Shown here in pieces: positions 1 through 64,000 of a DNA stretch of 64,000 bases. Origin of the DNA: a virus; IMG/VR virus record IMGVR_UViG_3300032163_000005, positions 30,024-94,023 of that record; one strand, given 5' to 3'. The position numbers and the translations under genes are program-made. A model generated the notes under the pieces. The model was not told the origin of the DNA, ran no database searches, and was given only the letters and a program-made list of their open reading frames with translations. Positions within the stretch are counted from its first letter, which is position 1; every line of letters starts with the position of its first letter.

Positions 1-702
1 CTGCTCGAAGACGCGGTACCTGTGACCGAAGCAGCGAGGATCGCTGCGAGCTGGCGGAGCTTGGTACTCACCCGCACCAATGATGCTGATCCAAAGCGTG
101 TGGAGAGCTTCCCGAAGATCAATTCTGATGGCACGGGACGCACGTGCGCATTACCACTTGGCGCTGGTCATAGGCTCGTTGGACGCGACATCACCAAGCC
201 TTGCTCACATCTTCGCGCCATCGAGATTGAGCGCGTCGTGGGTGGTTCAGGACTCGTGAACGTGAAAGCGCTTTGGGATGTCCTTACGCCACACATCACA
301 CCCGTTGCCATTGAAACGATCCGACCGTCCGATGCTGTTCTTTGCGGATCGGCGTTCGTTCTCGAAGTGCTTCGACTTCTCGAGCAAGGCATGGACGATG
401 ATGAATCATGGCCCGCCATCCGGATCCTCGTTGCGGCGTGTTGCTATCGGGGTCTGACGCGCGACGAGACGATACGCGCAATGAAACGGTATGTGCGGTG
501 TGGGATCCATCGCGCGACACACTGCCAAAGCGAGCGTGGAATGAGGCAGCTCGATGCTGTCGTGCGTTGCCAGATCAACCACTTCGAGCGCGGACTTGGC
601 GAAGGAACCTATCGAGCTGGGATAAAATCTCGAGAGCTCAATCCGATGCTCGATGAGCTCGCTTCTCTTTCAGAGGTTGACCAACCTCGAGTGGCTGCAT
701 AG
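1..702 (+). CDS. Hypothetical protein, possibly 5'-truncated by the window edge
   Basis: The frame is open from the first base; a GTG at 22 is the first possible start, but no convincing ribosome binding site precedes it, so the gene may begin outside the window. About 226 aa from that GTG. The middle reads as helices and short strands with a cluster of cysteines (around residues 158-180); no domain is recognised. It is one of the few plus-strand genes and precedes the holin-like gene at 979, so a late or lysis role is possible by position only. Confidence 0.5.
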   Translation: MLEDAVPVTEAARIAASWRSLVLTRTNDADPKRVESFPKINSDGTGRTCALPLGAGHRLVGRDITKPCSHLRAIEIERVVGGSGLVNVKALWDVLTPHITPVAIETIRPSDAVLCGSAFVLEVLRLLEQGMDDDESWPAIRILVAACCYRGLTRDETIRAMKRYVRCGIHRATHCQSERGMRQLDAVVRCQINHFERGLGEGTYRAGIKSRELNPMLDELASLSEVDQPRVAA

Positions 703-978
703 ATTCGCGTTGGGACCAATCGCGTGGGGCATACACGCAAAACGCACTCACACTGCGTTTCCTTAGGGTGGAAACCACAACGCCCCGCACACTCGGTTCC
801 CAGCTAAAGGCTGCCCTCTCGAAGGGTGGCCTTTCTGCGTTGGAGCATCACGTGTGCTGTTCCCTTGCCCACTTCCACCACCCGTGTGGGATGCCGTGGT
901 GTCAGTGTCTCGTTGCGGACCTGCCGGTCAAGCACCGTTGCCTATGCATCTCAAAGGGATCTGAGCTATCCGTGCGAT
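703..978. other. Structured intergenic region without a convincing gene
   Basis: This 276-bp stretch separates two plus-strand genes. It has no ORF with a good start. It carries two strong inverted repeats: a 12-bp stem at 806-834 and a CACCAC/GTGGTG stem at 876-901. It may hold the terminator of the upstream gene plus a leader or promoter of the holin-like gene. Confidence 0.4.
806..834 (+). terminator. Terminator-like hairpin
   Basis: AAAGGC at 806-811 pairs with GCCTTT at 829-834, and CCCT at 814-817 with AGGG at 823-826, with two G-T wobbles between and a 5-nt loop. The 3' arm ends in TTT but no long T-run follows, so a Rho-independent terminator is likely but not certain. Confidence 0.4.
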
Positions 979-1239
979 ATGAATCCTAACACCACGAATC
1001 CCCTCATGCGCATCCTTGGCTCTTCTAAAGCTCTCATCGTGCTTGCTGTTGTGACTGCTGCCTTCGGAGCGTTCTTCGCCGGCAAAGCCCAGTGGGACCA
1101 AGTCGAGAGCATGGTGAAGTATCTCGTTGGTGCGCTCATCCTCGGGCAGAGCGCAGAAGACGCCGCCAAGCACATCGCCGGACGTGGCTCTCCCGTTGCC
1201 GCTCACAAGCCAACGCCTGACGAAACCGTGAAGCCTTAG
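979..1239 (+). CDS. Holin-like small membrane protein
   Basis: About 86 aa from the ATG at 979; the frame is open further upstream, but that part looks non-coding. One clear membrane segment (about residues 17-36, ALIVLAVVTAAFGAFFAGK), then a second weakly hydrophobic helix and a hydrophilic tail rich in Pro, Lys and Glu. Size, membrane segment and charged C-terminus fit phage holins, which open the inner membrane to let endolysin out. It converges with the minus-strand membrane/coiled-coil gene, overlapping it by a few bases. Function is inferred from topology only; the ribosome binding site is weak. Confidence 0.55.
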   Translation: MNPNTTNPLMRILGSSKALIVLAVVTAAFGAFFAGKAQWDQVESMVKYLVGALILGQSAEDAAKHIAGRGSPVAAHKPTPDETVKP

Positions 1240-1652
1240 CGCTTGGGCGGGAGCTCAGAAGGATCGACGCGCCCAATGGCAGGTGGCGTGTATCGGCGCC
1301 CTTCGATCTTCTGCAGAATCTGATCGGTCGTTCGAATCAGGTGTTGGAGCTCCACCTTTGTCACCATCGTCCGCTTGATCTCTTGGACATCATCGTCGAT
1401 GTTGCCGTGCGTCTGCTTCACGAGTGAGATCTCACCATCCTGACGAATGGTCGCTTTCTCTTCGGTGTGAAGGCGTGTGTCGACCGCAGCCGCGAGGGAT
1501 CGAACGTCTTCGATGCGACGATCGATGTCCTTCTCTCGGTTCGACCATGCGTAGCGCGCAGTCGTGAGCCAAGCTGCAAAGCCGAGTGACGCGATGGTGC
1601 TCAGAACACTGAGTACCGTGGTGAGATCAACCTGCATCTCCACTAAGTACAA
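1236..1652 (-). CDS. Membrane-anchored coiled-coil protein (lysis-associated candidate)
   Basis: 138 aa from a TTG at 1652, or 133 aa from ATG at 1637; the start overlaps the stop of the gene ending at 1643, so translation is probably coupled. An N-terminal membrane helix (VLSVLSTIASLGFAAWL) is followed by a long charged helical region (about residues 40-115) that looks like a coiled coil. This layout resembles phage haemolysin XhlA-like or spanin-like accessory lysis proteins; no lipobox or Pro-rich o-spanin is seen beside it. It may also be a tail-tip membrane protein. Confidence 0.6.
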   Translation of the reverse strand: MYLVEMQVDLTTVLSVLSTIASLGFAAWLTTARYAWSNREKDIDRRIEDVRSLAAAVDTRLHTEEKATIRQDGEISLVKQTHGNIDDDVQEIKRTMVTKVELQHLIRTTDQILQKIEGRRYTPPAIGRVDPSELPPKR

Positions 1653-3493
1653 GGTTCATCGATGAGGTACAAATCGAAGCCCACACCGCCCGCTTTTACC
1701 TGATTGAGAGCTTGTCTTGCACGCCCATAAATCGCTGACGCGCCCACAGGAAACCCATCAAAGAAGATAGGAGCTCCCCATGCGTTATTCGGGCCCGCAT
1801 CGAACGCGAATCCAAACTCTCCGACACTGAGATTCGTGAGTCCTACGAGAAAATACGCTCGGAACGAGGCGTAATCGAGGACGTATCGGAATCGGTTGTC
1901 GACGATTCCCGCCCCAATGACCGGACTTGCCGAGCAAACGAACATGGCGCCGCTCGTGAGCCCACGAACACGGTACGAACCGGGTGGTGTGAGTACGGTT
2001 GGCGGTTTGTTCTGCGTTGCAATGAACGAGAGAACGCCGCCGAGGATCCCACCGAAAAATCCGCCCACCACGAAGAGGAGTGGTCCCGCAGGAATGAACT
2101 GCTCAAGCACGATGCGTTCATTGGCGAGGAATGTTCCTGTGAGCACACCCGCGATAGTGAACGTGTCCGTGTCGAGTGCATCTTGATCAAGGAAGAATCC
2201 GGGAAGCTTGGACGTGCCGACTTCTCGAAAGCACCAAGGAATGGTGCCAAGAGAGCGATTGAGGGATCTCTTGATGGCATTGGGCGTCACGACGTCTGCA
2301 GGAACAGCAATGCGCTGCCTGTAGAGCACATCTGATTCTTTGGTCGCGCGATCGATCGCGCGTTCAGCTCCGAGCTCATCGAGCCACCCTGCGAGACCAC
2401 CATCAGGCGCCAACACGTTGGTGACCGTGAGATTCCAATCGGCTTCCCACTGCAAGATGCGCCAGGCAGCCGTCCCTGTTTCACCCACCCACGTTTGCGG
2501 GAAGATCAGGGACGCAACCGTCAAGGTCGCCGCGCTCACAACTCCGGTGACCAGCGTGGTGGCAATGACAGACGCCGGATTGCCTCTCAGAACGACGAAC
2601 GTAAGGTTTTTGACACCTCCCACGGTCCGGAAGCCCAAAAGCCGTCCACGAAGCACCTCAGGACCGCCATTGGTGAAAGAAATCTCCTCCCCAACCTGGA
2701 ACGTTCCCGCGAATGCCGATCCTTGAACCGATTGGGTGAATTCAAGCTCCACCATCGAGCCGAGCCCATTGGGCACATCGGGCGGATAGAACGTCTTGAT
2801 GCGCGCAATGTTGCCGGCGTTGGCGCCCACAGTGAGAAGCAATTGCTGTCCAACGTGCTCCGACACAAACATGTCGGCCTGGTTGGCTGCGCGGATGAAG
2901 ACACCACAGACCTGCGGAGCGACGAGCCCCACGGGCGTCACGAAGAGAACATCTGCCAGATCGTTCTCGAAGTTGTACCCAACTTGCGGGATGACGACGA
3001 TCGTATTGGGTTGAGGGTCATTGTAGCTGTACCCCGCCTTTTCGGCTTCGGCAGGGATTGTGAACGGTCCACTGTCGCCAGGCTGGAAGACGAGATCATC
3101 CGTTAGGACGTACAGAAGCCCCGTGAGAACTTCTTCGCCAATGTTCTCACCCCAATCAACGATTTGATGCGCGGCGAAGATTGTTCCTGCTGCGAGCCTG
3201 AGAGGAGCTCGTTGCAAGAGCGTTCGCGCGAACGTAAGCGTAACAGTTGCCTTGGCCTCTCCCGCCGCTGATGGGTTGGTCTGTCCACTCCAAGGCAGGA
3301 TGAACATGGCTTGCGTGGTGATATCGATGGCGCGTGAGATGCGTTCGAAGACGTGCCACGCTTGCGCAAAGACCTCGATGCCGTGCCCATCGCCCGCGCG
3401 CTCGAGTGGTTCACGGTACTCACGATCGACGATGCTTCGCCAAATCGCCTGGAAATCATCGAACGTCAGAGCTCCGGTTTTGGGGGTCGTCAT
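1643..3493 (-). CDS. Baseplate or tail structural protein
   Basis: 616 aa directly downstream of the baseplate J-like gene. The N-terminal 60 residues are helical and acidic; the rest is beta-rich with many Gly, Phe and Val and repeated loops, typical of baseplate wedge or fibre-attachment proteins. No enzymatic motif is seen. Position between the J-like protein and the lysis genes suggests a baseplate wedge part or tail-fibre connector. A 24-bp palindrome (3517-3540) lies 23 bp upstream of its ATG. Exact family is not recognised. Confidence 0.7.
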   Translation of the reverse strand: MTTPKTGALTFDDFQAIWRSIVDREYREPLERAGDGHGIEVFAQAWHVFERISRAIDITTQAMFILPWSGQTNPSAAGEAKATVTLTFARTLLQRAPLRLAAGTIFAAHQIVDWGENIGEEVLTGLLYVLTDDLVFQPGDSGPFTIPAEAEKAGYSYNDPQPNTIVVIPQVGYNFENDLADVLFVTPVGLVAPQVCGVFIRAANQADMFVSEHVGQQLLLTVGANAGNIARIKTFYPPDVPNGLGSMVELEFTQSVQGSAFAGTFQVGEEISFTNGGPEVLRGRLLGFRTVGGVKNLTFVVLRGNPASVIATTLVTGVVSAATLTVASLIFPQTWVGETGTAAWRILQWEADWNLTVTNVLAPDGGLAGWLDELGAERAIDRATKESDVLYRQRIAVPADVVTPNAIKRSLNRSLGTIPWCFREVGTSKLPGFFLDQDALDTDTFTIAGVLTGTFLANERIVLEQFIPAGPLLFVVGGFFGGILGGVLSFIATQNKPPTVLTPPGSYRVRGLTSGAMFVCSASPVIGAGIVDNRFRYVLDYASFRAYFLVGLTNLSVGEFGFAFDAGPNNAWGAPIFFDGFPVGASAIYGRARQALNQVKAGGVGFDLYLIDEPCT

Positions 3494-3516
3494 GCGCTTC
3501 AGTCCACCTTAGAGAT

Positions 3517-3540
3517 TTTAGACAGATCGATCTGTCTAAA
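3517..3540. promoter_or_regulatory. 24-bp perfect palindrome, copy 1
   Basis: Half-site TTTAGACAGATC followed at once by its reverse complement. It lies between the baseplate J-like gene and the next minus-strand gene, 23 bp upstream of the ATG at 3493. Five more identical copies occur in the window. With T-rich 5' and A-rich 3' ends it has the wrong polarity for a Rho-independent terminator, so a binding site for a dimeric regulator is more likely. Confidence 0.75.
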
Positions 3541-3564
3541 CCTGTAACTCTACGAAACCACGAA

Positions 3565-4680
3565 TCAAACCACCGTAATATTGGCCAAAGTCGTTCGGAT
3601 CGTCTGCCCTGTTGTGGGCACGAGGTCACCGGTTGGCGTGACGATGGTGCTGTCGTTCACGATGAGTCCATCCTCGACGTAACGCTGCAAAACAGAGTTG
3701 AGCTCCGCGCGGTAGAGCGTCCCATTGACCGGAAGGCTGTTCACGAAGACTTCAACAGCGGCTTTGATGTTGTCAGTGAGTGTCGCTGTGTCGATGTTGG
3801 CGCGGAATGTCAGATGAAGGCTGATGTTGACGATGAGCGGAACAGATGTGGACACGAGAACCTGGATGCCCCCCGCGCGATATTCGTTGAGCGCGGCGTA
3901 AACGAGACTCGCGAGTTGATCAGAAGCAACGCCCGACGAATCAGAGATGAAGAGCTGAACAAGTCGCGCTGGCTGCCCGCCTGTCGACAAGACTTCGATC
4001 GCCATCGCTGAGACGACACCAGGAACCGTCTTCGCACCAAACTCGATGGCTGCGAGAATCCCGCGTCGTGCGGTCCGCCAGAAATCTCGCAAACGGTTTT
4101 TGAACGTCTCGTTGTCTTCGGCATCTTCACCACCCGCTGTCGCCGCTGCGTTGATGACAGTGAGCGTGCGATCGAAGAGATCACCGGGACTCGAGAACCG
4201 TCGAATGTTCTCTTTGTCGACCTGCGTTGCTTTACCTGCGACCACGGCGCGAACATCGGCGCGTGATACAAGATCCAACACACCAAACGATGCCGTCGTT
4301 GTGGTGATGTACTCAACGCCTGTAAGCGTTCCAAGCTTCGTTCCAATGGGAACCGACCCTGCTCCACCCGCCACTGTCACGCGCGAGATGGTGACCTCTC
4401 CAAGCGCAGGAGAGGCGCCCTTCCTGAGCTCTTGGTAGCGATCAAACGCGTACCGATCCAGGTCTTCATCCGTCTCGCACCCATCGAGCGTGAGAGCGGC
4501 TGTTCGTCCACCGAGTTGCGCGATGCACGCCGCTGCGAGGATGGCTGAAGTCCCCGCGATGATGTTGGACTCCGAGCCTTCGATGTTGACCTGGTTGGGA
4601 TCGATCTTTGTGTTGCGCGACGTGACATAGTCACGTGCGAGCGTAAATAATTGGCTGCGCGTCGGAAGGTCGGGAGGCAT
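3565..4680 (-). CDS. Baseplate J-like protein
   Basis: 371 aa, a normal size for the family (phage P2 gpJ, T4 gp6 core). N-terminal helical part with the characteristic run DEDLDRYAFDRYQELRKGA (about residues 69-87), a central beta region (GEVTISR, GTKLGTLTGVEY), then a helical and beta C-terminal part ending in a variable domain. These proteins form the periphery of the baseplate wedge that contacts sheath and fibres. It lies 17 nt downstream of the gp25-like gene, the usual order in myoviruses. Confidence 0.88.
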   Translation of the reverse strand: MPPDLPTRSQLFTLARDYVTSRNTKIDPNQVNIEGSESNIIAGTSAILAAACIAQLGGRTAALTLDGCETDEDLDRYAFDRYQELRKGASPALGEVTISRVTVAGGAGSVPIGTKLGTLTGVEYITTTTASFGVLDLVSRADVRAVVAGKATQVDKENIRRFSSPGDLFDRTLTVINAAATAGGEDAEDNETFKNRLRDFWRTARRGILAAIEFGAKTVPGVVSAMAIEVLSTGGQPARLVQLFISDSSGVASDQLASLVYAALNEYRAGGIQVLVSTSVPLIVNISLHLTFRANIDTATLTDNIKAAVEVFVNSLPVNGTLYRAELNSVLQRYVEDGLIVNDSTIVTPTGDLVPTTGQTIRTTLANITVV

Positions 4681-4697
4681 GCCCCGACCTTATCAGC

Positions 4698-5579
4698 TCA
4701 CCCCGCTGTGTTGAACGGAACCTCGAAATTGGACGGCGCGCCTTGCTTCGGTGTGACGAAGATCTGAAAGCGCACGATGTTTGGGTTCTGTCGATCGATG
4801 ATGGCTTTCACTGTGGCGTTGGCAACGTCTGGTTCTTGAAGGATCTGCACTTGTGCGTCCGCCTGTACTGCGGCGAGACGTGCAGCGACAAGGAGCTGTT
4901 TGCCGAGATACGGAATGCCCACGCCGTATCCAGGAAGGTGCGCGAAGGCATTCTTCTTCGTGATGAGTCGTCGAATAATGCGCTTGCGCATCTGGTCACT
5001 GCCTTGATCAAACGAGTAGTCACCCGTGGAGTCTGTTCGGAGCGTCCCAAGAAGTGACTCGAGCCCCGGAGCTCCCGAGAGAAGCGTTCCGCCGAGAGAT
5101 TGAGGATTGGCGATGTCGCGTGATTGCTTCGCCGTGTCGAAGCTCGGAGGCACGATTTGTTTGAAGACCGCGGGGATGGAGAGTGTATCGCCAGGGATGA
5201 ATTCGGTGAGATCTTCGTTGTAGACCGCGTTCACATCAAGTGTGTATTGAGCGGGATGTGAGGTGAGCGGACGATCGAGTGTGAGATCAACGTAATGTCC
5301 AACATTGATTGGATCGACATCGCTGAGCTCTACGCGAACGACGGTTGCAAGCCGAGCTACTTGCCCATCTGACCCCATGGTTGATGTGTCAGGAGTTAGC
5401 GACCATTTATTAGGAGTGCTCGCATCGAACGAATCGAGAAGCCCGTTCAGAAAAACACGTTGGTTGAACGCAACGCGAATGACGTTTTCACGGATAGCGA
5501 GGGCGGCAACAAGCGCAAAGGTGGCGTCATCATCTCCCCACGGAAGATCCCCCCACGGACCACTTCCCCAACCTGGCAT
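4698..5579 (-). CDS. Baseplate wedge protein with gp25-like C-terminal region
   Basis: About 293 aa from the ATG at 5579, two bases after the stop of the preceding gene; a longer frame reaches 5714 but runs through that gene. N-terminus is Gly/Trp-rich (MPGWGSGPWGDLPWGD). The C-terminal 120 residues (RKRIIRRLITKKNAFAHLPGYGVG onward in pattern) resemble the gp25/GpW lysozyme-like baseplate domain that joins wedge to sheath. Order gp25-like then J-like supports this. The N-terminal 170 residues are beta-rich and not assigned. Confidence 0.65.
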   Translation of the reverse strand: MPGWGSGPWGDLPWGDDDATFALVAALAIRENVIRVAFNQRVFLNGLLDSFDASTPNKWSLTPDTSTMGSDGQVARLATVVRVELSDVDPINVGHYVDLTLDRPLTSHPAQYTLDVNAVYNEDLTEFIPGDTLSIPAVFKQIVPPSFDTAKQSRDIANPQSLGGTLLSGAPGLESLLGTLRTDSTGDYSFDQGSDQMRKRIIRRLITKKNAFAHLPGYGVGIPYLGKQLLVAARLAAVQADAQVQILQEPDVANATVKAIIDRQNPNIVRFQIFVTPKQGAPSNFEVPFNTAG

Positions 5580-5581
5580 TG

Positions 5582-5932
5582 TTATTCTGCCATCCGAAAA
5601 CAGATTTTGAGTGTTCGGCTCGAGATCTCTCGAGTCATGATGACACACCGTGGCGCTGTGACTGTCACAGAGATCATCTCTTTTTTTGCGTCGAGACCTC
5701 TGAGCACAGCACACCGCTTCTTGGTTTTTTCCATCTCTTTCTTGGTCGCTTCTTCATCAATCTTGAATCCGGAGTTTAACCAATTCGTCACGGAGCCTCG
5801 GAAGTACCTTTCAGTTTCTTCCGAGCTCGCATCATCATCCACACTGAATCCGCGGTTTTGATGTTCGCTAATAGCCGTATCAAACGTCTCGTGATCTCCG
5901 AAACGATGTTCATCTTCCCAATCAACAGGCAT
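5582..5932 (-). CDS. Hypothetical acidic protein in the baseplate operon
   Basis: 116 aa with an acidic N-terminal half (many Asp, Glu, His) and a basic C-terminal half with a short coiled-coil segment (DEEATKKEMEKTKKRC). Its start overlaps the stop of the fibre gene and its stop lies 2 nt before the next ATG, so it is tightly embedded in the baseplate operon. No family recognised; a small chaperone or fibre-assembly factor is possible. Confidence 0.6.
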   Translation of the reverse strand: MPVDWEDEHRFGDHETFDTAISEHQNRGFSVDDDASSEETERYFRGSVTNWLNSGFKIDEEATKKEMEKTKKRCAVLRGLDAKKEMISVTVTAPRCVIMTREISSRTLKICFRMAE

Positions 5933-7161
5933 TAGATGCCTCCATTCGTCAGTTCGGCCCAGTCGTACACAACGAAGGCATCAACGGTTTCACCTCCTGT
6001 GGTGAGTGTGGCAACTAGATTCCCATCCGCCCCCGTAACAGAAAATGCGACAACGCCGCCGCTAGATCCAGCGAAGACATTGATCTGTGAGTCTTGGTCG
6101 ATGACACAAAAGCCAGACGTGTCTTGATGAATAGTGAGGATATGTGTCTGCGAAGACTGACCTACCGCATCGGTCCTCTGGAGAACGACCTTCGCGAGAA
6201 TGAGATACATTCTCCCGTATTGTGTTATGAGCTGGCCGCCCAAATTGTCCAAGAGAACGACGGGTGCACCGGTCGATAGGCCTCTGACCATGTATTGCGA
6301 TGCCTGTCGACGTGCGATCGTACTGAGGGGGCCATCGGCATGGGCCATCTCGCCCGAGCGTCTGGCCGTCCCATAGGATCCACCAGGAACACACCCGCCA
6401 GCGTTGGCAATCACACTATTGCCTTGACCACCGCCGACAAACCCCAAAGTTATGGCAACGGTATTACTAGTTCCTCCCGCCACGACGCCGTCCACACCAT
6501 TGCATTCATTCGCACGCCCACCACAAATGGTAGCTCCGGTGGAGCCCGCTTCGTGACGATCACCACCCGATATCGTCACGTAATCGCCTACGGCGCCTGC
6601 TGTCCCACCAGAGCTTCGTGACGCGAAGTTGACGATGCCTGTCTTCGTGTTGTTGATTGGCGACTGATTTGTCTTAGTCGAGCGGAGGTTTTGCTGTGAT
6701 CCGCCGCCATCAAAGATGACAGCCGCTGCACCACCGATGCCGGCAATCAAAAATCGGAGAAGCTCCTCGAGATATTTCGCCCATCCACGCGTCTGCCCCC
6801 CGAAATTGAATGCGGATGCTTTGGCTTCGAAGGGTGGAATGATGTAGCCCGAAGCTTCGGTCACCTGAAAGACGCGGCGATCGGTGGAGGACACCCCTTG
6901 CGCATCTCGGACAGTGAGCTCGAGAAGGTACCCGCCGCGAACATCAGGAGCGAATGAGAATGTTGGCGATGAGGATACGAGCCCCGGTCCTGCGACCGTA
7001 CTGCCTGGCGGCTTGTCGATGACACTCCATGCCCACGTCACCACTCCTGCGTTATTGCCATTTGAGGCAACAACCGTGGTTGTGAGAACTCCGATCAACG
7101 CCTGTCCCGCAGGAGGTGTACTCAATCCTTGAACAAGCTTGATCTGTGCGAGAAGAGCCAT
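5932..7161 (-). CDS. Tail fibre-like protein with Ig/PKD-like domain and YadA-head-like repeats
   Basis: 409 aa. Residues about 10-105 form a PKD/Ig-like domain (TWAWSVIDKPPGS, FAPDVRGGYLLELTVRDAQG). Residues about 195-275 hold short Gly-rich repeats (YVTISGGDRHEAGS, ATICGGRANECNG, VVAGGTSNTV, GFVGGGQGNSV) like the left-handed beta-roll of trimeric autotransporter head domains, followed by a beta-rich C-terminal domain. Such modules occur in trimeric phage fibres and adhesins, so a receptor-binding or fibre-tip role is likely. Confidence 0.7.
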   Translation of the reverse strand: MALLAQIKLVQGLSTPPAGQALIGVLTTTVVASNGNNAGVVTWAWSVIDKPPGSTVAGPGLVSSSPTFSFAPDVRGGYLLELTVRDAQGVSSTDRRVFQVTEASGYIIPPFEAKASAFNFGGQTRGWAKYLEELLRFLIAGIGGAAAVIFDGGGSQQNLRSTKTNQSPINNTKTGIVNFASRSSGGTAGAVGDYVTISGGDRHEAGSTGATICGGRANECNGVDGVVAGGTSNTVAITLGFVGGGQGNSVIANAGGCVPGGSYGTARRSGEMAHADGPLSTIARRQASQYMVRGLSTGAPVVLLDNLGGQLITQYGRMYLILAKVVLQRTDAVGQSSQTHILTIHQDTSGFCVIDQDSQINVFAGSSGGVVAFSVTGADGNLVATLTTGGETVDAFVVYDWAELTNGGI

Positions 7162-7173
7162 CCCGAAGTCTTA

Positions 7174-7446
7174 TCAGACGTCGGACGAATCAGGTGAGAC
7201 GTCGAAGCAGGCGACCTTCCCACCGCCAAACTCGAGCCCCGCGCTCACGCTGATGGGGGCGGATGGATCGCAGGAGAGCGCAAAGCCAAACTTTGGGAAT
7301 GGGAGCGCAAACGCGGGTAGCGCGAAGTTGAACCCAACCTTGAAGGATGGGAGCTTGATCGAGAAGTTACAGAGCGATGCGTTGACAGATGGTGCGTTGA
7401 ACGATGCATCTGCCGATGGGAGATCACACGCTTTGCCTTGTGCCAT
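7174..7446 (-). CDS. Small beta-rich tail protein, unknown
   Basis: About 90 aa from the ATG at 7446, preceded by TGGGGAG one base upstream. It contains alternating Phe/Ala/Pro patterns (IKLPSFKVGFNFALPAFALP) and four cysteines, reading as amphipathic beta strands. It lies between the spike and the fibre genes, so a spike-tip or baseplate role is plausible. It lacks recognisable PAAR features. Confidence 0.65.
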   Translation of the reverse strand: MAQGKACDLPSADASFNAPSVNASLCNFSIKLPSFKVGFNFALPAFALPFPKFGFALSCDPSAPISVSAGLEFGGGKVACFDVSPDSSDV

Positions 7447-7465
7447 GCTCCCCAGCGTAGCGCGT

Positions 7466-8581
7466 TTAGTACATGAAGCCGGATCGACCGATACCAGGAA
7501 CGAATCCTGTTGGGTCGATTGACGATCCGCTTGCTTGTGCAGCAAGAGCCGCACTGACCCCACCAAAAATTGGCGTGAAGGTGAGAGGCCACGTGAAGTA
7601 ACTCCCGCCTGCTGTCGTGGGTGTGCTTGGAGTAGGGCTCGCTGCGAGGAGAAGCATCGCAGACAGCGCTGTGTCGAATGCTTGAGGGAACGGACTTGGA
7701 ACGGTGGAAAGAAGCTTGCCCGCCGCTCCGAGCTCAGATGCCAACGTCGTTGATCCTTGGGGACCTGCAAGGAGGATCGTCCAATTGATCAAGAGCGAGA
7801 GAACCTGCTCGAGCGTCACCGCGTGTTGAAGAGCTCCGCCTGGCACAACACCAAGCCCTGACATAACACCAAGCCCTGACGTGCCAATGGAAAGCGTGCC
7901 GCTTGTCGTGAGGATCGAAGAGACCGCATCAAGAAGAAAGCTCGTGACGTTCCCTGCAGTCAGAATGATCTGTTGTTCGGCCACGAGCATTTGCATGCTC
8001 GTTGAACCATCCGCGGTCGACATGCCCACGGCATCCGCGCCCATGAAGAAGCGTGAGCCATCACCATCGTTGAAGATGACCTGTCCCGTTTGGTCGATGC
8101 CGAACTGAGCTCCCGTAACTGCACTCCGAACGAGGTAGCTCGAAGACGTCTCGAGAATGAATGGCGTGCGCATTCGCCTGAACGCGAACGTGTTCTCAGT
8201 GACGTCCTGCCCCGCAACCACGAGCGGAAAGGTGTCGAGCTCGTTGTTGAGGCGTCCGACGATGACGGGCGCTGCGTGCGTGTTGCCTTCTGGAATGACG
8301 ATGATGACTTCATCACCTTGAAGGAATGGCGCCCAGTCAGCCTCTCCAATGCCTCCGACTCCTCCGGCAACACGGCATGTGATGGGGATGCCCGAAGGAT
8401 GAAGCAGAACAGAGATCAGCGGGCCTTCTGGAAACGGCAAGCCTTCTTCGTCTTTGAATCGAACGCTGTGTGAGTCGGGAGAATCTTCAGCGATGGTGCC
8501 GTAGCTCACCCAACTTCTCGTATCGATGCCTGGTCCTTTGACGGCTTGTCGAAGTAGCGCGAGATCGAGGAAGTTGTGCAT
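7466..8581 (-). CDS. Baseplate central spike (gpV/gp5-type OB-fold) protein
   Basis: 371 aa. An OB-fold-like region at about residues 25-115 carries the family signature (GDEVIIVIPEGNTHAAPVIVGRLNN), then a beta-repeat region likely forming the trimeric needle stem and a hydrophobic C-terminal part. Spike proteins puncture the outer membrane when the sheath contracts. The start overlaps the stop of the hub gene by one base, the normal hub-spike order. No lysozyme domain is visible, unlike T4 gp5. Confidence 0.85.
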   Translation of the reverse strand: MHNFLDLALLRQAVKGPGIDTRSWVSYGTIAEDSPDSHSVRFKDEEGLPFPEGPLISVLLHPSGIPITCRVAGGVGGIGEADWAPFLQGDEVIIVIPEGNTHAAPVIVGRLNNELDTFPLVVAGQDVTENTFAFRRMRTPFILETSSSYLVRSAVTGAQFGIDQTGQVIFNDGDGSRFFMGADAVGMSTADGSTSMQMLVAEQQIILTAGNVTSFLLDAVSSILTTSGTLSIGTSGLGVMSGLGVVPGGALQHAVTLEQVLSLLINWTILLAGPQGSTTLASELGAAGKLLSTVPSPFPQAFDTALSAMLLLAASPTPSTPTTAGGSYFTWPLTFTPIFGGVSAALAAQASGSSIDPTGFVPGIGRSGFMY

Positions 8582-10296
8582 TACTTCTTGCCTGTCGGCA
8601 TTGTGGTGCCGTCGTCGAGCGGGGCGTCTGCGCGCGCTTCGACGTAGTTGATCCCACTGAGATCAATTGAGACGCCTTCATCGATATCCCACGTCACGCT
8701 CATCTGTTTCAAACGGAAGACACGCTGAAACCCTGCATTCGTGTAGGCCTTTGCTGCCTTCTCCGCGAAGTCTTGCGTGTACCCAATCGATTTGAGCCGC
8801 GTGATCGTGCGTTGTGCGTTCGAGAGATCATCTTCAATGACGCCTTGAACAGTGTAGGGACCACGATCGATGATGATTTTGAAGTTGTCGCCAAACTTCA
8901 TGTCGAGCAAATCAGGATCAGACGCGTCGCCTCCGAAACTCGACATGTTCTTGGTCTTGAGCTGAATGAGGAGCTCGTTACGAAAGACGTTGTTGTAATA
9001 GTCCTCCGCAATGCGCTTGAGTGTCGGTTCGTCTTTGACGCCCGCTACGAGAACCACTTTCCAATGCTGTTCTCCCGCGCCACCAGGCAGAGGATGTGTG
9101 GGACGATCCTTCTTCTCAGGGAATCGCGCTACCAGCGTTTTCTTTCGTCCTGGAAAGGAGCATCGACACTCAATGCCCTTTGCTTCTTGATGCGTGTACT
9201 TGTGGCTCACCTTCATCTCTGAGATGTTGCGACCCCACACGAACGTCCGAACGTCGTAAGCGCCACTCTCTCGAATACGAGGAAAATAGGGATCACCCTC
9301 TCGCGGCGTTGCTCGCCCATCGAGAAGCGACGTCGCACGTTGGATGATGATGTGCAGATCCTCGACACGGATCGTGTGGCCGGTCATCTTGACCACAACA
9401 TCGAGGTAATCCCACACGGTGTTATCGTCACCGCCCCCGCCCTGACTCGGGGGTCCTAGGTTGGCATCGTGCGCAGCATTGTTGAGCACATCTTTGAGAA
9501 CAGGAATTTTTGAACGTTCGAGCTCCGCAGGCCGATACTCCACCGTCATGCCAGCAAGCTGAGGAAACTGCTTCAGGTATTCCGCGATGGCTTCATCGAT
9601 CGGCTTTTTGATGTCGATCTTTCCACCCATGGGCTGTTGTTGCTTCAAGAGAAGTCGCGTGTAGTCCGTACATTTGAGACTGATGATGGGTTCATCGTCC
9701 GTCCAGCTCATCTCCCACTCATCGACCCATCCTCGAAATCGGCGGTTTGATCGAATCACCCCGCGTTGGTCACGGAATGTGTCTTGAATGAGATTCATCG
9801 GAATGTGCGCGCCTTCGGTCGTCTCGCCTTGGATTCCTCTCGCGAATTCATTCGCGGGGATGGTGCCTAGGTAGAAGTCAACCGCGCACGACCGGATGAT
9901 GCGTGGATCAAGCGGCATGTCGAGCCACTTGATCTCAAGATCAAGCTGGTCTCCATTCTGGATCCCATTGACATGCCATGTGGCTTTCTTCGGGATGATG
10001 CCTTGGATGTCGCTCGTGAGCTCGTCGATACTCGTGGTGCCCACAGATGTCTTGGTCGTGGGTGTCGTGGGACCTGCGAGCAAGAATCGTTTGACGCCTG
10101 TTGGCGCGCTTGGATCATCCACAACCTTGAGTGCACCACGTGGGTCCTTGTTGCCCTTGATTTGTGTGATGGGCTTGAGGTCTCGAATCTTCGCGATATC
10201 TGCCGATCCACTGTATTTGAATTCGTCAAAGCGAATCGCAAGCGTGACGCGTGCACTCGGATAAAGGGTCTGTGGTTCGTACTCAAGCGGCGGCAT
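8581..10296 (-). CDS. Baseplate hub protein (gpD/gp27-like)
   Basis: 571 aa. Features of the late-control/gpD family: beta-barrel segments, a region built around VDFYLGTIPANEFARG and RRFRGWVDEWEMSWTDDEP, then LKCTDYTRLLLKQ, and a later DYLDVVVKMTGHTIRVEDLHIII segment. Hub proteins form the trimeric platform between tube and spike. It sits between the LysM-containing tail protein and the spike gene. A Gly-rich insertion near residue 290 is unusual. Confidence 0.8.
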   Translation of the reverse strand: MPPLEYEPQTLYPSARVTLAIRFDEFKYSGSADIAKIRDLKPITQIKGNKDPRGALKVVDDPSAPTGVKRFLLAGPTTPTTKTSVGTTSIDELTSDIQGIIPKKATWHVNGIQNGDQLDLEIKWLDMPLDPRIIRSCAVDFYLGTIPANEFARGIQGETTEGAHIPMNLIQDTFRDQRGVIRSNRRFRGWVDEWEMSWTDDEPIISLKCTDYTRLLLKQQQPMGGKIDIKKPIDEAIAEYLKQFPQLAGMTVEYRPAELERSKIPVLKDVLNNAAHDANLGPPSQGGGGDDNTVWDYLDVVVKMTGHTIRVEDLHIIIQRATSLLDGRATPREGDPYFPRIRESGAYDVRTFVWGRNISEMKVSHKYTHQEAKGIECRCSFPGRKKTLVARFPEKKDRPTHPLPGGAGEQHWKVVLVAGVKDEPTLKRIAEDYYNNVFRNELLIQLKTKNMSSFGGDASDPDLLDMKFGDNFKIIIDRGPYTVQGVIEDDLSNAQRTITRLKSIGYTQDFAEKAAKAYTNAGFQRVFRLKQMSVTWDIDEGVSIDLSGINYVEARADAPLDDGTTMPTGKK

Positions 10297-10305
10297 CGCA
10301 CCAAT

Positions 10306-11604
10306 CTAGAGCGAACTGGGGTGATTGCCGAGTGCTGGGATGATGAGCACAGCACCAGGCAGAAATGATGGCTGGTAAAGCGGAAGCTTGTTCGCTCGAA
10401 GGATGTCGGATCCGTGGTCGGGCGTCTTGTAATACTGAATCGAGACCTTCTGAGGTGTGTCGCCTTCATGGCAAACATGGACGCCGAGAACCTGTCCCGC
10501 CCGCGTCGTTTGCGACTCTTGGACCGAGATGACGGGAGCTCCTCCACGCTGCACGAGTGGAGCTCGAAGACGAAGCGCCAGATCTCGCGAAGATTCGGCT
10601 GTGAGTCGTGCTTGCTCGGCAACAGACGCGAAATAACGATTCGCTCGAAGCAGTGATGCCACGCGCGTCTTGTTGGCTTGAACCTCGGGTGGTTGTCGCC
10701 CAAGCGTATCGATCAAGTTGATCGCGATGGACTGCGTGTTTTTCGCAAGATTGATGAAGCTGCCCGTGATGGCCGCTGGCTGCGTTCGAAACGTGTTGAT
10801 GACTGAGCCAAGCTGTTTGATCTGCGAGACGTTCTGTTGGATCTGCCGATTGAACGAATTGACGGCTTGAAGTGGTGCGTTGGCGAGGGCTTCGAATTGC
10901 CCAAGCGAGAATTTGACTGCGCTTTTTCGAACGTCTTTTTTCGCCTTCACGATCGATGACTCAAGCGCGAAATTGATGCCTGCTGCGTTCACAAGAAGTG
11001 CGTTCGAGGCTGCATCGAGATCTTCATCCGATCGAACGCTGACCACGCGGTCTTGAGTGCCGCCACGTGATGCCCAGTTGAATTCAACAGTCCATCCAAT
11101 GTCCGTGTGACGGATGAATGAAAAGTGCGCGTTCTTGATCAGGCCTTCGCGAAGGATCTGCGTGTTCTTGAGTTGAGAAAACCCGCTTGCGCTGTTTCCT
11201 TGGCCTTCGTTCGCATTGACAGACCACGTCACGCGAAGCCGAATACCTGAACGACCAATGAGCTCGAACGCCTCTCGGAGGCCTTGTGGATCGATGATTG
11301 AAACTTCGGCGCCTTGATCGTTGGTGAACCGACATGGGGTTCTGCTGAGACGCGTACGACGCCAATCGCCTTGCCACGTGGAAGGGAGCTCGCGTGGTCC
11401 TAGGTTTTGCTGCGTCGCCTCAACGGGGTTACCTGGATACCATGTGGTGATGACGTTGTTTTCGAAGGCCCACTCCGAGCCCATGAAAGGAAGCCCCGAT
11501 CCCAAGAGCACGATGCGACGTGGCTTCTTTCCCGGTCCTGCAGGACCAGTCTCCTCGATGATCAACGTAGAGTCGTAACCGAGGGTTGTTGGATCGAAGG
11601 GCAC
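10306..11604 (-). CDS. Tail/baseplate protein with C-terminal LysM-like domain
   Basis: 432 aa. The N-terminal 200 residues are beta-rich; the middle (about 200-330) is a long helical region; the C-terminal 55 residues (VHVCHEGDTPQKVSIQYY, then ILRANKL and PGAVLIIPAL) match a LysM-type fold. The arrangement resembles XkdP/gp53-like proteins that join the tape measure end to the hub. The order tape measure, this gene, hub, spike agrees. Overlap spacing to neighbours is 3-10 nt. Confidence 0.75.
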   Translation of the reverse strand: MPFDPTTLGYDSTLIIEETGPAGPGKKPRRIVLLGSGLPFMGSEWAFENNVITTWYPGNPVEATQQNLGPRELPSTWQGDWRRTRLSRTPCRFTNDQGAEVSIIDPQGLREAFELIGRSGIRLRVTWSVNANEGQGNSASGFSQLKNTQILREGLIKNAHFSFIRHTDIGWTVEFNWASRGGTQDRVVSVRSDEDLDAASNALLVNAAGINFALESSIVKAKKDVRKSAVKFSLGQFEALANAPLQAVNSFNRQIQQNVSQIKQLGSVINTFRTQPAAITGSFINLAKNTQSIAINLIDTLGRQPPEVQANKTRVASLLRANRYFASVAEQARLTAESSRDLALRLRAPLVQRGGAPVISVQESQTTRAGQVLGVHVCHEGDTPQKVSIQYYKTPDHGSDILRANKLPLYQPSFLPGAVLIIPALGNHPSSL

Positions 11605-11607
11605 GAA

Positions 11608-11814
11608 TCACGCTCCGCGTTCCAACATACTCCGCGCCCACAACTTGAGGGGGTTGGGCTTGCCGCCCTTCACGTTGGGCGCATCCTGACCGGAAGGTGA
11701 GAGGCTTTCGGATTCGTCCTCCAAATCGCTTGGAGAGACGTCTTCATCGAGGGGTTGTCGCGCTCCGCTACGGGGGTTCAGAGCCGTTTTGCCGATCATG
11801 GTGGGCATTGCCAT
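11608..11814 (-). CDS. Small hypothetical tail-module protein
   Basis: 68 aa, acidic and Ser/Pro-rich in the middle, ending in PNPLKLWARSMLERGA. The stop lies 3 nt before the next ATG and the start 21 nt after the tape measure stop. The C-terminal LKLWAR resembles the K-x-W-A motif seen in other small proteins of this phage. Likely disordered; function unknown. Confidence 0.6.
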   Translation of the reverse strand: MAMPTMIGKTALNPRSGARQPLDEDVSPSDLEDESESLSPSGQDAPNVKGGKPNPLKLWARSMLERGA

Positions 11815-11835
11815 ACCCCAAAGCTATCACGTGCC

Positions 11836-13653
11836 CTATGTTGACGTGCGCGCTCCCAGTCGGGCAAGACCGTGTTGCGCGATATCGGTTCGGAACACGA
11901 TGGCCACACGCTCTGGATCTTCGTCTTTGAAATCCTGATTCACATTGATCGAGCCTGTGAAGGTCTGATTGATGTTGGGAGTTTTTCCGATGGGAAGTTT
12001 TGCCTTGGTCGCTTCCGTGCGGCTCGTTTCAACCTGTTCGGCGATGTTGCTCAAACCAAGGGAATTAAGCTTGGCGATGAACGCATCAAGACCTCCCTTG
12101 ACAACATTGTCGCCGCCTTTGACCAATGCATCTTTGAGCTTTTCGCTTCCGTCCAGAAATGTTGCAGCCGCTTTCATGGATTCCGCATCATTGAAGCCGG
12201 ATGCTTCCTCCCATGCTTTGGAAAATGCTGTTGCATTGCCGCCGATCGCCGCACGAGCTTGGGCATTAACGTCTTCCATAATCATCGCGTGATTTTTCAT
12301 CGCGAATTGCATGTCCTTGTCGAAGTCTTCGAGAGCTCCACCTGCATCTGCATAGGCAGCGCGCGCAGATACAACTCCCGCTTTTTTCTCAAACCCAACG
12401 GCACCCTCTTTTGAGCGTACCCCTGCCATCGCAGCTTCTTTGCCTTTGGATAGTGCCTCTTGTTGTGCAGCGGCCTTCCCACCCTCTCCGAGCTTCGAAG
12501 CCTTATCAATCACCGATCCCAAAAAACTGCCCGCTTGCTGAACGCCTTTCACGGTCAGCAACATCACGTCTTTCATGGCCCTAGCAACATCTCTAAAAGA
12601 TTTCGCAAGAAGACCGCGATTGTCATAGATGTATTGAAACGTTGTTCGAAGATCGGCCATTGGTCCTGTCGTGGCGTTCATTTCAATCGCCATACTTTTC
12701 GCGATGCCCATGAGCTCGTCAACAAATGGACCTGCAGCTTTGACTCCGAGAGCCATCGTGTTACCGAAATTCACCGCAATGCTTCCAAGAAGCGCGTGAT
12801 TGTCCTGCAACCATCCATGAACTTTGCCCATAACCGGACCGATGGCTTTGACAATCGGAGCGCCTGCAGCCGCGGCTAGCCGATCAACGAAGAGCTCCAT
12901 TCCCTTGGTCATCTCTCCAATACCAAGAGGAACATCCTTCATCTTTTTACCCATTGCAGCGACAGCCTTTTCCGCCAACTTCATCTGAGCTTCTGGCGAC
13001 ATCTTTTGCATCTGTTGCGCGACAGATTTGGCGTTGCCCTTGAGGAGATGAGTTGCTGAAATCATTCCGACGATTGGATTTTTCGCACGGATGATTCCCA
13101 TCTCAATGGCTTCGAAAGCTTCGGAGATTCCCTCGGCGCCTTGTGGAATGGCGCGACCTGCCGACGCCATGGCTTCTGTGAGCTCGACCGCTTGATCAAT
13201 GGTCTTTCCACCACGTTCAATCACGTTAGTAAATGTCGCCATCATCGCATCTCGAGTTTGTCCCGATGCAAAGGCAACGCTCTCGAGTTGATCTTGAAGA
13301 TCGCCAGCAACGTCCTTCATGTCTTTGAAGGACGTTCCGGACTCATCAAGCAAAGTCAACGTTCCGGCAAGCGCTTTGACTTGAGCAGCGCTCTCCATGT
13401 ACGCGCTTGCAGCGCCAGTCGCGGCACCGATCATTACTGAGCCAGCGGCTACCGCTGCACCTGCGGCAACACCTAATCCGAGCTTCGCGGCGTCACCAAC
13501 TCCACCCCAAATCTTTTTTCCTTCGAGAACGCCGCCATGCCATTTCTTCTGGCTCTTGTTGACATTGGAGATTCCATCTCTGAGCTTTTCAGTCTCCTTC
13601 TTTGCATTGGAGTCAATGACGAGCCGAACGTGAACTTCTGCAGCTTCAGTCAT
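11836..13653 (-). CDS. Tail tape measure protein
   Basis: 605 aa, starting at an ATG preceded by GGAGGAGCG and overlapping the chaperone extension stop. Charged coiled-coil N-terminus, a long hydrophobic Gly/Ala segment (about residues 57-86), a second hydrophobic stretch and alternating amphipathic helices are typical of tape measure proteins, which set tail length and help DNA passage. Position directly after the frameshifted chaperone pair is diagnostic. It is short for the class, which would predict a short contractile tail or a tape measure completed by other proteins. Confidence 0.88.
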   Translation of the reverse strand: MTEAAEVHVRLVIDSNAKKETEKLRDGISNVNKSQKKWHGGVLEGKKIWGGVGDAAKLGLGVAAGAAVAAGSVMIGAATGAASAYMESAAQVKALAGTLTLLDESGTSFKDMKDVAGDLQDQLESVAFASGQTRDAMMATFTNVIERGGKTIDQAVELTEAMASAGRAIPQGAEGISEAFEAIEMGIIRAKNPIVGMISATHLLKGNAKSVAQQMQKMSPEAQMKLAEKAVAAMGKKMKDVPLGIGEMTKGMELFVDRLAAAAGAPIVKAIGPVMGKVHGWLQDNHALLGSIAVNFGNTMALGVKAAGPFVDELMGIAKSMAIEMNATTGPMADLRTTFQYIYDNRGLLAKSFRDVARAMKDVMLLTVKGVQQAGSFLGSVIDKASKLGEGGKAAAQQEALSKGKEAAMAGVRSKEGAVGFEKKAGVVSARAAYADAGGALEDFDKDMQFAMKNHAMIMEDVNAQARAAIGGNATAFSKAWEEASGFNDAESMKAAATFLDGSEKLKDALVKGGDNVVKGGLDAFIAKLNSLGLSNIAEQVETSRTEATKAKLPIGKTPNINQTFTGSINVNQDFKDEDPERVAIVFRTDIAQHGLARLGARTST

Positions 13654-13949
13654 CGCTCCTCCATCAATACATTCTCTTCAGAGACCAATTTCGCAATGAA
13701 ATTCGTTGCCTCAATGAGATCGGTGACTGGGAGATTAGCCCACTGCGTCCACGATTGTCTGCCGTAGCGCGCGCAAAACGCTTTCTGTTTCCTACGTGTA
13801 TTCAAAAGCGCAACGGGATCGATTGCGACTCGCAAATGCCACGACGCATCACTCCACGACTCACACCACGCACCAAAAACAGGCGATGAAAGAAGATCGC
13901 GCTTAGTTACTCGGCCGGCATTGAGATCGTTGAAGTGATGCAATTGGAG
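13650..13949 (-). CDS. Tail assembly chaperone, frameshift extension (gpT-like)
   Basis: About 99 codons in the -1 frame relative to the upstream chaperone, reached by slippage at 13949-13955. It would give a fusion of roughly 259 aa with the 160 codons before the slip. The free-standing ORF starts only at a TTG (13943) without a good ribosome site, so fusion expression is favoured. The extension is Trp-rich (SWSDASWHLRV, RQSWTQWANLPV). Its stop overlaps the tape measure start, matching the gpG-gpGT arrangement of lambda. Confidence 0.8.
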   Translation of the reverse strand, partial: LQLHHFNDLNAGRVTKRDLLSSPVFGAWCESWSDASWHLRVAIDPVALLNTRRKQKAFCARYGRQSWTQWANLPVTDLIEATNFIAKLVSEENVLMEER

Positions 13950-14428
13950 AAAAAATCAAGTTGATCATCATCGGGCAACGTGTGGGCCTTGATGTAGTAA
14001 TGAATGACGAGCTTTCTACACGCGCTTCCAATTTCATCCCAGAATGCGCTGATGTTCGCACCCATACCAGGGGTCATGGTCCAATTGACACGCTGCCCAT
14101 CGATGTAGCGAATGCATTGCTTCGCCATCTCGTGAACCATACGACGATCATCTCCACGTGCACGTTGCGCCGCTTGATGCTCTTCGAGCTCCGTGAGTTG
14201 CCAACACACAATTTGGCGTTCACCCTTTTCAGGAGCAAGTGTCCATGAAGGACGAAATCGCATGATGACGATCTTCCGACCTGGTGGCGCTTTCATCTGA
14301 GCAGGTGTGACAAACCACTCAGGTATGACGTTACTCGTATCTTTCGTTAGAGCGGTTCCCATCCGTTCGAGAGGCGATTCCTCTTCCGGCATGTCCGCTT
14401 GCCCGTTCTCTTCGACTTGTTCGACCAT
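13907..14428 (-). CDS. Tail assembly chaperone (gpG-like)
   Basis: 173 aa. Acidic N-terminus followed by a helical domain; it ends shortly after the slippery site in the zero frame. Chaperones of this class coat the tape measure protein during tail assembly and are absent from the mature virion. The pair with the -1 extension and the following tape measure supports the call more than sequence similarity does. Confidence 0.8.
   Translation of the reverse strand: MVEQVEENGQADMPEEESPLERMGTALTKDTSNVIPEWFVTPAQMKAPPGRKIVIMRFRPSWTLAPEKGERQIVCWQLTELEEHQAAQRARGDDRRMVHEMAKQCIRYIDGQRVNWTMTPGMGANISAFWDEIGSACRKLVIHYYIKAHTLPDDDQLDFFSNCITSTISMPAE
13949..13955 (-). promoter_or_regulatory. Programmed -1 frameshift slippery site
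   Basis: On the minus strand the heptamer is T TTT TTC in the correct X XXY YYZ phase of the upstream frame (GAT TTT TTC). Slipping one base back continues into the 13650-13949 frame without a stop. Both ORFs overlap here, immediately before the tape measure gene. This is the expected site and geometry for tail chaperone frameshifting. Confidence 0.85.
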
Positions 14429-14518
14429 GAGTCCCTCCGTAGCGAAGGAACCTTATCATGCACGTTTTCGATGAGGGCCTTTCTTCCGAATGGGCTGCGT
14501 GAACGCTCGTTCGATTAA

Positions 14519-14540
14519 CCAACCAACAGCACTCGGTTGG
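14519..14540 (-). terminator. Terminator-like hairpin after the tail tube gene
   Basis: CCAACC (14519-14524) and GGTTGG (14535-14540) form a 6-bp stem with a 10-nt loop, in the 120-bp gap between tube stop and chaperone start. On the minus strand it is followed by TTAATC, only a weak T-run. It may attenuate transcription after the highly expressed sheath-tube pair. No gene is seen in this gap. Confidence 0.4.
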
Positions 14541-14548
14541 GTTGTTGA

Positions 14549-14989
14549 CTAACTAGAAGTGGCTATGGCCCTTTCACATTCGAAGTCGAGCTTGACCGAG
14601 ACGTACTCGGCGCGATCCGGGAAGTCGTGTGGAATCTCCCCAAACTTCACGTCCGCAAACAAGAAGGTCGGCGTCTGTCCGTTTGGGAACGAGAGGACCG
14701 ACGTGATGTTGAAGATGACGTCGGGTGTGTTTCGTTGCGCTCGATCAAGGATCGCTTGCTCGAATGCGATGAATTCTTGGTTATGGAGGTGAAGCTCCAT
14801 CGAACCCTTCACGCCCTTGTAGATCTCATCTTTGCGTTCTGACTTCTCACCAAGGTAACCCTGAGACTGAATCTCGAGTTGATGTGCGAAGTTGAAGTTT
14901 CGAACATCCACGAGTGAGGCTTCGAGAGCCCCATCTCGAACGATGAGCACAGAAGTTTCTTGTCCTCGAATCCTACTCTCAGCAGCCAT
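14549..14989 (-). CDS. Tail tube protein
   Basis: 146 aa, the usual size for myovirus tube proteins. Beta-rich with the pattern of a tube-forming fold (SLVDVRNFNFAHQLEI, YLGEKSERKDEIYKGVKGS, VSVKLDFECERAIA). It polymerises as hexameric rings inside the sheath. It directly follows the sheath gene, the canonical order. Confidence 0.85.
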   Translation of the reverse strand: MAAESRIRGQETSVLIVRDGALEASLVDVRNFNFAHQLEIQSQGYLGEKSERKDEIYKGVKGSMELHLHNQEFIAFEQAILDRAQRNTPDVIFNITSVLSFPNGQTPTFLFADVKFGEIPHDFPDRAEYVSVKLDFECERAIATSS

Positions 14990-15010
14990 TGATGACCTCT
15001 TATCCTCGGT

Positions 15011-15033
15011 TCTAGTGCATCTACAACACTAGA
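15011..15033 (-). other. Hairpin between sheath and tube genes
   Basis: TCTAGTG (15011-15017) and CACTAGA (15027-15033) form a 7-bp perfect stem with a 9-nt loop, three bases after the sheath stop. There is no T-run. It could protect the sheath message or tune the sheath-to-tube ratio. Confidence 0.4.
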
Positions 15034-15036
15034 TGA

Positions 15037-17613
15037 TTAGGCCGCTTGGGGCAGTTGTTCTGTGACCGTGACCGATTCACCAATCTGCGTCTCGAGCACG
15101 AGTGCATCGATGGATGAGAGCGTCCTCACCTTGATGATGAGTCGGAATATGCCGAGCGCCAACGTGTCTGGCGTGTTGCCGCTCTTGGGATCAAGCGTGT
15201 AGCCCGCAATCCGTTGAAACGCCGGATTGTTTGCCGAGAGCAAGCTGTCGAGGAACCCACGAAACTCCGACGTGATGGCTTGGCGCCTTTGGAAGGTGTT
15301 GAGCTTCTTTCCGAATGCTCGGCCCCTTCGTGCAAGCGTGTCCTGGATGAAATCTGCCATACGACGACGCGCGATGTTGCGGAGCTGAGGGAAGGTTCCC
15401 GGATCAACACTCGTGACGCCGCTCTGGAAGATGAGAACGCCATCATCAATGCGTGGTGCACAGATACCGTTTGCTCGGAACAGCTTGTAGTCGTCCACCG
15501 TGTAGTTGGCTGCGTTGGACGAGCTCTCGAGCGCAACAACCGCCGAGGTGAACGATGTGAGCTGGCCGGGGTTCTCTTCCGGCGCGAGCTGACTAAGGAT
15601 CGACGCAAGGAAGCCGTCTGAACCGAGGTCCACAAGACCATCAGCAGTGAAGCCTGCACCACCGCTGAGACCCCGCCGCGCGATAAGCGGAACGAGGGAT
15701 CGGACGCCTGGATACGTGTAAACAACACGTTGATCGCGATACGCGCCCACGCCCGGTTCCGCCACACGCGAGAGTGCTTGCGCTCGAGATGTCCCAAGTG
15801 GTGGTCGGACCATTCCCATTCGCCCAAAGAGATTGCTCGATGCGCTGAGCACATTCTCTCGAACCTTGCGACGAAGCGCGTTCGACTGACGTGCGCTGTA
15901 GATGATGTTCGCTTCGCGTGAAGGCTGTTGTGGATCAAGCGTGGCATCTAGAGCCGTCGCGTACTGCGAATCGATGGCCGCTTCGGAGAGCGCCGCGGTG
16001 ATGAGTTGCGGATTGACGACGTCGAAGCTCCCGAGGTCGGGTGGTTGATCCACCACAACGATGGTGCCTGCTGTTCCTGAAAGCCCCGATCCATCATCGA
16101 GTGCATGACGAACCTTGACCGAGAACGGTCCGGCATTCGCGGTGTAGACCGATCCGATGAGCGTCGGAGCATCGAACCGAAGCGTTTGCATCGTGACGAA
16201 GACGCGCGTGTTGAGCGCATTACGAACGACCGTTCCCGCGGGAATGTTGCCCGCCACGATCGCTGGAACGCTGATGGTCTGAACGATGAGCCCAAGGTCA
16301 GAGAGGACCGAAGCGGGAGCTCCGACCACGCGAACCTGTCCGCCATTCTTCCGACCGCGGAGAAGCATGTGAGTGGCATCGAGCGATGTTGCCATCGTGA
16401 AGCCCGCCGCCGTGTTGATGTTCGCGATGACGGTTGCTTGGGATTGCGCCGCTGCGATCGTCACGTTGAAGTTGGCTTCATCATCCACGCCAAGCGAGAG
16501 CACACCCGTTCCAACAGTCGGGAATGTCTGCGCTGTTGATCGAAGGTTTGCGATGCCATCGTTCGATCCTTCTTGCGTGGCAACGAATCCAAGAGCCGTC
16601 GCTGTCGTGGCCGGTCCCACTTCGATGTAGTCGCCCGAGGCCACGAAGTTTTTGCTGACGCGAAGACGGCCCGAGGAATCTTGTTCGACGGTCGTTCCTG
16701 TGATCGCTGCCTCAACGATCACCTTGATCTCATTGAAGACGACTGCATCGATGTCCGACACATTGCCTGTGCCTGCGGTCGTGGCGAGCGTGAGATTGAG
16801 CGCTGTGAGAACGCTGGCCGTGCCTGCGACGATGCGCACTTGACTGCCCGTTCCGCGCCGAATGGCCGTGAACGTGATGATGTTGCCGCCACCATCCGAC
16901 GCAAACGTGAAGCCTGCATACGCGTTAATGCGCGCGATGACCTGCAGTTTTGTCTGATCCGCTGCGAGAAACGTCACGATGAAGTTGGCCGCCGAGTCGT
17001 ACCCGAGCGTGAGTGTTTCACCACCCGTGAAGAGTGTTGGGTAGACGCCCGCACCGCTGTTGACCGTTGCAGCCGTCGCGCTGAATGTCGCGCTCACTGG
17101 GCCAGCGCCAATGTCGAGAGCAAGAACTTGCGCGGGTTCGAGGTTGTACGCGAACGATGCAAGCCCTGTTACGAACGCGCGTCGTTGAAACTCGACAGCT
17201 CCCACACTCGTGTCCACGCGAAGACAGAGGAGCCTCTTGAACTTCTTTCCGTTGAGCTGAACGAACGCATTGCCGTTCCAGAATTCATCAACAAGAGCTC
17301 CGTCTACGCGACGCTTCCGCGCTGATGGGTTGTTGCCTGGTACACCGCCGTAACGGTATCCGAGCTCCCCAAGGGAGTTGACGAAGTCGGTCGTCCCTGT
17401 TGGTTCGACCATGCGGACGTTGTTGTCCATCCCGTTGGCGTTCCCGCCCGTCGCAAACTCGCCATCTTCGTACTCGCCAGCACAAATGACGGTCCCCGTT
17501 CCGACGCCGGAGATGGACGCAGGAGGGTCCAAATCCAGAATATTTACGGACTCAATTTCGAGAAAGACCTCGTTTCCTGGGTCCGAAAGGAACCTTCTTA
17601 AAAAAACACTCAT
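15037..17613 (-). CDS. Contractile tail sheath protein
   Basis: 858 aa. Contains the sheath pattern: N-terminal strand, GEYEDGEFATGGNANG and TDFVNSLGELGYRYGG, a large inserted beta domain repeat (two to three copies of a unit with GVDDEANFNVTIAAAQSQAT-like strands, about residues 165-440), and the conserved C-terminal region (RNIARRRMADFIQDTLA, FLDSLLSANN). Sheath contraction drives the tube through the envelope. The long inserted domains make it bigger than P2 or T4 sheath and probably decorate the outer tail surface. Confidence 0.92.
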   Translation of the reverse strand: MSVFLRRFLSDPGNEVFLEIESVNILDLDPPASISGVGTGTVICAGEYEDGEFATGGNANGMDNNVRMVEPTGTTDFVNSLGELGYRYGGVPGNNPSARKRRVDGALVDEFWNGNAFVQLNGKKFKRLLCLRVDTSVGAVEFQRRAFVTGLASFAYNLEPAQVLALDIGAGPVSATFSATAATVNSGAGVYPTLFTGGETLTLGYDSAANFIVTFLAADQTKLQVIARINAYAGFTFASDGGGNIITFTAIRRGTGSQVRIVAGTASVLTALNLTLATTAGTGNVSDIDAVVFNEIKVIVEAAITGTTVEQDSSGRLRVSKNFVASGDYIEVGPATTATALGFVATQEGSNDGIANLRSTAQTFPTVGTGVLSLGVDDEANFNVTIAAAQSQATVIANINTAAGFTMATSLDATHMLLRGRKNGGQVRVVGAPASVLSDLGLIVQTISVPAIVAGNIPAGTVVRNALNTRVFVTMQTLRFDAPTLIGSVYTANAGPFSVKVRHALDDGSGLSGTAGTIVVVDQPPDLGSFDVVNPQLITAALSEAAIDSQYATALDATLDPQQPSREANIIYSARQSNALRRKVRENVLSASSNLFGRMGMVRPPLGTSRAQALSRVAEPGVGAYRDQRVVYTYPGVRSLVPLIARRGLSGGAGFTADGLVDLGSDGFLASILSQLAPEENPGQLTSFTSAVVALESSSNAANYTVDDYKLFRANGICAPRIDDGVLIFQSGVTSVDPGTFPQLRNIARRRMADFIQDTLARRGRAFGKKLNTFQRRQAITSEFRGFLDSLLSANNPAFQRIAGYTLDPKSGNTPDTLALGIFRLIIKVRTLSSIDALVLETQIGESVTVTEQLPQAA

Positions 17614-17630
17614 GTGGATCTCTCCCTAGA

Positions 17631-17651
17631 CGACGAAACGCGGTTTCGTCG
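17631..17651 (-). promoter_or_regulatory. Perfect hairpin in the sheath leader
   Basis: CGACGAAAC and GTTTCGTCG form a 9-bp perfect stem with a 3-nt GCG loop, ending 17 bp before the sheath ATG at 17613. There is no T-run. It may stabilise the 5' end of the sheath message or mark a processing site. The rest of the 82-bp gap shows nothing else clear. Confidence 0.5.
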
Positions 17652-17695
17652 AAAGGTACACGTGCTTGGGGGATTGCGGCAATGATCGCGATTCG

Positions 17696-18535
17696 TCACT
17701 CCGAATCCCGCGGTCCGAATGGATCGCAGGGATCGGGAACGAACGGTTTTTCAGCGTCAATCAAGAGCTGAATGCGCGGATCAGTGGGTTGTGGGTCTTG
17801 GAGCTGAATGAGGTCGTTCGTCTGCGGATCAGCATCCACTGCAACTTCGGCCTGAACGGTGACCGGTAGATAGTTGACCAAGCTCACGAGCGTGAACCGC
17901 ATGTCGAGCGTGAGTCTGGCGCGTCGTCGGTTCAGAACATTGTCCGGTTCATCGAAGAGCTCGCGCTGTTCGAGCGAGAACGAAACGAGCTGATTGAAGT
18001 AGTCGGGCACTCGAAACCGAAGGGCGTAGCTCTGCTCAGATGGTGAGAACGCCGCTTCGAGTCCAGCGAGGATGGCGCGTCGTTCCGCCTTTTTTGCACA
18101 CCAAATCTCGATGACGAGATTCTCTATGTACTCGGATTGCCACTGAATTACGGTGCCTTTGGCATAGACATCGCGCGAGTCTTCTTGCAGGTAAGTGGAG
18201 AATCCGATCGTCTCGTACGCAACCGGCACGTTGCCCGAGATGAACGCGATGGATGGGAATCGAAGGTCCGACTCGTTGTCTGGCCACTCGATGTGGATGT
18301 CATCGAGTGGGATCTGAAAGTCGATGGGAGCTCCGCGCTTCTTCGTGGTGCGGTCAACGTCACCTTCACGGAAGAATGTGAGCTCGGAGATGTAGCGTGC
18401 GAGGATGCGAAGACATGCTGTGCGACCATCGGCCGCGGGTGGGGGCGGATTGGGCTTGGGCGGAAATCCGACAGCTCCCCAAGGAGTACCTTGAAAGAGC
18501 TTCAGAAGGCCGTCTGAGAGCTTGGGGATGCCCAT
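17696..18535 (-). CDS. Neck/tail terminator-type protein
   Basis: 279 aa, just upstream of the sheath gene and overlapping the gp10-like gene by one base. Pro-rich N-terminal region (FPPKPNPPPPAADG), then a mixed alpha/beta body and an acidic C-terminus. In myoviruses this slot holds the tail terminator or neck protein that caps the sheath. Sequence alone does not settle the family. Confidence 0.6.
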   Translation of the reverse strand: MGIPKLSDGLLKLFQGTPWGAVGFPPKPNPPPPAADGRTACLRILARYISELTFFREGDVDRTTKKRGAPIDFQIPLDDIHIEWPDNESDLRFPSIAFISGNVPVAYETIGFSTYLQEDSRDVYAKGTVIQWQSEYIENLVIEIWCAKKAERRAILAGLEAAFSPSEQSYALRFRVPDYFNQLVSFSLEQRELFDEPDNVLNRRRARLTLDMRFTLVSLVNYLPVTVQAEVAVDADPQTNDLIQLQDPQPTDPRIQLLIDAEKPFVPDPCDPFGPRDSE

Positions 18536-19071
18536 TACTTGAAGCTCTTTCCAAGAGCTCGTTGGAGCTCCTTCTTGAGGTAGCCTTCAAGACCTTGAAG
18601 CCCCTGCTCGAGGATCCGAAGCCCGCCTTTGCCACCTGCCGATCCGCGATTGAAGATGCCCTTTTTCCTCATGCTATGCGCGATGGCGAATGCAACGCCA
18701 CGAGCGGCGTCAGTCGCGCGTTTACCCTTACCTCCAACCAACCCCTTTCGCTTGGCCCATTTCGCGAGCGCATCGATCATCACGCGACCTGGTTTGACGT
18801 TGGCTGCGCGTACGCCGCCCTCGATAAGCGGCGCTTGTACTGACGCGTTGATGATGTCCGCACCTCGTTTGGTAGACCGAACACGCCACGCTGCGCGATA
18901 GATGCCGCGATCTACAGGTGGAGGTTTTTGCGCGGGGATGAGTCGTACCTGTATGTCTTGAACGATGTGAAGAGCTGCAGCATGGATGGCAGTGTGTGCG
19001 GCTTTCTCAAACCCCTTCGTGATGTGGATTTGAATCTGCCCTGCTTCGTTGCTCTCGAACCGCTTGGACAT
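18535..19071 (-). CDS. HK97 gp10-like neck/minor tail protein
   Basis: 178 aa, basic. Features of the gp10-like family: an amphipathic N-terminal helix (FEKAAHTAIHAAALHIVQDI), GIYRAAWRV, and a later region with basic residues ending in a helix. Such proteins join head completion proteins to the tail. It lies next to the terminator-type gene and diverges from a plus-strand gene 31 bp away. Confidence 0.65.
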   Translation of the reverse strand: MSKRFESNEAGQIQIHITKGFEKAAHTAIHAAALHIVQDIQVRLIPAQKPPPVDRGIYRAAWRVRSTKRGADIINASVQAPLIEGGVRAANVKPGRVMIDALAKWAKRKGLVGGKGKRATDAARGVAFAIAHSMRKKGIFNRGSAGGKGGLRILEQGLQGLEGYLKKELQRALGKSFK

Positions 19072-19102
19072 GGTTCAGAGCATAGCGCGGCATCAATGGG
19101 AT

Positions 19103-19747
19103 ATGAGCAAACGAGAATGTCCGGTTTGCCTTCGCATTCGGCGAGCATGCATTTGTCGTTCAACGCGCTGTGAAGACTGCAACCTTCCCAACCGTGAGTG
19201 TTGGTGCCGTCACTTCGATCCCAACACCAAAATTCTGACATTTGAAGAGTCGGAGAAATTCCCTGCGTTGATCCGAGATTTGTCGGTCATTCAGGTTCAA
19301 CAAATCTCCGATGCTCTCGATCACCATCTCGAGCGCATTCTTGGTCCCGACGTCCGAGGAGCGTGCACCTACGCATACGATGTCGATGGCAACATCACGT
19401 TGCTTTGCTTGTTCTGGATCCAGTGGACTCAATCAGCTTCATCGGTAGAGAACGAGCGAACACTCTCAGTGACTCCCAAAGTTTGGCAAGATCGCAAAGA
19501 GATCATGCAAAAGGAAGGTGTTTCCTACCAACAATCCGCAGGGATCCCATCCGGTGTGCGTGGGTTTTTCGCGCGATCCGTTTTGGGAATCATCGAGAAA
19601 TTCGATGTCACGAATCTCAAACCAACATCGTTCCAAGAGTTGATCGATCTTCTACACGTCCTATACGACGCTTGCGAAGAGACCAAATTCATCGGGCACT
19701 GGCAGGACTCTGTGTTCTCGATTGAAACTGACTGGCATGAGGTCTAG
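19103..19747 (+). CDS. Cys-rich zinc-binding-type hypothetical protein
   Basis: 214 aa from ATG at 19103. The first 35 residues carry nine cysteines in CxxC and CxC spacing (CPVCLRIRRACICRSTRCED, then CNLP and CWC), a likely double zinc ribbon. The rest is an alpha/beta domain with no known family. It is a lone plus-strand gene inside the minus-strand morphogenesis region, so it probably has its own promoter and expression time; a regulatory or host-takeover role is an inference. Confidence 0.7.
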   Translation: MSKRECPVCLRIRRACICRSTRCEDCNLPNRECWCRHFDPNTKILTFEESEKFPALIRDLSVIQVQQISDALDHHLERILGPDVRGACTYAYDVDGNITLLCLFWIQWTQSASSVENERTLSVTPKVWQDRKEIMQKEGVSYQQSAGIPSGVRGFFARSVLGIIEKFDVTNLKPTSFQELIDLLHVLYDACEETKFIGHWQDSVFSIETDWHEV

Positions 19748-19896
19748 CGCGGCGGATGGATACTCCGCTCGACGACGCTCTTCTCACCCGTCTTCGGATC
19801 GGTTCGTTGCTCGATGACCACGATGGGTGTCTTCGGCTTTGTCTTGATAAAGGCCGGCCGCCGACCTCGACCCCGAATCTCAATCTCACGTCTCAT
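19744..19896 (-). CDS. Small basic hypothetical protein
   Basis: 50 aa (MRREIEIRGRGRRPAFIKTK at the start). The ATG overlaps the TGA of the upstream gene, and the stop overlaps the end of the convergent plus-strand gene. Strongly basic N-terminus with predicted strands. Too short for family assignment, but the coupled start and AAGG ribosome site support it. Confidence 0.6.
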   Translation of the reverse strand: MRREIEIRGRGRRPAFIKTKPKTPIVVIEQRTDPKTGEKSVVERSIHPPR

Positions 19897-20192
19897 TGAT
19901 CACCCTTCGGTTGCCACCAATCGGAACAATACGTTGTCGGAGACGCAGGGAGCTCCGCGCCGCCATTCCACTGTTGGAAGTTGGGCTCGTTACACGTTCC
20001 CTGTTCCCCATCAATCGCCACGAACCGACAATTGGAACATGACGATCCGCCTTCTGGGACGTTCATTCCGGGAAGGTGCCCTGCGGGAAGTGTGGCGGTT
20101 CCAAGGTTGACATCTTGTGCCAAAGGAAGACGCGCCTTTGAGTCTTGTGGTCCGCCCACCACCGACGACGCCCATTGCCGAATATCAGGCAT
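19893..20192 (-). CDS. Small Cys-containing protein with N-terminal R-x-W-A motif
   Basis: 99 aa. Starts MPDIRQWASS; the C-terminal half has CSNCRFV, GTCNEPNFQQW and YCSDWW, spacing that recalls small iron-sulphur or zinc proteins of the HiPIP-like type found in phages, though no family is proven. It shares the hydrophobic-K/R-x-W-A start with several neighbouring proteins. Part of a tight operon. Confidence 0.65.
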   Translation of the reverse strand: MPDIRQWASSVVGGPQDSKARLPLAQDVNLGTATLPAGHLPGMNVPEGGSSCSNCRFVAIDGEQGTCNEPNFQQWNGGAELPASPTTYCSDWWQPKGDQ

Positions 20193-20616
20193 TGCTCACG
20201 CTTTCATCGTACTGCCGTCGATGCATCCCATCCCACGGGCCATTCGATGTTGGGGTGTTGGCAACATACGCCGGAACAGACAATCCTTCACGTTGATACG
20301 CGAGTGCTCGATGATGCCCATCCACTACCGTCACTGTTTTCGCGTTCGGCTTCTGAATGAGGATGATCGGCTTTCTCCAACCATTCCGAATCTTCATCTG
20401 AAACGACTCGACACGCGATGGTTCTTTGGTCGCTGTCCAACTCTCGCGATCGGAGAAGTCGATGTCCGAAAGAGGCACGTTCGTTGGCCCTTTCCACGGC
20501 ACCGATCGCACCCATGAGCGAGCTTCGGGCGGATAGTCTTCAGCCAGCTCGACATAGAGCTTCTCACCAATCGCGTTGGTCTTGGCCGTTGCCCACTTTT
20601 TCAGATCAGATGCCAT
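20185..20616 (-). CDS. ParB-like DGHHR domain protein
   Basis: 143 aa from ATG at 20616. N-terminal ASDLKKWATAK motif, then a ParB/Srx-like core (KPIILIQKPNAKTVTVVDGHHRALAY), where DGHHR replaces the usual GxxR phosphate-binding signature. ParB-like phage proteins bind or nick DNA or hydrolyse nucleotides. The neighbours are head-tail joining and virion-type genes. A related DGHHR protein is at 46679-47203. Confidence 0.65.
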   Translation of the reverse strand: MASDLKKWATAKTNAIGEKLYVELAEDYPPEARSWVRSVPWKGPTNVPLSDIDFSDRESWTATKEPSRVESFQMKIRNGWRKPIILIQKPNAKTVTVVDGHHRALAYQREGLSVPAYVANTPTSNGPWDGMHRRQYDESVSNA

Positions 20617-21280
20617 CACGCGATTCACTACTCAGATGCCCATCACGTTGCCGATCTTCACTCATGCGTTCGAGCGTGATCATCCATTGAAACTTCCCTG
20701 GATCACGAAATGGCGATGAGAGAAGTCGGAACCGCTTGCGCGTTGAGTTGGGTCTGTCTTCGACAATCTCGTAGAAGAATTCGAAGGGCTCTTCCACGCG
20801 ATCACGAACGCGCACGAATGGCTGCCCAATCATCTCCGAGCTCGTTCGCGCCAGTATGTCGGGTGGGAGTGCTTGCCCCGCGCCGATGTGCGGAGCTCCG
20901 CAAGCATCGAGATAGGGCTGTGGGGGTATCTGCTTGCCCATCAGAACGTCTTCCGTAAGCTGCCCAGTGATTTCCTCAACCCGGACGCTTCCGACTGGCA
21001 GAAGGCCTGCTGAGTAGGCTGAGAGGCTCACGCTGGTCAGATCGATGACCTTGGGCCTTGGGAGAATGGGAACTTGAGCAAGGATGGTTTCGTGGCCTTC
21101 CCCTCGCTCGAGTCCGCCCCATCGCGTCCAAACGAGAAGAACGACGTAATTCCTCAGACCGAAGCTCGTGAAGCGTTGACGAAGCTTGTCGACGGTTGGT
21201 TGCAGCCTCTCAACAAGCGGAGGACCGCACGCGCCACGTGTGGCGATGCAAGTCGTACAAATGCCGCATGCGCAAGCCAC
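20606..21280 (-). CDS. Hypothetical neck/head-completion-region protein
   Basis: 224 aa. The N-terminus has five cysteines within 18 residues (MACACGICTTCIATRGACG), a likely metal site; the body has beta strands and a repeated aromatic pattern. It lies between the capsid genes and neck genes, abutting the 21281 gene. No family recognised. Confidence 0.6.
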   Translation of the reverse strand: MACACGICTTCIATRGACGPPLVERLQPTVDKLRQRFTSFGLRNYVVLLVWTRWGGLERGEGHETILAQVPILPRPKVIDLTSVSLSAYSAGLLPVGSVRVEEITGQLTEDVLMGKQIPPQPYLDACGAPHIGAGQALPPDILARTSSEMIGQPFVRVRDRVEEPFEFFYEIVEDRPNSTRKRFRLLSSPFRDPGKFQWMITLERMSEDRQRDGHLSSESRDGI

Positions 21281-21550
21281 TTAGAACTTCTCCGGACCTT
21301 CGTGACTTGGTGGCCCTGACTTCGACCACAATCGCTGGAATGAAACGGGAACCGATGTTTTTTTGGACTTCGGATTTGCTCGTGGACGTGTGTGATCGAT
21401 TTCGATTTGCGTTCCCGACATCCCGCCGTTTTTTTGAACCGACTCAACGTGAAAATAGATGTCCTTGTCGCTGAAAGATTGGATGTACCACTCTCCAACC
21501 TGCATCGATCCGCCGCTCTGCGCAGCCGCCCATTGTTTGATCGCTGCCAT
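21281..21550 (-). CDS. Small protein with N-terminal I-K-x-W-A motif
   Basis: 89 aa beginning MAAIKQWAAAQSGG, followed by a beta-rich domain (GEWYIQSFSDKDIYFHVESV). Its stop abuts the next gene. The start motif is shared with adjacent genes at 21553 and 20185 although the bodies differ. Confidence 0.65.
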   Translation of the reverse strand: MAAIKQWAAAQSGGSMQVGEWYIQSFSDKDIYFHVESVQKNGGMSGTQIEIDHTRPRANPKSKKTSVPVSFQRLWSKSGPPSHEGPEKF

Positions 21551-21552
21551 GC

Positions 21553-21753
21553 CTAAGCCGCTTTCTTCCGACGTTCAGCCCACTGCTTCGCACGTTTGGC
21601 GGGCACGAGCCCATCATCAGCCATCTCGAGGTCGTGTGCCGCTTCTTCTCCCCCGGTCTCTTCACGTTTGGAAGCAGGCTTTCTGGACGTCCAAATGGCG
21701 TGCTTCTCATCAAGTTTTTTGATGGCCTCTGCCCACTTCTTGATCGGAAGCAT
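21553..21753 (-). CDS. Small protein with K-x-W-A motifs at both ends
   Basis: 66 aa beginning MLPIKKWAEAIKKLDEK and ending RAKQWAERRKKAA. The motif therefore occurs at both termini around an acidic middle. Tight spacing to both neighbours. Function unknown. Confidence 0.65.
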   Translation of the reverse strand: MLPIKKWAEAIKKLDEKHAIWTSRKPASKREETGGEEAAHDLEMADDGLVPAKRAKQWAERRKKAA

Positions 21754-21756
21754 GCA

Positions 21757-22044
21757 TCACTTACAGGAAGAATCTGCCCCAGCATCGCGCATTGCGTTTG
21801 CCTTGGCCATTCCCTTCTTCTGAGCTGAAACGAGATCTCGCACGAGCGGCCAAAGATCGTCTGCGAACCCGCACACCTTTTGAAGCTCCACGCCTTCGAT
21901 GGTGGGGTTCTCTGCGATGCACTCAGCGAGAAGCTTCTTCACCACGACATCCGTGATGGCTTTGGCTTCCGGCGAGCATGCGGCATTGCCGATACTCCAC
22001 CCCATCACCAGACCCAAAATCGCCAAGCACCAAAATCGTTTCAT
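21757..22044 (-). CDS. Small secreted protein with signal peptide
   Basis: 95 aa. A cleavable signal peptide is visible (KR, then FWCLAILGLVMGWSIGNAAC, with cleavage near residue 21). Mature part is helical with three cysteines. No lipobox of the strict type. A periplasmic phage protein in the head-tail region could act in superinfection exclusion or envelope binding; this is inference. Confidence 0.65.
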   Translation of the reverse strand: MKRFWCLAILGLVMGWSIGNAACSPEAKAITDVVVKKLLAECIAENPTIEGVELQKVCGFADDLWPLVRDLVSAQKKGMAKANAMRDAGADSSCK

Positions 22045-22048
22045 CGCA

Positions 22049-22468
22049 TCACCCCGCTACAGGCACGTTGATCCCACCATCGGCCGACAGAACCCATGCC
22101 CTCTTGTCCCACGGATTGCGAACGATGCCTAAGAGGTTCTCGAGCATGCCCAATCCGATGGAATAATACTGTGCGAGCTCGCGAAGCCGTTTTCGATTGA
22201 TCGTGATGGTGTCGAGCACTTCAACGTCCGCGAGATCAGATCCGCAGAAGACTTGGTTCTCAATCGCATCAAGCCGACAGAGGATCTGGCGAAACTTCTC
22301 AATCGCACCCGGTGTGCTCATGATGCGATCAAGCGCGCCTTCGATCATGAATGACGTCTGCATCGCCGCAGGAACGCCAAGCTGAAACGTCATCACGCTT
22401 TCCACGTTATGATAACCCAAATGGTGGCGTGCTCGGACTTTCTCCTCAGGGGTGACGACGGCCGGCAT
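22049..22468 (-). CDS. Head-completion-region hypothetical protein
   Basis: 139 aa, largely helical (AIEKFRQILCRLDAIENQVF, KRLRELAQYYSIGLGMLENL). Starts overlapping the stop of the 64-aa gene. Size and position just downstream of the capsid gene suit an adaptor/head-completion protein, but no family signature is seen. Confidence 0.6.
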   Translation of the reverse strand: MPAVVTPEEKVRARHHLGYHNVESVMTFQLGVPAAMQTSFMIEGALDRIMSTPGAIEKFRQILCRLDAIENQVFCGSDLADVEVLDTITINRKRLRELAQYYSIGLGMLENLLGIVRNPWDKRAWVLSADGGINVPVAG

Positions 22469-22662
22469 TACGAGCTCTCTTTCACCATTGTGCGACCACC
22501 AAGCGAGACATCAAGACTGATGTGATTGATGGATGCACGCAAGAGAATGCGCCGATCGATGACGAGTTGATCTCCTTCGAGATGAAAATGATCCGTCACG
22601 CGCACGAAGTCATCTTCAGGCGTTCCGTAATGCGTGATCTTCTCGAAAGGAAATACCATCAC
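22468..22662 (-). CDS. Small hypothetical protein
   Basis: 64 aa, beta-rich with several His/Asp (YGTPEDDFVRVTDHFHLEGD). Overlaps both neighbours by 1-4 bases, so clearly part of the operon. No function assigned. Confidence 0.55.
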   Translation of the reverse strand: MMVFPFEKITHYGTPEDDFVRVTDHFHLEGDQLVIDRRILLRASINHISLDVSLGGRTMVKESS

Positions 22663-22982
22663 CCGCTCAAGATCTCTTCGAGATGGATGCCCTGTTGTTT
22701 GAGCGCGGCAAGATCGTGCGTGGCCTCTGAGACGCGCGACCCAACGCGGATCTGTACGGGCATCCCGCTCTGAACGAAGCGCCCTCCATTGGTCACACGA
22801 AAGACCTTGGGACGCGGGAGCTTTGCGAGCTCTTCAGGATCGGGTGGTTGGAACTGCGCCGCGAGATGCGATGCCGGCTTGTTGGCTTCGGGTTCTACAC
22901 CTGGCGCGCCACCGGGCATTGATGGAGCGTTCTCTTGCGACTCTTCCGCGACTTCGACTTGTGTTGGGACTCGGCGTGCCAT
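22659..22982 (-). CDS. Small Pro-rich head-region protein
   Basis: 107 aa. The N-terminal half is disordered and Pro/Glu-rich; the C-terminal half (PRPKVFRVTNGGRFVQSGMP to the end) is a compact alpha/beta piece. It is the first gene after the capsid terminator, so it must be expressed by readthrough or its own promoter. Confidence 0.6.
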   Translation of the reverse strand: MARRVPTQVEVAEESQENAPSMPGGAPGVEPEANKPASHLAAQFQPPDPEELAKLPRPKVFRVTNGGRFVQSGMPVQIRVGSRVSEATHDLAALKQQGIHLEEILSG

Positions 22983-23009
22983 TCCTTCACCTCACGAGGA
23001 ATGTACTCC

Positions 23010-23048
23010 AAAAAAACGAAGGGTGCTCACCCGTGGAGATGAACACCC
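23010..23048 (-). terminator. Rho-independent terminator after the major capsid gene
   Basis: On the minus strand a 9-bp stem (GGGTGTTCA with TGAGCACCC, one G-U pair) and 10-nt loop are followed by TTCG and a run of seven T. It lies 59 bp past the capsid stop within a 124-bp gap that holds no gene. It is the clearest terminator in the window and would isolate high capsid transcription from the downstream genes. Confidence 0.85.
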
Positions 23049-23106
23049 GTCGCCCACCTGAACGCGCAACCCAAGGAGGAGTGCTTGGCTTACGCGTGAG
23101 AGTCTA

Positions 23107-24528
23107 CTACGCCGCGAATTCGAGCACCACTGCGCGACGGAATTGCTCCACTCCGTTTGGCGCAAGGATGTCCGAAGGCACAGGGAAGCTCGTGGAAGCG
23201 GTCCACGCGAGACCGACCTTCTGCTGCGCGCGATCGATCGGCGCACGGATGATGAGACGGATCCGTTCGGTCAAGATCTGAATGCCGTTGTTCACGACGG
23301 TGAATTCACCAATCTTGCCCGTGACGCCCGCCTCGCTCATGAACGCCTTTTGCTCATCGAGCCAGCGTTCATAGATCGAGCCACGCCCCGTGATGACGAC
23401 GCGACCAACGTTGATGCCGTTGCCATTGACGACTTCGGCTCCGAGCTCGCGCGCGTACCGCCCGATCGCACCTACGGGAGCTCCCGTTGCAGCAGATGTG
23501 TCGATGAGCTGTCCACTGTTGAGGAGCGCTGGGCTTTCCGTGTTCATGAAGAACATGACGCCAGAGAGCGTGCCGATAAAGCCTTCCTTGTAGATGACGT
23601 GCTCAGGCAAGCTCTGATTGAGGCGCTGGAACACGGGATCTGCGAAGACTTGCGCATTCGCCAGTGGCGAGATGTGCGCGTGGTAGAAGCCGTCCTCATG
23701 CGGCGGAACCGACGCGTTGCGAAGGAACGCAACGGCGTTGATGGCTTGCTGCAAGACGAATGTGTCTGCAGGACCGATGGCATCGATCGAATCGCCGCCC
23801 GATGCACGAACGATCCGAGGCGCCACGAGAGTTTTGATTGGCGTCCGCGTTGCAGCGAATGCCGTGCCGAGTGCCGCGCTGAGAAGCAATGTTCCTGGCC
23901 CATCGAGGTCCGCAGGATCCGCGGGAATGGTACCAATGACGTTCGCAGCCACGGCGCCGACACCAGTGCCCACTCGAATCGCGAGCGGTGACGTGGTGCT
24001 GACGGGGGTTGGACGTGCGCTGACTGTTGGATTCAGGACGAACCGGAACCCGTTGAGCGCAGCCACCTGAATGGTAGTCGCTCCCGCAAGGAGCGCCGTG
24101 TTCGCGACGGTCTGTCCTGAGAGGTAGTTCTTGAAGAGCGCGTTTCGTGCAACACGGTTCATTGTCTGACCTGCATTCAGGCCCAACGTGTGAATCTTGC
24201 GCATGAAGAGCGATGCGTTCGCTGTTGCGCTCGTTGGCATGTCGACGTCATCCGCCGATCCAAACTGATTGAGCTCCGCCGACCATTGCTCGTTGTAGGA
24301 GCTCTGGGGTGTGAGGTCCGCACCTGGTGTGAGTGGACTAACGGCGGGCGCGAGAAGTCCGGTTCGGGTCATGAAGACCTCATTACCGGTGTTCATCGGC
24401 CACTCTTCCGGCGCTGCTTCCGCGCGGAACGCGAGGTTCGGATAGAGCGAATCGTGGAACGCCCTCTCGATGAGACCGCGCTGGTTCAGATCGAGGATGG
24501 CAGGTGGAATGCCGAGAAAAAGAGACAT
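23107..24528 (-). CDS. Major capsid protein (N4-gp56-like HK97 fold)
   Basis: 473 aa. The region PLANAQVFADPVFQRLNQS then IYKEGFIGTLSGVMFFMNTE, followed by GRVVITGRGSIYERWLDEQK and a C-terminal strand-rich end, fits the N4gp56-type capsid family. A long leader and a strong terminator flank it and the scaffold gene lies upstream, as expected for the most abundant virion protein. No delta-domain cleavage site is evident. Confidence 0.85.
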   Translation of the reverse strand: MSLFLGIPPAILDLNQRGLIERAFHDSLYPNLAFRAEAAPEEWPMNTGNEVFMTRTGLLAPAVSPLTPGADLTPQSSYNEQWSAELNQFGSADDVDMPTSATANASLFMRKIHTLGLNAGQTMNRVARNALFKNYLSGQTVANTALLAGATTIQVAALNGFRFVLNPTVSARPTPVSTTSPLAIRVGTGVGAVAANVIGTIPADPADLDGPGTLLLSAALGTAFAATRTPIKTLVAPRIVRASGGDSIDAIGPADTFVLQQAINAVAFLRNASVPPHEDGFYHAHISPLANAQVFADPVFQRLNQSLPEHVIYKEGFIGTLSGVMFFMNTESPALLNSGQLIDTSAATGAPVGAIGRYARELGAEVVNGNGINVGRVVITGRGSIYERWLDEQKAFMSEAGVTGKIGEFTVVNNGIQILTERIRLIIRAPIDRAQQKVGLAWTASTSFPVPSDILAPNGVEQFRRAVVLEFAA

Positions 24529-24708
24529 GTGGATGACCTCCGAGAGTGAAGTGGTCTCCGAGCGACCAAGCTCGGGTCTTCCTTCACGTTCGCGTCACCC
24601 CGTTCCACCTTCTTACCGTGAGGCGTGCCTACGTATTTGGGGTTGTTCGACCGTTTAGCTGACAATCCGGAAGTTACACTCACTTCCGCGTATCGCGCAA
24701 ACGATCGA
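24529..24708 (-). promoter_or_regulatory. Capsid gene leader with two hairpins
   Basis: A 180-bp gap between scaffold stop and capsid ATG. On the minus strand it contains a GGAAGT/ACTTCC stem (24669-24687) near the scaffold stop and a CCGAGC/GCTCGG stem (24558-24575) about 30 bp before the capsid ATG. A good ribosome site (GGAGG) precedes the ATG. A capsid promoter probably lies between the hairpins, but I cannot place -35 and -10 boxes. Confidence 0.5.
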
Positions 24709-25620
24709 TTAGAAATTCCAACCGTTCTGCCTCTTGAAGTCACGCCATTCCTTGTCGTTGACGCTTCCCGCCTGTCCCGGCGCGAATGTCTTCGGCGCTG
24801 CAATCCCCGCAGGATTCACATTTTGCGGACGCTGAATGTTCGCACCATTCGTCAATGGTTGTCCTGGAATGGGTACTGCGGGAGTGGGTGCTACAACCGG
24901 CCCAGCGCCGCCAATGGCAGATCCGCCCGTTGATGGAATGGCCAACGCTCCATCTTCCGCAACCGCGCGCTGACACCACGCTTGAACCACGGCATCTGGA
25001 TCAGCGAGCTCTGCATCTGAGAGTCCTGAGATGTACTCTGCAAGATTCTTGAGCTCGTGCTTCATGTACCGCGGGTTGATGTGTTGCGCGACGATCGCAA
25101 CGACATGGTGGTCTTGCTCGGCCACTACACGTTCGGTTTGCACCTGTTCCGCGCGCGTCTCTGCTTCGACCGCACGACGTTCAGCCGCCGCAAGTTGTTC
25201 GGTGAGTCGCTGCGTTTCCGTGAGGTCAGCGAGTCGTCTCTCTTCTCGCTCCGCGCGCATGACACGAAGCTCATCGAGGTCCGCTCGAATCTGATCAACG
25301 TTGTCCGTTCCGAATCGCTCGCGAAGTTGTTTTTTCGCGTATCGATCGAGCCGTCCTTTGAGAGCTGTTGGCGGGAGCTCGATGAGATCGGCGTCGTTGG
25401 GGATGTCGTCAGCATCACCAATTAGCTTGCGCGTTGGGACTCGCCCCGCGGGAGCTGGAATGGGAACGGGGATGGCGGGCTGGGCTGGCGCAGCAACGGG
25501 AGGAGAGACGGGAGGTGGTTGCTGCGCTTGCTGTTGAACGGGCGGGGTTGGCGCCTGTTGTGGTGTGCTCGCGCCACCAGGGGGCTGTTGCCCCACTCCC
25601 GTATCTCCTTGCATCGACAT
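24709..25620 (-). CDS. Capsid scaffolding protein
   Basis: 303 aa. N-terminal 70 residues are a Pro/Gln-rich disordered region, the centre (about 85-175) is a charged coiled coil rich in Arg, Glu and Ala, and the C-terminus is Gly/Pro-rich ending in a basic aromatic tail (EWRDFKRQNGWNF). This is the classic layout of a scaffold directly upstream of the capsid gene. Preceded by palindrome copy 2. No protease domain is fused. Confidence 0.85.
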   Translation of the reverse strand: MSMQGDTGVGQQPPGGASTPQQAPTPPVQQQAQQPPPVSPPVAAPAQPAIPVPIPAPAGRVPTRKLIGDADDIPNDADLIELPPTALKGRLDRYAKKQLRERFGTDNVDQIRADLDELRVMRAEREERRLADLTETQRLTEQLAAAERRAVEAETRAEQVQTERVVAEQDHHVVAIVAQHINPRYMKHELKNLAEYISGLSDAELADPDAVVQAWCQRAVAEDGALAIPSTGGSAIGGAGPVVAPTPAVPIPGQPLTNGANIQRPQNVNPAGIAAPKTFAPGQAGSVNDKEWRDFKRQNGWNF

Positions 25621-25646
25621 GGTTCTCTCCCTCGACTGATTTTGAG

Positions 25647-25670
25647 TTTAGACAGATCGATCTGTCTAAA
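25647..25670. promoter_or_regulatory. 24-bp perfect palindrome, copy 2
   Basis: Identical to copy 1. It lies 26 bp upstream of the scaffold ATG in a 76-bp gap. The right flank (TGTAACT) is also shared with copy 1, so the conserved element is somewhat longer than the palindrome at these two sites. Confidence 0.75.
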
Positions 25671-25696
25671 CTTGTAACTTCTTGATTTTGCGTGGA

Positions 25697-26383
25697 TTAC
25701 TGTGTGCCGGAATCGCCTGTGAGGAGCGCATCCACGTCCGTTGTGGGCACCGTTGAGAACTTCACACGTGCTTGCGTGACTGCATCTGCAGCCGCGAAAG
25801 TCACCGTCGACTTGTCCAGGTTGAGACGCGCTTGTCCCGCCGCGGGAGCTCCTGCACCCGGAACGAGAACGATCTTCTTGCCGACCGACGTGCCGATCGT
25901 CGCCTCGACTTCGAGAAGATTGATGACACCCTGCCCCGTGAACTGCGAAGGGAGCGTGAGGACGTTGGCGGCAACCGCGAGAGTTGTCTCCTGAATGTCC
26001 TGCTTCTCGGGCTGGTAGACAACATCGACGCTCGTGATGGCATCCGCGGCCAACGTAACGATGTCGCCATTGGGGCCGACTGCGATCTGTCCCGTTGCTG
26101 GCGTGGTGCCGTATGCGACCACGGCAAGCTCTCCCTGCCCCGCCGTCGCTGTCCGAGCGTACGCGCGATGAATGTTGTGAGCTTTCGCGTCATCCGGAAG
26201 AACGAGCGCGAGAAGCGTTGCGAGACTGTACGAGCTCGCCACAGGGGTCTTCTTGCGAAGGAATGTTGTGCCTGCACGCAACACAGAGCCAACCTTGATC
26301 GTCCGGAATTTGTCCGGAAGTGTGTTGGGGTTGGCGTTGTCGAGTGTCGACTTGAGAGAAGTTGCGCTGATTCCAATGGTCAT
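25697..26383 (-). CDS. Virion structural protein (head decoration candidate)
   Basis: 228 aa, beta-rich and Ala/Val/Thr-rich with no cysteine, typical of an abundant capsid-surface protein. It sits one gene before the scaffold. Its leader (26384-26483) is unusual: it contains a copy of the CRISPR repeat followed by two further hairpins. Function inferred from composition and position. Confidence 0.65.
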   Translation of the reverse strand: MTIGISATSLKSTLDNANPNTLPDKFRTIKVGSVLRAGTTFLRKKTPVASSYSLATLLALVLPDDAKAHNIHRAYARTATAGQGELAVVAYGTTPATGQIAVGPNGDIVTLAADAITSVDVVYQPEKQDIQETTLAVAANVLTLPSQFTGQGVINLLEVEATIGTSVGKKIVLVPGAGAPAAGQARLNLDKSTVTFAAADAVTQARVKFSTVPTTDVDALLTGDSGTQ

Positions 26384-26453
26384 GTGACGGTCCTCCGCGT
26401 GAACGAGAGAGGGATATCACCCGACGCGAGGATCGGGCTAGTGATGTCTAGCC
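26384..26453 (-). promoter_or_regulatory. Structured leader with two hairpins
   Basis: On the minus strand, directly after the repeat-like element, GGCTAG and CTAGCC form one hairpin (26436-26453) and CCCGA and TCGGG a second (26422-26439, overlapping its last bases), then a GGAGG ribosome site precedes the ATG at 26383. Together with the repeat hairpin this makes a compact series of stems between two structural genes. Confidence 0.55.
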
Positions 26454-26487
26454 GAGAGATGAAGCCCTCTCACTAGCTTTGATCTAC
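26454..26487 (-). repeat. Solitary CRISPR-repeat-like element far from the array
   Basis: Bases 26454-26479 match 26 consecutive bases of the array repeat exactly, including the whole GAGAG/CTCTC hairpin; after one inserted T the match continues with GATC, a C-to-T change, and AC. Only the three bases next to the spacer in array copies (GTT on plus) differ (GCC). It is in the same sense as the array when read on the minus strand and overlaps the stop codon of the gene ending at 26484. It is not flanked by a second repeat. Confidence 0.9.
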
Positions 26488-26897
26488 AGGTTACCCGAGA
26501 CAACGTATTCGATGGTGCCCGACCCCTTGGCTTCGAGAAGCAGCAAATAATTCCCTGTTGGGAATTCGATGATGGCGAGACCTTGAACGGGAATGACGGC
26601 CACGACGTCTGGGCCTGAGTCCGCCTTGGTTGTCAGTCGGAGCTGAAATGGACTTGTTGTCCGAAGGAACAGGAAGTTTCCTTGCGTGACAGTTTCGCTT
26701 GTCCCGACACCATCGAGCGCTGCAAATGCCGATGGTGAATCGACTTGTTTCGCCGCAGAAAACGAAGCCGCCGCATTTTTCTGAATGGGATAGCTCGAGA
26801 AAGGAATCGTTGTCGTCCCTGCGGGGAACGCGCAATCACCCGCGCCAAGCGGTCCTTTGACGAGCGTTCCTGAGAGGACGATCGAATCCACGTTCAC
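26484..26897 (-). CDS. Virion structural protein, small
   Basis: 137 aa, beta-rich, with a domain that looks like a head-decoration or fibre-type strand sandwich (AIIEFPTGNYLLLLEAKGSG near the C-terminus). Overlaps the upstream gene by 4 bases. Its stop codon falls inside the solitary CRISPR-repeat-like element. Confidence 0.65.
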   Translation of the reverse strand: MNVDSIVLSGTLVKGPLGAGDCAFPAGTTTIPFSSYPIQKNAAASFSAAKQVDSPSAFAALDGVGTSETVTQGNFLFLRTTSPFQLRLTTKADSGPDVVAVIPVQGLAIIEFPTGNYLLLLEAKGSGTIEYVVSGNL

Positions 26898-27229
26898 TCC
26901 CCCGAGAGCTTGAAGGGTTTCGCCTTCGGCTTGTCGACGATCTGTCCGATCTGCATCCCACGTTCATCATTGTCCGCCGTGTCGTCAGTCTGCTCGAATG
27001 GCAAATCTCCACCATCCGGAACAGAGCTCTCGTTGTAACGATCGGCAGGATCGCCAGCTTCTTGTGGGCGATTCTCTTTGGTGAAGTCGCGTCCACCATC
27101 CGACGTGTTTGATGTTGGCTCTTCAAGGAAGTTGTGAGCTCCCGAAGATGCACCCGTCGCTTGCGTTGCTCCCTTCGAGTCACCGAAAGGGGAATTCGCC
27201 GCATCACCCGGAGTTTTGCCTTCTGCCAT
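26894..27229 (-). CDS. Disordered acidic head-region protein
   Basis: 111 aa from ATG at 27229 (MAEGKTPGDAANSPFG). Rich in Gly, Ser, Asp and Asn, with no hydrophobic core; ends KPKAKPFKLSGE. The KPFK tail is shared with the neighbouring 27281 gene. A linker or scaffold-associated role is possible. Confidence 0.6.
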   Translation of the reverse strand: MAEGKTPGDAANSPFGDSKGATQATGASSGAHNFLEEPTSNTSDGGRDFTKENRPQEAGDPADRYNESSVPDGGDLPFEQTDDTADNDERGMQIGQIVDKPKAKPFKLSGE

Positions 27230-27280
27230 GTTCGTTCTCCTGTCCTGTCTCAACAGATGTACCCGGAGAATGCCCTCACG

Positions 27281-27502
27281 TCACTTGTTGACCTTGAAAG
27301 GCTTTCCGGATTGCTCGAGTGGCTCTGCTTTTGGCCACGGAATGCGCGGCGGATGATCGGGCACATCATTGATGCACTCTTCGTTGAGATGCCGATCATC
27401 CTTGGCAGGATTGAGATCGGCAATTTGCCGTTGAGGCTCCGCGTTTTGGTTGAGCGGAGCCGGCGTGGTGATCTTAAATGGCTTTGACACACATCTACGC
27501 AA
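27281..27502 (-). CDS. Small basic disordered protein with KPFK at both ends
   Basis: About 69-73 aa; the only in-frame starts are TTG (27502) or GTG (27490), and neither has a good ribosome site. Contains KPFKI near the start and KPFKV at the end. Pro/Asn-rich. Position between structural genes and shared motif with the 26894 gene support it. Confidence 0.5.
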   Translation of the reverse strand: MRRCVSKPFKITTPAPLNQNAEPQRQIADLNPAKDDRHLNEECINDVPDHPPRIPWPKAEPLEQSGKPFKVNK

Positions 27503-27517
27503 GCACGAGATCAGCGG

Positions 27518-28207
27518 CTACGCGAGGACGAAGTAGAATACATCCACGGAAAATGCTCCCGCGGTGATGGTTGAGAGGTTCACGGTGCTCGTGATGGTTG
27601 CGATGAGCTGAGCTGCGCTCTTCTTCTGTCCAACCCACCCTGTCGAATCTCCTGCAGGCCCATCACCCGCAGCGCCCACTGTTTTGAGATCAACACCTTT
27701 AATCGCACATTGCGTATCAGCGGCTACGCCGACGTCCACCGAGGTGACATCTGTATCACCTGCATTTTGAACCTTGGTCGCGACATCGACCTGAGCTCCG
27801 AGAAGACGAGCATTGCTCGGAAGCACTGTGTCGATGTTGATGGTCCCAGTCATGAACGCGCCGAGAGCCGCGATCATGGCTTGCGTCACCACCACGGTTT
27901 TCTTTTGAACGCGCGCTGTAATTGCCGGCGATGCCGATGCTGCGTCTGCTGCTTCAGTCGCTTTCTGCGAGGCATCGACCGCCGCTTGCATGATGTTTTG
28001 CATATCGGTTTCATTGATGCCCCGATTGACATGCGCGTTCGTTGCATTCGTTGCTGCAGTTGCAACCGTCGCATCTGAGCTCGGCCAAAGGAGAGCGCCC
28101 GCTGCCTGCAGTCCTGGAACGTCATCGATCGTGCTGTCGATGAGCGAGCCGGGAAGATTCTTCACCCCGGCGAATACGATGGTGTTGATGATGTAGTAGG
28201 TCGCCAT
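27518..28207 (-). CDS. Virion protein sharing an N-terminal module with the 36166 gene product
   Basis: 229 aa. N-terminal 45 residues (YYIINTIVFAGVKNLPGS, then QAAGALLWP) match in pattern the start of the 36166-36786 product, suggesting a common capsid-binding module. A middle Ala-rich helix (AAVDASQKATEAADAASAS) and a beta C-terminus follow. A head fibre or decoration protein is likely. Confidence 0.65.
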   Translation of the reverse strand: MATYYIINTIVFAGVKNLPGSLIDSTIDDVPGLQAAGALLWPSSDATVATAATNATNAHVNRGINETDMQNIMQAAVDASQKATEAADAASASPAITARVQKKTVVVTQAMIAALGAFMTGTINIDTVLPSNARLLGAQVDVATKVQNAGDTDVTSVDVGVAADTQCAIKGVDLKTVGAAGDGPAGDSTGWVGQKKSAAQLIATITSTVNLSTITAGAFSVDVFYFVLA

Positions 28208-28258
28208 GGTCAGAATCTCCTGTTCGAGGGAGAGGTATCAGAATGCGGCAAGAAGGAA

Positions 28259-28420
28259 ATGATGATGAACACGGATGCTCATGGGTGTTTGACCATCACC
28301 TTCTCTCGTGCACAGATCTACGCACTAATGCGCCGTTCGCGTCCTCGCGCAAAACATCGCGTGATCAAGAAATGGGTCAACGCGTTCTTCCGAAACTGCC
28401 AAGGTCCACAGTCGTCATGA
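28259..28420 (+). CDS. Small basic plus-strand protein
   Basis: 53 aa from the first of three consecutive ATGs, with AAGAAGGA just upstream. Basic helical body (RRSRPRAKHRVIKKWVNAFF). The start lies 51 bp from the divergent 28207 start, and the 3' end overlaps the convergent minor head gene by 44 bp. The strong ribosome site and IKKW motif favour a real gene; overlap argues for caution. Confidence 0.45.
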   Translation: MMMNTDAHGCLTITFSRAQIYALMRRSRPRAKHRVIKKWVNAFFRNCQGPQSS

Positions 28421-29387
28421 GAGGACGTGGTGGAGCTGCACCCTTTCGTTTCTCAAGCTTCCATCGCGCGTGAATCTCACCATCAGGCCGCCAAGCAAGT
28501 GTTGGCGGAATTGGCCATGATTGACGGTGTGTGACGACGATTTCACGATCGTTGGGACGATTGGGCGGATGTTGCATCAATCCAAACCACGTCTCGAATG
28601 GCTCGTTTGGACGACGGATCTCGCCATGGCACGCGATCGAATCGCTACCCGTCCGATTGTCGAACGTCGCGCAAAGAATCTTCACGAGATCTCCGAGTTG
28701 TTCGTGTGCTTCCTGCGTCGCTTCGAACGTCGCACGCCCATACGCGCCCATCGTCTCTGTACGAACGATGCGCTCTGACCAAGACGCGGGAGCTCCTTGC
28801 AAAAAGGGACTCGCATCAACAATCTGTTTGCGCGTGTCTTCGAACGATGAACGTGTGAGGAGATTCGTTCGAAGAATGTTCTCGAAGTGTCCAACCACGT
28901 TCATTCCGTAACGTTGAAGAATGCCGATTCTGGCTTTGTGCGGCTCGGCATCTGCTCCCTCGGCAGGTGTGCCACTTGAGGCAAGACGTCGGAGCACACT
29001 TGCACGAGCTCCCGATGTCGCGGCATCCATGATCGAGGATTCGTCGAGCGCGAGAGCTTGTGTCCCGATGCCCTTGTATTGCCGCTCGGCTGCGTTGAGG
29101 TAATCGACTGTTCCTGTAGCTGCGACGCTTGCCGCTTGCTCTGCGCCATCGATTGCGAGATCACGCATTCCAGGAAGCACAAGCCCACGAAGCACATCTC
29201 GAATCTGCGCCAACGTCGCGCGCATTCGAATTTCCGTGAACGTGCCTGTTGGAGGCATCGCACGAAGCCGCTCCACGAGTTGAGTCTCAGCATCTTTGAG
29301 CATTCCTCGCGTGTTGGTTGTTCCAACCCGTTGCGCAATTCGAATCGCCGTTTCGCGATTAGCTTGGATGGCTCCTAGAACGCTCAC
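28377..29387 (-). CDS. Minor head morphogenesis protein (Mu gpF / SPP1 gp7-like)
   Basis: 336 aa. Helical N-terminal two thirds; the C-terminal domain has the signature of the family: RTETMGAYGRATFEATQE, then ATFDNRTGSDSIACHGEI, PFETWFGLMQHPPNRPNDRE. These proteins sit at the portal inside the head. Starts 4 bases inside the portal stop, as usual for this pair. Confidence 0.85.
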   Translation of the reverse strand: MSVLGAIQANRETAIRIAQRVGTTNTRGMLKDAETQLVERLRAMPPTGTFTEIRMRATLAQIRDVLRGLVLPGMRDLAIDGAEQAASVAATGTVDYLNAAERQYKGIGTQALALDESSIMDAATSGARASVLRRLASSGTPAEGADAEPHKARIGILQRYGMNVVGHFENILRTNLLTRSSFEDTRKQIVDASPFLQGAPASWSERIVRTETMGAYGRATFEATQEAHEQLGDLVKILCATFDNRTGSDSIACHGEIRRPNEPFETWFGLMQHPPNRPNDREIVVTHRQSWPIPPTLAWRPDGEIHARWKLEKRKGAAPPRPLMTTVDLGSFGRTR

Positions 29388-31198
29388 GATTCCTCAGGAT
29401 TGAGTCCTTCGTCTGGAACACCCTGATCCGGCATTACCGGTTGTGGCGGGCCCCCTGGCGCCACAGCGCCACCAATGCCAGGGAACATCTCCGCCTGCTG
29501 CCCCGCCATCTTGGCGCCTTCTTCCTCCATGCGCTTCTTTTCCTCAGTGGGCTGGACTCCAAAGGCCGCCGCTGCGAGCTCCACAGCCGTCTCTTCGCTC
29601 ATAAAGGCTTTTCCGCCAGTCGCCGCAGTGAGATTTGTCACCATCTTGGTTTGATCATCAGGCGTTGGTGGGAAGTAGGGGGGCCATTGAAGATTGACCT
29701 CTCCACCATCGCCAGGCTCACGCGGAATCTTGACAGGACGTGGCGGTAGCGGCGTTCCCGTTACAGGATCAACTAATGGGAGCTTGCTGATTGGATCGAG
29801 TGTCTGTGATTGCTCGATGCGTGGTGGAAGAAGAAGAACCGGAGGTGGTTGAATCGCGGGTTGGCCCATCTCATCGATCACGGGTTGGCCCATCTCATCG
29901 ATCATGGGTTTGGGCTCGCGAAGATTTCGACGTGCAACCTCGCCCATGTTGGTCAGAATGCGTTCAAGCGCTGTTCCATATTGCTCACGAAGTACATCTG
30001 TCTTTGAGAGCATCGGTGCATAGACCACCTTCATCGCGACGCTCGAGACGCCTTGCGCTGCGATGTCTGCAGGATCGGGAACCACGCACTGGGCCGTCTC
30101 GAGCACAGTGCGTCGAAACGATTCAATGAGCTTCGTTCCCGCTTCTAACGATGTGCCTGAGAGCTCGAGATAGTCCGCATCACCAGACTCGCCAACGACG
30201 AGCGCATGCTCAGATCCTTTGAGCACGCCGGAACGCGAGACGAGCTCAGGATCAAGTTTCAACTTGAGCGTTGGATCGAGATTGAGTGTGGCGCCTTTGA
30301 GCACAACAGACATGAGAATGTCCATTGCATCGAATTCCTGAAGGAGGCCTTCGTAATCTGGGAACCCATCAATCTCGTCAGAGGGAAGATTCTGAATCCA
30401 CTCGAAGTGAATGACACCATCGCCATGCGCGATGCTCTTTTGCTCGTCAATTTCCCAGAATGGATCCTTGTCCTTTTCGTAGAGCGCATCTTTGAAAATG
30501 ATATCAGCGTCGGGCGTCCAATCGCGACGAAACCAATAGTAGACCTTGATGAATTCCTTCTTGGAGCCATCCCATTGCACGCGAAAGAATGTGTAGATCT
30601 CCGTCACGTGATCAGGAATGAGAAGGCACCGATCGGCCCACGCGTGAACGTAGAGGTTCTTGGCATTGTGGACCTCGAACCGAGGGCGGCCTTTGTAGAA
30701 TGCCCACGACACACCCACCGTGCCCATGGATCCTCCGAGCGTGCGAGCTCGGATCATGTGCATTGGAAGTCGGCCTACGCGCGAAACAGTCTGCAAAAAG
30801 TCTTCGTCACGTTCGTCGCCATCAACATGGATCTGCGGAAACCGATTCTCGCCAAAGATGAGGCTCGTGAATGAGTCAACGATGACTTTCGAGAGGTGGT
30901 ACCGCGCGCTTGGGCGACGTGACGCGAGCGGAACAAATTGGTGAAACTTCTCCGCGCTGATGATGGGAACTGTTGATTGCGGACTGAAGACACGACCCTC
31001 GAAGTCGAAGCCCTTGTGATTGTGCTGCGAGCCTCGATAGTGCGCTTCGAGACGATCGAGCTCGTAGTACCGCTCACCCACGAGAAGAGACCGGGGCTGA
31101 ATGCCCGGCATCGTGGTGTTGCGAGCTCCGAAGCTTGAGAACGCGAGTGCATTCTTGCCATCGATCGCGATTGCGCCGGCTTGCGAGAGATTCGCCAT
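29384..31198 (-). CDS. Portal protein
   Basis: 604 aa. Contains the expected wing and stem pattern of SPP1/HK97-type portals (LSKVIVDSFTSLIFGENR, IHFEWIQNLPSDEIDGFPDY, SFRRTVLETAQCVV), followed by a Pro-rich, Met/Gly-rich C-terminal tail with a duplicated segment (PMIDEMGQPVIDEMGQPAI). The portal forms the dodecameric ring for DNA entry. It lies between minor head protein and the lipase. Confidence 0.88.
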   Translation of the reverse strand: MANLSQAGAIAIDGKNALAFSSFGARNTTMPGIQPRSLLVGERYYELDRLEAHYRGSQHNHKGFDFEGRVFSPQSTVPIISAEKFHQFVPLASRRPSARYHLSKVIVDSFTSLIFGENRFPQIHVDGDERDEDFLQTVSRVGRLPMHMIRARTLGGSMGTVGVSWAFYKGRPRFEVHNAKNLYVHAWADRCLLIPDHVTEIYTFFRVQWDGSKKEFIKVYYWFRRDWTPDADIIFKDALYEKDKDPFWEIDEQKSIAHGDGVIHFEWIQNLPSDEIDGFPDYEGLLQEFDAMDILMSVVLKGATLNLDPTLKLKLDPELVSRSGVLKGSEHALVVGESGDADYLELSGTSLEAGTKLIESFRRTVLETAQCVVPDPADIAAQGVSSVAMKVVYAPMLSKTDVLREQYGTALERILTNMGEVARRNLREPKPMIDEMGQPVIDEMGQPAIQPPPVLLLPPRIEQSQTLDPISKLPLVDPVTGTPLPPRPVKIPREPGDGGEVNLQWPPYFPPTPDDQTKMVTNLTAATGGKAFMSEETAVELAAAAFGVQPTEEKKRMEEEGAKMAGQQAEMFPGIGGAVAPGGPPQPVMPDQGVPDEGLNPEES

Positions 31199-31223
31199 AA
31201 GCCCACTCTAACGCAGAATGGGT

Positions 31224-32156
31224 TTAGTCCGCGGTCACTTGGCAATACGCATGATTGATGGCCGTCGTGTTCGACGGAATGGCCAAGTGTTGGACGTTCG
31301 TGAGCTTGCATGAGTCGGCGTCTGGATCGAGCGTGTAGTTTCCAGAACCCGAGCAATTCAGATCGTCACCTTGCTGCGTTTGCGGATTGAGGATGTAGAA
31401 GGCCGTGCACCACGGAACGACCGTCTTATCTCCCGTCGAGAGGATCGCATCGTAGTGCACAGGTCCAAGCGCACTCGCGTTGGGCGTTTCATCGTTTGAC
31501 CCATCGCCTTGTGGTGAGACACCGTTCAGCTTGTGCATGAAAGCAGAATCCGGGCAGTCTTCGGGATTCACGCCAGTACACGAGCCAGCGAGCGTGCAAT
31601 TGGTGATGCCGTTGTTGGGTGAGGCCATGACCACGAAGTCATTTACCTGCCGTGGTGGCGAACCTGCACCTGCAAGGAACCGCGCGTAGTATCTCCCCAC
31701 GATGCCACCTTGCGAATGCGTGACGATGTCGATGTCTGGGCATGTCCCCGCGTCCGCATCACACGGCACTTTTTCGTCGATGTACCTCTTGAGACACGCT
31801 GCGTAGCTCTCGTTTACGTACGTTGCACCCGTCCCATCGGGAGCGGGAAGCATTGCGCAAAACGTGTTCGATGTGCAGTACGCCGCGAGATCGATCCGGA
31901 AGAGATTTGTATTTTCAGTGAAGCCGCGTGAGCTCCAACTCGTGACGAGAGTGTTCCATCTCGAAGGGCTGTCGTTTCGGCCATGCACAAGAATGACTTT
32001 GTGTTGGGGCGTGACGTCCGGGCACGTCTTGCATGACGTTGAACCAGAGACGACTCGGCCAGTGGGTTCAGGGATCGTTCCGCGATTTCCACTCGCACAC
32101 GCAATCATCGTGATCATCGTGATCAACGCGATGAAGTAGATGAAAAAACGATTCAT
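31224..32156 (-). CDS. Secreted lipoprotein lipase/esterase (alpha/beta hydrolase)
   Basis: 310 aa. A lipoprotein signal (hydrophobic helix ending MIAC, lipid-modified Cys about residue 20). Oxyanion segment VILVHGRNDSP (about 54-64), nucleophile elbow THSQGG with Ser about 148, Asp about 243 (STGDKTVVP) and His about 290 (NVQHLAIP) make a complete triad of the bacterial triacylglycerol lipase type. Many cysteines suggest disulphides in the periplasm. Placement between portal and virion genes is odd for a phage; it may be a morphogenesis-region moron acting on host membrane lipids. Confidence 0.82.
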   Translation of the reverse strand: MNRFFIYFIALITMITMIACASGNRGTIPEPTGRVVSGSTSCKTCPDVTPQHKVILVHGRNDSPSRWNTLVTSWSSRGFTENTNLFRIDLAAYCTSNTFCAMLPAPDGTGATYVNESYAACLKRYIDEKVPCDADAGTCPDIDIVTHSQGGIVGRYYARFLAGAGSPPRQVNDFVVMASPNNGITNCTLAGSCTGVNPEDCPDSAFMHKLNGVSPQGDGSNDETPNASALGPVHYDAILSTGDKTVVPWCTAFYILNPQTQQGDDLNCSGSGNYTLDPDADSCKLTNVQHLAIPSNTTAINHAYCQVTAD

Positions 32157-32641
32157 GGCCGTTCCTCGGTGTAGACGATGCCAACTTTGTGCGTCGACGT
32201 GTTGCTCTCGATTTGCTTCAGATAGAAGCCTTCACCCGGATGTAGCACCACTGGCTTTTCTTCTGGGTATCTTGCGAGATCGAACCGGCACGCGTCTGGT
32301 GCTTGGAAAGCATTGGTTTGCACCACAACGGTTTCAACGAGTGGCTGCGAAGGATCTGTTGGCGTGATGGTCGTCGCGCCAGTCACACACGATGCCGCAC
32401 TCGCAGCATCATTCGAGTCCGCTTTCGTGGGCGTCTGTGCTGTTCCGCCCGCGAGTGCTGTCGCCATCCGAGCTTCCCAGCTCACAACCACCGTGGTACC
32501 CGATGAGTTGGGAATGTAGATGCTGAACCGTGTGATGCGAATGACGACGTTCGACCCCGCGGGGTTCATCACTCCGAGCATCACCTTGTTGGCGGCACCC
32601 GCAAGTGATGCTTGGACTCGATATGTGGCTAGAGCTCCCAT
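32153..32641 (-). CDS. Virion structural protein
   Basis: 162 aa, beta-rich (VVIRITRFSIYIPNSSGTT, GEGFYLKQIESNTSTHKVGI), resembling phage surface proteins expected to be abundant. Overlaps the lipase start by 4 bases. No enzyme motif. Confidence 0.65.
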   Translation of the reverse strand: MGALATYRVQASLAGAANKVMLGVMNPAGSNVVIRITRFSIYIPNSSGTTVVVSWEARMATALAGGTAQTPTKADSNDAASAASCVTGATTITPTDPSQPLVETVVVQTNAFQAPDACRFDLARYPEEKPVVLHPGEGFYLKQIESNTSTHKVGIVYTEERP

Positions 32642-32644
32642 GAA

Positions 32645-33862
32645 TCATTGCTCGTAGAAGTCGAAGGACGCGAAGTACGTACGAGTCGATGCCGTGTCAG
32701 GATCAGCATAGGCCGTGATGCGAGAAGGCCCAACAACCTCAATCGATGTTCCATACACCCGATTGGATTGCGACCCCGTTGGTACTCTCAACGCGTCGCT
32801 GATCTGAATCTCTGCGCTGTTTGCGTTCGTGGGGTCTTTAGCTCGCAGGAAGAACCCTGTCGTGTCGTTGCCACCTTTGATCCCACCCACGAATCCTGTG
32901 ATGTTGGCCGTCTTGCCATTGGGAACGTAGTGGTGTGAGCCGAACGTCTTGTTATCACCAACCGCGACACTCCAAACAGCAACACCGCCGCCGCCTGTCG
33001 CTGACATAAGCGAGATGACGCCTGCGTTACTTCCTCCCGATCCAACCGTGAGGACTTCGATCTTCTCGATGAAGCAAATGTTGGTTGCGATCGTATTGAC
33101 GAAAGTGACGCCGTTGAGTGAAATCGTCTCAGTAAATGGCCCAGTAACGACGCCCGCCGCCAACGCATAATAAGTGACACGGACGGTTCGAGCTCCCGTT
33201 CCTGCAGCAGCATCATTGGCACTGGTTGAAAGGATCGAGCGCTGTGCGTTCGCTGTTTGTTCGGTGTAGGTTGTAGCGCGCACCGCAGTGACCGCGATGG
33301 CTGAGAGAACGACCTTCCCATCCGAGAATCCCTTGGTCGTTGCGACCGAACCAGGTGGGGCGATCTGGAATCGATTCGAGTTATCGAGTCCAACCGTTCC
33401 GTAAGCCCCATCCGTCCGCTTCCCCGTGATGACTGCTTGAATGAGCTGAGCAAAACTATCATCCGTGATGACGGTGCTGATTGGCTTCGTGATGGTGCCG
33501 ACGCCGCTCTGATGAAAGACCGTGTTCAGTCGGAAAGCTGTCTGCGCAACAACACCATTCGTGTAGACGATGCGGAAGTAGCGAGCGCGAACGGTGAGCG
33601 CGAATGATCGACCCGTGTTTGCGAGCACGTTCGAAATGTCGCTTTGATCAACATTCACACCATCACTTGACCACTGAAACGTGAGTCCGTTCGATGCCGA
33701 TGCCTGATCTGCGATGATTGAGACCGCGATGAACGCAAAGTCAGTCATCTCCTCGAATGCGCCAGTGAAGACGCCGCTGATTCCGAGGTTTGCTGTCGAA
33801 GAGTTGGCTGTTGAAACAGATCCTCGAATAGCTACGGGCTGTGTTGTACTTCCTTGCCCCAT
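32645..33862 (-). CDS. Virion structural protein, beta-rich
   Basis: 405 aa with repeated strands and Ser/Thr/Val-rich composition (LTFQWSSDGVNVDQSDI, RYFRIVYTNGVVAQTAFRL). The first 130 residues look like a discoidin/galactose-binding-like sandwich often used by phage head or fibre proteins. Position in the head module suggests capsid decoration or head fibre. Confidence 0.65.
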   Translation of the reverse strand: MGQGSTTQPVAIRGSVSTANSSTANLGISGVFTGAFEEMTDFAFIAVSIIADQASASNGLTFQWSSDGVNVDQSDISNVLANTGRSFALTVRARYFRIVYTNGVVAQTAFRLNTVFHQSGVGTITKPISTVITDDSFAQLIQAVITGKRTDGAYGTVGLDNSNRFQIAPPGSVATTKGFSDGKVVLSAIAVTAVRATTYTEQTANAQRSILSTSANDAAAGTGARTVRVTYYALAAGVVTGPFTETISLNGVTFVNTIATNICFIEKIEVLTVGSGGSNAGVISLMSATGGGGVAVWSVAVGDNKTFGSHHYVPNGKTANITGFVGGIKGGNDTTGFFLRAKDPTNANSAEIQISDALRVPTGSQSNRVYGTSIEVVGPSRITAYADPDTASTRTYFASFDFYEQ

Positions 33863-34194
33863 CAGGAAGTGACCTCAGCGCCGAAGAGATTGAACGATAC
33901 GTTCACCGCGTCAGCTTGAACGCGAACAACATCCGCCGCGCCAAGTGAGATGCCGAGCACTGCGAGAAACGTATCGTTCTTGCCCAATGTCACGTCGAAG
34001 TAGAGATACTGCTTCGTCGCATCCGCAGCACCTGCAACGGCAACCGATACGCGAAACTTGATGGGGGCTGCAGTTTGGTTGCACACCGCAATCGATGAAC
34101 ACGCCACCTGCGTCAGAGCTGGAACGGTGTAGAGGTCCGTGAGCGTGTTCGCCGCTGGCGAGCTCTGGCCAAGAACCTTGAGAGTCTCACCCAT
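33862..34194 (-). CDS. Small capsid-decoration-type protein
   Basis: 110 aa, one beta sandwich (FRVSVAVAGAADATKQYLYF, NDTFLAVLGISLGAADVV). Proteins of this pattern are common virion components with unclear role. One-base overlap with the next gene. Confidence 0.65.
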   Translation of the reverse strand: MGETLKVLGQSSPAANTLTDLYTVPALTQVACSSIAVCNQTAAPIKFRVSVAVAGAADATKQYLYFDVTLGKNDTFLAVLGISLGAADVVRVQADAVNVSFNLFGAEVTS

Positions 34195-34197
34195 CGC

Positions 34198-34482
34198 TCA
34201 ACCTCCCATCATGAGGAACGAACGACGAAACCCCGGCACAATAGAAACGAGCGTGACCGGCGTGGTGACCTTCTGATCTCTGAAGCGCATGTCTTGCCCA
34301 TTGCGTTCGATCCAGACGTTCTCATCTCGATTCGAACCATCCTGCAGATACACGCCCGCCGTCTCGATTGCATCTGTTTGCGCTGCAATGGGCTCGAGAT
34401 AGTCGACATCATCCGCAGGATCGCCTCCAAGAGCCGCAGACTCTCGCTTGAGGACTTGGACGCGATCCGGACCAACAGCCAT
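34198..34482 (-). CDS. Small head-region hypothetical protein
   Basis: 94 aa, starting MAVGPDRVQVLKRESAALGG. Mixed alpha/beta, with a C-terminal hydrophobic tail RRSFLMMGG. Spacing of 3-12 nt to neighbours places it in the operon. It resembles small phage-fibre-adjacent proteins but no family is certain. Confidence 0.6.
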   Translation of the reverse strand: MAVGPDRVQVLKRESAALGGDPADDVDYLEPIAAQTDAIETAGVYLQDGSNRDENVWIERNGQDMRFRDQKVTTPVTLVSIVPGFRRSFLMMGG

Positions 34483-34494
34483 GAATTCAGCCTG

Positions 34495-35745
34495 CTACGC
34501 CGCTTTTTTGCCCAAATCGGCAATGTCCACGAAAAGATCCGTCGCATTCTTCGCAAACCCAATGCGGATGACTCGCTTGTTTGCGGTAATGGCGGCGAAC
34601 GTTCCTACGCCGCCCGTGTCCTGCAAGTAGAAGGGGTCACCTGCAGTAGCCGCTGCGATAACGCCGGTTGCCACGCCCTCAGACACAATGGCGAGTGTAT
34701 CGTTGAGTGCCGCAGCCGCTGTTCGCGCAATGCCGACGATGCGTGATTTTGCATCGGAGTCCGCGCGACCTTTGGCAAGCTTGTCGTTGACACCCGCAGC
34801 CCACGCTACAGGGCTTCCCACCGTGATCGCCTCATTGGCGATGTAGTTCTCTTCCGTCTTCGGAGCTCGAATGACCTTCTCACCTGCAGCCGCCGATGAA
34901 AGCGATGGGTTGTTGCCCGCTGTGTTGGCAAGTGGGTCATTGAGAATCGCGAGTCCCGTTGCGCTGCGCTGCAAACCACCTGTTGCATCGACGGCCGCTC
35001 GAAGTTTACCCGCCGCCGTGTTGACATCGAATTCAAGACCCGACGAACCTCCTGCGGCACCTGCTGTCTGTGCAGCCGCTGCAGTATCGAGCTCCACAGT
35101 AATCGAGTTGGCCGTGTTGAGAAGGCCTTGATCGAACGTGAAGTTGGTTTGCGTCGTGAACTGCGTGAATTGAAGAGCCGTCGTATCGACGACGATAGGA
35201 TCGTTGGTGACGAGCACCCATCCGGTATCTGCGGATGTTGTTCCTTCAGTCACGAAAGTGAACATGCCCGCCGTGACTTCGGCGTTTTGATCGGCGTCGG
35301 TTGCGCGTGTGAGAATCGTTGAGAGTGCAGCGCCGTCCGCAAGCTGAGTGACAGTGTAGATGCCGTTCGAGAGATCAGGCGTGGTGTCCGTACCGCCATG
35401 CCCAGTAACAAGCACACGGTTGCCCACTGCGACCGTGACGCTGGTGTCAAAGTCGTTGTTGGTAACTGCTGTTGTGGGGCTCGTGAGCGTCTTTCCAACG
35501 CCTCCACCCGCAGCCGTCCACGTCGCGTAGCTGCCCGCCGTTTTGACGCGCACCGATTGTTTGATGTCCAAGCCTGTCGCAACACTGTCGACGTAGAACT
35601 TGGTTGCGGCATCTTGTGCGGCTGTTGGGTCCGCCATGTTGACGATCTTGCTCGTTCCCATGTCGAGCGAGTCAGCGCCACCACTCGTGAATTCCTCGAA
35701 GAAGCCTTCGGTCTGATTTTGGAAGATGAACTTACGCAATGCCAT
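34495..35745 (-). CDS. Capsid or tail fibre protein
   Basis: 416 aa. N-terminal fibre-like motif (KIVNMADPTAAQDAATKFYV) known from phage fibre and collar proteins, an extended beta region, and a C-terminal domain (ADSDAKSRIVGIARTAAAAL, then AATAGDPFYLQD) that recurs in simpler form in the 36166 product. Head-module position favours a capsid fibre. Confidence 0.7.
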   Translation of the reverse strand: MALRKFIFQNQTEGFFEEFTSGGADSLDMGTSKIVNMADPTAAQDAATKFYVDSVATGLDIKQSVRVKTAGSYATWTAAGGGVGKTLTSPTTAVTNNDFDTSVTVAVGNRVLVTGHGGTDTTPDLSNGIYTVTQLADGAALSTILTRATDADQNAEVTAGMFTFVTEGTTSADTGWVLVTNDPIVVDTTALQFTQFTTQTNFTFDQGLLNTANSITVELDTAAAAQTAGAAGGSSGLEFDVNTAAGKLRAAVDATGGLQRSATGLAILNDPLANTAGNNPSLSSAAAGEKVIRAPKTEENYIANEAITVGSPVAWAAGVNDKLAKGRADSDAKSRIVGIARTAAAALNDTLAIVSEGVATGVIAAATAGDPFYLQDTGGVGTFAAITANKRVIRIGFAKNATDLFVDIADLGKKAA

Positions 35746-36160
35746 GACCGACTCTCCTTCGTTTCTTACTTGGCTTCACGGCAGTCCGTTGGCCATCCGC
35801 CGTCAGATTGTAGAGCCTTCCCGTCTTATCGTCGAAAGCGCATTCTTTGAGCGAAACGCCGAACGCCTTCTCAATCTCAGCTTGGACGTTTACGAGCTCC
35901 GCATGGGATATGGAAATGGTGCTCAACATCTCCTTTTGCTTGGCAAGGAGTGTCGGGAGCTCGGGATGTTTGGCGATTTCCATTTGGATGCGTTGGCTCA
36001 CCATACTGAGCTCCACATTCGCCGCCCGATGCTCTGCTTCAAGAGCACGCCACTTCCAAAGCTGATCGCCCTTCAAACAAAGAAACCCGTCTTCGTCTGT
36101 CGTGCTCTCTGAAACCTTCGCGGTTCCATTCGCTTTGGCGATCTTCTTCTTGGCGACCAT
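35732..36160 (-). CDS. Coiled-coil hypothetical protein
   Basis: 142 aa. Residues about 35-95 form a long charged helix with heptads (LEAEHRAANVELSMVSQRIQ), flanked by basic tails at both ends. Overlaps the fibre gene by 14 bases. May serve as a fibre chaperone or DNA-associated head protein. Confidence 0.65.
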   Translation of the reverse strand: MVAKKKIAKANGTAKVSESTTDEDGFLCLKGDQLWKWRALEAEHRAANVELSMVSQRIQMEIAKHPELPTLLAKQKEMLSTISISHAELVNVQAEIEKAFGVSLKECAFDDKTGRLYNLTADGQRTAVKPSKKRRRVGHGIA

Positions 36161-36165
36161 GGGGA

Positions 36166-36786
36166 TCAGGGAGTGAGCTTAGTGTACGTGATCGATGGTT
36201 TCACAAGAAACCGAGTGTCGTCGAGAGCCTGGCCTACGGATTGAAGGAAGATCGGTCGCGTTGCCGGAACACTTGGCATGATCTGACTCGTCGTATCAAG
36301 AAAATAAACTTTCTGCGGGGTGAGGGCGAGTCCAGGCACGACGATACCCCAGAGCATCACAGAGCACGTGATTGGATCCGACTTGCTGATGATGATTCCA
36401 ATCGCCGGCATTTTTGCCGAGCTGGCGACGTCCACCTTCGCCACTTGCGCGAGCCCAGCGACCGCAGGGCCAGTGACATATACCCAATCGTTCACGACAT
36501 CCGTGACCAGACAATTCGCTGAGATGATCAGAACGCCGCTAACCGACGTCGCCATGAATTCGGCGATGGCCGCGACGATGATGTCAATCTCCGCCTCACG
36601 ACGTCCGTGTGCGGATTGCTTGAGCGCGATCTTTGCGCGCGCTTCGACTATCGGATTAGGAAGCGGAATGAGTACGCCGCCCGCTTGGCGCATTCGCTCC
36701 GCGGTAACATCGTCGGTGACTTCACGTCCTGCTTTGAGCTCGACGCCTTCGAATGGAATTCGATTGGCGAGGATGTAGCGAGCCAC
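36166..36786 (-). CDS. Virion protein with shared N-terminal module and fibre-like C-terminal domain
   Basis: 206 aa. N-terminus (RYILANRIPFEGVELKAGRE, then RQAGGVLIPLP) is similar in pattern to the 27518 product; the C-terminal 90 residues (AIGIIISKSDPITCSVMLWG, TPQKVYFLD) resemble the C-terminus of the 34495 fibre protein. It appears to be a small combination of two modules used elsewhere in the virion. Confidence 0.65.
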   Translation of the reverse strand: MARYILANRIPFEGVELKAGREVTDDVTAERMRQAGGVLIPLPNPIVEARAKIALKQSAHGRREAEIDIIVAAIAEFMATSVSGVLIISANCLVTDVVNDWVYVTGPAVAGLAQVAKVDVASSAKMPAIGIIISKSDPITCSVMLWGIVVPGLALTPQKVYFLDTTSQIMPSVPATRPIFLQSVGQALDDTRFLVKPSITYTKLTP

Positions 36787-36805
36787 TTCTTCTCGCTATC
36801 ACGGA

Positions 36806-37075
36806 TTAGAAGCCGCCTCGACGCCGACGTGCTTCTTCGATCCGTGCGTATGCGCTGCCTGCTGGAAACGCTTCTCGTGGTGGTGGTGGAGTTGGTGGCG
36901 AGTTTCGAATCTCGTTCACCATGCGTTGCGCTTCAGGGCTCAATTTCACCGTTGGAAGAGGTTGATTGTCCTCTGAATCCGAGGACTTCTGAACTTTAGA
37001 CAGATCGATCTGTCTAAAATCCAAAAGCCACTCTCCAAGGGCGATGAGCTTCGATCCAAACCACATGCGAAGCAT
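36806..37075 (-). CDS. Small hypothetical protein whose frame includes palindrome copy 3
   Basis: 89 aa. The N-terminal helix (MLRMWFGSKLIALGEWLL) is followed by DFRQIDLSK, encoded by the 24-bp palindrome, then a Pro-rich segment and a basic C-terminus (ARIEEARRRRGGF). If the start is correct the palindrome is translated here; no later start has a good ribosome site. Confidence 0.55.
   Translation of the reverse strand: MLRMWFGSKLIALGEWLLDFRQIDLSKVQKSSDSEDNQPLPTVKLSPEAQRMVNEIRNSPPTPPPPREAFPAGSAYARIEEARRRRGGF
36995..37018. promoter_or_regulatory. 24-bp perfect palindrome, copy 3
   Basis: Identical core to the other copies, but inside the predicted 36806-37075 coding frame, about 57 bp after its start. 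The flanks differ from copies 1 and 2. Confidence 0.7.
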
Positions 37076-37076
37076 G

Positions 37077-37547
37077 TCACACCGCGAGCGTGGTCAGATC
37101 TGCACCGATCCCAAAGATGTACTCACCATTGGGCGTCGCGTTGTCTTGGATCTTGATGAAGACCTCGATGGCTCCACTCGACGGCTCTTGGAGTGATGCT
37201 TGTGTCGGTGCTTGATCGATCAAACTGATGGCATCGAAGAAGGTCACCTGATTGAGCTTGAGCGTCTTCGAAGCTTCAAGGAGATACCACTTGCCCGCCG
37301 CATGATCGAAGAACCACGCTTCGCACGGGAGGTCCGTGCCCACTGCACCTGATGTTGATGCGTACGAGACAGCGATGCGATGCGATGGCCACCCCGAGTT
37401 TGAGTAGGGCTTGATCGAAAGCGCGTTGTCACGCCCGCCAGGTGGTTCCGTGGGCGGATTCGCAGCACCCGCTGATCCATCGTTGCCGATAACGGGAACA
37501 GCTCCCGCCCCGCCTTTTCGTCGAAGAAATACTTTGCTGAACTTCAT
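37077..37547 (-). CDS. Virion protein, beta-rich
   Basis: 156 aa from ATG at 37547, which overlaps the upstream TGA. Basic start (MKFSKVFLRRKGGAG), Gly/Pro-rich linker and a C-terminal beta domain (LLEASKTLKLNQVTFFDAIS). Abundant structural protein character; family unknown. Confidence 0.65.
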   Translation of the reverse strand: MKFSKVFLRRKGGAGAVPVIGNDGSAGAANPPTEPPGGRDNALSIKPYSNSGWPSHRIAVSYASTSGAVGTDLPCEAWFFDHAAGKWYLLEASKTLKLNQVTFFDAISLIDQAPTQASLQEPSSGAIEVFIKIQDNATPNGEYIFGIGADLTTLAV

Positions 37548-38116
37548 TGCATTGTCTCCAACACTGAGATGGCCGCCCAAGCAACGCGGAGTCCAGGGCA
37601 CGAACCGAAGAGCGCGAAGCCATAGTGTCCATCTTGTACCGGATGAATGTTGGCTGTGCCGCCAATCGTCCACCCATCGTGCTTGTCGACTCGTCCGAGC
37701 TGACGAGCATCGGTGAAGGGAGCTCCGGGGGATAGCGCGGCTTGGTGCGTTGTCGCTTGCGATGAATCGTTCGCAAGACGAATCATCCCCACAAGGTCAA
37801 GTCCTTGTTCTCGAGCTCTTGGAAGCTGGGATGGTGGAGGAAGCACACGCGCCATCCAATTAATGATGCGGTTTGCCGGTCCTGCCCAAATGGTGAGCGG
37901 ACAGAAGAGACTTGGGTGAGAGGTCTCGAGCGGCCAGCCCGCACCCCACCCACGACGCATGTATCCACCAATGCCCGATCGCCTGAAGAGCGACGGTTGG
38001 CACGGGAGAAGGCAAACACCTCTCGCTTTGAGCGATTGCGCCTGCTGTTGATCGACGACTGAACCTTCCCAGAAGATGTCTTCTGGGTCCCACACAACGA
38101 CTTGAGGAGTGCCCAT
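37544..38116 (-). CDS. Hypothetical virion-module protein
   Basis: 190 aa, rich in Trp, Pro and Gly, with an N-terminal strand pair (TPQVVVWDPEDIFWEGSVV). C-terminus overlaps the next start (ATGA). No family recognised; it belongs to the structural operon by spacing and codon style. Confidence 0.6.
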   Translation of the reverse strand: MGTPQVVVWDPEDIFWEGSVVDQQQAQSLKARGVCLLPCQPSLFRRSGIGGYMRRGWGAGWPLETSHPSLFCPLTIWAGPANRIINWMARVLPPPSQLPRAREQGLDLVGMIRLANDSSQATTHQAALSPGAPFTDARQLGRVDKHDGWTIGGTANIHPVQDGHYGFALFGSCPGLRVAWAAISVLETMQ

Positions 38117-38128
38117 GTGGGCACACTA

Positions 38129-38683
38129 TCACGGCGATGTGATTTGCTTGAACAGCCAAAGGGCTTTCAGCACGCGGTGTCGTGACTTCTTCGTGGCATC
38201 CTCATTGGTCGGGCATCCTTCACCACCACCAGCGTAATGCGCGAGTCGTTCTTCAAGAGGGCGAGCTCGGCAAACGGCAAACGAGATGTGCATGAGGCGA
38301 AGTCCAGATCGAATACACACATCGATGTCTGTCTGTACTGACTCACGTGTGATGCCGAGCTCTTTGAAGTTGGATTCGTTCACTTGCAACGCGCAAAACG
38401 AATGGGGCTTGGATCCTGTTGGGCACACACCAACCTTTGAGGGCACGAGCTTTCCATTTGCGATGCAATCACCTTCCGCATCTGGAATGAGACCCGACTC
38501 GAAGTCAGCGACCGATGCGATCAAGTCAGCAGTCTTCTCAGCTCCATGATCACCGCCAAAGAGTGGTGATGCGTTGGATGCATCGGCGATGGCCTTAGCT
38601 GTTCGTTCAAATGTCGAGCGATGCAATGCGTGTGGTTCGAGCTTCAACAAAGCCGCAAGAACCATTGCTTCTGTAACAGCCAT
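38129..38683 (-). CDS. Lytic transglycosylase-like protein
   Basis: 184 aa. The core IASVADFESGL supplies the likely catalytic Glu (about residue 62), followed by SFCALQVNESNFKELGI (the position of the usual G-x-M-Q-I) and AHYAGGGEGC (the position of A-Y-N-A-G). This pattern is that of goose-type/SLT muramidases. It may act in lysis or as a virion enzyme during entry. No signal peptide. Diverges from the plus-strand lysozyme gene. Confidence 0.7.
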   Translation of the reverse strand: MAVTEAMVLAALLKLEPHALHRSTFERTAKAIADASNASPLFGGDHGAEKTADLIASVADFESGLIPDAEGDCIANGKLVPSKVGVCPTGSKPHSFCALQVNESNFKELGITRESVQTDIDVCIRSGLRLMHISFAVCRARPLEERLAHYAGGGEGCPTNEDATKKSRHRVLKALWLFKQITSP

Positions 38684-38705
38684 AAATGATTCCGATGTTT
38701 AGAGC

Positions 38706-38769
38706 GCAGACCAGAAGTGAGGGCACTAGTCGGTCGAAGGCGGCTAGCAAGAAGGTCCTTCTGGTCTGC
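38706..38769. repeat. 12-bp inverted repeat in divergent intergenic region
   Basis: GCAGACCAGAAG (38706-38717) and CTTCTGGTCTGC (38758-38769) are perfect reverse complements with 40 bases between. They lie in the 122-bp gap between divergent cell-wall enzyme genes, where both promoters must sit. The arrangement suits an operator pair, a structured leader, or a small RNA. Confidence 0.6.
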
Positions 38770-38805
38770 ACGCCAAGAGCATTATCACGCTAGGCTTCCA
38801 GCATC

Positions 38806-39558
38806 ATGAGAGATGCCGTTCGAGATGCTTTCTATCGATTTAACGCGCCCATGGAAGGAGAAGTCCCGCATCTCTACGTGGACGTCAAAAATCTTGTGAG
38901 CATCGGCGTTGGCGCTCTCGTTGATCCGTTAGCTCTCGCACTTCACCTTCCGCTCAAACGAGCTGATGGATCGTTGGCAACGCGCGAAGAGATCATCACG
39001 GATTGGAATGCAGTGAAGAACGGGCCGGACTTCGCGCGTCTGGGCTATCGAGCCGCCGCAAAAGTGGTCAAGCTTCATCTCGAGCCTTTGGACCTCGAAC
39101 AGCTTCTCTTGGGCAAGCTCGCGCAAAACGATGCCTACCTCGCGCATCGATTCTCTGCGTCGAATAATGGGAACGAGCTCGGATTCGAAGCATGGCCAGC
39201 AGATGCCCAGCTTGGTGCGCACTCCCTTTCATGGGCATGTGGCCCGGCGTTCAAGTTTCCAAACCTCGAAGCAGCGTTACGCGTGATGGACTTCGAGACG
39301 TCTGCGATCGAATGCTTCATGCCCGAAGAGAAGACCATCAGTGGACTTCGACCACGCAACCGAGCCAACAAGTTGCTCTTTCAGAATGCGGCAATCGTGC
39401 TTGCAGAGCACCTTGATCCAGACGTCCTCTATTGGCCTCGTGATCTGACGAAACCAAGTGTCGATCCACAAGCGGACACGGAACCCGTGCCGTCCGTGAA
39501 GGTTGTTGACCAACCCATTGTTCATCCACGCGTGCCGCTTGGTGAGGATGACGATTAG
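38806..39558 (+). CDS. T4-type lysozyme-like endolysin candidate
   Basis: 250 aa. Near the N-terminus, Glu17 (PMEGEV), Asp26 (HLYVDVKN) and Ser32 (LVSIGVGAL) have the same spacing as Glu11, Asp20 and Thr26 of T4 lysozyme, followed by GVG. The body after residue 60 is larger than T4 lysozyme and the last 50 residues are Pro/Asp-rich. One of few plus-strand genes; it ends overlapping the convergent 39555 gene. An endolysin or virion muramidase is likely; no signal peptide or cell-wall-binding domain is seen. Confidence 0.7.
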   Translation: MRDAVRDAFYRFNAPMEGEVPHLYVDVKNLVSIGVGALVDPLALALHLPLKRADGSLATREEIITDWNAVKNGPDFARLGYRAAAKVVKLHLEPLDLEQLLLGKLAQNDAYLAHRFSASNNGNELGFEAWPADAQLGAHSLSWACGPAFKFPNLEAALRVMDFETSAIECFMPEEKTISGLRPRNRANKLLFQNAAIVLAEHLDPDVLYWPRDLTKPSVDPQADTEPVPSVKVVDQPIVHPRVPLGEDDD

Positions 39559-40022
39559 GCCGCGAGCATCACTTGGAGGCGAGCTCGGATAGCGTTTCGT
39601 TTGCGTGCAAGATCCTTCATCGTGACGTCGTCCGGATCAATCTCGATGTCGATGCCATCAGGGTCGACGGCAATGCGGAGTACATCGCCTATTGCACTCA
39701 CCATTCGAACCACTTCCGAGACCATCTTTCCAAGTTGAGATGGATCGGCTTGAAGTGGAAGTGTGAGGTCGATTCGAAGCACAATACAAATCCCGTCGAA
39801 GGATGATGCTTCAGATGAGATCTGATCGGGCGCGAGCTTCATCGGCACCATGACTGCACTCGGGGCAGGAACAGTGTTGACTTCACGTCCCATAAACGCT
39901 GGATTCTGGTCCATGCGTTCTGCACCGTGAGGCTTGCCGGCGATGGGTGCATGTCCAGCACTCCTCAAACGCTCCCATGTCGATTCCGTGACCGGATCAA
40001 ACTTGCGTCGTTTGCTCGCCAT
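39555..40022 (-). CDS. Hypothetical protein
   Basis: 155 aa. Basic N-terminus (MASKRRKFDPVTE) and an alpha/beta C-terminal half with an acidic strand-loop (RIAVDPDGIDIEIDPDDV) and a basic final helix. Starts 3 nt after the resolvase stop. No family recognised. Confidence 0.6.
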   Translation of the reverse strand: MASKRRKFDPVTESTWERLRSAGHAPIAGKPHGAERMDQNPAFMGREVNTVPAPSAVMVPMKLAPDQISSEASSFDGICIVLRIDLTLPLQADPSQLGKMVSEVVRMVSAIGDVLRIAVDPDGIDIEIDPDDVTMKDLARKRNAIRARLQVMLAA

Positions 40023-40025
40023 TGC

Positions 40026-40565
40026 TCATTCTCCTTCAAACGTCATCGCTACACCGCCGCACGTCATGAGCAAATGATTTGCGATCACCATCGCGTCAAT
40101 CTCGTCATCCGTCCATGTCTTGGTGACGCCGCCAAGACGCCTCACATTGCGAAGGGTGTACTCCTTCACTTTCTTGCGTGGGAGTTTTTGGAGAAGCGTT
40201 TTTCGTGCTTGGCTCGCCACAATGCTCTCAGTGACGATATCGAGGTGATCGAGGAGCCTGGTCTTGACCACTCCTCCGAGCTCTGCGAGCGCGTGTGCTG
40301 ACGATGAACGCGCTGCGAACGCATAAGCCTCGGTCGCCACATGCGTTGCCTTGTGGTGGATGCAAAAGAGCTCGATGTCATGCGCGATCTGAATCAAGCG
40401 CTCGAGTCGATCACGTGTTGTTGCATCTTGCGTGAGCGATGCTCCGAAGACCGCTGTGACAACCTTGGTGAGATCTTGCCCCCATCCAATAGGAATGGCG
40501 CACACGGCGGCTGCGCGGAGCGAGAGATCAAGACCGACCACCACTTCTGTTCGGAGTTTTCTCAC
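40026..40565 (-). CDS. RuvC-like Holliday junction resolvase
   Basis: 179 aa, the usual size for RuvC. Acidic residues are in RuvC order: Asp13 (VVVGLDLSL), Glu79 (HVATEAYAF), and a C-terminal acidic cluster (TWTDDEIDAMVIA, about 151-163). Phage resolvases cut branched DNA before packaging. The four-base overlap with the next gene shows an operon. Confidence 0.75.
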   Translation of the reverse strand: MRKLRTEVVVGLDLSLRAAAVCAIPIGWGQDLTKVVTAVFGASLTQDATTRDRLERLIQIAHDIELFCIHHKATHVATEAYAFAARSSSAHALAELGGVVKTRLLDHLDIVTESIVASQARKTLLQKLPRKKVKEYTLRNVRRLGGVTKTWTDDEIDAMVIANHLLMTCGGVAMTFEGE

Positions 40566-40777
40566 GACTTGCCGATTCTCTCGTATCGCGTCTTTGGATG
40601 AAGTCCCACCGAAAGTCCCTCACTTTGAAGGCACGTGAGCGCAAAGTCTTTCATTTGGCATCCGGCGCACACGGGAATCTTGTACGTCGTGTCTTGGAAA
40701 CTCGTTGGAATGTTGCACAACCGAAGATCATCTTCGGTGACTTGAACGCGGCATCGGGCTCCGACGAGTCTTCGCAT
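40562..40777 (-). CDS. Small protein with CxxC
   Basis: 71 aa from ATG at 40777, which overlaps the upstream TAA (TAATG). Contains CRVQV, then CAGCQMKDFALTC, possibly a zinc site. A longer upstream frame is less likely because of the coupled start. Confidence 0.6.
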   Translation of the reverse strand: MRRLVGARCRVQVTEDDLRLCNIPTSFQDTTYKIPVCAGCQMKDFALTCLQSEGLSVGLHPKTRYERIGKS

Positions 40778-41268
40778 TACCGGGGATTCCGCGTCAGATG
40801 CTTCCACATCTCCACTTCGGTCTTCAACGCAGCGATTGCGCCACATGCAATGCCGTACTTGTTTTGAAGCTCTCGAAATTCCGAAGCCTCAATCAATGCA
40901 GATCCGACCGTTCCATCACTACCAAGAGCAAACGCCAAAGGCTGTGCACGTTCAGCGATCTGCACCGCAACATCGATGACATGACGTTTCCATGCACGTA
41001 GCTCTTTGAGCTCGTGAAGCCATCCCGGCTCACCATTGCGCGGTCGTTCATTGGGTCGGTTTCGCTCAACCCAATCCTCCATGTCGCCAGCGCACTTTCG
41101 AGCTTCCGCGACCTTGGCAGGATTCTCTTTCTGCTCTTCACGAATGTTGGCCCACTCCCTCACGAGAAGAGGTGCGTGTCGATCACGAGCGAGGAGCACG
41201 AACATCGGCTCATCAGGAGCAGCGTTGGCGTAACAGTCAAACGAGCCTGGATTGTTCTTCGTTCCCAT
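40777..41268 (-). CDS. Hypothetical phage protein
   Basis: 163 aa starting MGTKNNPGSFDCYANAAPDE, a start pattern found in many phage early proteins, followed by a helical body with two WA-containing helices. Overlaps both neighbours. Function unknown. Confidence 0.7.
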   Translation of the reverse strand: MGTKNNPGSFDCYANAAPDEPMFVLLARDRHAPLLVREWANIREEQKENPAKVAEARKCAGDMEDWVERNRPNERPRNGEPGWLHELKELRAWKRHVIDVAVQIAERAQPLAFALGSDGTVGSALIEASEFRELQNKYGIACGAIAALKTEVEMWKHLTRNPR

Positions 41269-41437
41269 GCTCGGTCATTGCCGCCACATCACGAGCCCAC
41301 TTCTCATCGAGACGATTCTCTATCCACGATGCGCACCAACCAACAATCTCACGTGATTCTGATGAGAGGACGGTTCCAATTTGCATCGTTGCGCAATGCC
41401 GCAAATAACAAACAATGTTTTCACGTTCATTTGCCAT
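41237..41437 (-). CDS. Small hypothetical protein
   Basis: 66 aa, helical, with three cysteines in the first 36 residues (VCYLRHC, then GWC). It overlaps the next gene by 32 bases and the previous by 11. Coupled translation is likely. No family recognised. Confidence 0.5.
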   Translation of the reverse strand: MANERENIVCYLRHCATMQIGTVLSSESREIVGWCASWIENRLDEKWARDVAAMTEHGNEEQSRLV

Positions 41438-41594
41438 GTTTGGCTTTCGCCCACTGTTTTATGGGCTTCACCTTCTCAGGAAGCTTCTTTCCCTTCGATG
41501 CCTCATCGAATTCATCGATGACATCTTGAGGGATCTCACCCGCGTCTGCTTTGGCGTGCATTGCGGCGGCTTGTGCCTTTGATTTGTACGGCAT
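41427..41594 (-). CDS. Small protein ending in I-K-x-W-A-K motif
   Basis: 55 aa (MPYKSKAQAAAMHAKADAGE at the start). The start resembles small DUF3008-like phage proteins, and the C-terminus is PIKQWAKAKHGK. The ATG lies 4 nt after the previous stop. Too short for confident family assignment. Confidence 0.6.
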   Translation of the reverse strand: MPYKSKAQAAAMHAKADAGEIPQDVIDEFDEASKGKKLPEKVKPIKQWAKAKHGK

Positions 41595-41598
41595 GAGG

Positions 41599-41829
41599 TC
41601 AGTCGTCTTTGTCGACGCCCGCCGCCTCCATGAATTTCTTCCGCTTCAACCCCGATGCCTTGAGCGCGCTCTCTGCCTGTTCGAGTTTTTTCTTGGTCGC
41701 GTCTGTTGGAGCTGCAGTGTGCGCTGCGTGCGCATCGACATACCGCGAGTGGAGCTCCTTGTGCGCGGCTTCACCGGGCATCTCGCCCCCTGCTCTGTAT
41801 GCCGCCCACTTCTTGATGTCACTTGGCAT
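41599..41829 (-). CDS. Small helical protein with N-terminal I-K-K-W-A motif
   Basis: 76 aa from ATG at 41829 (MPSDIKKWAAYRAGGE); an earlier ATG at 41838 is possible, but the chosen start matches the motif position in other genes. The rest is charged helices with many Ala and Lys. Overlaps the lipoprotein stop by 11 bases. Confidence 0.65.
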   Translation of the reverse strand: MPSDIKKWAAYRAGGEMPGEAAHKELHSRYVDAHAAHTAAPTDATKKKLEQAESALKASGLKRKKFMEAAGVDKDD

Positions 41830-42241
41830 TGGATACACATCTCACTGTGCCACATGCGCGGATTTCCGCGATCCCTGCAGCGGCTGCGATGCATGCTGGT
41901 TTGAGCGTGTACTTGCCGGAATTCTCAGCATCGCGACATAGCGCATAGCAAGTCTTCCCACCTGTTGGCGTGTTGGCTTCGGGACATGGCGCCGCTTTGA
42001 GCTTGGCGCATGCCCTCACACAATCCGGAAACTTGGCCTGTCCAACCGTTGGGTCTTCACCGTCTGACGCGTCCTGCGTGACGATGGGAAAGCCCCCATC
42101 GTCCGAAGGTTGAACGACGGGAGGTTGTGGATCGGGACTGTTTCCGGGACATCCCGCGCATCCAGCGATGATTATCGCTATGAAAACGAAGAGTTGTGAG
42201 TTTAGACAGATCGATCTGTCTAAACGGCTTGAGGATGCCAT
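41819..42241 (-). CDS. Cys-rich lipoprotein
   Basis: 140 aa. The signal segment (LFVFIAIIIAGCAGC) ends in a lipobox-like AGC, followed by a Pro/Asp-rich linker and a domain with eight cysteines (CVRACAKL, APCPE, CYALC and others), probably disulphide-bonded. The only in-frame start is ATG at 42241, so palindrome copy 4 is translated within the n-region. A surface lipoprotein from a phage may block adsorption of rivals. Confidence 0.68.
   Translation of the reverse strand: MASSSRLDRSICLNSQLFVFIAIIIAGCAGCPGNSPDPQPPVVQPSDDGGFPIVTQDASDGEDPTVGQAKFPDCVRACAKLKAAPCPEANTPTGGKTCYALCRDAENSGKYTLKPACIAAAAGIAEIRACGTVRCVSNAK
42201..42224. promoter_or_regulatory. 24-bp perfect palindrome, copy 4
   Basis: Same core as the other copies, here inside the 5' end of the lipoprotein frame, 15 bp after its ATG. 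The peptide frame used (LDRSICLN) differs from that in copy 3, so conservation is of DNA, not protein. Confidence 0.7.
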
Positions 42242-42807
42242 TAGAACCTCGGGGGACCGGGATGGGGCGGAGGTGGAGCGCCTCCTGCGGGTGGAGCGCC
42301 AGGGGCTGGTGGAGCGCCAGCAGGAGGCATTCCAGGTGGCATCGCTGCTTTCGCTGTTTGTTCGGCTTGATGGACGAAGAACGTCGCGACCGCACGCGGC
42401 TCAGGCAACGTTTGCCAGGCTTGGCCGATCTGCACCTTGGCCTGTTCCCACTTCATGGGATCGATCCACGTGGGTGGCGGATCAGGCGCATTGCCTTGGA
42501 GCTCGGCTTGCTGTTCGGGTGTGAGCCACGTGAGCTGTGCGACTCGAATGTCTGGCGGCGCTACGGGTGCGGCTGTTGGCGGTGGATGCGGAGCGGGAGG
42601 AGCGGGAGGAGCGCCCGGTGGAAGAGCAGCGGGATGAGATGGAGGAGCTCCGCCTGGTGGTGCAGCGCCCATGGGTGGCTTGGGTGGCCCACCTGGTGGA
42701 GGAGCTCCGCCTGGCGCGGGTGGTCCGCCAGCCTTGGGAGGGAACCCCTTTCCAGGTGGCTTCTTGCCAAGCTTCGCGTTTGCCCACTGCTTCAACGGAT
42801 CGGCCAT
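42241..42807 (-). CDS. Pro/Gly-rich protein with N-terminal L-K-Q-W-A motif
   Basis: 188 aa. MADPLKQWANAKLGK is followed by a long Pro/Gly/Ala-rich disordered region, a short folded piece (VAQLTWLTPEQQAELQGNAP, about residues 90-110), and a second Pro-rich tail. Such low-complexity linkers occur in virion or scaffold-binding proteins. Start motif as in 41599 and 20185. Confidence 0.65.
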   Translation of the reverse strand: MADPLKQWANAKLGKKPPGKGFPPKAGGPPAPGGAPPPGGPPKPPMGAAPPGGAPPSHPAALPPGAPPAPPAPHPPPTAAPVAPPDIRVAQLTWLTPEQQAELQGNAPDPPPTWIDPMKWEQAKVQIGQAWQTLPEPRAVATFFVHQAEQTAKAAMPPGMPPAGAPPAPGAPPAGGAPPPPHPGPPRF

Positions 42808-42842
42808 TTGAGCTCCTTCGGATTCGTCTCAAACGATTGCTA

Positions 42843-43715
42843 TCACACCGCGCCGACTTGAACGACGTAACAGTCACTCACGACGTCTTGCGCGAGCCAT
42901 TCTTCGTCCGCGAAGAAGTAACCGTTGTTGCCCCATCCAGGACCCCACGAGTTAAGGATCTTGAATCGACGACGACCATCCGGAAGCGTGGTGTACCCGA
43001 TCGCCAGAAGCATGTGTCCGCCAACAGCCTTGCTCGCGTCGTAGAACGGCATCGGATCGAGACAGTTGTGATTCTCTTCGCTGGGCTCCCAACCCATGAA
43101 CGTGCCATCCACGAGCGTGGCGAATGGCACGGGGTAGCCTTGATCGATTGCGTGCGCCATCTCTACGGTTCGCGCGAGTCCGCTTGGAACAATGCGCCAC
43201 CACGAGCTCAATCGAAACGCGCTCGCTTGTTGGAGCACATCCCAAGGGAGCTCCTTGTTGACCATTTTGAGATCAAAGGGCCACTTGGCCTCATCGATCA
43301 CACCAATGTCGCGAAGCGTCTTGAACGCGAGACGTGGCATCGAGCCACCATCCGTGAGGGGATCCTTCTCTGAGAAGCGACCAAAGACACGCGCCATCGC
43401 ATAGATCGCCAGTCGACTTGGAAATGGAGCGATGAGCCCCATCTTGCGAAGCCTGATGTCAATGGCATTCGCAACCGCGTTGGCTACGCACGACGACGAA
43501 TCGAGTTGATCGCAAATCGTGTGCACCCACTGCTCGAGTGAAGCTTCACCCGAGAGATTTCGTGGAGCTCCGAAGAGCGACGTCGCGCGATAATCGCGAT
43601 CGTCTGGCGGATCTGCGATGTGTCCGAGACCGCGTTTCTTCTTGGGCGCGGAGCTGTCCGGAGATGGGTGTTCGGCTTGCTCTGTTTCGCTATCCGGTGC
43701 TTCGTCGATCGCCAT
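42843..43715 (-). CDS. Papain-family (C1) cysteine protease
   Basis: 290 aa. All catalytic elements are present: Gln70 and Cys76 (CDQLDSSSCVANAV), His234 (VGGHMLLAIGY) and Asn255 (ILNSWGPGWGNNGYF). The N-terminal 30 residues are acidic and disordered and there is no signal peptide, so it acts in the cytoplasm or is carried in the virion. Peptidase C1 is unusual in phages; it could mature head proteins or attack host proteins. Confidence 0.88.
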   Translation of the reverse strand: MAIDEAPDSETEQAEHPSPDSSAPKKKRGLGHIADPPDDRDYRATSLFGAPRNLSGEASLEQWVHTICDQLDSSSCVANAVANAIDIRLRKMGLIAPFPSRLAIYAMARVFGRFSEKDPLTDGGSMPRLAFKTLRDIGVIDEAKWPFDLKMVNKELPWDVLQQASAFRLSSWWRIVPSGLARTVEMAHAIDQGYPVPFATLVDGTFMGWEPSEENHNCLDPMPFYDASKAVGGHMLLAIGYTTLPDGRRRFKILNSWGPGWGNNGYFFADEEWLAQDVVSDCYVVQVGAV

Positions 43716-44127
43716 TCGGCGAGCCTACCACGGCTTTCAGGCATTCCTTGATCAGCGTTCGACGCCCATCGGATTCGTCTTCGCCCTTACGAATGGTGTG
43801 CGCGAGTTGATAGGGGATCTTTATCGCTTCCCATCGTCCATTGATGCGTTCGTACTTCTCTTTCGTCCACGTCGCATTGAACGTCACGAAATCCAATCCT
43901 TCGGTGCGTTCTATCTCGAAGTCCGGCCAGAGTGCGCGACATCTCGAGAAGTTGCATCCGGCATTACCCGATTCGCGCGTCATCTTCGCGAGCTGTTCTT
44001 GGCGGTACTTCTCCCAACGTTCGAAACCGACCTTCGTGCTGTACGACGTGGGATCATCATGCGCGATGGTCTCTCGCTTGTTGAACGCCAAGAGCGATCG
44101 ATCGGGGAAGTAGCCTTTTTCGGTCAT
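43690..44127 (-). CDS. Hypothetical protein
   Basis: 145 aa, charged and helical, with a CNFSRCRALWPDFE segment. Overlaps the protease start and the next gene. No known motif is clear. Confidence 0.6.
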   Translation of the reverse strand: MTEKGYFPDRSLLAFNKRETIAHDDPTSYSTKVGFERWEKYRQEQLAKMTRESGNAGCNFSRCRALWPDFEIERTEGLDFVTFNATWTKEKYERINGRWEAIKIPYQLAHTIRKGEDESDGRRTLIKECLKAVVGSPNGDRRSTG

Positions 44128-44471
44128 GTGATTCCGTGGATGCTCCGCTCAAATTCCTTCGTGAACCATGCGAGCTCTTCAGACGTTGGAAGTCCATCTT
44201 CAGGATGCTGCGCTTGGAAGTGGAGCTCGAAGATCTTCACTCCGCCAGGTGCAAAAGCAAGGCACGCGATGCCTTCCGCGAGATGGTTGAACACAACGGC
44301 CGTTTGACCAGGCTTCTTTGATCGAAACAGGATGATGTCGCCCTTCTCAGCCACGACTTGAGCACACTCTCGAGCCCGCACAAGAATGCGCGACCACGGC
44401 TCTTGAGCAAGCCTCGCCATGTAGAGAGGCACGCTAACTTGAAGTGCCGTTCGGAGAAGCGTGAGACTCAT
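44124..44471 (-). CDS. Hypothetical protein
   Basis: 115 aa with an alpha/beta core (KGDIILFRSKKPGQTAVVFN, FAPGGVKIFELHFQA). Coupled by 4-base overlaps to neighbours on both sides. No family recognised. Confidence 0.6.
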   Translation of the reverse strand: MSLTLLRTALQVSVPLYMARLAQEPWSRILVRARECAQVVAEKGDIILFRSKKPGQTAVVFNHLAEGIACLAFAPGGVKIFELHFQAQHPEDGLPTSEELAWFTKEFERSIHGIT

Positions 44472-44686
44472 CGATGCATTTCCTCTTCATGAAAATCACA
44501 CACACCGTCTGTCGTGGCTGGACGGCGACATTTCGGTTTGAAACATCGCGTGTTTCGCCATCGTACCCACGCTGATCGATTCGATTCTTGTGCGACTCGC
44601 TGCAACATTTCCGGAGCATAGCCGCCGTGGCTTTTGAGGAATTCAACATAGCTCGGGTTTTCTCGTCCGCTTGATCCACGTTTCAT
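44468..44686 (-). CDS. Small zinc-finger-like protein
   Basis: 72 aa. The C-terminus has CFKPKCRRPATTDGVCDFHE, a CCCH-type zinc site common in small phage proteins. The N-terminus is basic. Coupled to the NUDIX gene. Confidence 0.62.
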   Translation of the reverse strand: MKRGSSGRENPSYVEFLKSHGGYAPEMLQRVAQESNRSAWVRWRNTRCFKPKCRRPATTDGVCDFHEEEMHR

Positions 44687-45183
44687 CGGATTGACTCCCG
44701 AAGATGACCGATGCCATCCGGAAAATGATGTCTGTAGAAAACGCCAAATGGCTCTGTCTTTTGGAGCTCCTCAAGTGTCATCCAAGAGATCTCCGTTCCC
44801 TTTTCGACTTGTCGCACCTCGCCACGAAGTACCGATCCAAAGAAACAGTGAACCTCACGTCCACTCTCGCTCGCTGAATAGCCTCGAAACATCCATACAA
44901 GCTCGATAACGTCGAGTCCGGTCTCTTCGCGGAGCTCGCGTGCAGCGGCTTGCCGTGGTGACTCACCCACTTCGACTTTGCCACCCGGAATGCAGTACCC
45001 GCCGTAGTTGCGATTCGAAACCGCGAGGATTTCACGGAATGGATTGATGACAAGCACGATGCCGGATTGCTTCACGCAATTCACGCAATGGGTCATGCCG
45101 CCAAAAGTCACGTACTCGCCCGTTCCACCGCACTGTTGGCAGACCTTTAAGATGTGATTGGCGATGTGTAATTCATCAAGCAA
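44683..45183 (-). CDS. NUDIX hydrolase with N-terminal zinc ribbon
   Basis: 166 aa from a TTG at 45183, chosen because GGAGG lies 6 nt upstream; longer frames run inside the methyltransferase gene. Zinc ribbon CQQCGG and CVNC (about 15-36), then a complete NUDIX box: GKVEVGES, AARELREETGL (about 68-90). NUDIX enzymes cleave nucleoside diphosphates linked to another group; phage versions act on dNTPs, NAD-type compounds or RNA caps. The zinc ribbon resembles that of NADH pyrophosphatases. Confidence 0.85.
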   Translation of the reverse strand: MLDELHIANHILKVCQQCGGTGEYVTFGGMTHCVNCVKQSGIVLVINPFREILAVSNRNYGGYCIPGGKVEVGESPRQAAARELREETGLDVIELVWMFRGYSASESGREVHCFFGSVLRGEVRQVEKGTEISWMTLEELQKTEPFGVFYRHHFPDGIGHLRESIR

Positions 45184-46042
45184 TGAACGCCTCCGTATTC
45201 TCGAGACGCATTTCAGAAATCTTGATGGCAAGCTTGCTCGAGTCGATTCCAATCGCTCGCCTTCCCATGCTCTTTGCCGCCACAAGTGTGGTTCCAGATC
45301 CACAGTAAGGATCAAGCACCGTGTCACCTTCATACGTGAGCGTCCCGATGAGTTGTCTGAGAAGTTTGAGCGGCTTCTGTGTTGGGAATCCCGATCGCTC
45401 TGTTGAAACCGGAGCTATCACACCGATGTCCCAAACGTCACCCAACGGAACACCTTTCGAGGGTTCGCTCGTCTTGGAGCTCTTGGTGCGGTGACCGTGC
45501 TCATCAAAGAGCGCTTGCTGCTTCGTCGTTCCCCATTGCTCGAGTGTGGATGGCGCGAGTGGTTCATAGAACTGAACGAATCGAGGTGGCGTGGTGATGT
45601 CCTTGCGATACCTGAGAAGCACATCATGCACACGTTGGAAGTTGGGCGTCTTCGTGGGCCATCGGCGGTAGCGCCAAATGATCTCGCTCGCGAAATGGTC
45701 CTCACCAAAGATCTCATCGCAAAAGCACTTGATGTAGTGGCTCATCTTCGGATCGCAGTGGATGACCATCGAGCCATCGTGCGAGAGGAGCTCCCAAATG
45801 AGCCGTACCCGTTGGGTCAAGTGATCGAGGTAATGTCCACGATCGAGCCAACGATCATCAAACGCGAGTGACCCGTCCTCCATCACATACTTCTTCTGAC
45901 TCATGAACGGCGGATCGAGGTAAACGAGCTGAGCTCGCGTTCCCTCTTTGAGCATTCGCGTCATCGCTCGGATGTTGTCCCCGTGAATGAGTATTGGGGT
46001 CGTGATTTCGATTCCTTTGGTCGCAAGAAGTCGTCTGGTCAC
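45176..46042 (-). CDS. Orphan DNA methyltransferase (beta-class amino-MTase)
   Basis: 288 aa from a GTG at 46042, with GGAGG 7 nt upstream. Catalytic motif DPPF (about 43-46) comes before the SAM-binding motif DPYCGSGTT (about 244-252), the beta-class order of N6-adenine or N4-cytosine MTases; the spacing and TQKPLKLL segment suit type III-like adenine MTases. No restriction enzyme is beside it. It probably protects phage DNA or marks regulatory sites. Confidence 0.87.
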   Translation of the reverse strand: MTRRLLATKGIEITTPILIHGDNIRAMTRMLKEGTRAQLVYLDPPFMSQKKYVMEDGSLAFDDRWLDRGHYLDHLTQRVRLIWELLSHDGSMVIHCDPKMSHYIKCFCDEIFGEDHFASEIIWRYRRWPTKTPNFQRVHDVLLRYRKDITTPPRFVQFYEPLAPSTLEQWGTTKQQALFDEHGHRTKSSKTSEPSKGVPLGDVWDIGVIAPVSTERSGFPTQKPLKLLRQLIGTLTYEGDTVLDPYCGSGTTLVAAKSMGRRAIGIDSSKLAIKISEMRLENTEAFIA

Positions 46043-46358
46043 GTTGAAGCCTCCGCTCTTCCTTCTTTGCCGCCGCTCGCAGAGAACTTCGTATGCGTTC
46101 GCGAGCTTTCACATCTTCGCGTGCTCTGTATTCGTGATGGCGTTCGAGCTCTCGAGCATGATGCCGCGTGCGATAGGTCGCATCGGTGAGCTTCTTTGCT
46201 TCGAAGTCTCGTCCTTCGCGACGCGTCTTCTCGAAAACCTTGGGCCCGACTGCTTTGGTAATGGCGTTCGCATGCCTGTTCCCAAGATGCCCGAGGCATT
46301 CGTACGTGGGAACAATGAGCGGCTTAAACATCGCCGCAATCTCTTCGATGTCGAGCAT
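45858..46358 (-). CDS. Basic helical hypothetical protein with long overlap of the methyltransferase
   Basis: 166 aa as an ORF. The first 105 residues (to about KKEERRLQRD) look like a real charged helical protein; the last 60, which overlap the methyltransferase in another frame, look like out-of-frame translation. Either the gene tolerates this 185-bp overlap or it has lost its original stop. No known domain. Confidence 0.5.
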   Translation of the reverse strand: MLDIEEIAAMFKPLIVPTYECLGHLGNRHANAITKAVGPKVFEKTRREGRDFEAKKLTDATYRTRHHARELERHHEYRAREDVKARERIRSSLRAAAKKEERRLQRDQTTSCDQRNRNHDPNTHSRGQHPSDDANAQRGNASSARLPRSAVHESEEVCDGGRVTRV

Positions 46359-46382
46359 GTGGTGCGCGGAGCTTAGCCCAGG

Positions 46383-46682
46383 TCATTGCTCGAATCGTTG
46401 CCGCGCTCGTTGCATGTCTTCCTGAAACATGCGGGAGATTTCGTCAGGGTCGGTCGTTTTCATCACGTGATTGATGACGAATTTCATCTTGGGATCGAAG
46501 GCCGATTGCTTCTTTCGCTCGTCGTCTTGCCGCATGCTGCGAATCCAATTGGAGATCCCCCATCCCACAACGAGAAGTGCCAAGATCCACGTCACGCCGA
46601 TCGCACGAGCGAGGTAGCCAAGCATCGCTGCTTCGATGCAACTTCCAACGAAGATGAGAGACCATCGTTTCCACGAGCTCAT
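46383..46682 (-). CDS. Small membrane protein
   Basis: 99 aa with two closely spaced membrane segments (about 8-25 and 30-46, ILALLVVGWGISNWI) and a charged cytoplasmic C-terminal helix. Four-base overlap with the upstream gene. Possible second holin, superinfection exclusion or inner-membrane factor. Confidence 0.65.
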   Translation of the reverse strand: MSSWKRWSLIFVGSCIEAAMLGYLARAIGVTWILALLVVGWGISNWIRSMRQDDERKKQSAFDPKMKFVINHVMKTTDPDEISRMFQEDMQRARQRFEQ

Positions 46683-47203
46683 GTGCCGTTATTACCGCCA
46701 TTCATTGGTTGATCGGGAACTTTCCAGCCCGCTGCATCAAGATCCACCACGCGAGCTCGAATTGAAGGCTGGCCTCGAAGATGTGCGGCGGTAGCGCGGT
46801 GATGTCCATCATGCGCAAACAAGCGTCCTCCGACACGAACAATCGTGGGCACGTCCACAAGCCCACCGTGACCAGGCGCACGAGTCCCCATCGGAATGAG
46901 TCCAGGATTGTCGTAGTGCGCCTGTAACCGTTCAGCGTTGACGTGCCGTTGAAGCCCATAGAGCTCCGAGAGCTTTACGTCTTGGATGGCTGCTTCTTCG
47001 GCGCGTTTGAAGATGCCTGAGCCTCTGATCTGCCTCAGGTACTCATTGCGATCGGCAAGCTTGAACGGATGCCTGACGATGCCTGGTTTGTCACCAGGTG
47101 AGAGAGTGAGCGTGGGATCAGGACGATAGTTCTGAACCGTTGCCCGAGCCCACGTCCTGAGCTGTTGTGCCCTCGAGATGCCTTCTTGTGTCCCCTGATT
47201 CAC
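46679..47203 (-). CDS. ParB-like DGHHR domain protein
   Basis: 174 aa. N-terminal QQLRTWARATVQN motif; a central region with YGLQRHVNAERLQAHY and PTIVRVGGRLFAHDGHHRAT (His/Arg signature as in the 20185 product), ending in a Gly/Asn-rich tail. Likely ParB/sulfiredoxin fold. Role unknown; the recurrence of DGHHR with a W-A start motif in two separate operons is notable. Confidence 0.65.
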   Translation of the reverse strand: MNQGTQEGISRAQQLRTWARATVQNYRPDPTLTLSPGDKPGIVRHPFKLADRNEYLRQIRGSGIFKRAEEAAIQDVKLSELYGLQRHVNAERLQAHYDNPGLIPMGTRAPGHGGLVDVPTIVRVGGRLFAHDGHHRATAAHLRGQPSIRARVVDLDAAGWKVPDQPMNGGNNGT

Positions 47204-47243
47204 AATTCACGAGTGTGGCCGCGAATCACGAAGGCTTCAAGAG

Positions 47244-48878
47244 TCAGAGCTCGATTCCTTGCACCCACGCCTGATAGTTCGCCAACGTCGCGCTGTACGC
47301 GGTGATACCCACGCCGTGAATGGGCGAATCACCAACCTGCCATCGAAGCCGCCGCGTAACAACGCTCGCAGGATAGGGAAACGAGAACGGAATCCAATCG
47401 GTGACTCTGTACGTCGCTCCAAGTGTGACAGGCGCACCCGAGCTGTTCGCTAGCAACCCGCCAGTCACTCTTGGGCCAGCATAGGGACCTGTTTCTGCGA
47501 CGTTGGCGTACGAAATAAACCGATGGTCGATCACTGTGGTGGTCGTCGCCCCAATCGTCGCTCCCAAAACTTCAATTTGAATCAGCGCAGAGTTGACGTT
47601 CGCCGGAAGCAATGTCGTTGGATAGTCCCAGCGTGCGTTGCCGACTCCTGCGGTCGTTGCGTCGAGCGTCGCAGACAAATCACCGAACACGATCTTCTTG
47701 TGCGCCGCAAAGAAGTGATTCCAGGTGGTTCCGCTCGAAGGAATCATCACCGCAACGCAAACGGCTTCTTCCGTGAGGACGGTTCCTCCAAGTCCCGCCG
47801 CTGTTGGAATGGCGATGGGCGCCAGTGGAGCTCCGAACACATCAGGCTCTTGATACGAGACGACGAGCATTCCTTTGAGGCCACGACTTGGAAGGCGAGC
47901 ACTTGGATGAGCCGCGTACATCGACCAACGCGGAAGTCCCTTCGGAACGCACACGTAAACGAACACGTTTCCGGTCAACGCTTCAGTGATGGCTGTTGAC
48001 TGATTCGTTCCACCACTCGCGATGTCGATTTCCGAATTGTCGACGCCCGTGCCCGTGTTGCCACGTCGAAACTTGCCACCCAAAATGCGCCCGTTGATTT
48101 GAGCTCGAAACCATCCCGTGATGAGAAAGCTCGTGGCTGAAACACGAACACCCGACGCTTCGAGACTGTCGAGATACGGCGTGCTGAATCCCGGTGCTTC
48201 ATTGCGAAGCGCGTGAACGCGATCCTCAGCAAGCGGCCGAACATCCCAAAATGTGATGTCATTGTTGCTCGCGGCTGCATTAGGGACACTCGCAACACAT
48301 AGCTGTGTCCAGCCAACGACCGCTGCAGGATAGCCCGCACCACCAACACCCGCGCGCACACGAAACTCGAATCGATCTTCGCTCTCCTTCGTCACAACAG
48401 CAGGCGTGAAGAGCTCAGTGATGGTGTTGTAGATGTCGCGCGAATCCGTGACTGTCGTTGGAACAGGATTCACTCGGCACTCGATGACATCGATGCGAAT
48501 CGATCCAGAGACGTTGGGTGTGATGACCAGCACGCCAGCACCAACACCCGTGACCTCACGAACGAGCTTGTAGTTGCTCGAGTCCGTCGATCCATCACTA
48601 TGAAGGAAGCACGCCACGCCAGGATCGATCTGAATCTCGAATGAACCCGTTTGAGGTTTCACCAGAAGACCGCCGAAGATCTCCATTGAGGTTGGAAGTC
48701 CATCTGGCGCGGGAAGGAAGCTGAGAGACGGATCAATATCGCCTCCCTGCTTCACCGCGAAGAGACGAAAGAGCGCCTCTGAAATCGATCGCTGTTGGAA
48801 ACTCTGCGCTCGATTGAGGTCAGTCGAGATTGCGCGTTCAAGGTTGTTGTAAACGAGCGAGCGGCCACCGGATGACAT
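47244..48878 (-). CDS. Virion structural protein (fibre/adhesin candidate)
   Basis: 544 aa. Helical N-terminal 50 residues (NNLERAISTDLNRAQSFQQR), then extended beta-rich domains. The start pattern resembles T4-gp10-like or P2-like baseplate-attached fibre proteins of large phages. It is isolated from the tail module, next to nucleotide genes, so it may be a separate receptor-binding module. Confidence 0.65.
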   Translation of the reverse strand: MSSGGRSLVYNNLERAISTDLNRAQSFQQRSISEALFRLFAVKQGGDIDPSLSFLPAPDGLPTSMEIFGGLLVKPQTGSFEIQIDPGVACFLHSDGSTDSSNYKLVREVTGVGAGVLVITPNVSGSIRIDVIECRVNPVPTTVTDSRDIYNTITELFTPAVVTKESEDRFEFRVRAGVGGAGYPAAVVGWTQLCVASVPNAAASNNDITFWDVRPLAEDRVHALRNEAPGFSTPYLDSLEASGVRVSATSFLITGWFRAQINGRILGGKFRRGNTGTGVDNSEIDIASGGTNQSTAITEALTGNVFVYVCVPKGLPRWSMYAAHPSARLPSRGLKGMLVVSYQEPDVFGAPLAPIAIPTAAGLGGTVLTEEAVCVAVMIPSSGTTWNHFFAAHKKIVFGDLSATLDATTAGVGNARWDYPTTLLPANVNSALIQIEVLGATIGATTTTVIDHRFISYANVAETGPYAGPRVTGGLLANSSGAPVTLGATYRVTDWIPFSFPYPASVVTRRLRWQVGDSPIHGVGITAYSATLANYQAWVQGIEL

Positions 48879-48890
48879 GGGGCGAGCCTA

Positions 48891-49640
48891 CTAGGGATCG
48901 ATCGTTTCGTCGAAGAGCTTCATCGTCCGTGGGTGGAGCTCACTCAAGATGCCGTGGAGTGCGTTCGCGTACTGCCTGATTTCCCATTGCGCGTGCTTGT
49001 CCATCCGAAGCTTGAGGAAGCCGAGCCACCCGCGAAGGTTTCCTGTCGCGCGCATCTTCGAGTAGCGACCAACGGGAAGAATGCATCGCGCGAGCTCCTT
49101 TGGGATGCCATTGTCGAGCGCATCTTTGTAGAGGTCTTCACATTCTTCGTACGTCGACTGCAACGCATCGCGGAAATCTTGCGCGCCTTCTTCCGTAATG
49201 ACATTCGATCCATAGACCGATGCTTGTTGTTTGTTGAGGCGAGCACCTTCAAGCATCAACCGCTCGATTGTCGGGATGTAGTTCAGATCGGGAAGTGGCG
49301 CGTAGCGAGCACTCGCCTCGTTGTACCCAAATGGGACTCTGTGACGATGCCACTCACGGAACACGAAGATGGGTGCTTGCACTTCGATGGTGACGCCCGC
49401 CATTTCGAAAGGCGTCTCATGTTTGTTCTTCCAAAGATACGCGAGGAGCTTCTCATCACCTGCAACCTGTTGCGTGACCATGCGCCCTTGTGGTCCTGCC
49501 ACATTCTCTGTTTTCGGACCCCAACCCTCAAACCCCTTCTGTGTGCTCATACGCGCCGCTTCAATGATGCTCTCGTCTGAACCCCATCGATCCACGAGCG
49601 AGATGTATCCATGATCGAGGATCTGAATCTTGTGCATCAT
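48891..49640 (-). CDS. thyX: Flavin-dependent thymidylate synthase ThyX
   Basis: 249 aa, normal for the family. The signature RHR followed after eight residues by Ser, and ARY (RHRVPFGYNEASARY, about 99-113), is complete; the C-terminal LPVGRYSKMRATGNLRGW segment is also typical. It converts dUMP to dTMP using folate and FAD, raising dTTP for phage replication. Coupled by 4 bases to the diphosphohydrolase-like gene. Confidence 0.93.
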   Translation of the reverse strand: MMHKIQILDHGYISLVDRWGSDESIIEAARMSTQKGFEGWGPKTENVAGPQGRMVTQQVAGDEKLLAYLWKNKHETPFEMAGVTIEVQAPIFVFREWHRHRVPFGYNEASARYAPLPDLNYIPTIERLMLEGARLNKQQASVYGSNVITEEGAQDFRDALQSTYEECEDLYKDALDNGIPKELARCILPVGRYSKMRATGNLRGWLGFLKLRMDKHAQWEIRQYANALHGILSELHPRTMKLFDETIDP

Positions 49641-50038
49641 TTGGCAGCCTCCTTCTCCATCCTTGCCGCCCTGAGCTCGTGCGCCTTCTTCATCGCATTC
49701 TCGAATCGTTCGTCAAACGCATCCTTGTTCTGGAACGATTCAATCTGCAGCAAAAAATGAAGACAACACAGCGCATGGGCAAGATGTGAGAGACCCGATT
49801 CTTCATCCACTGAATCAGCACCATCTAACGACGACTGTTGTTGTATCCGATAGGCCGAGAGATGCCTGAGGAGAGCTCCGTAGTAACGTTCTTGAGCATC
49901 GGAAACTGTGCGCCAGTTGCCTGCTTCGTACTTGATCGCGCCATACGTGAGGACTGCGACGAGCTCTCGTTGTGCATGCTCTCCGATCAAATCATAGCGG
50001 AGCTTATCTTGGTCGTGCTTCATTCCTTCGGTGCTCAT
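49637..50038 (-). CDS. dATP/dGTP diphosphohydrolase-like protein (DUF5664 type)
   Basis: 133 aa from ATG at 50038. Core signature MKHDQDKLRYDLIG, LVAVLTYGAIKYEAGNWR, RYYGALLRHLSAY, then ESGLSHLAHALCCLHFLL, the pattern of all-alpha dNTP hydrolases of phages. Together with ThyX it points to active remodelling of the dNTP pool. Substrate cannot be fixed from sequence. Confidence 0.75.
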   Translation of the reverse strand: MSTEGMKHDQDKLRYDLIGEHAQRELVAVLTYGAIKYEAGNWRTVSDAQERYYGALLRHLSAYRIQQQSSLDGADSVDEESGLSHLAHALCCLHFLLQIESFQNKDAFDERFENAMKKAHELRAARMEKEAAK

Positions 50039-50331
50039 GAGTCGAGTCTCCCGCTCTTCATCGATGCATCCCAAAGAGCAGCGAGCTTTCGTTGGAGACC
50101 TTCGAGATTCGATGGCCACTCACTAACATCGTGCCCCGCTCTGAGCTCTACATCGTGCAAGTAGACAAACGCGTTTATGGACGTGGTGAACATCGAGATG
50201 GCCGCCGAGTGCATTGCGAGTCCGACGTCTGGTTGGTGGTTGCTGTTCGCAATCTCAGTGAGCTTCTCGAGCATGCCTTCCGCGTGATCCTTGAGCTCTT
50301 GGTACATTGCGATGGCTTCTTGATCCGTCAT
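50035..50331 (-). CDS. Small helical hypothetical protein
   Basis: 98 aa from ATG at 50331, coupled by ATGA overlap. All-helical pattern (MYQELKDHAEGMLEKLTEIA). No family recognised. Confidence 0.6.
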   Translation of the reverse strand: MTDQEAIAMYQELKDHAEGMLEKLTEIANSNHQPDVGLAMHSAAISMFTTSINAFVYLHDVELRAGHDVSEWPSNLEGLQRKLAALWDASMKSGRLDS

Positions 50332-50549
50332 GGCGCTTTCCATCCTGGATTCTTCCAACCCGCACACGCTTGAATCTCGAGAATCTGATCAATCGAAAGC
50401 TGTCTCACATCAGTCGGCCAGCCTTTGAGCAATGCGTAGGCACGCGTGAAGTTGAATCGGTGTTGGATGATCTTCTGTTGCGCCTCCATCTCCTCCTGCG
50501 TGCCACTGAAGAAGATCCGTTCGCCTGTTGGCAATGTGTAGATCGGCAT
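50328..50549 (-). CDS. Small hypothetical protein
   Basis: 73 aa from ATG at 50549 (MPIYTLPTGERIFFSGTQEE). Starts with a strand pair, then an amphipathic helix. The 7-nt gap to the upstream stop supports this start over the longer frame. Confidence 0.6.
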   Translation of the reverse strand: MPIYTLPTGERIFFSGTQEEMEAQQKIIQHRFNFTRAYALLKGWPTDVRQLSIDQILEIQACAGWKNPGWKAP

Positions 50550-50556
50550 GTCCGAA

Positions 50557-50790
50557 TCATTGCCGCTTCGGGATCGGTGAGAAGCCGTCACGATGCGTGT
50601 GCACTGTCGCGAATCTGAGGATCCATTGTCTGACCGCACCTGTTGGACAGCTCACTTGATGCGTGGCGTTACAGATTGTGCATCGCATCCTCACCATCTG
50701 CGGTTCAGCCTCACCAGTTTGTGGATCGACCTGCCGTTCATCGTACTGACCTTCAACATGCGGCGCCCAATTTGGCGAATATGAGCCCAT
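50557..50790 (-). CDS. Small zinc-ribbon-like protein
   Basis: 77 aa. MRCTICNATHQVSCPTGAV contains a C-x2-C and later C, a likely single zinc site, and the C-terminus is basic (WILRFATVHTHRDG). A 43-bp gap without a gene precedes it. Confidence 0.58.
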   Translation of the reverse strand: MGSYSPNWAPHVEGQYDERQVDPQTGEAEPQMVRMRCTICNATHQVSCPTGAVRQWILRFATVHTHRDGFSPIPKRQ

Positions 50791-50833
50791 TTTATGTCGT
50801 TTCCGTAATTCGAGATAGATGCATCATGCACGA

Positions 50834-51433
50834 TTAGCCCACGTGATGCTTGGCCCATTCGTGAGCTTGCCTTCTCAGATCGATGTTGAATCGATCATCA
50901 CGATAAGTGGGGTGCATGATGAACGTCTTCAACGTGAGAAGGTCATACTCGAGAAGCGCATCCCTGAGAACCTCGAGAAGACTGTGTCTGCACTCATGGC
51001 AAGCACACGTCTCTTTGGTCGGATCAAAGCCTTCCTCATGACGATCTGGAAACAAGCGTCGTGGAAGCGTCTTTTCCATTCTCATAAACTGCTGTGCGAG
51101 CTCATCGAGATGTTTGGGTACCGGCCACGCCGTGACAGTGATGTGGGTCGTGGATAACAGAAGCTCATTCGTGTACACCGCAGCCACGAGCTCCGCTTGA
51201 AGCTTCTCAAGAACGTTTGGTGAGATGATCTTGAGCGCGTGGAAATGAATGGTTGCTTGTGAACCAAACACACAAAGAAACCCGACACCCCTCGAATAGA
51301 CCCAGTACGCCTCTTGCCCGAACCACTTCTTAAGTGACGTAGTGAGAATGTGGATGGCGTGGTCGAGTGGTTGGATACGCGTCACTTCGAAAACTTTTGC
51401 CGCACTACACGTCCAAGCTTCGTGGGGATCCAA
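50834..51433 (-). CDS. Hypothetical protein with CxC/CxxC
   Basis: 199 aa. An alpha/beta N-terminal part (AYWVYSRGVGFLCVFGSQAT), then ETCACHECRHSLLEVLRDAL and a basic C-terminus ending HEWAKHHVG. The cysteine-histidine cluster may bind metal. Function not recognised. Confidence 0.62.
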   Translation of the reverse strand: MDPHEAWTCSAAKVFEVTRIQPLDHAIHILTTSLKKWFGQEAYWVYSRGVGFLCVFGSQATIHFHALKIISPNVLEKLQAELVAAVYTNELLLSTTHITVTAWPVPKHLDELAQQFMRMEKTLPRRLFPDRHEEGFDPTKETCACHECRHSLLEVLRDALLEYDLLTLKTFIMHPTYRDDRFNIDLRRQAHEWAKHHVG

Positions 51434-51444
51434 TCACCTTGCGC

Positions 51445-51684
51445 CTATCTTGGCAGGATGGGGCTTACGTACGGCACAATCTCTTTGATCGCCTTCGAGA
51501 GCTGTTCAAGGTGATCCTCGACACTCTCGAGCACGTTGCGCTCACCACTGAATGGCGAGTCGTGCGGTCCTTCGGCTGCTTTGAAGAGCATGCGCGTGAA
51601 CCTGACGTGCCTTTGCGCCTTCTTCAGAGCTCGAACAAGATCTTTCTTGTCCTGCCTCGTGAGATAGCCGTCCTTCTTGCTCAT
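51445..51684 (-). CDS. Small basic helical protein
   Basis: 79 aa, starting MSKKDGYLTRQDKKDLVRAL, with many Lys/Arg in the first half and an acidic second half. Four-base overlap with the upstream gene. Function unknown. Confidence 0.6.
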   Translation of the reverse strand: MSKKDGYLTRQDKKDLVRALKKAQRHVRFTRMLFKAAEGPHDSPFSGERNVLESVEDHLEQLSKAIKEIVPYVSPILPR

Positions 51685-51929
51685 GTGTTCTCTGGTTTCC
51701 CGATGACGCCCACTTGAAGATCAAGCTCCACACCCATCACCTCAACCCAAGCCGTCACGTATTGAGAACGACCGTTGACCTCGGCTTGGATCTTCACACT
51801 CCTCACATCGAATCCGCATGGTTCGACTGTGCCGTCCTCATAAACGAATTCGAGCGTGACATCTTGACCCTTGGGACGAAGAGGCCAGGGAACATCTGCG
51901 GTCCTGATTCGTAGACGGCGCTGCTTCAA
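51681..51929 (-). CDS. Small beta-rich protein
   Basis: 82 aa from a TTG at 51929, overlapping the upstream TGA and preceded at 9 nt by AAAGGA; a longer frame would run inside the upstream gene. Strand-rich (DVTLEFVYEDGTVEPCGFDV, ELDLQVGVIG). No family recognised. Confidence 0.58.
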   Translation of the reverse strand: MKQRRLRIRTADVPWPLRPKGQDVTLEFVYEDGTVEPCGFDVRSVKIQAEVNGRSQYVTAWVEVMGVELDLQVGVIGKPENT

Positions 51930-52438
51930 AATCCGGTTTCCTTTCGACACTCCTCGCAAACCGCGATCTTGACTGGGCCTTGGGTGAATCCGTTGTTGGT
52001 TGCCACGTAGTACGACGCACCGCAACCTGAGCACACGGTGGGTGGGAGATTGGCCTTCTCAAGTGTCTGCTGCGCCTTCTTGATGTCTTTGAGCAAGAGG
52101 GGCTTGTGGCGAGCTCTCTCAAGCCACGCATGCCACCTGAGCCGCCACGTAATGACCCCACGATGGGCTTTTCGAATGAGGGACCACCCTGGACGTCGTT
52201 CCAGGGTCTCAAAGGCCAGAGCAAGCCAATAGAGCTTCTGATGAGGCTGTGAGAGCCTCTTCCAGATCGACTCTTTGAGCGTGAAGTCCACCGCACCCGA
52301 TTTGTGGAGCTGCCTTCGGTGCTTGTTGATGAGCCACGCTGCCGTCTTAGGCCCGAACGCCTCGCGCCAAAGCGTCTGAGCATCGAGCTCGATAGGCTCG
52401 GCTTCTTCGGCTGCGCGCTGAACGAGGTGCTTTCTCAC
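51926..52438 (-). CDS. Hypothetical protein with C-terminal zinc ribbon
   Basis: 170 aa. Helical basic body with many Trp (WRLRWHAWLERARHKPLLL), then CSGCGASYYV and CEECRKETGF as a four-cysteine ribbon. The layout resembles small phage DNA- or RNA-binding factors. Role unknown. Confidence 0.65.
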   Translation of the reverse strand: MRKHLVQRAAEEAEPIELDAQTLWREAFGPKTAAWLINKHRRQLHKSGAVDFTLKESIWKRLSQPHQKLYWLALAFETLERRPGWSLIRKAHRGVITWRLRWHAWLERARHKPLLLKDIKKAQQTLEKANLPPTVCSGCGASYYVATNNGFTQGPVKIAVCEECRKETGF

Positions 52439-52626
52439 GCAATCACATCTTCCGCTACATACTTGATGATGAGGACGGTCGTGTTGAAGGTTACTTCCAT
52501 AAGCGTTCTTGCCATTTTAGCCGTCTTGATATCCGAATAAATTGCGGCGGCGGATCCATCACAACGCCGCAACAAATAAACTGTCGGAGGAGCTGGCTTG
52601 AGTCCGAGTTTCTTCTTGGTGGCCAT
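52435..52626 (-). CDS. Small basic protein
   Basis: 63 aa from ATG at 52626, two bases past the upstream TGA. Lys-rich start then an alpha/beta patch (IYSDIKTAKMARTLMEVTF). Function unknown. Confidence 0.55.
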   Translation of the reverse strand: MATKKKLGLKPAPPTVYLLRRCDGSAAAIYSDIKTAKMARTLMEVTFNTTVLIIKYVAEDVIA

Positions 52627-52628
52627 GA

Positions 52629-53627
52629 TCACCCCGACACGAAGCGCGAGCTAACAGGATGCGATTGGCTTGCTTCGAATGCCTCGATGGCATCCTGGAT
52701 GTATCGATAGGGTCCGCCGCCCACGTCACGAACAGTACATCCCGCCGCGTTCGTGTGACCTCCACCGCCGTACTCTTTGCAAAAGGCTTTGCAGTCGAAG
52801 GCGCCTCTCGAGCGAAGGGAGAGTTGGAGATCTTGGTGCCCATCCCACTGATGATCGAACGTCACCACGAGGTCCGCTTGATCGCCAAGTACATCAGCGG
52901 CGTCCGTAGCAAACTCGTTGTGGAAGCCACCCGGCATCGTCCACACCTTGGTCTTCTGAGCTGACTCGAAGAAGCGCGCTTGCTTGACCACGTGATTCAC
53001 ACGATCGAGATGACGTTCTCGAATGCCCATCCCAAGCTTGATCGCATTCCGCCATTCCTTGGCATCATTGAACCGGGGCTCTTTCAACTCCCAGTGGTTC
53101 CACGGCATGAACTGAAGCGCTGCACTGAGATTGCAGGCAGCGGTCCATGTTGGGTGATGGCGTTGCCACGTGTCGCGAATGCCGACGAGCAATGCAAACC
53201 ACTTGGCGTTCTCTTCCGCCTTGAATTCCTCCGAACAAGGTTCGCCCGAAGAATTGGCGTAGAGCGGTTTCCACACGTGCTCGAAGGCGAGCACAGCACC
53301 GCTGACACCAGGATCATCGAATTCGTCCGCGAAGACTCCTCGCTCTCCGAACCGACCGATGAGATCTTTGACGCCCTTGTGATGGTCAAGAACGATGGCG
53401 CCAGCATCGATGAATTCTTGTGCGCGATCCTCAGGAGGAACGATGTCGCAGAAGAGCATGTTGGGTCCAGCGGGCAGAGCTTTGAGCTCCCTTGACTGGT
53501 AGCCCATGAATGCAAGTGCAGCATCAGGGAGGATGTCTTTGAGAAGGATCGCGCTCGCGACGCCATCGGGGCAGTGTGCGTGCGTGATGATGTGCTTGAC
53601 GTTGTTGATCGCTTCGATGGGAATCAT
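52629..53627 (-). CDS. DHH-family phosphoesterase
   Basis: 332 aa. DHH domain motifs: ITHAHCPDGVASA (about 14-26, Asp and His for Mn binding), FCDIVPP, and VLDHHKG (DHH about 81-83); a C-terminal DHHA1-type motif GGGGHTNAAG near residue 290. Such enzymes degrade short oligonucleotides, pAp or cyclic dinucleotide products. In a phage it could recycle nucleotides or remove defence second messengers; which is unknown. Confidence 0.85.
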   Translation of the reverse strand: MIPIEAINNVKHIITHAHCPDGVASAILLKDILPDAALAFMGYQSRELKALPAGPNMLFCDIVPPEDRAQEFIDAGAIVLDHHKGVKDLIGRFGERGVFADEFDDPGVSGAVLAFEHVWKPLYANSSGEPCSEEFKAEENAKWFALLVGIRDTWQRHHPTWTAACNLSAALQFMPWNHWELKEPRFNDAKEWRNAIKLGMGIRERHLDRVNHVVKQARFFESAQKTKVWTMPGGFHNEFATDAADVLGDQADLVVTFDHQWDGHQDLQLSLRSRGAFDCKAFCKEYGGGGHTNAAGCTVRDVGGGPYRYIQDAIEAFEASQSHPVSSRFVSG

Positions 53628-54133
53628 TGTGGAACCAACTCGCGCAAGGGTTTGATCGCATCTTCGACTGCTGTTGTACCAACATCAAACAGTGATTGAT
53701 ATCCATCCCATTGGTGCACAACATCTCTCGCACGTTCGCGAAGCATCACAAGATCAGCAAGAGCTTGATCACGGTCCTGCCGAACAGACGCGAGTGTTAA
53801 TTGCGTGCGTGCATGCTCTTCGGTTTCACGTGCGAATCGATTCATCCAAAGACGAGCACCAACAAGCTCGCGCTTGAGAGCTCGCGCTTCATCGATGAGC
53901 TCAGTGCAGCGTGCTTGTGTCTCTTTGAGCGATTGATGAAGAATGCTAGCCACACGAATGCGCGCACGTTGGCCAAGAACAACCTTGGCAAGCGCGACGG
54001 CCGCTGGATAGTAGCCACGCGCCTTGTCAGCGAGCACTTCTTTGGCGAGCACTGTTGCTTCGTCATCACTGAGGTGCACGATCGTCGTAACCGCGCCGTC
54101 CTCTGTACTGATCACTGATTGCTCTTCGGTCAT
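53624..54133 (-). CDS. Coiled-coil hypothetical protein
   Basis: 169 aa, charged heptad-like helices across about residues 20-150 (ETQARCTELIDEARALKREL). Both ends overlap neighbours by 4 bases. It may pair with the short coiled-coil gene upstream. Function unknown. Confidence 0.62.
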   Translation of the reverse strand: MTEEQSVISTEDGAVTTIVHLSDDEATVLAKEVLADKARGYYPAAVALAKVVLGQRARIRVASILHQSLKETQARCTELIDEARALKRELVGARLWMNRFARETEEHARTQLTLASVRQDRDQALADLVMLRERARDVVHQWDGYQSLFDVGTTAVEDAIKPLRELVPQ

Positions 54134-54327
54134 GGTTGCGCATCCCGCCCCGGTTCTTGCCGCTCATCCAGACGCTTTTGCAATTCTTGGAGTTGTTGAA
54201 CGAGGGATTTGTTTTGCTGGATGAGCAAATCGATATGGCGTCGTTGCTGCGCGAGAAGGTTCCCGTACATCGTGGTCATTTGGAAGACCGCGTTGTGAAC
54301 GATCGCAGCATCGAAGTCACTCACCAC
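54130..54327 (-). CDS. Small coiled-coil protein
   Basis: 65 aa from a GTG at 54327, with a helical Gln/Leu-rich core (QNKSLVQQLQELQKRLDERQ). The start overlaps the stop of a 21-codon leader ORF that follows palindrome copy 5. Function unknown. Confidence 0.58.
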   Translation of the reverse strand: MVSDFDAAIVHNAVFQMTTMYGNLLAQQRRHIDLLIQQNKSLVQQLQELQKRLDERQEPGRDAQP

Positions 54328-54386
54328 GGCTGCGCTGGCCTCAGGGAAATCCCCGCTTTTTGTAGCTCTATCCCTAACAAATTCAT
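54321..54386 (-). CDS. Leader mini-ORF after palindrome copy 5
   Basis: 21 codons (MNLLGIELQKAGISLRPAQP, then W and TGA). It starts 11 bp downstream of palindrome copy 5 and its stop overlaps the GTG of the coiled-coil gene. It may be a translational leader coupling expression; no ribosome site better than CTCAGAAAC is seen. Confidence 0.35.
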   Translation of the reverse strand: MNLLGIELQKAGISLRPAQPW

Positions 54387-54397
54387 GAGTTTCTGAG

Positions 54398-54421
54398 TTT
54401 AGACAGATCGATCTGTCTAAA
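54398..54421. promoter_or_regulatory. 24-bp perfect palindrome, copy 5
   Basis: Same core as the others; overlaps the stop codon of the 54417 gene and lies 11 bp before the 21-codon leader ORF. Left flank TTCTGAG is similar to copies 2 and 4. Confidence 0.75.
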
Positions 54422-54749
54422 CTTTCCTGCGTGCAATTCGGTGGAATTCTGAGGTGAGAAAGACGTCAATGCGCGCCTCTTGCAAAGGAATCGTTGCCGC
54501 CTGACTCACAAGAATCGCACGCACTCGTTCAATCACTCGTCTGGCCGCCAACACGAACCCGAGCTCATCGCCCGTGAGGATCGCGAATTCTTCCCCCGTA
54601 TCGATGAAGGCATCTCCACTCGCGAGCTCAACGACGATCTTGTCTTCGATGCGTTGTCCTTGTGGATTGACATAGTCGCCCGACCAAATCTCTTTGACTT
54701 GGTCGATGGTGCTTGTTGGCCGATGGAGAACCCAATCATCCGTCTTCAT
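54417..54749 (-). CDS. Hypothetical protein
   Basis: 110 aa from ATG at 54749, just inside the end of the upstream gene. Beta-rich centre (IEDKIVVELASGDAFIDTGE) and a helical second half (AARRVIERVRAILVSQAATI), ending basic. Stop overlaps palindrome copy 5. No family recognised. Confidence 0.58.
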   Translation of the reverse strand: MKTDDWVLHRPTSTIDQVKEIWSGDYVNPQGQRIEDKIVVELASGDAFIDTGEEFAILTGDELGFVLAARRVIERVRAILVSQAATIPLQEARIDVFLTSEFHRIARRKV

Positions 54750-54990
54750 CAAGTCCCCCGGCCAGCACCATGCTTGGCATCCCCGCTGGTCCGTTTTGAC
54801 TGCTTTCATGGAGCATCGTGTAGACAGCACGCATCATCGCGAGCACGTAGATACGTGCATGGTGATCACGCTCGCGACGACGCTCTTTCGCACGGTCATC
54901 CATGTATCTGCTCGTCTGCTTCTTGATGGTTCGAAGTTTCATTCTTCGCATGGGAACATCCCGAGATCTTTGCCAGCACATCATCATCAC
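54736..54990 (-). CDS. Small basic protein
   Basis: 84 aa from the first of three ATGs overlapping the upstream TGA; a start at 54951 is also possible. Lys/Arg-rich first half (MRRMKLRTIKKQTSRYMDDR) and a Gly/Met-rich tail. Function unknown. Confidence 0.5.
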   Translation of the reverse strand: MMMMCWQRSRDVPMRRMKLRTIKKQTSRYMDDRAKERRRERDHHARIYVLAMMRAVYTMLHESSQNGPAGMPSMVLAGGLDEDG

Positions 54991-55235
54991 TCTTTCAAAG
55001 GAGCCACATCCTCAGGTTTAAGAAGAGCGATGCATATGCCGCCGCTCCAAACTTGCCACCATCCTTCGATGGTGTGTGGTCTGAGTCTTGGCGAACCATC
55101 ATGTGGTTCCAAAAGACGTTCAGGAATCCGAAGAGCACATTCTTGAAAATAGGCGAGCTCTTCACCAAAGCGCTTGTATGCCTTCATGATGCGTTCGAAA
55201 TCGAGCTCTGCACGTCGCAATGCTGAATTACCCAC
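54987..55235 (-). CDS. Small hypothetical protein
   Basis: 82 aa. Helical N-terminal half (RAELDFERIMKAYKRFGEEL) and a Trp-containing second half (EGWWQVWSGGICIALL). Coupled to the next gene. Function unknown. Confidence 0.6.
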   Translation of the reverse strand: MGNSALRRAELDFERIMKAYKRFGEELAYFQECALRIPERLLEPHDGSPRLRPHTIEGWWQVWSGGICIALLKPEDVAPLKE

Positions 55236-55244
55236 GCACCATCA

Positions 55245-55661
55245 TTACCGCTCTTTCGCGCTGGCCTCGACCATCATACGAACCTGTCGATCGTGGAGCT
55301 CATCGATGGTCAGCGTCTCAGGAACCACGCGTCTGAGTGCCTCGGGAAAAGCAACAGGATCGGACTCTCGCCATTTGCGATCGAGCATGTCAGCTATGAC
55401 ATCAGGCGGGAGGTCATCACGAAATGGTTCGGGGTCACGTTCGACGTTCTCGTACCCGCGCACCCATCCTTCACGCCATGATTGCTTTGCGAGGTCTGTT
55501 GTGAAATCAGCCCATTCAGCAATCGTGGCGTTTGGATGAAGAGCCGCGAATGCCAACGCTTCATGCCTGAGTCTCTCAGGTGGGTGCGGGCCTTCGTAGT
55601 ATTGATCGAGTCGTTTCTCAACGAATTTCCGAGCCCACTTCTTGACGCGGTCTGAGATCAC
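55245..55661 (-). CDS. Hypothetical protein with N-terminal V-K-K-W-A motif
   Basis: 138 aa beginning MISDRVKKWARKFVEKRLDQ. Helical and charged; contains HPPERLRHEALAFAALHPNA. Overlaps the upstream gene by 4 bases. The start motif is like those in 20185, 41599 and 42241. Confidence 0.65.
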   Translation of the reverse strand: MISDRVKKWARKFVEKRLDQYYEGPHPPERLRHEALAFAALHPNATIAEWADFTTDLAKQSWREGWVRGYENVERDPEPFRDDLPPDVIADMLDRKWRESDPVAFPEALRRVVPETLTIDELHDRQVRMMVEASAKER

Positions 55662-56176
55662 TTGACGAAGAAAACACGCCGATTTGATGCCGACCCAATC
55701 GTGCCGATAAATTCGTACCCATCGTCATCGACATGCACGCTGTTGTGCGATCCCAACCGAGTGGGATCTGTCGGCATAGTCATGACAGCTCCACGTTTGA
55801 GATGATCACGAAGATCATCAGGAATGGTCACACACAACCGTTGGAACACCGGATCTTGAAAGAGATCACTGTGTTGCTTCGGCGTGATGTCGACACGCTT
55901 CCATCCGTGGAAGTCTCGCGATGGCCCGTTGATCAGATCTTGAAGCGTACACCCGTGATTCTCGATGGCCGGTCGGAGGAATTTTTCGCGAGTGGCCTCA
56001 TCGTATCGATCGAAATCCTTTCGATTCATTGCGAGAAGACCTTGTCCTTGCGACGTGACGGCAAACAATCGCCATCCGTTTGAAACCGACGTCTCATAAG
56101 CAATGTCAGACCCACGAACCAGTTTGTACACATCCCTACCTGCGAGCTCTTGATCAATCTCTAAAAACATCGTCAT
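55658..56176 (-). CDS. Hypothetical protein
   Basis: 172 aa, alpha/beta with a central aromatic segment (CTLQDLINGPSRDFHGWKRV) and C-terminal strands. Its pattern PKQHSDLFQDPVFQRLCVTI echoes the capsid-type ADPVFQRLNQS run, perhaps by chance. Function unknown. Confidence 0.58.
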   Translation of the reverse strand: MTMFLEIDQELAGRDVYKLVRGSDIAYETSVSNGWRLFAVTSQGQGLLAMNRKDFDRYDEATREKFLRPAIENHGCTLQDLINGPSRDFHGWKRVDITPKQHSDLFQDPVFQRLCVTIPDDLRDHLKRGAVMTMPTDPTRLGSHNSVHVDDDGYEFIGTIGSASNRRVFFVK

Positions 56177-56210
56177 GGAATCACCTCACCTCTTCTATTC
56201 TTTGCCGCCA

Positions 56211-56879
56211 TCACCGCACCTTGCAGCCAAGAAGCGTCGCAATGAGGTCACCCGTCTTCTGACCTGATGTCTCGGCTTTGTCAGCAAGCGTCTTTTTCAC
56301 TGCGTCCCTGAGCCTCACATCGTTGAAGCTAAGACTCAGGGTAACCGAGCTCCCGAACGTCGTTGTGGTGTCTGTGGGGAGCGGGGGAATGGCATCCACG
56401 AGCCTCAGTAGGTTGTCTGTCTCGGATTGCTCGAACCCCATGAACGATGTCTCTTCCAACGTGAGGGGTTTCTCAGTGTGAAGACTCGCGAGAAGCTGCC
56501 CGAGTAGGCGCGCGTCAAATTCACCGCCCACGTTGTTAAGCATCACATTGAGCTTCTTGGCTTCGCGATCCTCAATGTCGAGAACGATGCATGGAATCGC
56601 AGGAACCTGGATCCCCATCTCAACGCAGAGCTCTGTGATGGCCTTCACACGTTGGTGACCGCCGATGATGCCCATTCCCTTCTTCTGCACGCAGATGGGA
56701 TCAAGGAATCCGAATGTCTTGATCGACATCTTGAGCGCGTCGAAATCCTTCTTCGAGATGGTCCTTGGGTTGTAAGCCTGAGGATTGATCTTCCGAGGAA
56801 GGACGAGAACCGGCGTGTGAATCACGATGGCCTCGTTGGTAGGAAGTGCTTCGAGCTTCACGACAGAACGACGGGGCAT
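56211..56879 (-). CDS. ParB-like nuclease domain protein
   Basis: 222 aa. N-terminal ParB core: INPQAYNPRTISKKDFDALK, then MGIIGGHQRVKAI (GGHQR about 73-77), with an acidic middle. A helical C-terminal part follows. Such proteins beside phage terminase genes may regulate packaging or bind DNA near the pac region; here only position supports that. It lies 20 nt from the terminase gene. Confidence 0.8.
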   Translation of the reverse strand: MPRRSVVKLEALPTNEAIVIHTPVLVLPRKINPQAYNPRTISKKDFDALKMSIKTFGFLDPICVQKKGMGIIGGHQRVKAITELCVEMGIQVPAIPCIVLDIEDREAKKLNVMLNNVGGEFDARLLGQLLASLHTEKPLTLEETSFMGFEQSETDNLLRLVDAIPPLPTDTTTTFGSSVTLSLSFNDVRLRDAVKKTLADKAETSGQKTGDLIATLLGCKVR

Positions 56880-56898
56880 GCTTCGGTTCTACCGCGCA

Positions 56899-58581
56899 TC
56901 AACGCATGAGGACAGAGCTCAATCCCTGAGCATCCTTCTGTTCTGACGTGAGCAGACCCCATTTGCGCGCCATCTCACGAGCAAAAAACGAAGACATGAT
57001 GACGTCTGGGATGTGGTCATTGTCTGGCTTGTACTGCAGACAGTGATTGATGAATGCTTCCACCTCAGGATGCACACGCCCAAATTCATCGTTGGGGATG
57101 AGCCACGCGCCATTTGAGAATTCCGTGAAGATGGTCTCAACACCGTAAAGCGGATCGGCTTTGCGCTTCGCCGTCGTCACATACGGACGAACAGGAATCG
57201 AGAGGTCACGCTTGCGGATGAATTGTTGGATGAACCCTTGAGCCGCAATGTCCTCTACGACGATGACGCCACCAAAGAGCTTGTGCTTGAGAATGCACTT
57301 TTCAACGATCACAGGACCTGAGAAGTGTCCTGTCTCGATGTCAAGAATACGCCTTCGTCCATCTGGCAGAACCGCGAATGTGAAGAGAGCGGTCTTGTCG
57401 TGGTGCTTCTCTGTCTTCACTGCGAGGTCCACGCCCGTGAAGACTGCAAGCCCCGCTTGCTTTGCATCGTACGCGTTGAGTCCACGTCCAGGTTCAGGCC
57501 ACTCGGTTACAAACCCGTAGACATGGGCTTTACGAGCGGCTTCTTTGCATCGTTCAATCCACTCCACTTTGCATCGCGCTTCTTCGTCTGAGATCGCCGT
57601 GCACATGTACGCGCGGTTCCACTCACGTAGCGGCGTGACGCGTTTGAGCTTCTGAATGTACTCGGGTGAGAAGACCTCAGGCCAGAGTGGAGCTCCTCTC
57701 GCGTGCTCCCGAAGCCTGAGAGTCATATCCTGAGGATTGTCTGTTCGTGGTGCGACGCTTGGATGATCCCAATACTCGAATGGGCGACCAAGCTGTTTGG
57801 AAATAAGCGCATCTTCCGCGTCATCTTGAATGCGAATCGTCCCATCGATGCTCATGCGCATCGTTGCCCAACCGCGCCGCTCAAATTCATGAACCGCATC
57901 TCGTGGGTTCCAAGGTGTATTGAGCGCGAGGACTCTTGTTTCAGCGGATGGCTCAAGTCGCGTTAGGACCGATGAATCGAGCCATGCAATCGTCTTTGAG
58001 CACCCCTCAGACGTGAGCGTGTTCTCTTGGCTGAGAACATCATCGATGACGATCCAATCAAGACGTGATCCTGCAATCGCACCATCAAGCCCAAGAGCTT
58101 TGAGTGAAGCATCGCGAATGCCCGCTGGCCGATCAACAGTGATAGCCGTTTGCGTCCATGGCTCTCTCGTGCGCTGCGACGGCGCTAGATGCGGAAAGAC
58201 CAAGCGGAGCTCAGCCGATTGGATGATGTAGTCGCTCACCATGCCAAGCACCTTGGAAGCCTGCTCTTGTGTGGCCGAGACGATCGCACCGCGAAGAGAT
58301 GGGTTTCTTCCGAGGAGCCAAAGCGTGACCGCCGCAGACATGAACGTCTTCGCATGACGCACTGGCACGATAAGAACCGCGCGCTTGTGGTGGAGCAAAA
58401 ATGAGAGCGCGACCTTTTGGTGCTCTGCGAGTTGGAGAGGCGTGCGCTTTGTCTCGTGCTTCATCACGAGCTCGAAGAACGCGCCGCAATCCTCTCGAGC
58501 GAGACGAGCCCAGAGATCCAACACTGCACGTGCCTTGTGCACGCGCGCAGAATCGATGGTTTGTGGACCGGATTGCGTCAT
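56899..58581 (-). CDS. terL: Terminase large subunit
   Basis: 560 aa from ATG at 58581 (a TTG further upstream is less likely). ATPase: deviant Walker A PVRHAKT (about 73-79), Walker B LDWIVIDD (about 174-181), coupling ALNTPW (218-224). RuvC-like nuclease: Asp385 (FTGVDLAV), acidic VVEDIA (about 441-446) and Asp526 (HIPDVIMSSF). This motor translocates and cuts DNA at the portal. Palindrome copy 6 lies 19 bp upstream. Confidence 0.92.
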   Translation of the reverse strand: MTQSGPQTIDSARVHKARAVLDLWARLAREDCGAFFELVMKHETKRTPLQLAEHQKVALSFLLHHKRAVLIVPVRHAKTFMSAAVTLWLLGRNPSLRGAIVSATQEQASKVLGMVSDYIIQSAELRLVFPHLAPSQRTREPWTQTAITVDRPAGIRDASLKALGLDGAIAGSRLDWIVIDDVLSQENTLTSEGCSKTIAWLDSSVLTRLEPSAETRVLALNTPWNPRDAVHEFERRGWATMRMSIDGTIRIQDDAEDALISKQLGRPFEYWDHPSVAPRTDNPQDMTLRLREHARGAPLWPEVFSPEYIQKLKRVTPLREWNRAYMCTAISDEEARCKVEWIERCKEAARKAHVYGFVTEWPEPGRGLNAYDAKQAGLAVFTGVDLAVKTEKHHDKTALFTFAVLPDGRRRILDIETGHFSGPVIVEKCILKHKLFGGVIVVEDIAAQGFIQQFIRKRDLSIPVRPYVTTAKRKADPLYGVETIFTEFSNGAWLIPNDEFGRVHPEVEAFINHCLQYKPDNDHIPDVIMSSFFAREMARKWGLLTSEQKDAQGLSSVLMR

Positions 58582-58600
58582 CTTTTCGCGAGGTTCCAAG

Positions 58601-58624
58601 TTTAGACAGATCGATCTGTCTAAA
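58601..58624. promoter_or_regulatory. 24-bp perfect palindrome, copy 6
   Basis: Same core as the other copies, between terS-like stop and terL start. It is 19 bp upstream of the terL ATG, comparable to copies 1 and 2. Confidence 0.75.
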
Positions 58625-58626
58625 AT

Positions 58627-59313
58627 CTATCCCCGGTGGGCAGCGCCATTTGTTCCGCCGTTTGACATCGTCGAAGGATTGGGAGGTTTGGGCAGGAGAG
58701 TCGTGAGCGGTTCTCCGAGCTCCTTCGCCTTGCCCTCTGCAAGCTCCATGATGCGATCGAATGATTGCTCGTAATGCGCCATCTGCTCAGGCGTGAGGGA
58801 TGCGATCACCTCCGCAATGGCATGACGATGAACAGCGTCCACCTCGATGCGCACAGGTTCGTAGTTGCCCTGGATACGCGCGATCATGTCTTCGTAGCGT
58901 GACCGAGCCATGTGGTCGGGTTTCTCGAGCCACTTGCCATTTGGCCCACGCACGCCTTTGCATTCTCGAAGGGCTTTGGTGATCCTTCGAGCTTGCTGCG
59001 TCTTGGTGTATGGCCGCTCGGTTTCAGCGTCCTCGAGAAGCTTTTGCTGTGCTCGTTCACGTAGCAACGTGACACGATTACGACCGATGACGTGATCGAT
59101 TTTGCCCGCGTTGTAAGCCTCTTCAAAGACCTTCACAATCTCGCGGTCGGTTGCGCCTTCAACCCATGCATCCGTCACAAGCTGCATCTGTCTCACAACT
59201 TGGTGAGCCGTAAACCGCTTCGCAGATTTCTTTTCAGCGACGGCTTTCTGCGCCATCGCACGCGTTGTTTCAACCCGTCGATCGACAGTACCCGGCATCT
59301 TTCGCTTCGACAT
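58627..59313 (-). CDS. Terminase small subunit candidate
   Basis: 228 aa directly upstream of terL. Basic N-terminal helical part (KRFTAHQVVRQMQLVTDAWV, ATDREIVKVFEEAY) like a DNA-binding helix-turn-helix, central basic region, acidic helical C-terminus and Gly/Asn tail. The order small then large subunit is standard. No strong family motif, so the call rests mainly on position. Confidence 0.6.
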   Translation of the reverse strand: MSKRKMPGTVDRRVETTRAMAQKAVAEKKSAKRFTAHQVVRQMQLVTDAWVEGATDREIVKVFEEAYNAGKIDHVIGRNRVTLLRERAQQKLLEDAETERPYTKTQQARRITKALRECKGVRGPNGKWLEKPDHMARSRYEDMIARIQGNYEPVRIEVDAVHRHAIAEVIASLTPEQMAHYEQSFDRIMELAEGKAKELGEPLTTLLPKPPNPSTMSNGGTNGAAHRG

Positions 59314-59382
59314 GCACTCGAGAACTTACCTCAAACGGCGGTCTTCCGTAAACGACTAGGCCTCCCCCGGTAATCCAGAGCC

Positions 59383-59862
59383 GTTGAGAGATGAAGCTCT
59401 CTCACTAGCTTGATCCACCGGTGTTCCTGTCGAGGGGACCAACTACTTCCACTACTCGTTGAGAGATGAAGCCCTCTCACTAGCTTGATCCACGGATCAC
59501 CCACTCGGGATCGTCCGCGTCGAGCGCAAGTTGAGAGATGAAGCCCTCTCACTAGCTTGATCCACGAAACCCAGTGCGAGGCGAACGTGTGGCGCAGATC
59601 GTGGTTGAGAGATGAAGCCCTCTCACTAGCTTGATCCACCTTCTCGGGCTCGAGCCCCATCGCTTCGGCCTCTTCGCGTTGTTGAGAGATGAAGCCCTCT
59701 CACTAGCTTGATCCACAGATGGATGCTCGCCGCGTTGGTACACGCAATTGCTTGTTGAGAGATGAAGCCCTCTCACTAGCTTGATCCACCCGATTCGCGG
59801 AGTGTCCATCTCTCACCCTCTTGAACGTTGAGAGATGAAGCCCTCTCACTAGCTTGATCCAC
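59383..59862 (-). CRISPR. CRISPR array, 7 repeats and 6 spacers (type V-like)
   Basis: 36-bp repeats start at 59383, 59458, 59530, 59604, 59681, 59754 and 59827. Six are identical; the first (59383) has one C-to-T change, marking the trailer end. Spacers are 39, 36, 38, 41, 37 and 37 bp. Read on the minus strand the repeat begins GTGGATCAAGC and ends in a GAGAG/CTCTC hairpin plus AAC next to the spacer, the layout of crRNAs that need no tracrRNA (Cas12a, Cas12i, CasPhi). The first repeat is only 19 bp from the cas12 stop, so array and gene are probably one transcript. Confidence 0.96.
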
Positions 59863-59881
59863 CAGTCCTGCAAATCATTCA

Positions 59882-61375
59882 TCATTCCGCAGCATTCAAC
59901 TCCGGTTCGCGAGAGGTGGCAACCATCCGAAGATGATCCCCCGTTCCGATTCCATCAGCATTCTTTTTCTCTTTTCGTTTTGATACTTTGCGCGTGCGAG
60001 CACGAGGGGGGTTTCCATCACCAATCCACCGCTCGCTTTGATAGCGGAGAACCCGTGCGGCATTTTCATCCTGATGATGCTCGGCCCCGCACTCACATTT
60101 CCAGCGAAGCGCTGGACCAACCTTTTCTGCACGAATCAACCCGCACGATGAACAAGTCATTGTAGTGAATGCACTTGGAAGCCAATCAACACGAGCTGCC
60201 CCAAACCGTTGCAGGATGACGGTTTGGAGAATGTGTATGGCCGCACTCGAGCGCCATCGTTCAAGTGATGCTGTGTCGCCTTCTCCGACCCAAGCTTGCA
60301 TGGGCATGTCTTCAAGTGCGACGTATCGATATTTTCGCGCAAGTGCATCTGCGAATCGTTGGTAGGCATCAAGTCGGCGTCGAATAGCTCGATCTCGGAC
60401 ACCTGCTTCGATGTCTTCGAGATGGCGATCACGTTCCCGCCACCACAGTGCACCTAGATCTTGAGTCGTGAGCGCGATCCGTCGCATGCGCTCTTTGTCC
60501 TTCCAACGAAGCGCATGCTGCGCACCGGGAAGCTGTGCTTCCGATACATGTCGTTTGGCTTCGTCAAAATTGACATCTCGTATGCTCCGGATCGAATCGG
60601 AATATTGGAACGCCCGGATCGTATCGATGTGGAGAGACCCGACATCAACTACACCGTTCTCTTCTCCGTCGTAGGTCGCCACGAGCATGCCGAGCTCACC
60701 ATTTCTTCGCCAACCGACGTCTACACCGACAATGCCCAACCCAATGTCCTTTTTCCTATCAGGCTCAAATTCGATGGTGACCAACGCTTCCCAACGAAAT
60801 CGATGTCCCGAGCGCGTTCGTTGAACAGCAACTTGTTTGACAACAGCGCCATCCGGGAAATCCCGATGAAGTTTGATGGGCCATGTGATCGTTTGGCCAG
60901 CCGCCAGCGCGCCAACATGGATGGTGAGCTCGGCGTGTCGTCTGGCATTGAGGCTTGTGAGAGAAATACGTTTGCTCGTCGTCCAATCCAACGCTGGAAA
61001 TTGAGCTCGCGAATGAATCTCTCCGCCAATGGATCCTGTGCCATCCCAATGCTGCATCTTGATTGGATCAAGACGACTCGCTTTGCTCGCTGAGAGCATT
61101 GCAGCCTCAATAAGCCAATAAGTACCCGCGTCGAGTAGATGACCCCTACGTCGTCGTGCCCCCCGGATCCTCTCATTCTGAGTTTGATGAGTGAACGCCA
61201 TGACATGAGATGCATCATCCTTGCTCTCAAGGAGTGTGCGAAAATCTCGTTTGGCCGCGTTGTAAATCCGTCGCAACTCTTCACGATAGAGCCACGCTTG
61301 CCCGAGCAATTGAAGGGCCCGGTCCATTTCTTTGGGAGCCCGGCATCCGAATTTGTAGACCCTATTTTCAATCAT
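59882..61375 (-). CDS. cas12: Compact Cas12-like (type V) CRISPR effector
   Basis: About 497 aa from ATG at 61375, with AAGAAGGA upstream; a longer frame to 61615 runs through the neighbouring 61434 gene. N-terminus VYKFGCRAPKEMDRALQLLG resembles Cas12/TnpB recognition lobes. RuvC-I Asp219 (GIVGVDVG), RuvC-II Glu355 (YVALEDMP), zinc finger Cys408/411 and Cys427/429, RuvC-III Asp436 (HHQDENAARV). All catalytic residues are present, so DNA cleavage is expected. It is near the smallest end of Cas12 families, and no HNH or Cas1/2 is present. The abutting array separates it from a free transposon TnpB; subtype is not settled. Confidence 0.9.
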   Translation of the reverse strand: MIENRVYKFGCRAPKEMDRALQLLGQAWLYREELRRIYNAAKRDFRTLLESKDDASHVMAFTHQTQNERIRGARRRRGHLLDAGTYWLIEAAMLSASKASRLDPIKMQHWDGTGSIGGEIHSRAQFPALDWTTSKRISLTSLNARRHAELTIHVGALAAGQTITWPIKLHRDFPDGAVVKQVAVQRTRSGHRFRWEALVTIEFEPDRKKDIGLGIVGVDVGWRRNGELGMLVATYDGEENGVVDVGSLHIDTIRAFQYSDSIRSIRDVNFDEAKRHVSEAQLPGAQHALRWKDKERMRRIALTTQDLGALWWRERDRHLEDIEAGVRDRAIRRRLDAYQRFADALARKYRYVALEDMPMQAWVGEGDTASLERWRSSAAIHILQTVILQRFGAARVDWLPSAFTTMTCSSCGLIRAEKVGPALRWKCECGAEHHQDENAARVLRYQSERWIGDGNPPRARTRKVSKRKEKKNADGIGTGDHLRMVATSREPELNAAE

Positions 61376-61433
61376 CACATTCCTTCTTGCCGCATCATTT
61401 ATTTCGTCGTACCAAGCTTGATCTTGATCGCTC

Positions 61434-61622
61434 TCACTCTTCCGCCTCCTGCATCTTCGCTTCGAAGTCCCTGAGCTCCGGTGCTGGCTTGTGATTCGTT
61501 TTGAAGATCTCGCAGATCCACTCGAACGCATCTTGATAGGTGCCATCACCCGCACGAACAATGTCTGCGACTCGCGCCCATGCTTTGGCGTTACCACTGA
61601 GAATGCGCTGTTCAAAATTCAT
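61434..61622 (-). CDS. Small hypothetical protein upstream of cas12
   Basis: 62 aa, helical (MNFEQRILSGNAKAWARVAD, then acidic tail ending MQEAEE). It is 58 bp upstream of cas12 on the same strand, so probably in the same transcript. Contains AKAWARV, similar to the K-x-W-A motif. A regulator or partner of the effector is possible but not supported by a known family. Confidence 0.62.
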   Translation of the reverse strand: MNFEQRILSGNAKAWARVADIVRAGDGTYQDAFEWICEIFKTNHKPAPELRDFEAKMQEAEE

Positions 61623-61660
61623 GGTGTGTCATTCGCTAGGGGGAAAAGGGACTTCACGAA

Positions 61661-61765
61661 TTGGAGATCCGCGAGATATTCGACGTCGCGTTTGACGTCC
61701 TCTCGCGTTGTCGCGAGCACACGTGTCCACGGTGTGGCTACAAGAACGTGGGAGGCAAGAAATGA
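61661..61765 (+). CDS. Zinc-ribbon microprotein
   Basis: 34 aa from TTG at 61661, preceded by AAAGGGA at 9 nt. Sequence starts MEIREIFDVAFDVLSRC and ends TCPRCGYKNVGGKK, a C-x2-C knuckle with one more cysteine upstream. The TGA overlaps the ATG of the next gene (ATGA). Missed by length cut-offs, but start, coupling and cysteine motif all support it. Confidence 0.55.
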   Translation: MEIREIFDVAFDVLSRCREHTCPRCGYKNVGGKK

Positions 61766-61968
61766 AGTTCGTTGTCACGATCGAAACTGAAAACGCCGCG
61801 TACGCACTCGCACCACGCGATCTTGTCCCGCTGCTTCGCGAGCTTGCAAAGAACCTCGGCGAGCAGTCGGACTACGAAGCGGCCAGCATTCACGGATACG
61901 AGGGGCGGATTCGGGACGCTCAGGGCAACACGATCGGTAAGTGGTCCTGGGAAACGGGAAAGCGCTAA
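61762..61968 (+). CDS. Small hypothetical protein
   Basis: 68 aa (MKFVVTIETENAAYALAPRD). Ribosome site GGGAGG six bases before the ATG. An alpha/beta fold with YEGRIRDAQGNTIGKWSWET near the end. Divergent from the cas12 operon. Function unknown. Confidence 0.7.
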   Translation: MKFVVTIETENAAYALAPRDLVPLLRELAKNLGEQSDYEAASIHGYEGRIRDAQGNTIGKWSWETGKR

Positions 61969-61984
61969 GTCAGCAGCAAGAAAC

Positions 61985-62188
61985 TCAGGACGCCTCCGCA
62001 GCGACGATGGCGGCAGCCTCCCAGGGACCGTGGCGATCCGTGTAGTACATGTCGTAACCCCGCATCCGCTCCTTACTGGTCGGCGGACGACCGGCGATCT
62101 CCATAAATTTGTCGAGGAACTCCTGATGATGTCGCTGCATTCGCTGATCGAACGTTTCTCCTCGCCCTTTACTTCGTATTTTTCGCAT
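61985..62188 (-). CDS. Small basic hypothetical protein
   Basis: 67 aa from ATG at 62188 (MRKIRSKGRGETFDQRMQRH). Basic N-terminal helix, MRGYDMYYTDRHGPWEAAAI near the end. Overlaps the upstream gene by 20 bases. Convergent with the 61762 gene. Confidence 0.58.
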   Translation of the reverse strand: MRKIRSKGRGETFDQRMQRHHQEFLDKFMEIAGRPPTSKERMRGYDMYYTDRHGPWEAAAIVAAEAS

Positions 62189-62474
62189 CACGATTCCTTT
62201 CCACGATGAGGCGATCACGCCACCGGGCAAGCGGCTCGCCAGTGATCTCGCTCGTGCTCACGTTATCGACGAACGCGAGGGCTTCGGGGCGTGACTCGAA
62301 GTAGTAGCGCTGTCGAGTCAAACGGTCCCGAACACGCCAAGGGCGGTCGGCCGCTCGCGTCGCGCTCGGATCACGTGACGTACGACCATGCGTTCGGAAT
62401 GTTGTCTTCGAACGTGCGCTTTGGAGCGCAATAGAACGTGCCGCGTGAACTTCTGAATCTGTCATCTTTGCCAT
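62169..62474 (-). CDS. Small basic protein
   Basis: 101 aa from ATG at 62474, with AGAGG 8 nt upstream; longer frames are less likely. Contains RPWRVRDRLTRQRYYFESRP and a C-terminal EITGEPLARWRDRLIVERNR. Strong Arg content suggests nucleic acid binding. Gap 62475-62600 has no gene that I can support. Confidence 0.58.
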   Translation of the reverse strand: MAKMTDSEVHAARSIALQSARSKTTFRTHGRTSRDPSATRAADRPWRVRDRLTRQRYYFESRPEALAFVDNVSTSEITGEPLARWRDRLIVERNRDAKNTK

Positions 62475-62600
62475 GACCATCACCTCTCGCTGCCTCTCGT
62501 CTTCGGCTTCTCGCCGCCCGAGAGGGCTTCGTGGCGCGGGGGCAACCCGCTTCGTTCTCATCTCTCCCACACCACTATGATAGCTCACCCTAGGTTTCTG

Positions 62601-63074
62601 TCAAGGTTTCTTTTGAGGAGACTTGCGGTCGGTCTTCCGACGCTTTTGGTTTCTGTCTGCGCCGTGCTTGGCGTACCAGCGTGCGAACACCGCAGCCCTG
62701 GCGCACTTGTGCTGGCAATAAATAGGGATCTTCGCAGTTGGTCCGCAGCGCTCCACCGGACGCCCGCATGAAGGACACGGTGGACGTGTACGCGCTCGAA
62801 GGACGCGCTGCTCGAGACGCCGTGCGCGTGTGGCCGCGTTCTCCTTCGCACGCCACGCGGGGGCCGACCTCACGCGCTGGTAGTAGTCGTGCTGCCGCTC
62901 GAGTCGACGCACGCCCGATCGGATCGCCGTGAAGAGCTCTTGCGCCCGCCACGTGATGGCGAGCTCTTCGAAGTCGTCGAGAATGTCTCCCCTCAGATTG
63001 ATCCACGCCATCACGCTGCCTTTTGGAACGCCGCACTCTGGACTCAAATCGAGCTCTGCGAGAACCGATTTCAC
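62601..63074 (-). CDS. Zinc-finger protein, hypothetical
   Basis: 157 aa from a GTG at 63074 overlapping the upstream TGA (GTGA); ATG at 63011 is an alternative. N-terminal alpha/beta (ECGVPKGSVMAWINLRGDI), helical Arg-rich middle, then CPSCGRPVERC and YCQHKC as a zinc site and a Lys-rich end. The finger is similar in pattern to small zinc-ribbon phage proteins. Confidence 0.62.
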   Translation of the reverse strand: MKSVLAELDLSPECGVPKGSVMAWINLRGDILDDFEELAITWRAQELFTAIRSGVRRLERQHDYYQRVRSAPAWRAKENAATRARRLEQRVLRARTRPPCPSCGRPVERCGPTAKIPIYCQHKCARAAVFARWYAKHGADRNQKRRKTDRKSPQKKP

Positions 63075-63358
63075 GACCAACCTGCTTTCCAACCCTGACG
63101 AGCTCTGTAAACCGAAAGCCACTTCTCCGCGCGTTCGTACGCCGTCTTGGGGAACACGAAATCTTCGCGCTCATGATTCTCTGGATCGTACGCAAGGTAG
63201 GCGATTGTCTTGCCCTGGTAGGTGCTCACGACCACTTCGACTTGAGCCGAACCAAGCGCACGTGCCATGCCGGCTTTTTCCGCCGCCGCGTAAAGCGCCT
63301 CGTTCGCTTTCTGCTCTGCCGTTTTTGGTGCCACCTTCATCGTCCGAACCGTCTTCAT
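63071..63358 (-). CDS. Small hypothetical protein
   Basis: 95 aa from ATG at 63358 with GGGAGAG upstream. Basic N-terminus then a strand-rich domain (VEVVVSTYQGKTIAYLAYDP). Coupled to the downstream zinc-finger gene. Function unknown. Confidence 0.62.
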   Translation of the reverse strand: MKTVRTMKVAPKTAEQKANEALYAAAEKAGMARALGSAQVEVVVSTYQGKTIAYLAYDPENHEREDFVFPKTAYERAEKWLSVYRARQGWKAGWS

Positions 63359-63414
63359 CGTCATCTCTCCCACGCATCTATTATGGCCATGGGAGAGTTT
63401 CTGTCAAGGATTGT

Positions 63415-64000
63415 TTAGCTAGCGACTTGAAGCGCTTGCGCTCGTCGCGCGTCCCGTGTGGCTTGTTTGCCGTACGCATGCCCGCCGAGTACCAGGTCAA
63501 TTGGCGTGCCATATTTGGCGAATCCAAGAAGCTCGCACATCGTCTCGATGGCCGTTCCCCCGAGGCGTCGTGCCCACACGCCCCATGTCATCTTAGAACC
63601 TTCCGTGTGGCCTTCGTGCCACTTGATCATGGCTTCGAGTAACGTCGGAATCTTCTCCAAGTCCTTGATCGTGTAGCCCTCCTTTTTGAGCCAGTCGCGA
63701 TCAACGTCCGTGAGCTTGCGAGATTTCGCAGCCAAGAAGAGCTCGAACACGAGACCTTGGACGAGCACCGCTTGATGAATCATCGCATCGATGTCTCCTG
63801 CCCAACGCGCGGGCTGCGAGGCTACGTGGCGAGCTTCCGAATGGATGACCGACCCCATGGCCGTCGCGCCGATGTAGATGCACATCGAGGCGACCATACT
63901 ATCCTTACCCGTGTAGGAGTGAGCCACCACGAGCCGACTCGAGAGACGAGCGCCCTCAAGCTCCATGGGCTCATAGATTTGGCACTCCTCGCGTGGGTGC
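63415..64000 (-). CDS. Hypothetical protein, possibly 5'-truncated by the window edge
   Basis: The frame is open to the right edge; the first ATG is at 63966 (183 aa), but no good ribosome site precedes it. Helical with conserved-looking SRLVVAHSYTGKDS and WLKKEGYTIKDLEKIPTLLE segments, and a Gly/Ala-rich end. Gap 63359-63414 contains no gene. No family recognised. Confidence 0.6.
   Translation of the reverse strand, partial: HPREECQIYEPMELEGARLSSRLVVAHSYTGKDSMVASMCIYIGATAMGSVIHSEARHVASQPARWAGDIDAMIHQAVLVQGLVFELFLAAKSRKLTDVDRDWLKKEGYTIKDLEKIPTLLEAMIKWHEGHTEGSKMTWGVWARRLGGTAIETMCELLGFAKYGTPIDLVLGGHAYGKQATRDARRAQALQVAS

Follow-up and report, generated by a model that had tools for sequence, protein, structure and literature searches.

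A phage-borne type V-M mini-CRISPR with a spacer on box II of tyrosine recombinases

Results and Discussion

The window analyzed here, a stretch of 64,000 nucleotides that corresponds to bases 30024-94023 of a linear 94,023-base IMG/VR virus record, contains a short CRISPR array and an adjoining gene that we assign from their sequences to a phage-borne type V-M mini-CRISPR system without acquisition genes. One of the six spacers, spacer 3, carries on the minus strand the codons of box II of the tyrosine recombinases, and we propose that the phage probably uses its Cas12m-family effector as an RNA-guided roadblock on the integrase genes of competing elements. The features discussed are collected in Table 1.

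Table 1. Features of the CRISPR locus and associated elements, in window coordinates
Feature	Position	Strand	Remarks
Solitary CRISPR repeat copy	26451..26487	(-)	33 kb from array; 20-nt core identical
CRISPR array	59383..59862	(-)	7 repeats of 36 nt and 6 spacers of 36-41 nt
Spacer 1	59419..59457	(-)	no convincing target match
Spacer 2	59494..59529	(-)	weak portal-gene match, rejected
Spacer 3	59566..59603	(-)	38 nt; guide CACGATCTGCGCCACAC...; codons HDLRHTFASHWV of tyrosine recombinase box II
First 17 guide nt of spacer 3	59587..59603	(-)	HDLRH and two bases of T
Spacer 4	59640..59680	(-)	no convincing target match
Spacer 5	59717..59753	(-)	no convincing target match
Spacer 6	59790..59826	(-)	leader-proximal; no convincing target match
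Cas12m-family (type V-M) effector	59882..61375	(-)	497 aa from ATG 61375; open frame to 61615
Sigma-70-like promoter TTGACA-16-TATCAT	62577..62604	(-)	effector's strand, upstream; consensus match only
Second promoter of same type, TTGACA-16-CATAAT	63380..63407	(-)	consensus match only; pattern count not above chance

Spacer 3 and box II

Spacer 3 lies exactly where the initial annotation had placed it, between the repeats at 59530-59565 and 59604-59639, and is the fourth of the six spacers in transcription order (minus strand, with the leader at the effector side). Its reverse complement, CACGATCTGCGCCACACGTTCGCCTCGCACTGGGTTTC, translates in the frame that starts at the first base into HDLRHTFASHWV, and since the crRNA is read from the minus strand the spacer carries the coding sequence of box II; the recombinase box that had been recognized earlier by translation of this strand is thus borne out. 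With all frames, all six spacers and the base composition of the spacers taken into account, chance alone would yield 3.6e-5 occurrences of a permissive box-II core and 3e-15 of the exact 12-mer.

At an E cutoff of 10, blastn matched spacer 3 to 191 records of phages and 256 of plasmids. Among the phage matches listed, those with an annotation are mostly tyrosine integrases; the plasmid matches listed are, where annotated, again integrases for the most part, next to some that name an AAA ATPase or a hypothetical gene. The low match counts of the other five spacers are a natural control for this result, spacers 1, 2, 4, 5 and 6 together giving just 4 phage and 17 plasmid records, none of them convincing, and the codon-degenerate patterns of spacers 1, 2 and 6 had zero matches in IMG/VR. 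A match of spacer 2 to a Streptomyces phage portal gene (28/33 nt) was rejected, the two translations reading APDADEPQQVM and ALDADDPEWVI and the site having no TTN flank. Self-targeting by spacers 1-6 was likewise rejected, the best off-array site for the first 17 nt having 3/17 mismatches and no TTN flank.

We also searched with a codon-degenerate pattern of the full motif, HDLRHTFA[S/T]HWV, in which Phe was also admitted for Leu. It matched 20 contigs, 1 viral and 19 bacterial, and all 20 matches lie inside long open frames, nearly all of which go on with the integrase pattern GGDxFKLQKILGHxSxxMTxRYAHL. Best protospacers outside integrase genes or in other frames, the outcome that the initial annotation had named as speaking against it, were not what we found. 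The closest full-length homologue of spacer 3 is mismatched at 5/38 bases; no full-length protospacer with three or fewer mismatches was present in the 379 genomes searched from the phylum to which a Kofleriaceae genome belongs, nor in the genomes of six integrase loci or in virus L004.

Ten of the 19 bacterial contigs are from Myxococcota or 'delta(proteo)bacteria' and three from Bdellovibrionales or Oligoflexia, and one further contig (L021) belongs to the same phylum as the Kofleriaceae genome. The predominance of Myxococcota/Bdellovibrionota-type genomes among the full 12-residue matches is a real though modest lead to the host, as the initial annotation had suggested, and not proof.

Flank and breadth of the 17-nt guide

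In Cas12m2 the guide forms a heteroduplex of 17 bp, and the PAM is 5' TTN (PMC10442227). The triplet 5' of the protospacer is in our case the codon preceding HDLRH, and among the 20 full-motif homologues this codon is TTN in 19 and specifies Phe (TTC/TTT) in 18, so that the box-II flank appears compatible with the PAM of Cas12m2; as the TTN is imposed by the conserved Phe codon, however, it does not amount to an independent PAM determination. The expectation that a spacer search would turn up integrases with a consistent flank was realized for the in-frame integrase matches and for the flank, with no exact protospacer to accompany them.

An exact match to TTY followed by the first 17 guide nucleotides of spacer 3 is present in 100 IMG/VR contigs, where by a rough estimate fewer than one such site is expected by chance. 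All 100 sites read FHDLRHT in frame, in agreement with the H-x-L-R-H of box II, and lie in open frames no shorter than 100 residues; 56 of them have a simple LGH-type pattern within the next 24 residues, and the proteins of these contigs form 72 clusters at 90% identity and 39 at 50%. With at most one mismatch, 12 sites were present in 237 genomes of the Kofleriaceae genome's phylum (reversed pattern, 0); ten of these are in frame as FHDLRHT, and the other two (L137, L140) are not integrase-like. Given the 100 in-frame contigs and the sites from this phylum, the guide lies in a block that ranks among the most conserved of the family. The position of the spacer cannot be called selected, because a spacer from any other part of such a gene would have escaped notice. 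Moreover, the strong conservation means that the 17-nt part of the guide fits the integrases of many phages and is therefore a poor host marker.

The array and its repeats

Six of the seven repeats are identical, and the terminal repeat at 59383 is degenerate, differing by one change. Since this degenerate repeat lies at the left end (trailer) and the effector gene to the right, its end 19 nt from the array, we take the array to be transcribed on the minus strand. As transcribed, the repeat reads GTGGATCAAGCTAGTGAGAGGGCTTCATCTCTCAAC, and positions -22..-17 can form a stem with -8..-3, accompanied by G(-23), A(-2) and C(-1), whereas no such stem was found on the plus strand. This is the geometry of the Cas12m2 crRNA (PMC10442227), and the repeat fold and the degenerate last repeat together point clearly to a crRNA made from the minus strand. 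Arrays of such repeats accompany the relatives of the effector, immediately downstream in several cases, and these repeats have a similar stem close to the 3' end, followed by AC, in a register one base further out. An identical copy of the repeat was found nowhere else in IMG/VR, and a second repeat look-alike, at L024:13886, was rejected as falling within chance expectation.

The solitary repeat copy sits in a 100-nt intergenic gap between two minus-strand head-region genes, and its would-be guide, TAGACATCACTAGCCCG, has no phage-genome target with fewer than four mismatches. This copy might serve as a single repeat unit of the Racr kind, or mark a place where Cas12m processes an mRNA. If the plus strand is read at 26451, it might be an anti-repeat; type V-M systems characteristically need no tracrRNA beside the crRNA.

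The effector

The effector matches the PADLOC Cas12u1 model (E 6e-39) and the solved Cas12m 23vw (E 1.6e-21, about 2e-21), the matches to TnpB models being far weaker, and its homology to V-U1/Cas12m spans the WED, RuvC and zinc finger regions. It is also homologous to a plasmid protein of Allomeiothermus (Meiothermus) silvanus, which we take to be MsCas12m. V-U1 and V-M are both names for the Cas12u1/Cas12m family. Close relatives of the effector, or of the terminase, were not found in IMG/VR.

When aligned with eight intact homologues and a broken one (L035), the effector keeps the RuvC D-E-D, the zinc finger CxxC/CxC and the HR pair, and this pair of the WED domain, conserved in 10/10 aligned proteins, would correspond to His269/Arg270 of Cas12m2. 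The REC2 region, measured between two flanking anchors, has 54 residues, as compared with 94-199 in the eight intact relatives, and is hence at least 40 residues smaller than in any of these. The part that is missing would correspond to the REC2 coiled coil, an insertion in REC1 for recognition of the PAM-distal duplex. In Cas12m2 this coiled coil comprises roughly residues 53-120, as taken from the segment omitted in the intermediate-state model, and TnpB, which is without REC2, recognizes only 12 bp (PMC10442227). With its apparently shortened REC2, and by analogy with the 12 bp of TnpB, the effector would be predicted to form a shorter duplex. The residues that align by eye with the PAM-contacting Gln195/Gln197 of Cas12m2 are seemingly replaced (IGGEIH). 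A single-sequence structure prediction gave a pLDDT of 34 and no usable model. Two Cas12m homologues (L027 and L030) from genomes of the phylum of the Kofleriaceae MAG have adjacent CRISPR arrays, and the RuvC site of the first is N-D-D, not D-E-D.

The phage

Genes for baseplate wedge, sheath, portal and terminase identify a contractile-tailed phage. Neither a tyrosine or serine integrase nor Cas1 was detected in the 94-kb record, and the locus has no adaptation genes; as the record is linear and possibly incomplete, an integrase of the phage's own could lie beyond its ends. Two similar sigma-70-like promoters, each matching at 11/12 positions, are found at 62577-62613 and 63380-63416, and share a downstream 41-nt block that is 76% identical; the two regions are apparently duplicated control regions. 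The window further encodes a DHH phosphoesterase-like protein (52629-53627; PHROG 4771, 4e-28) and, adjoining the large terminase gene, a protein with a ParB N-terminal domain (56211-56879). Rfam and tRNA scans gave no matches.

Proposed mechanism and alternatives

In the mechanism that we favor, a minus-strand transcript would cover first the effector gene and then the array, Cas12m itself would probably process the pre-crRNA by cuts inside the repeats, and effector and crRNAs would be made during infection. The spacer-3 crRNA, having the sequence of the box II coding strand, would pair with the template strand of the integrase gene, the conserved Phe codon (TTC/TTT) ahead of box II supplying the TTN PAM. 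Cas12m bound there would act as a roadblock that silences the gene and does not cut it. The integrase so silenced would belong to a competitor, whether a temperate phage, a satellite or an integrative element, incoming or resident, presumably to the benefit of the phage. Since the paired bases lie in the codons of the most conserved box, a single guide may be effective against many integrases. As to the earlier suggestion that the array targets an integrating element, spacer 3 does match integrases in frame; since the other five spacers match nothing convincing, the suggestion is supported for one spacer and cannot be extended to the array as a whole.

It is also conceivable that the targets are not incoming rivals but prophages, satellites and genomic islands that already sit in the host chromosome, the guide acting on their integrases to block excision or induction on infection. 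The full box-II motif is indeed present in bacterial contigs, the phage is without a detected integrase, and host-targeting spacers have been reported in huge-phage arrays (PMC7162821), but no exact target was found, and we consider this explanation a possible though somewhat unlikely one.

A more far-reaching version of the roadblock mechanism is that a REC2-less Cas12m, a short duplex and a guide placed on the universal integrase box with its Phe-codon PAM would allow one crRNA of an integrase-free phage to silence the integrases of many unrelated temperate phages, satellites and islands, in a family-wide and not a strain-specific manner. This we put forward as speculative, and more doubtful than not.

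Whether the effector would silence or cut bears on a second alternative, a nuclease system that cleaves or nicks integrase DNA. The RuvC triad D-E-D and the zinc finger are intact, such a triad could in principle cut, and the D-E-D clades 3 and 4 have been suspected of doing so (PMC10442227). Against this, the tested Cas12m orthologues, those with D-E-D included, do not cleave dsDNA, and MsCas12m binds DNA without cutting, cleaving neither DNA nor RNA (PMC11013384). In view of the tested D-E-D orthologues cleavage by the phage effector is possible but less likely, and we regard a nuclease system as unlikely.

The array might, in addition, be passive cargo, with a spacer that was acquired from any integrase in a bacterial V-M array and is now functionless for the phage. 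This would suit a phage without acquisition genes and five spacers without targets, and the spotting of spacer 3 was biased towards famous motifs; yet six of seven repeats are identical, the effector frame is intact with all key residues, and promoter-like sites stand upstream of it, which renders this explanation quite improbable. Lastly, although the sequence is short and its translation was read by eye, the chance that the box-II reading is a coincidence is negligible, the permissive motif being expected only 3.6e-5 times, and the concentration of the nucleotide matches of spacer 3 in integrase genes contradicts it.

In principle, a guide on the most conserved stretch of the integrases could shut down many rival elements together. 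If this is true, phage CRISPR guides could be broad-spectrum by combining a codon block conserved at the protein level with a silencing-only effector, and the testable prediction is that one 17-nt guide acts against many integrases, the effector being a Cas12m variant of very compact size. In the minimal case the locus is one more phage-borne V-M system with one recognizable target gene. In a partial literature search we found no paper on a phage guide placed on an integrase box.

Comparison with known systems

Type V-M systems are known on plasmids and in some prophages (PMC11656645). Huge phages have been described that carry V-U variants and spacers directed against other phages (PMC7162821), and landfill phages that encode Cas12m-like proteins (PMC12607003). 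With the type V-M systems of MmCas12m2, GoCas12m and MsCas12m the phage locus shares a single compact Cas12, 36-nt repeats of equal stem/pseudoknot geometry, the lack of acquisition genes and an array downstream of the effector (PMC10442227, PMC11013384); the 5' flank of the box-II sites is T-rich as well, as the Phe codon imposes. It differs from them in the size of the effector, just 497 aa with a 54-residue REC2 region as against 94-199 residues in the eight intact relatives, in having D-E-D and not H-D-D, and, when aligned by eye, at the PAM-glutamine positions.

The virus Rctr197k (KX853510) is similar in that a phage genome carries a Cas12m-like gene with an array ~33 nt behind it in matching orientation. 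The gene in question (KX853510.1 110803-114219; L026) is annotated as similar to transposase, yet its product is a Cas12m-like effector, and the array that follows it immediately has 36-nt repeats. The two effectors are only 27% identical, however, and Rctr197k has ~19 repeats of other sequence and a 121-residue REC2 region; no box-II motif was found in its spacers.

Short arrays without Cas1/2 are also a feature of the compact type V systems of huge and landfill phages (V-U variants, Cas12j), the spacers of which are directed against other phages or hosts (PMC7162821, PMC12607003), whereas here the record is of 94 kb and the guide lies on a universal integrase box. Inter-virus conflict is also the setting of viral mini-CRISPR arrays and solitary repeat units (Racr), and a solitary repeat is present here too, but those elements act through or against host Cas proteins (PMC11656645) while the phage described here has its own effector. 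Phage-borne V-M systems are already known, and it is the shortened REC2 region together with the position of the guide that could make this one a variant.
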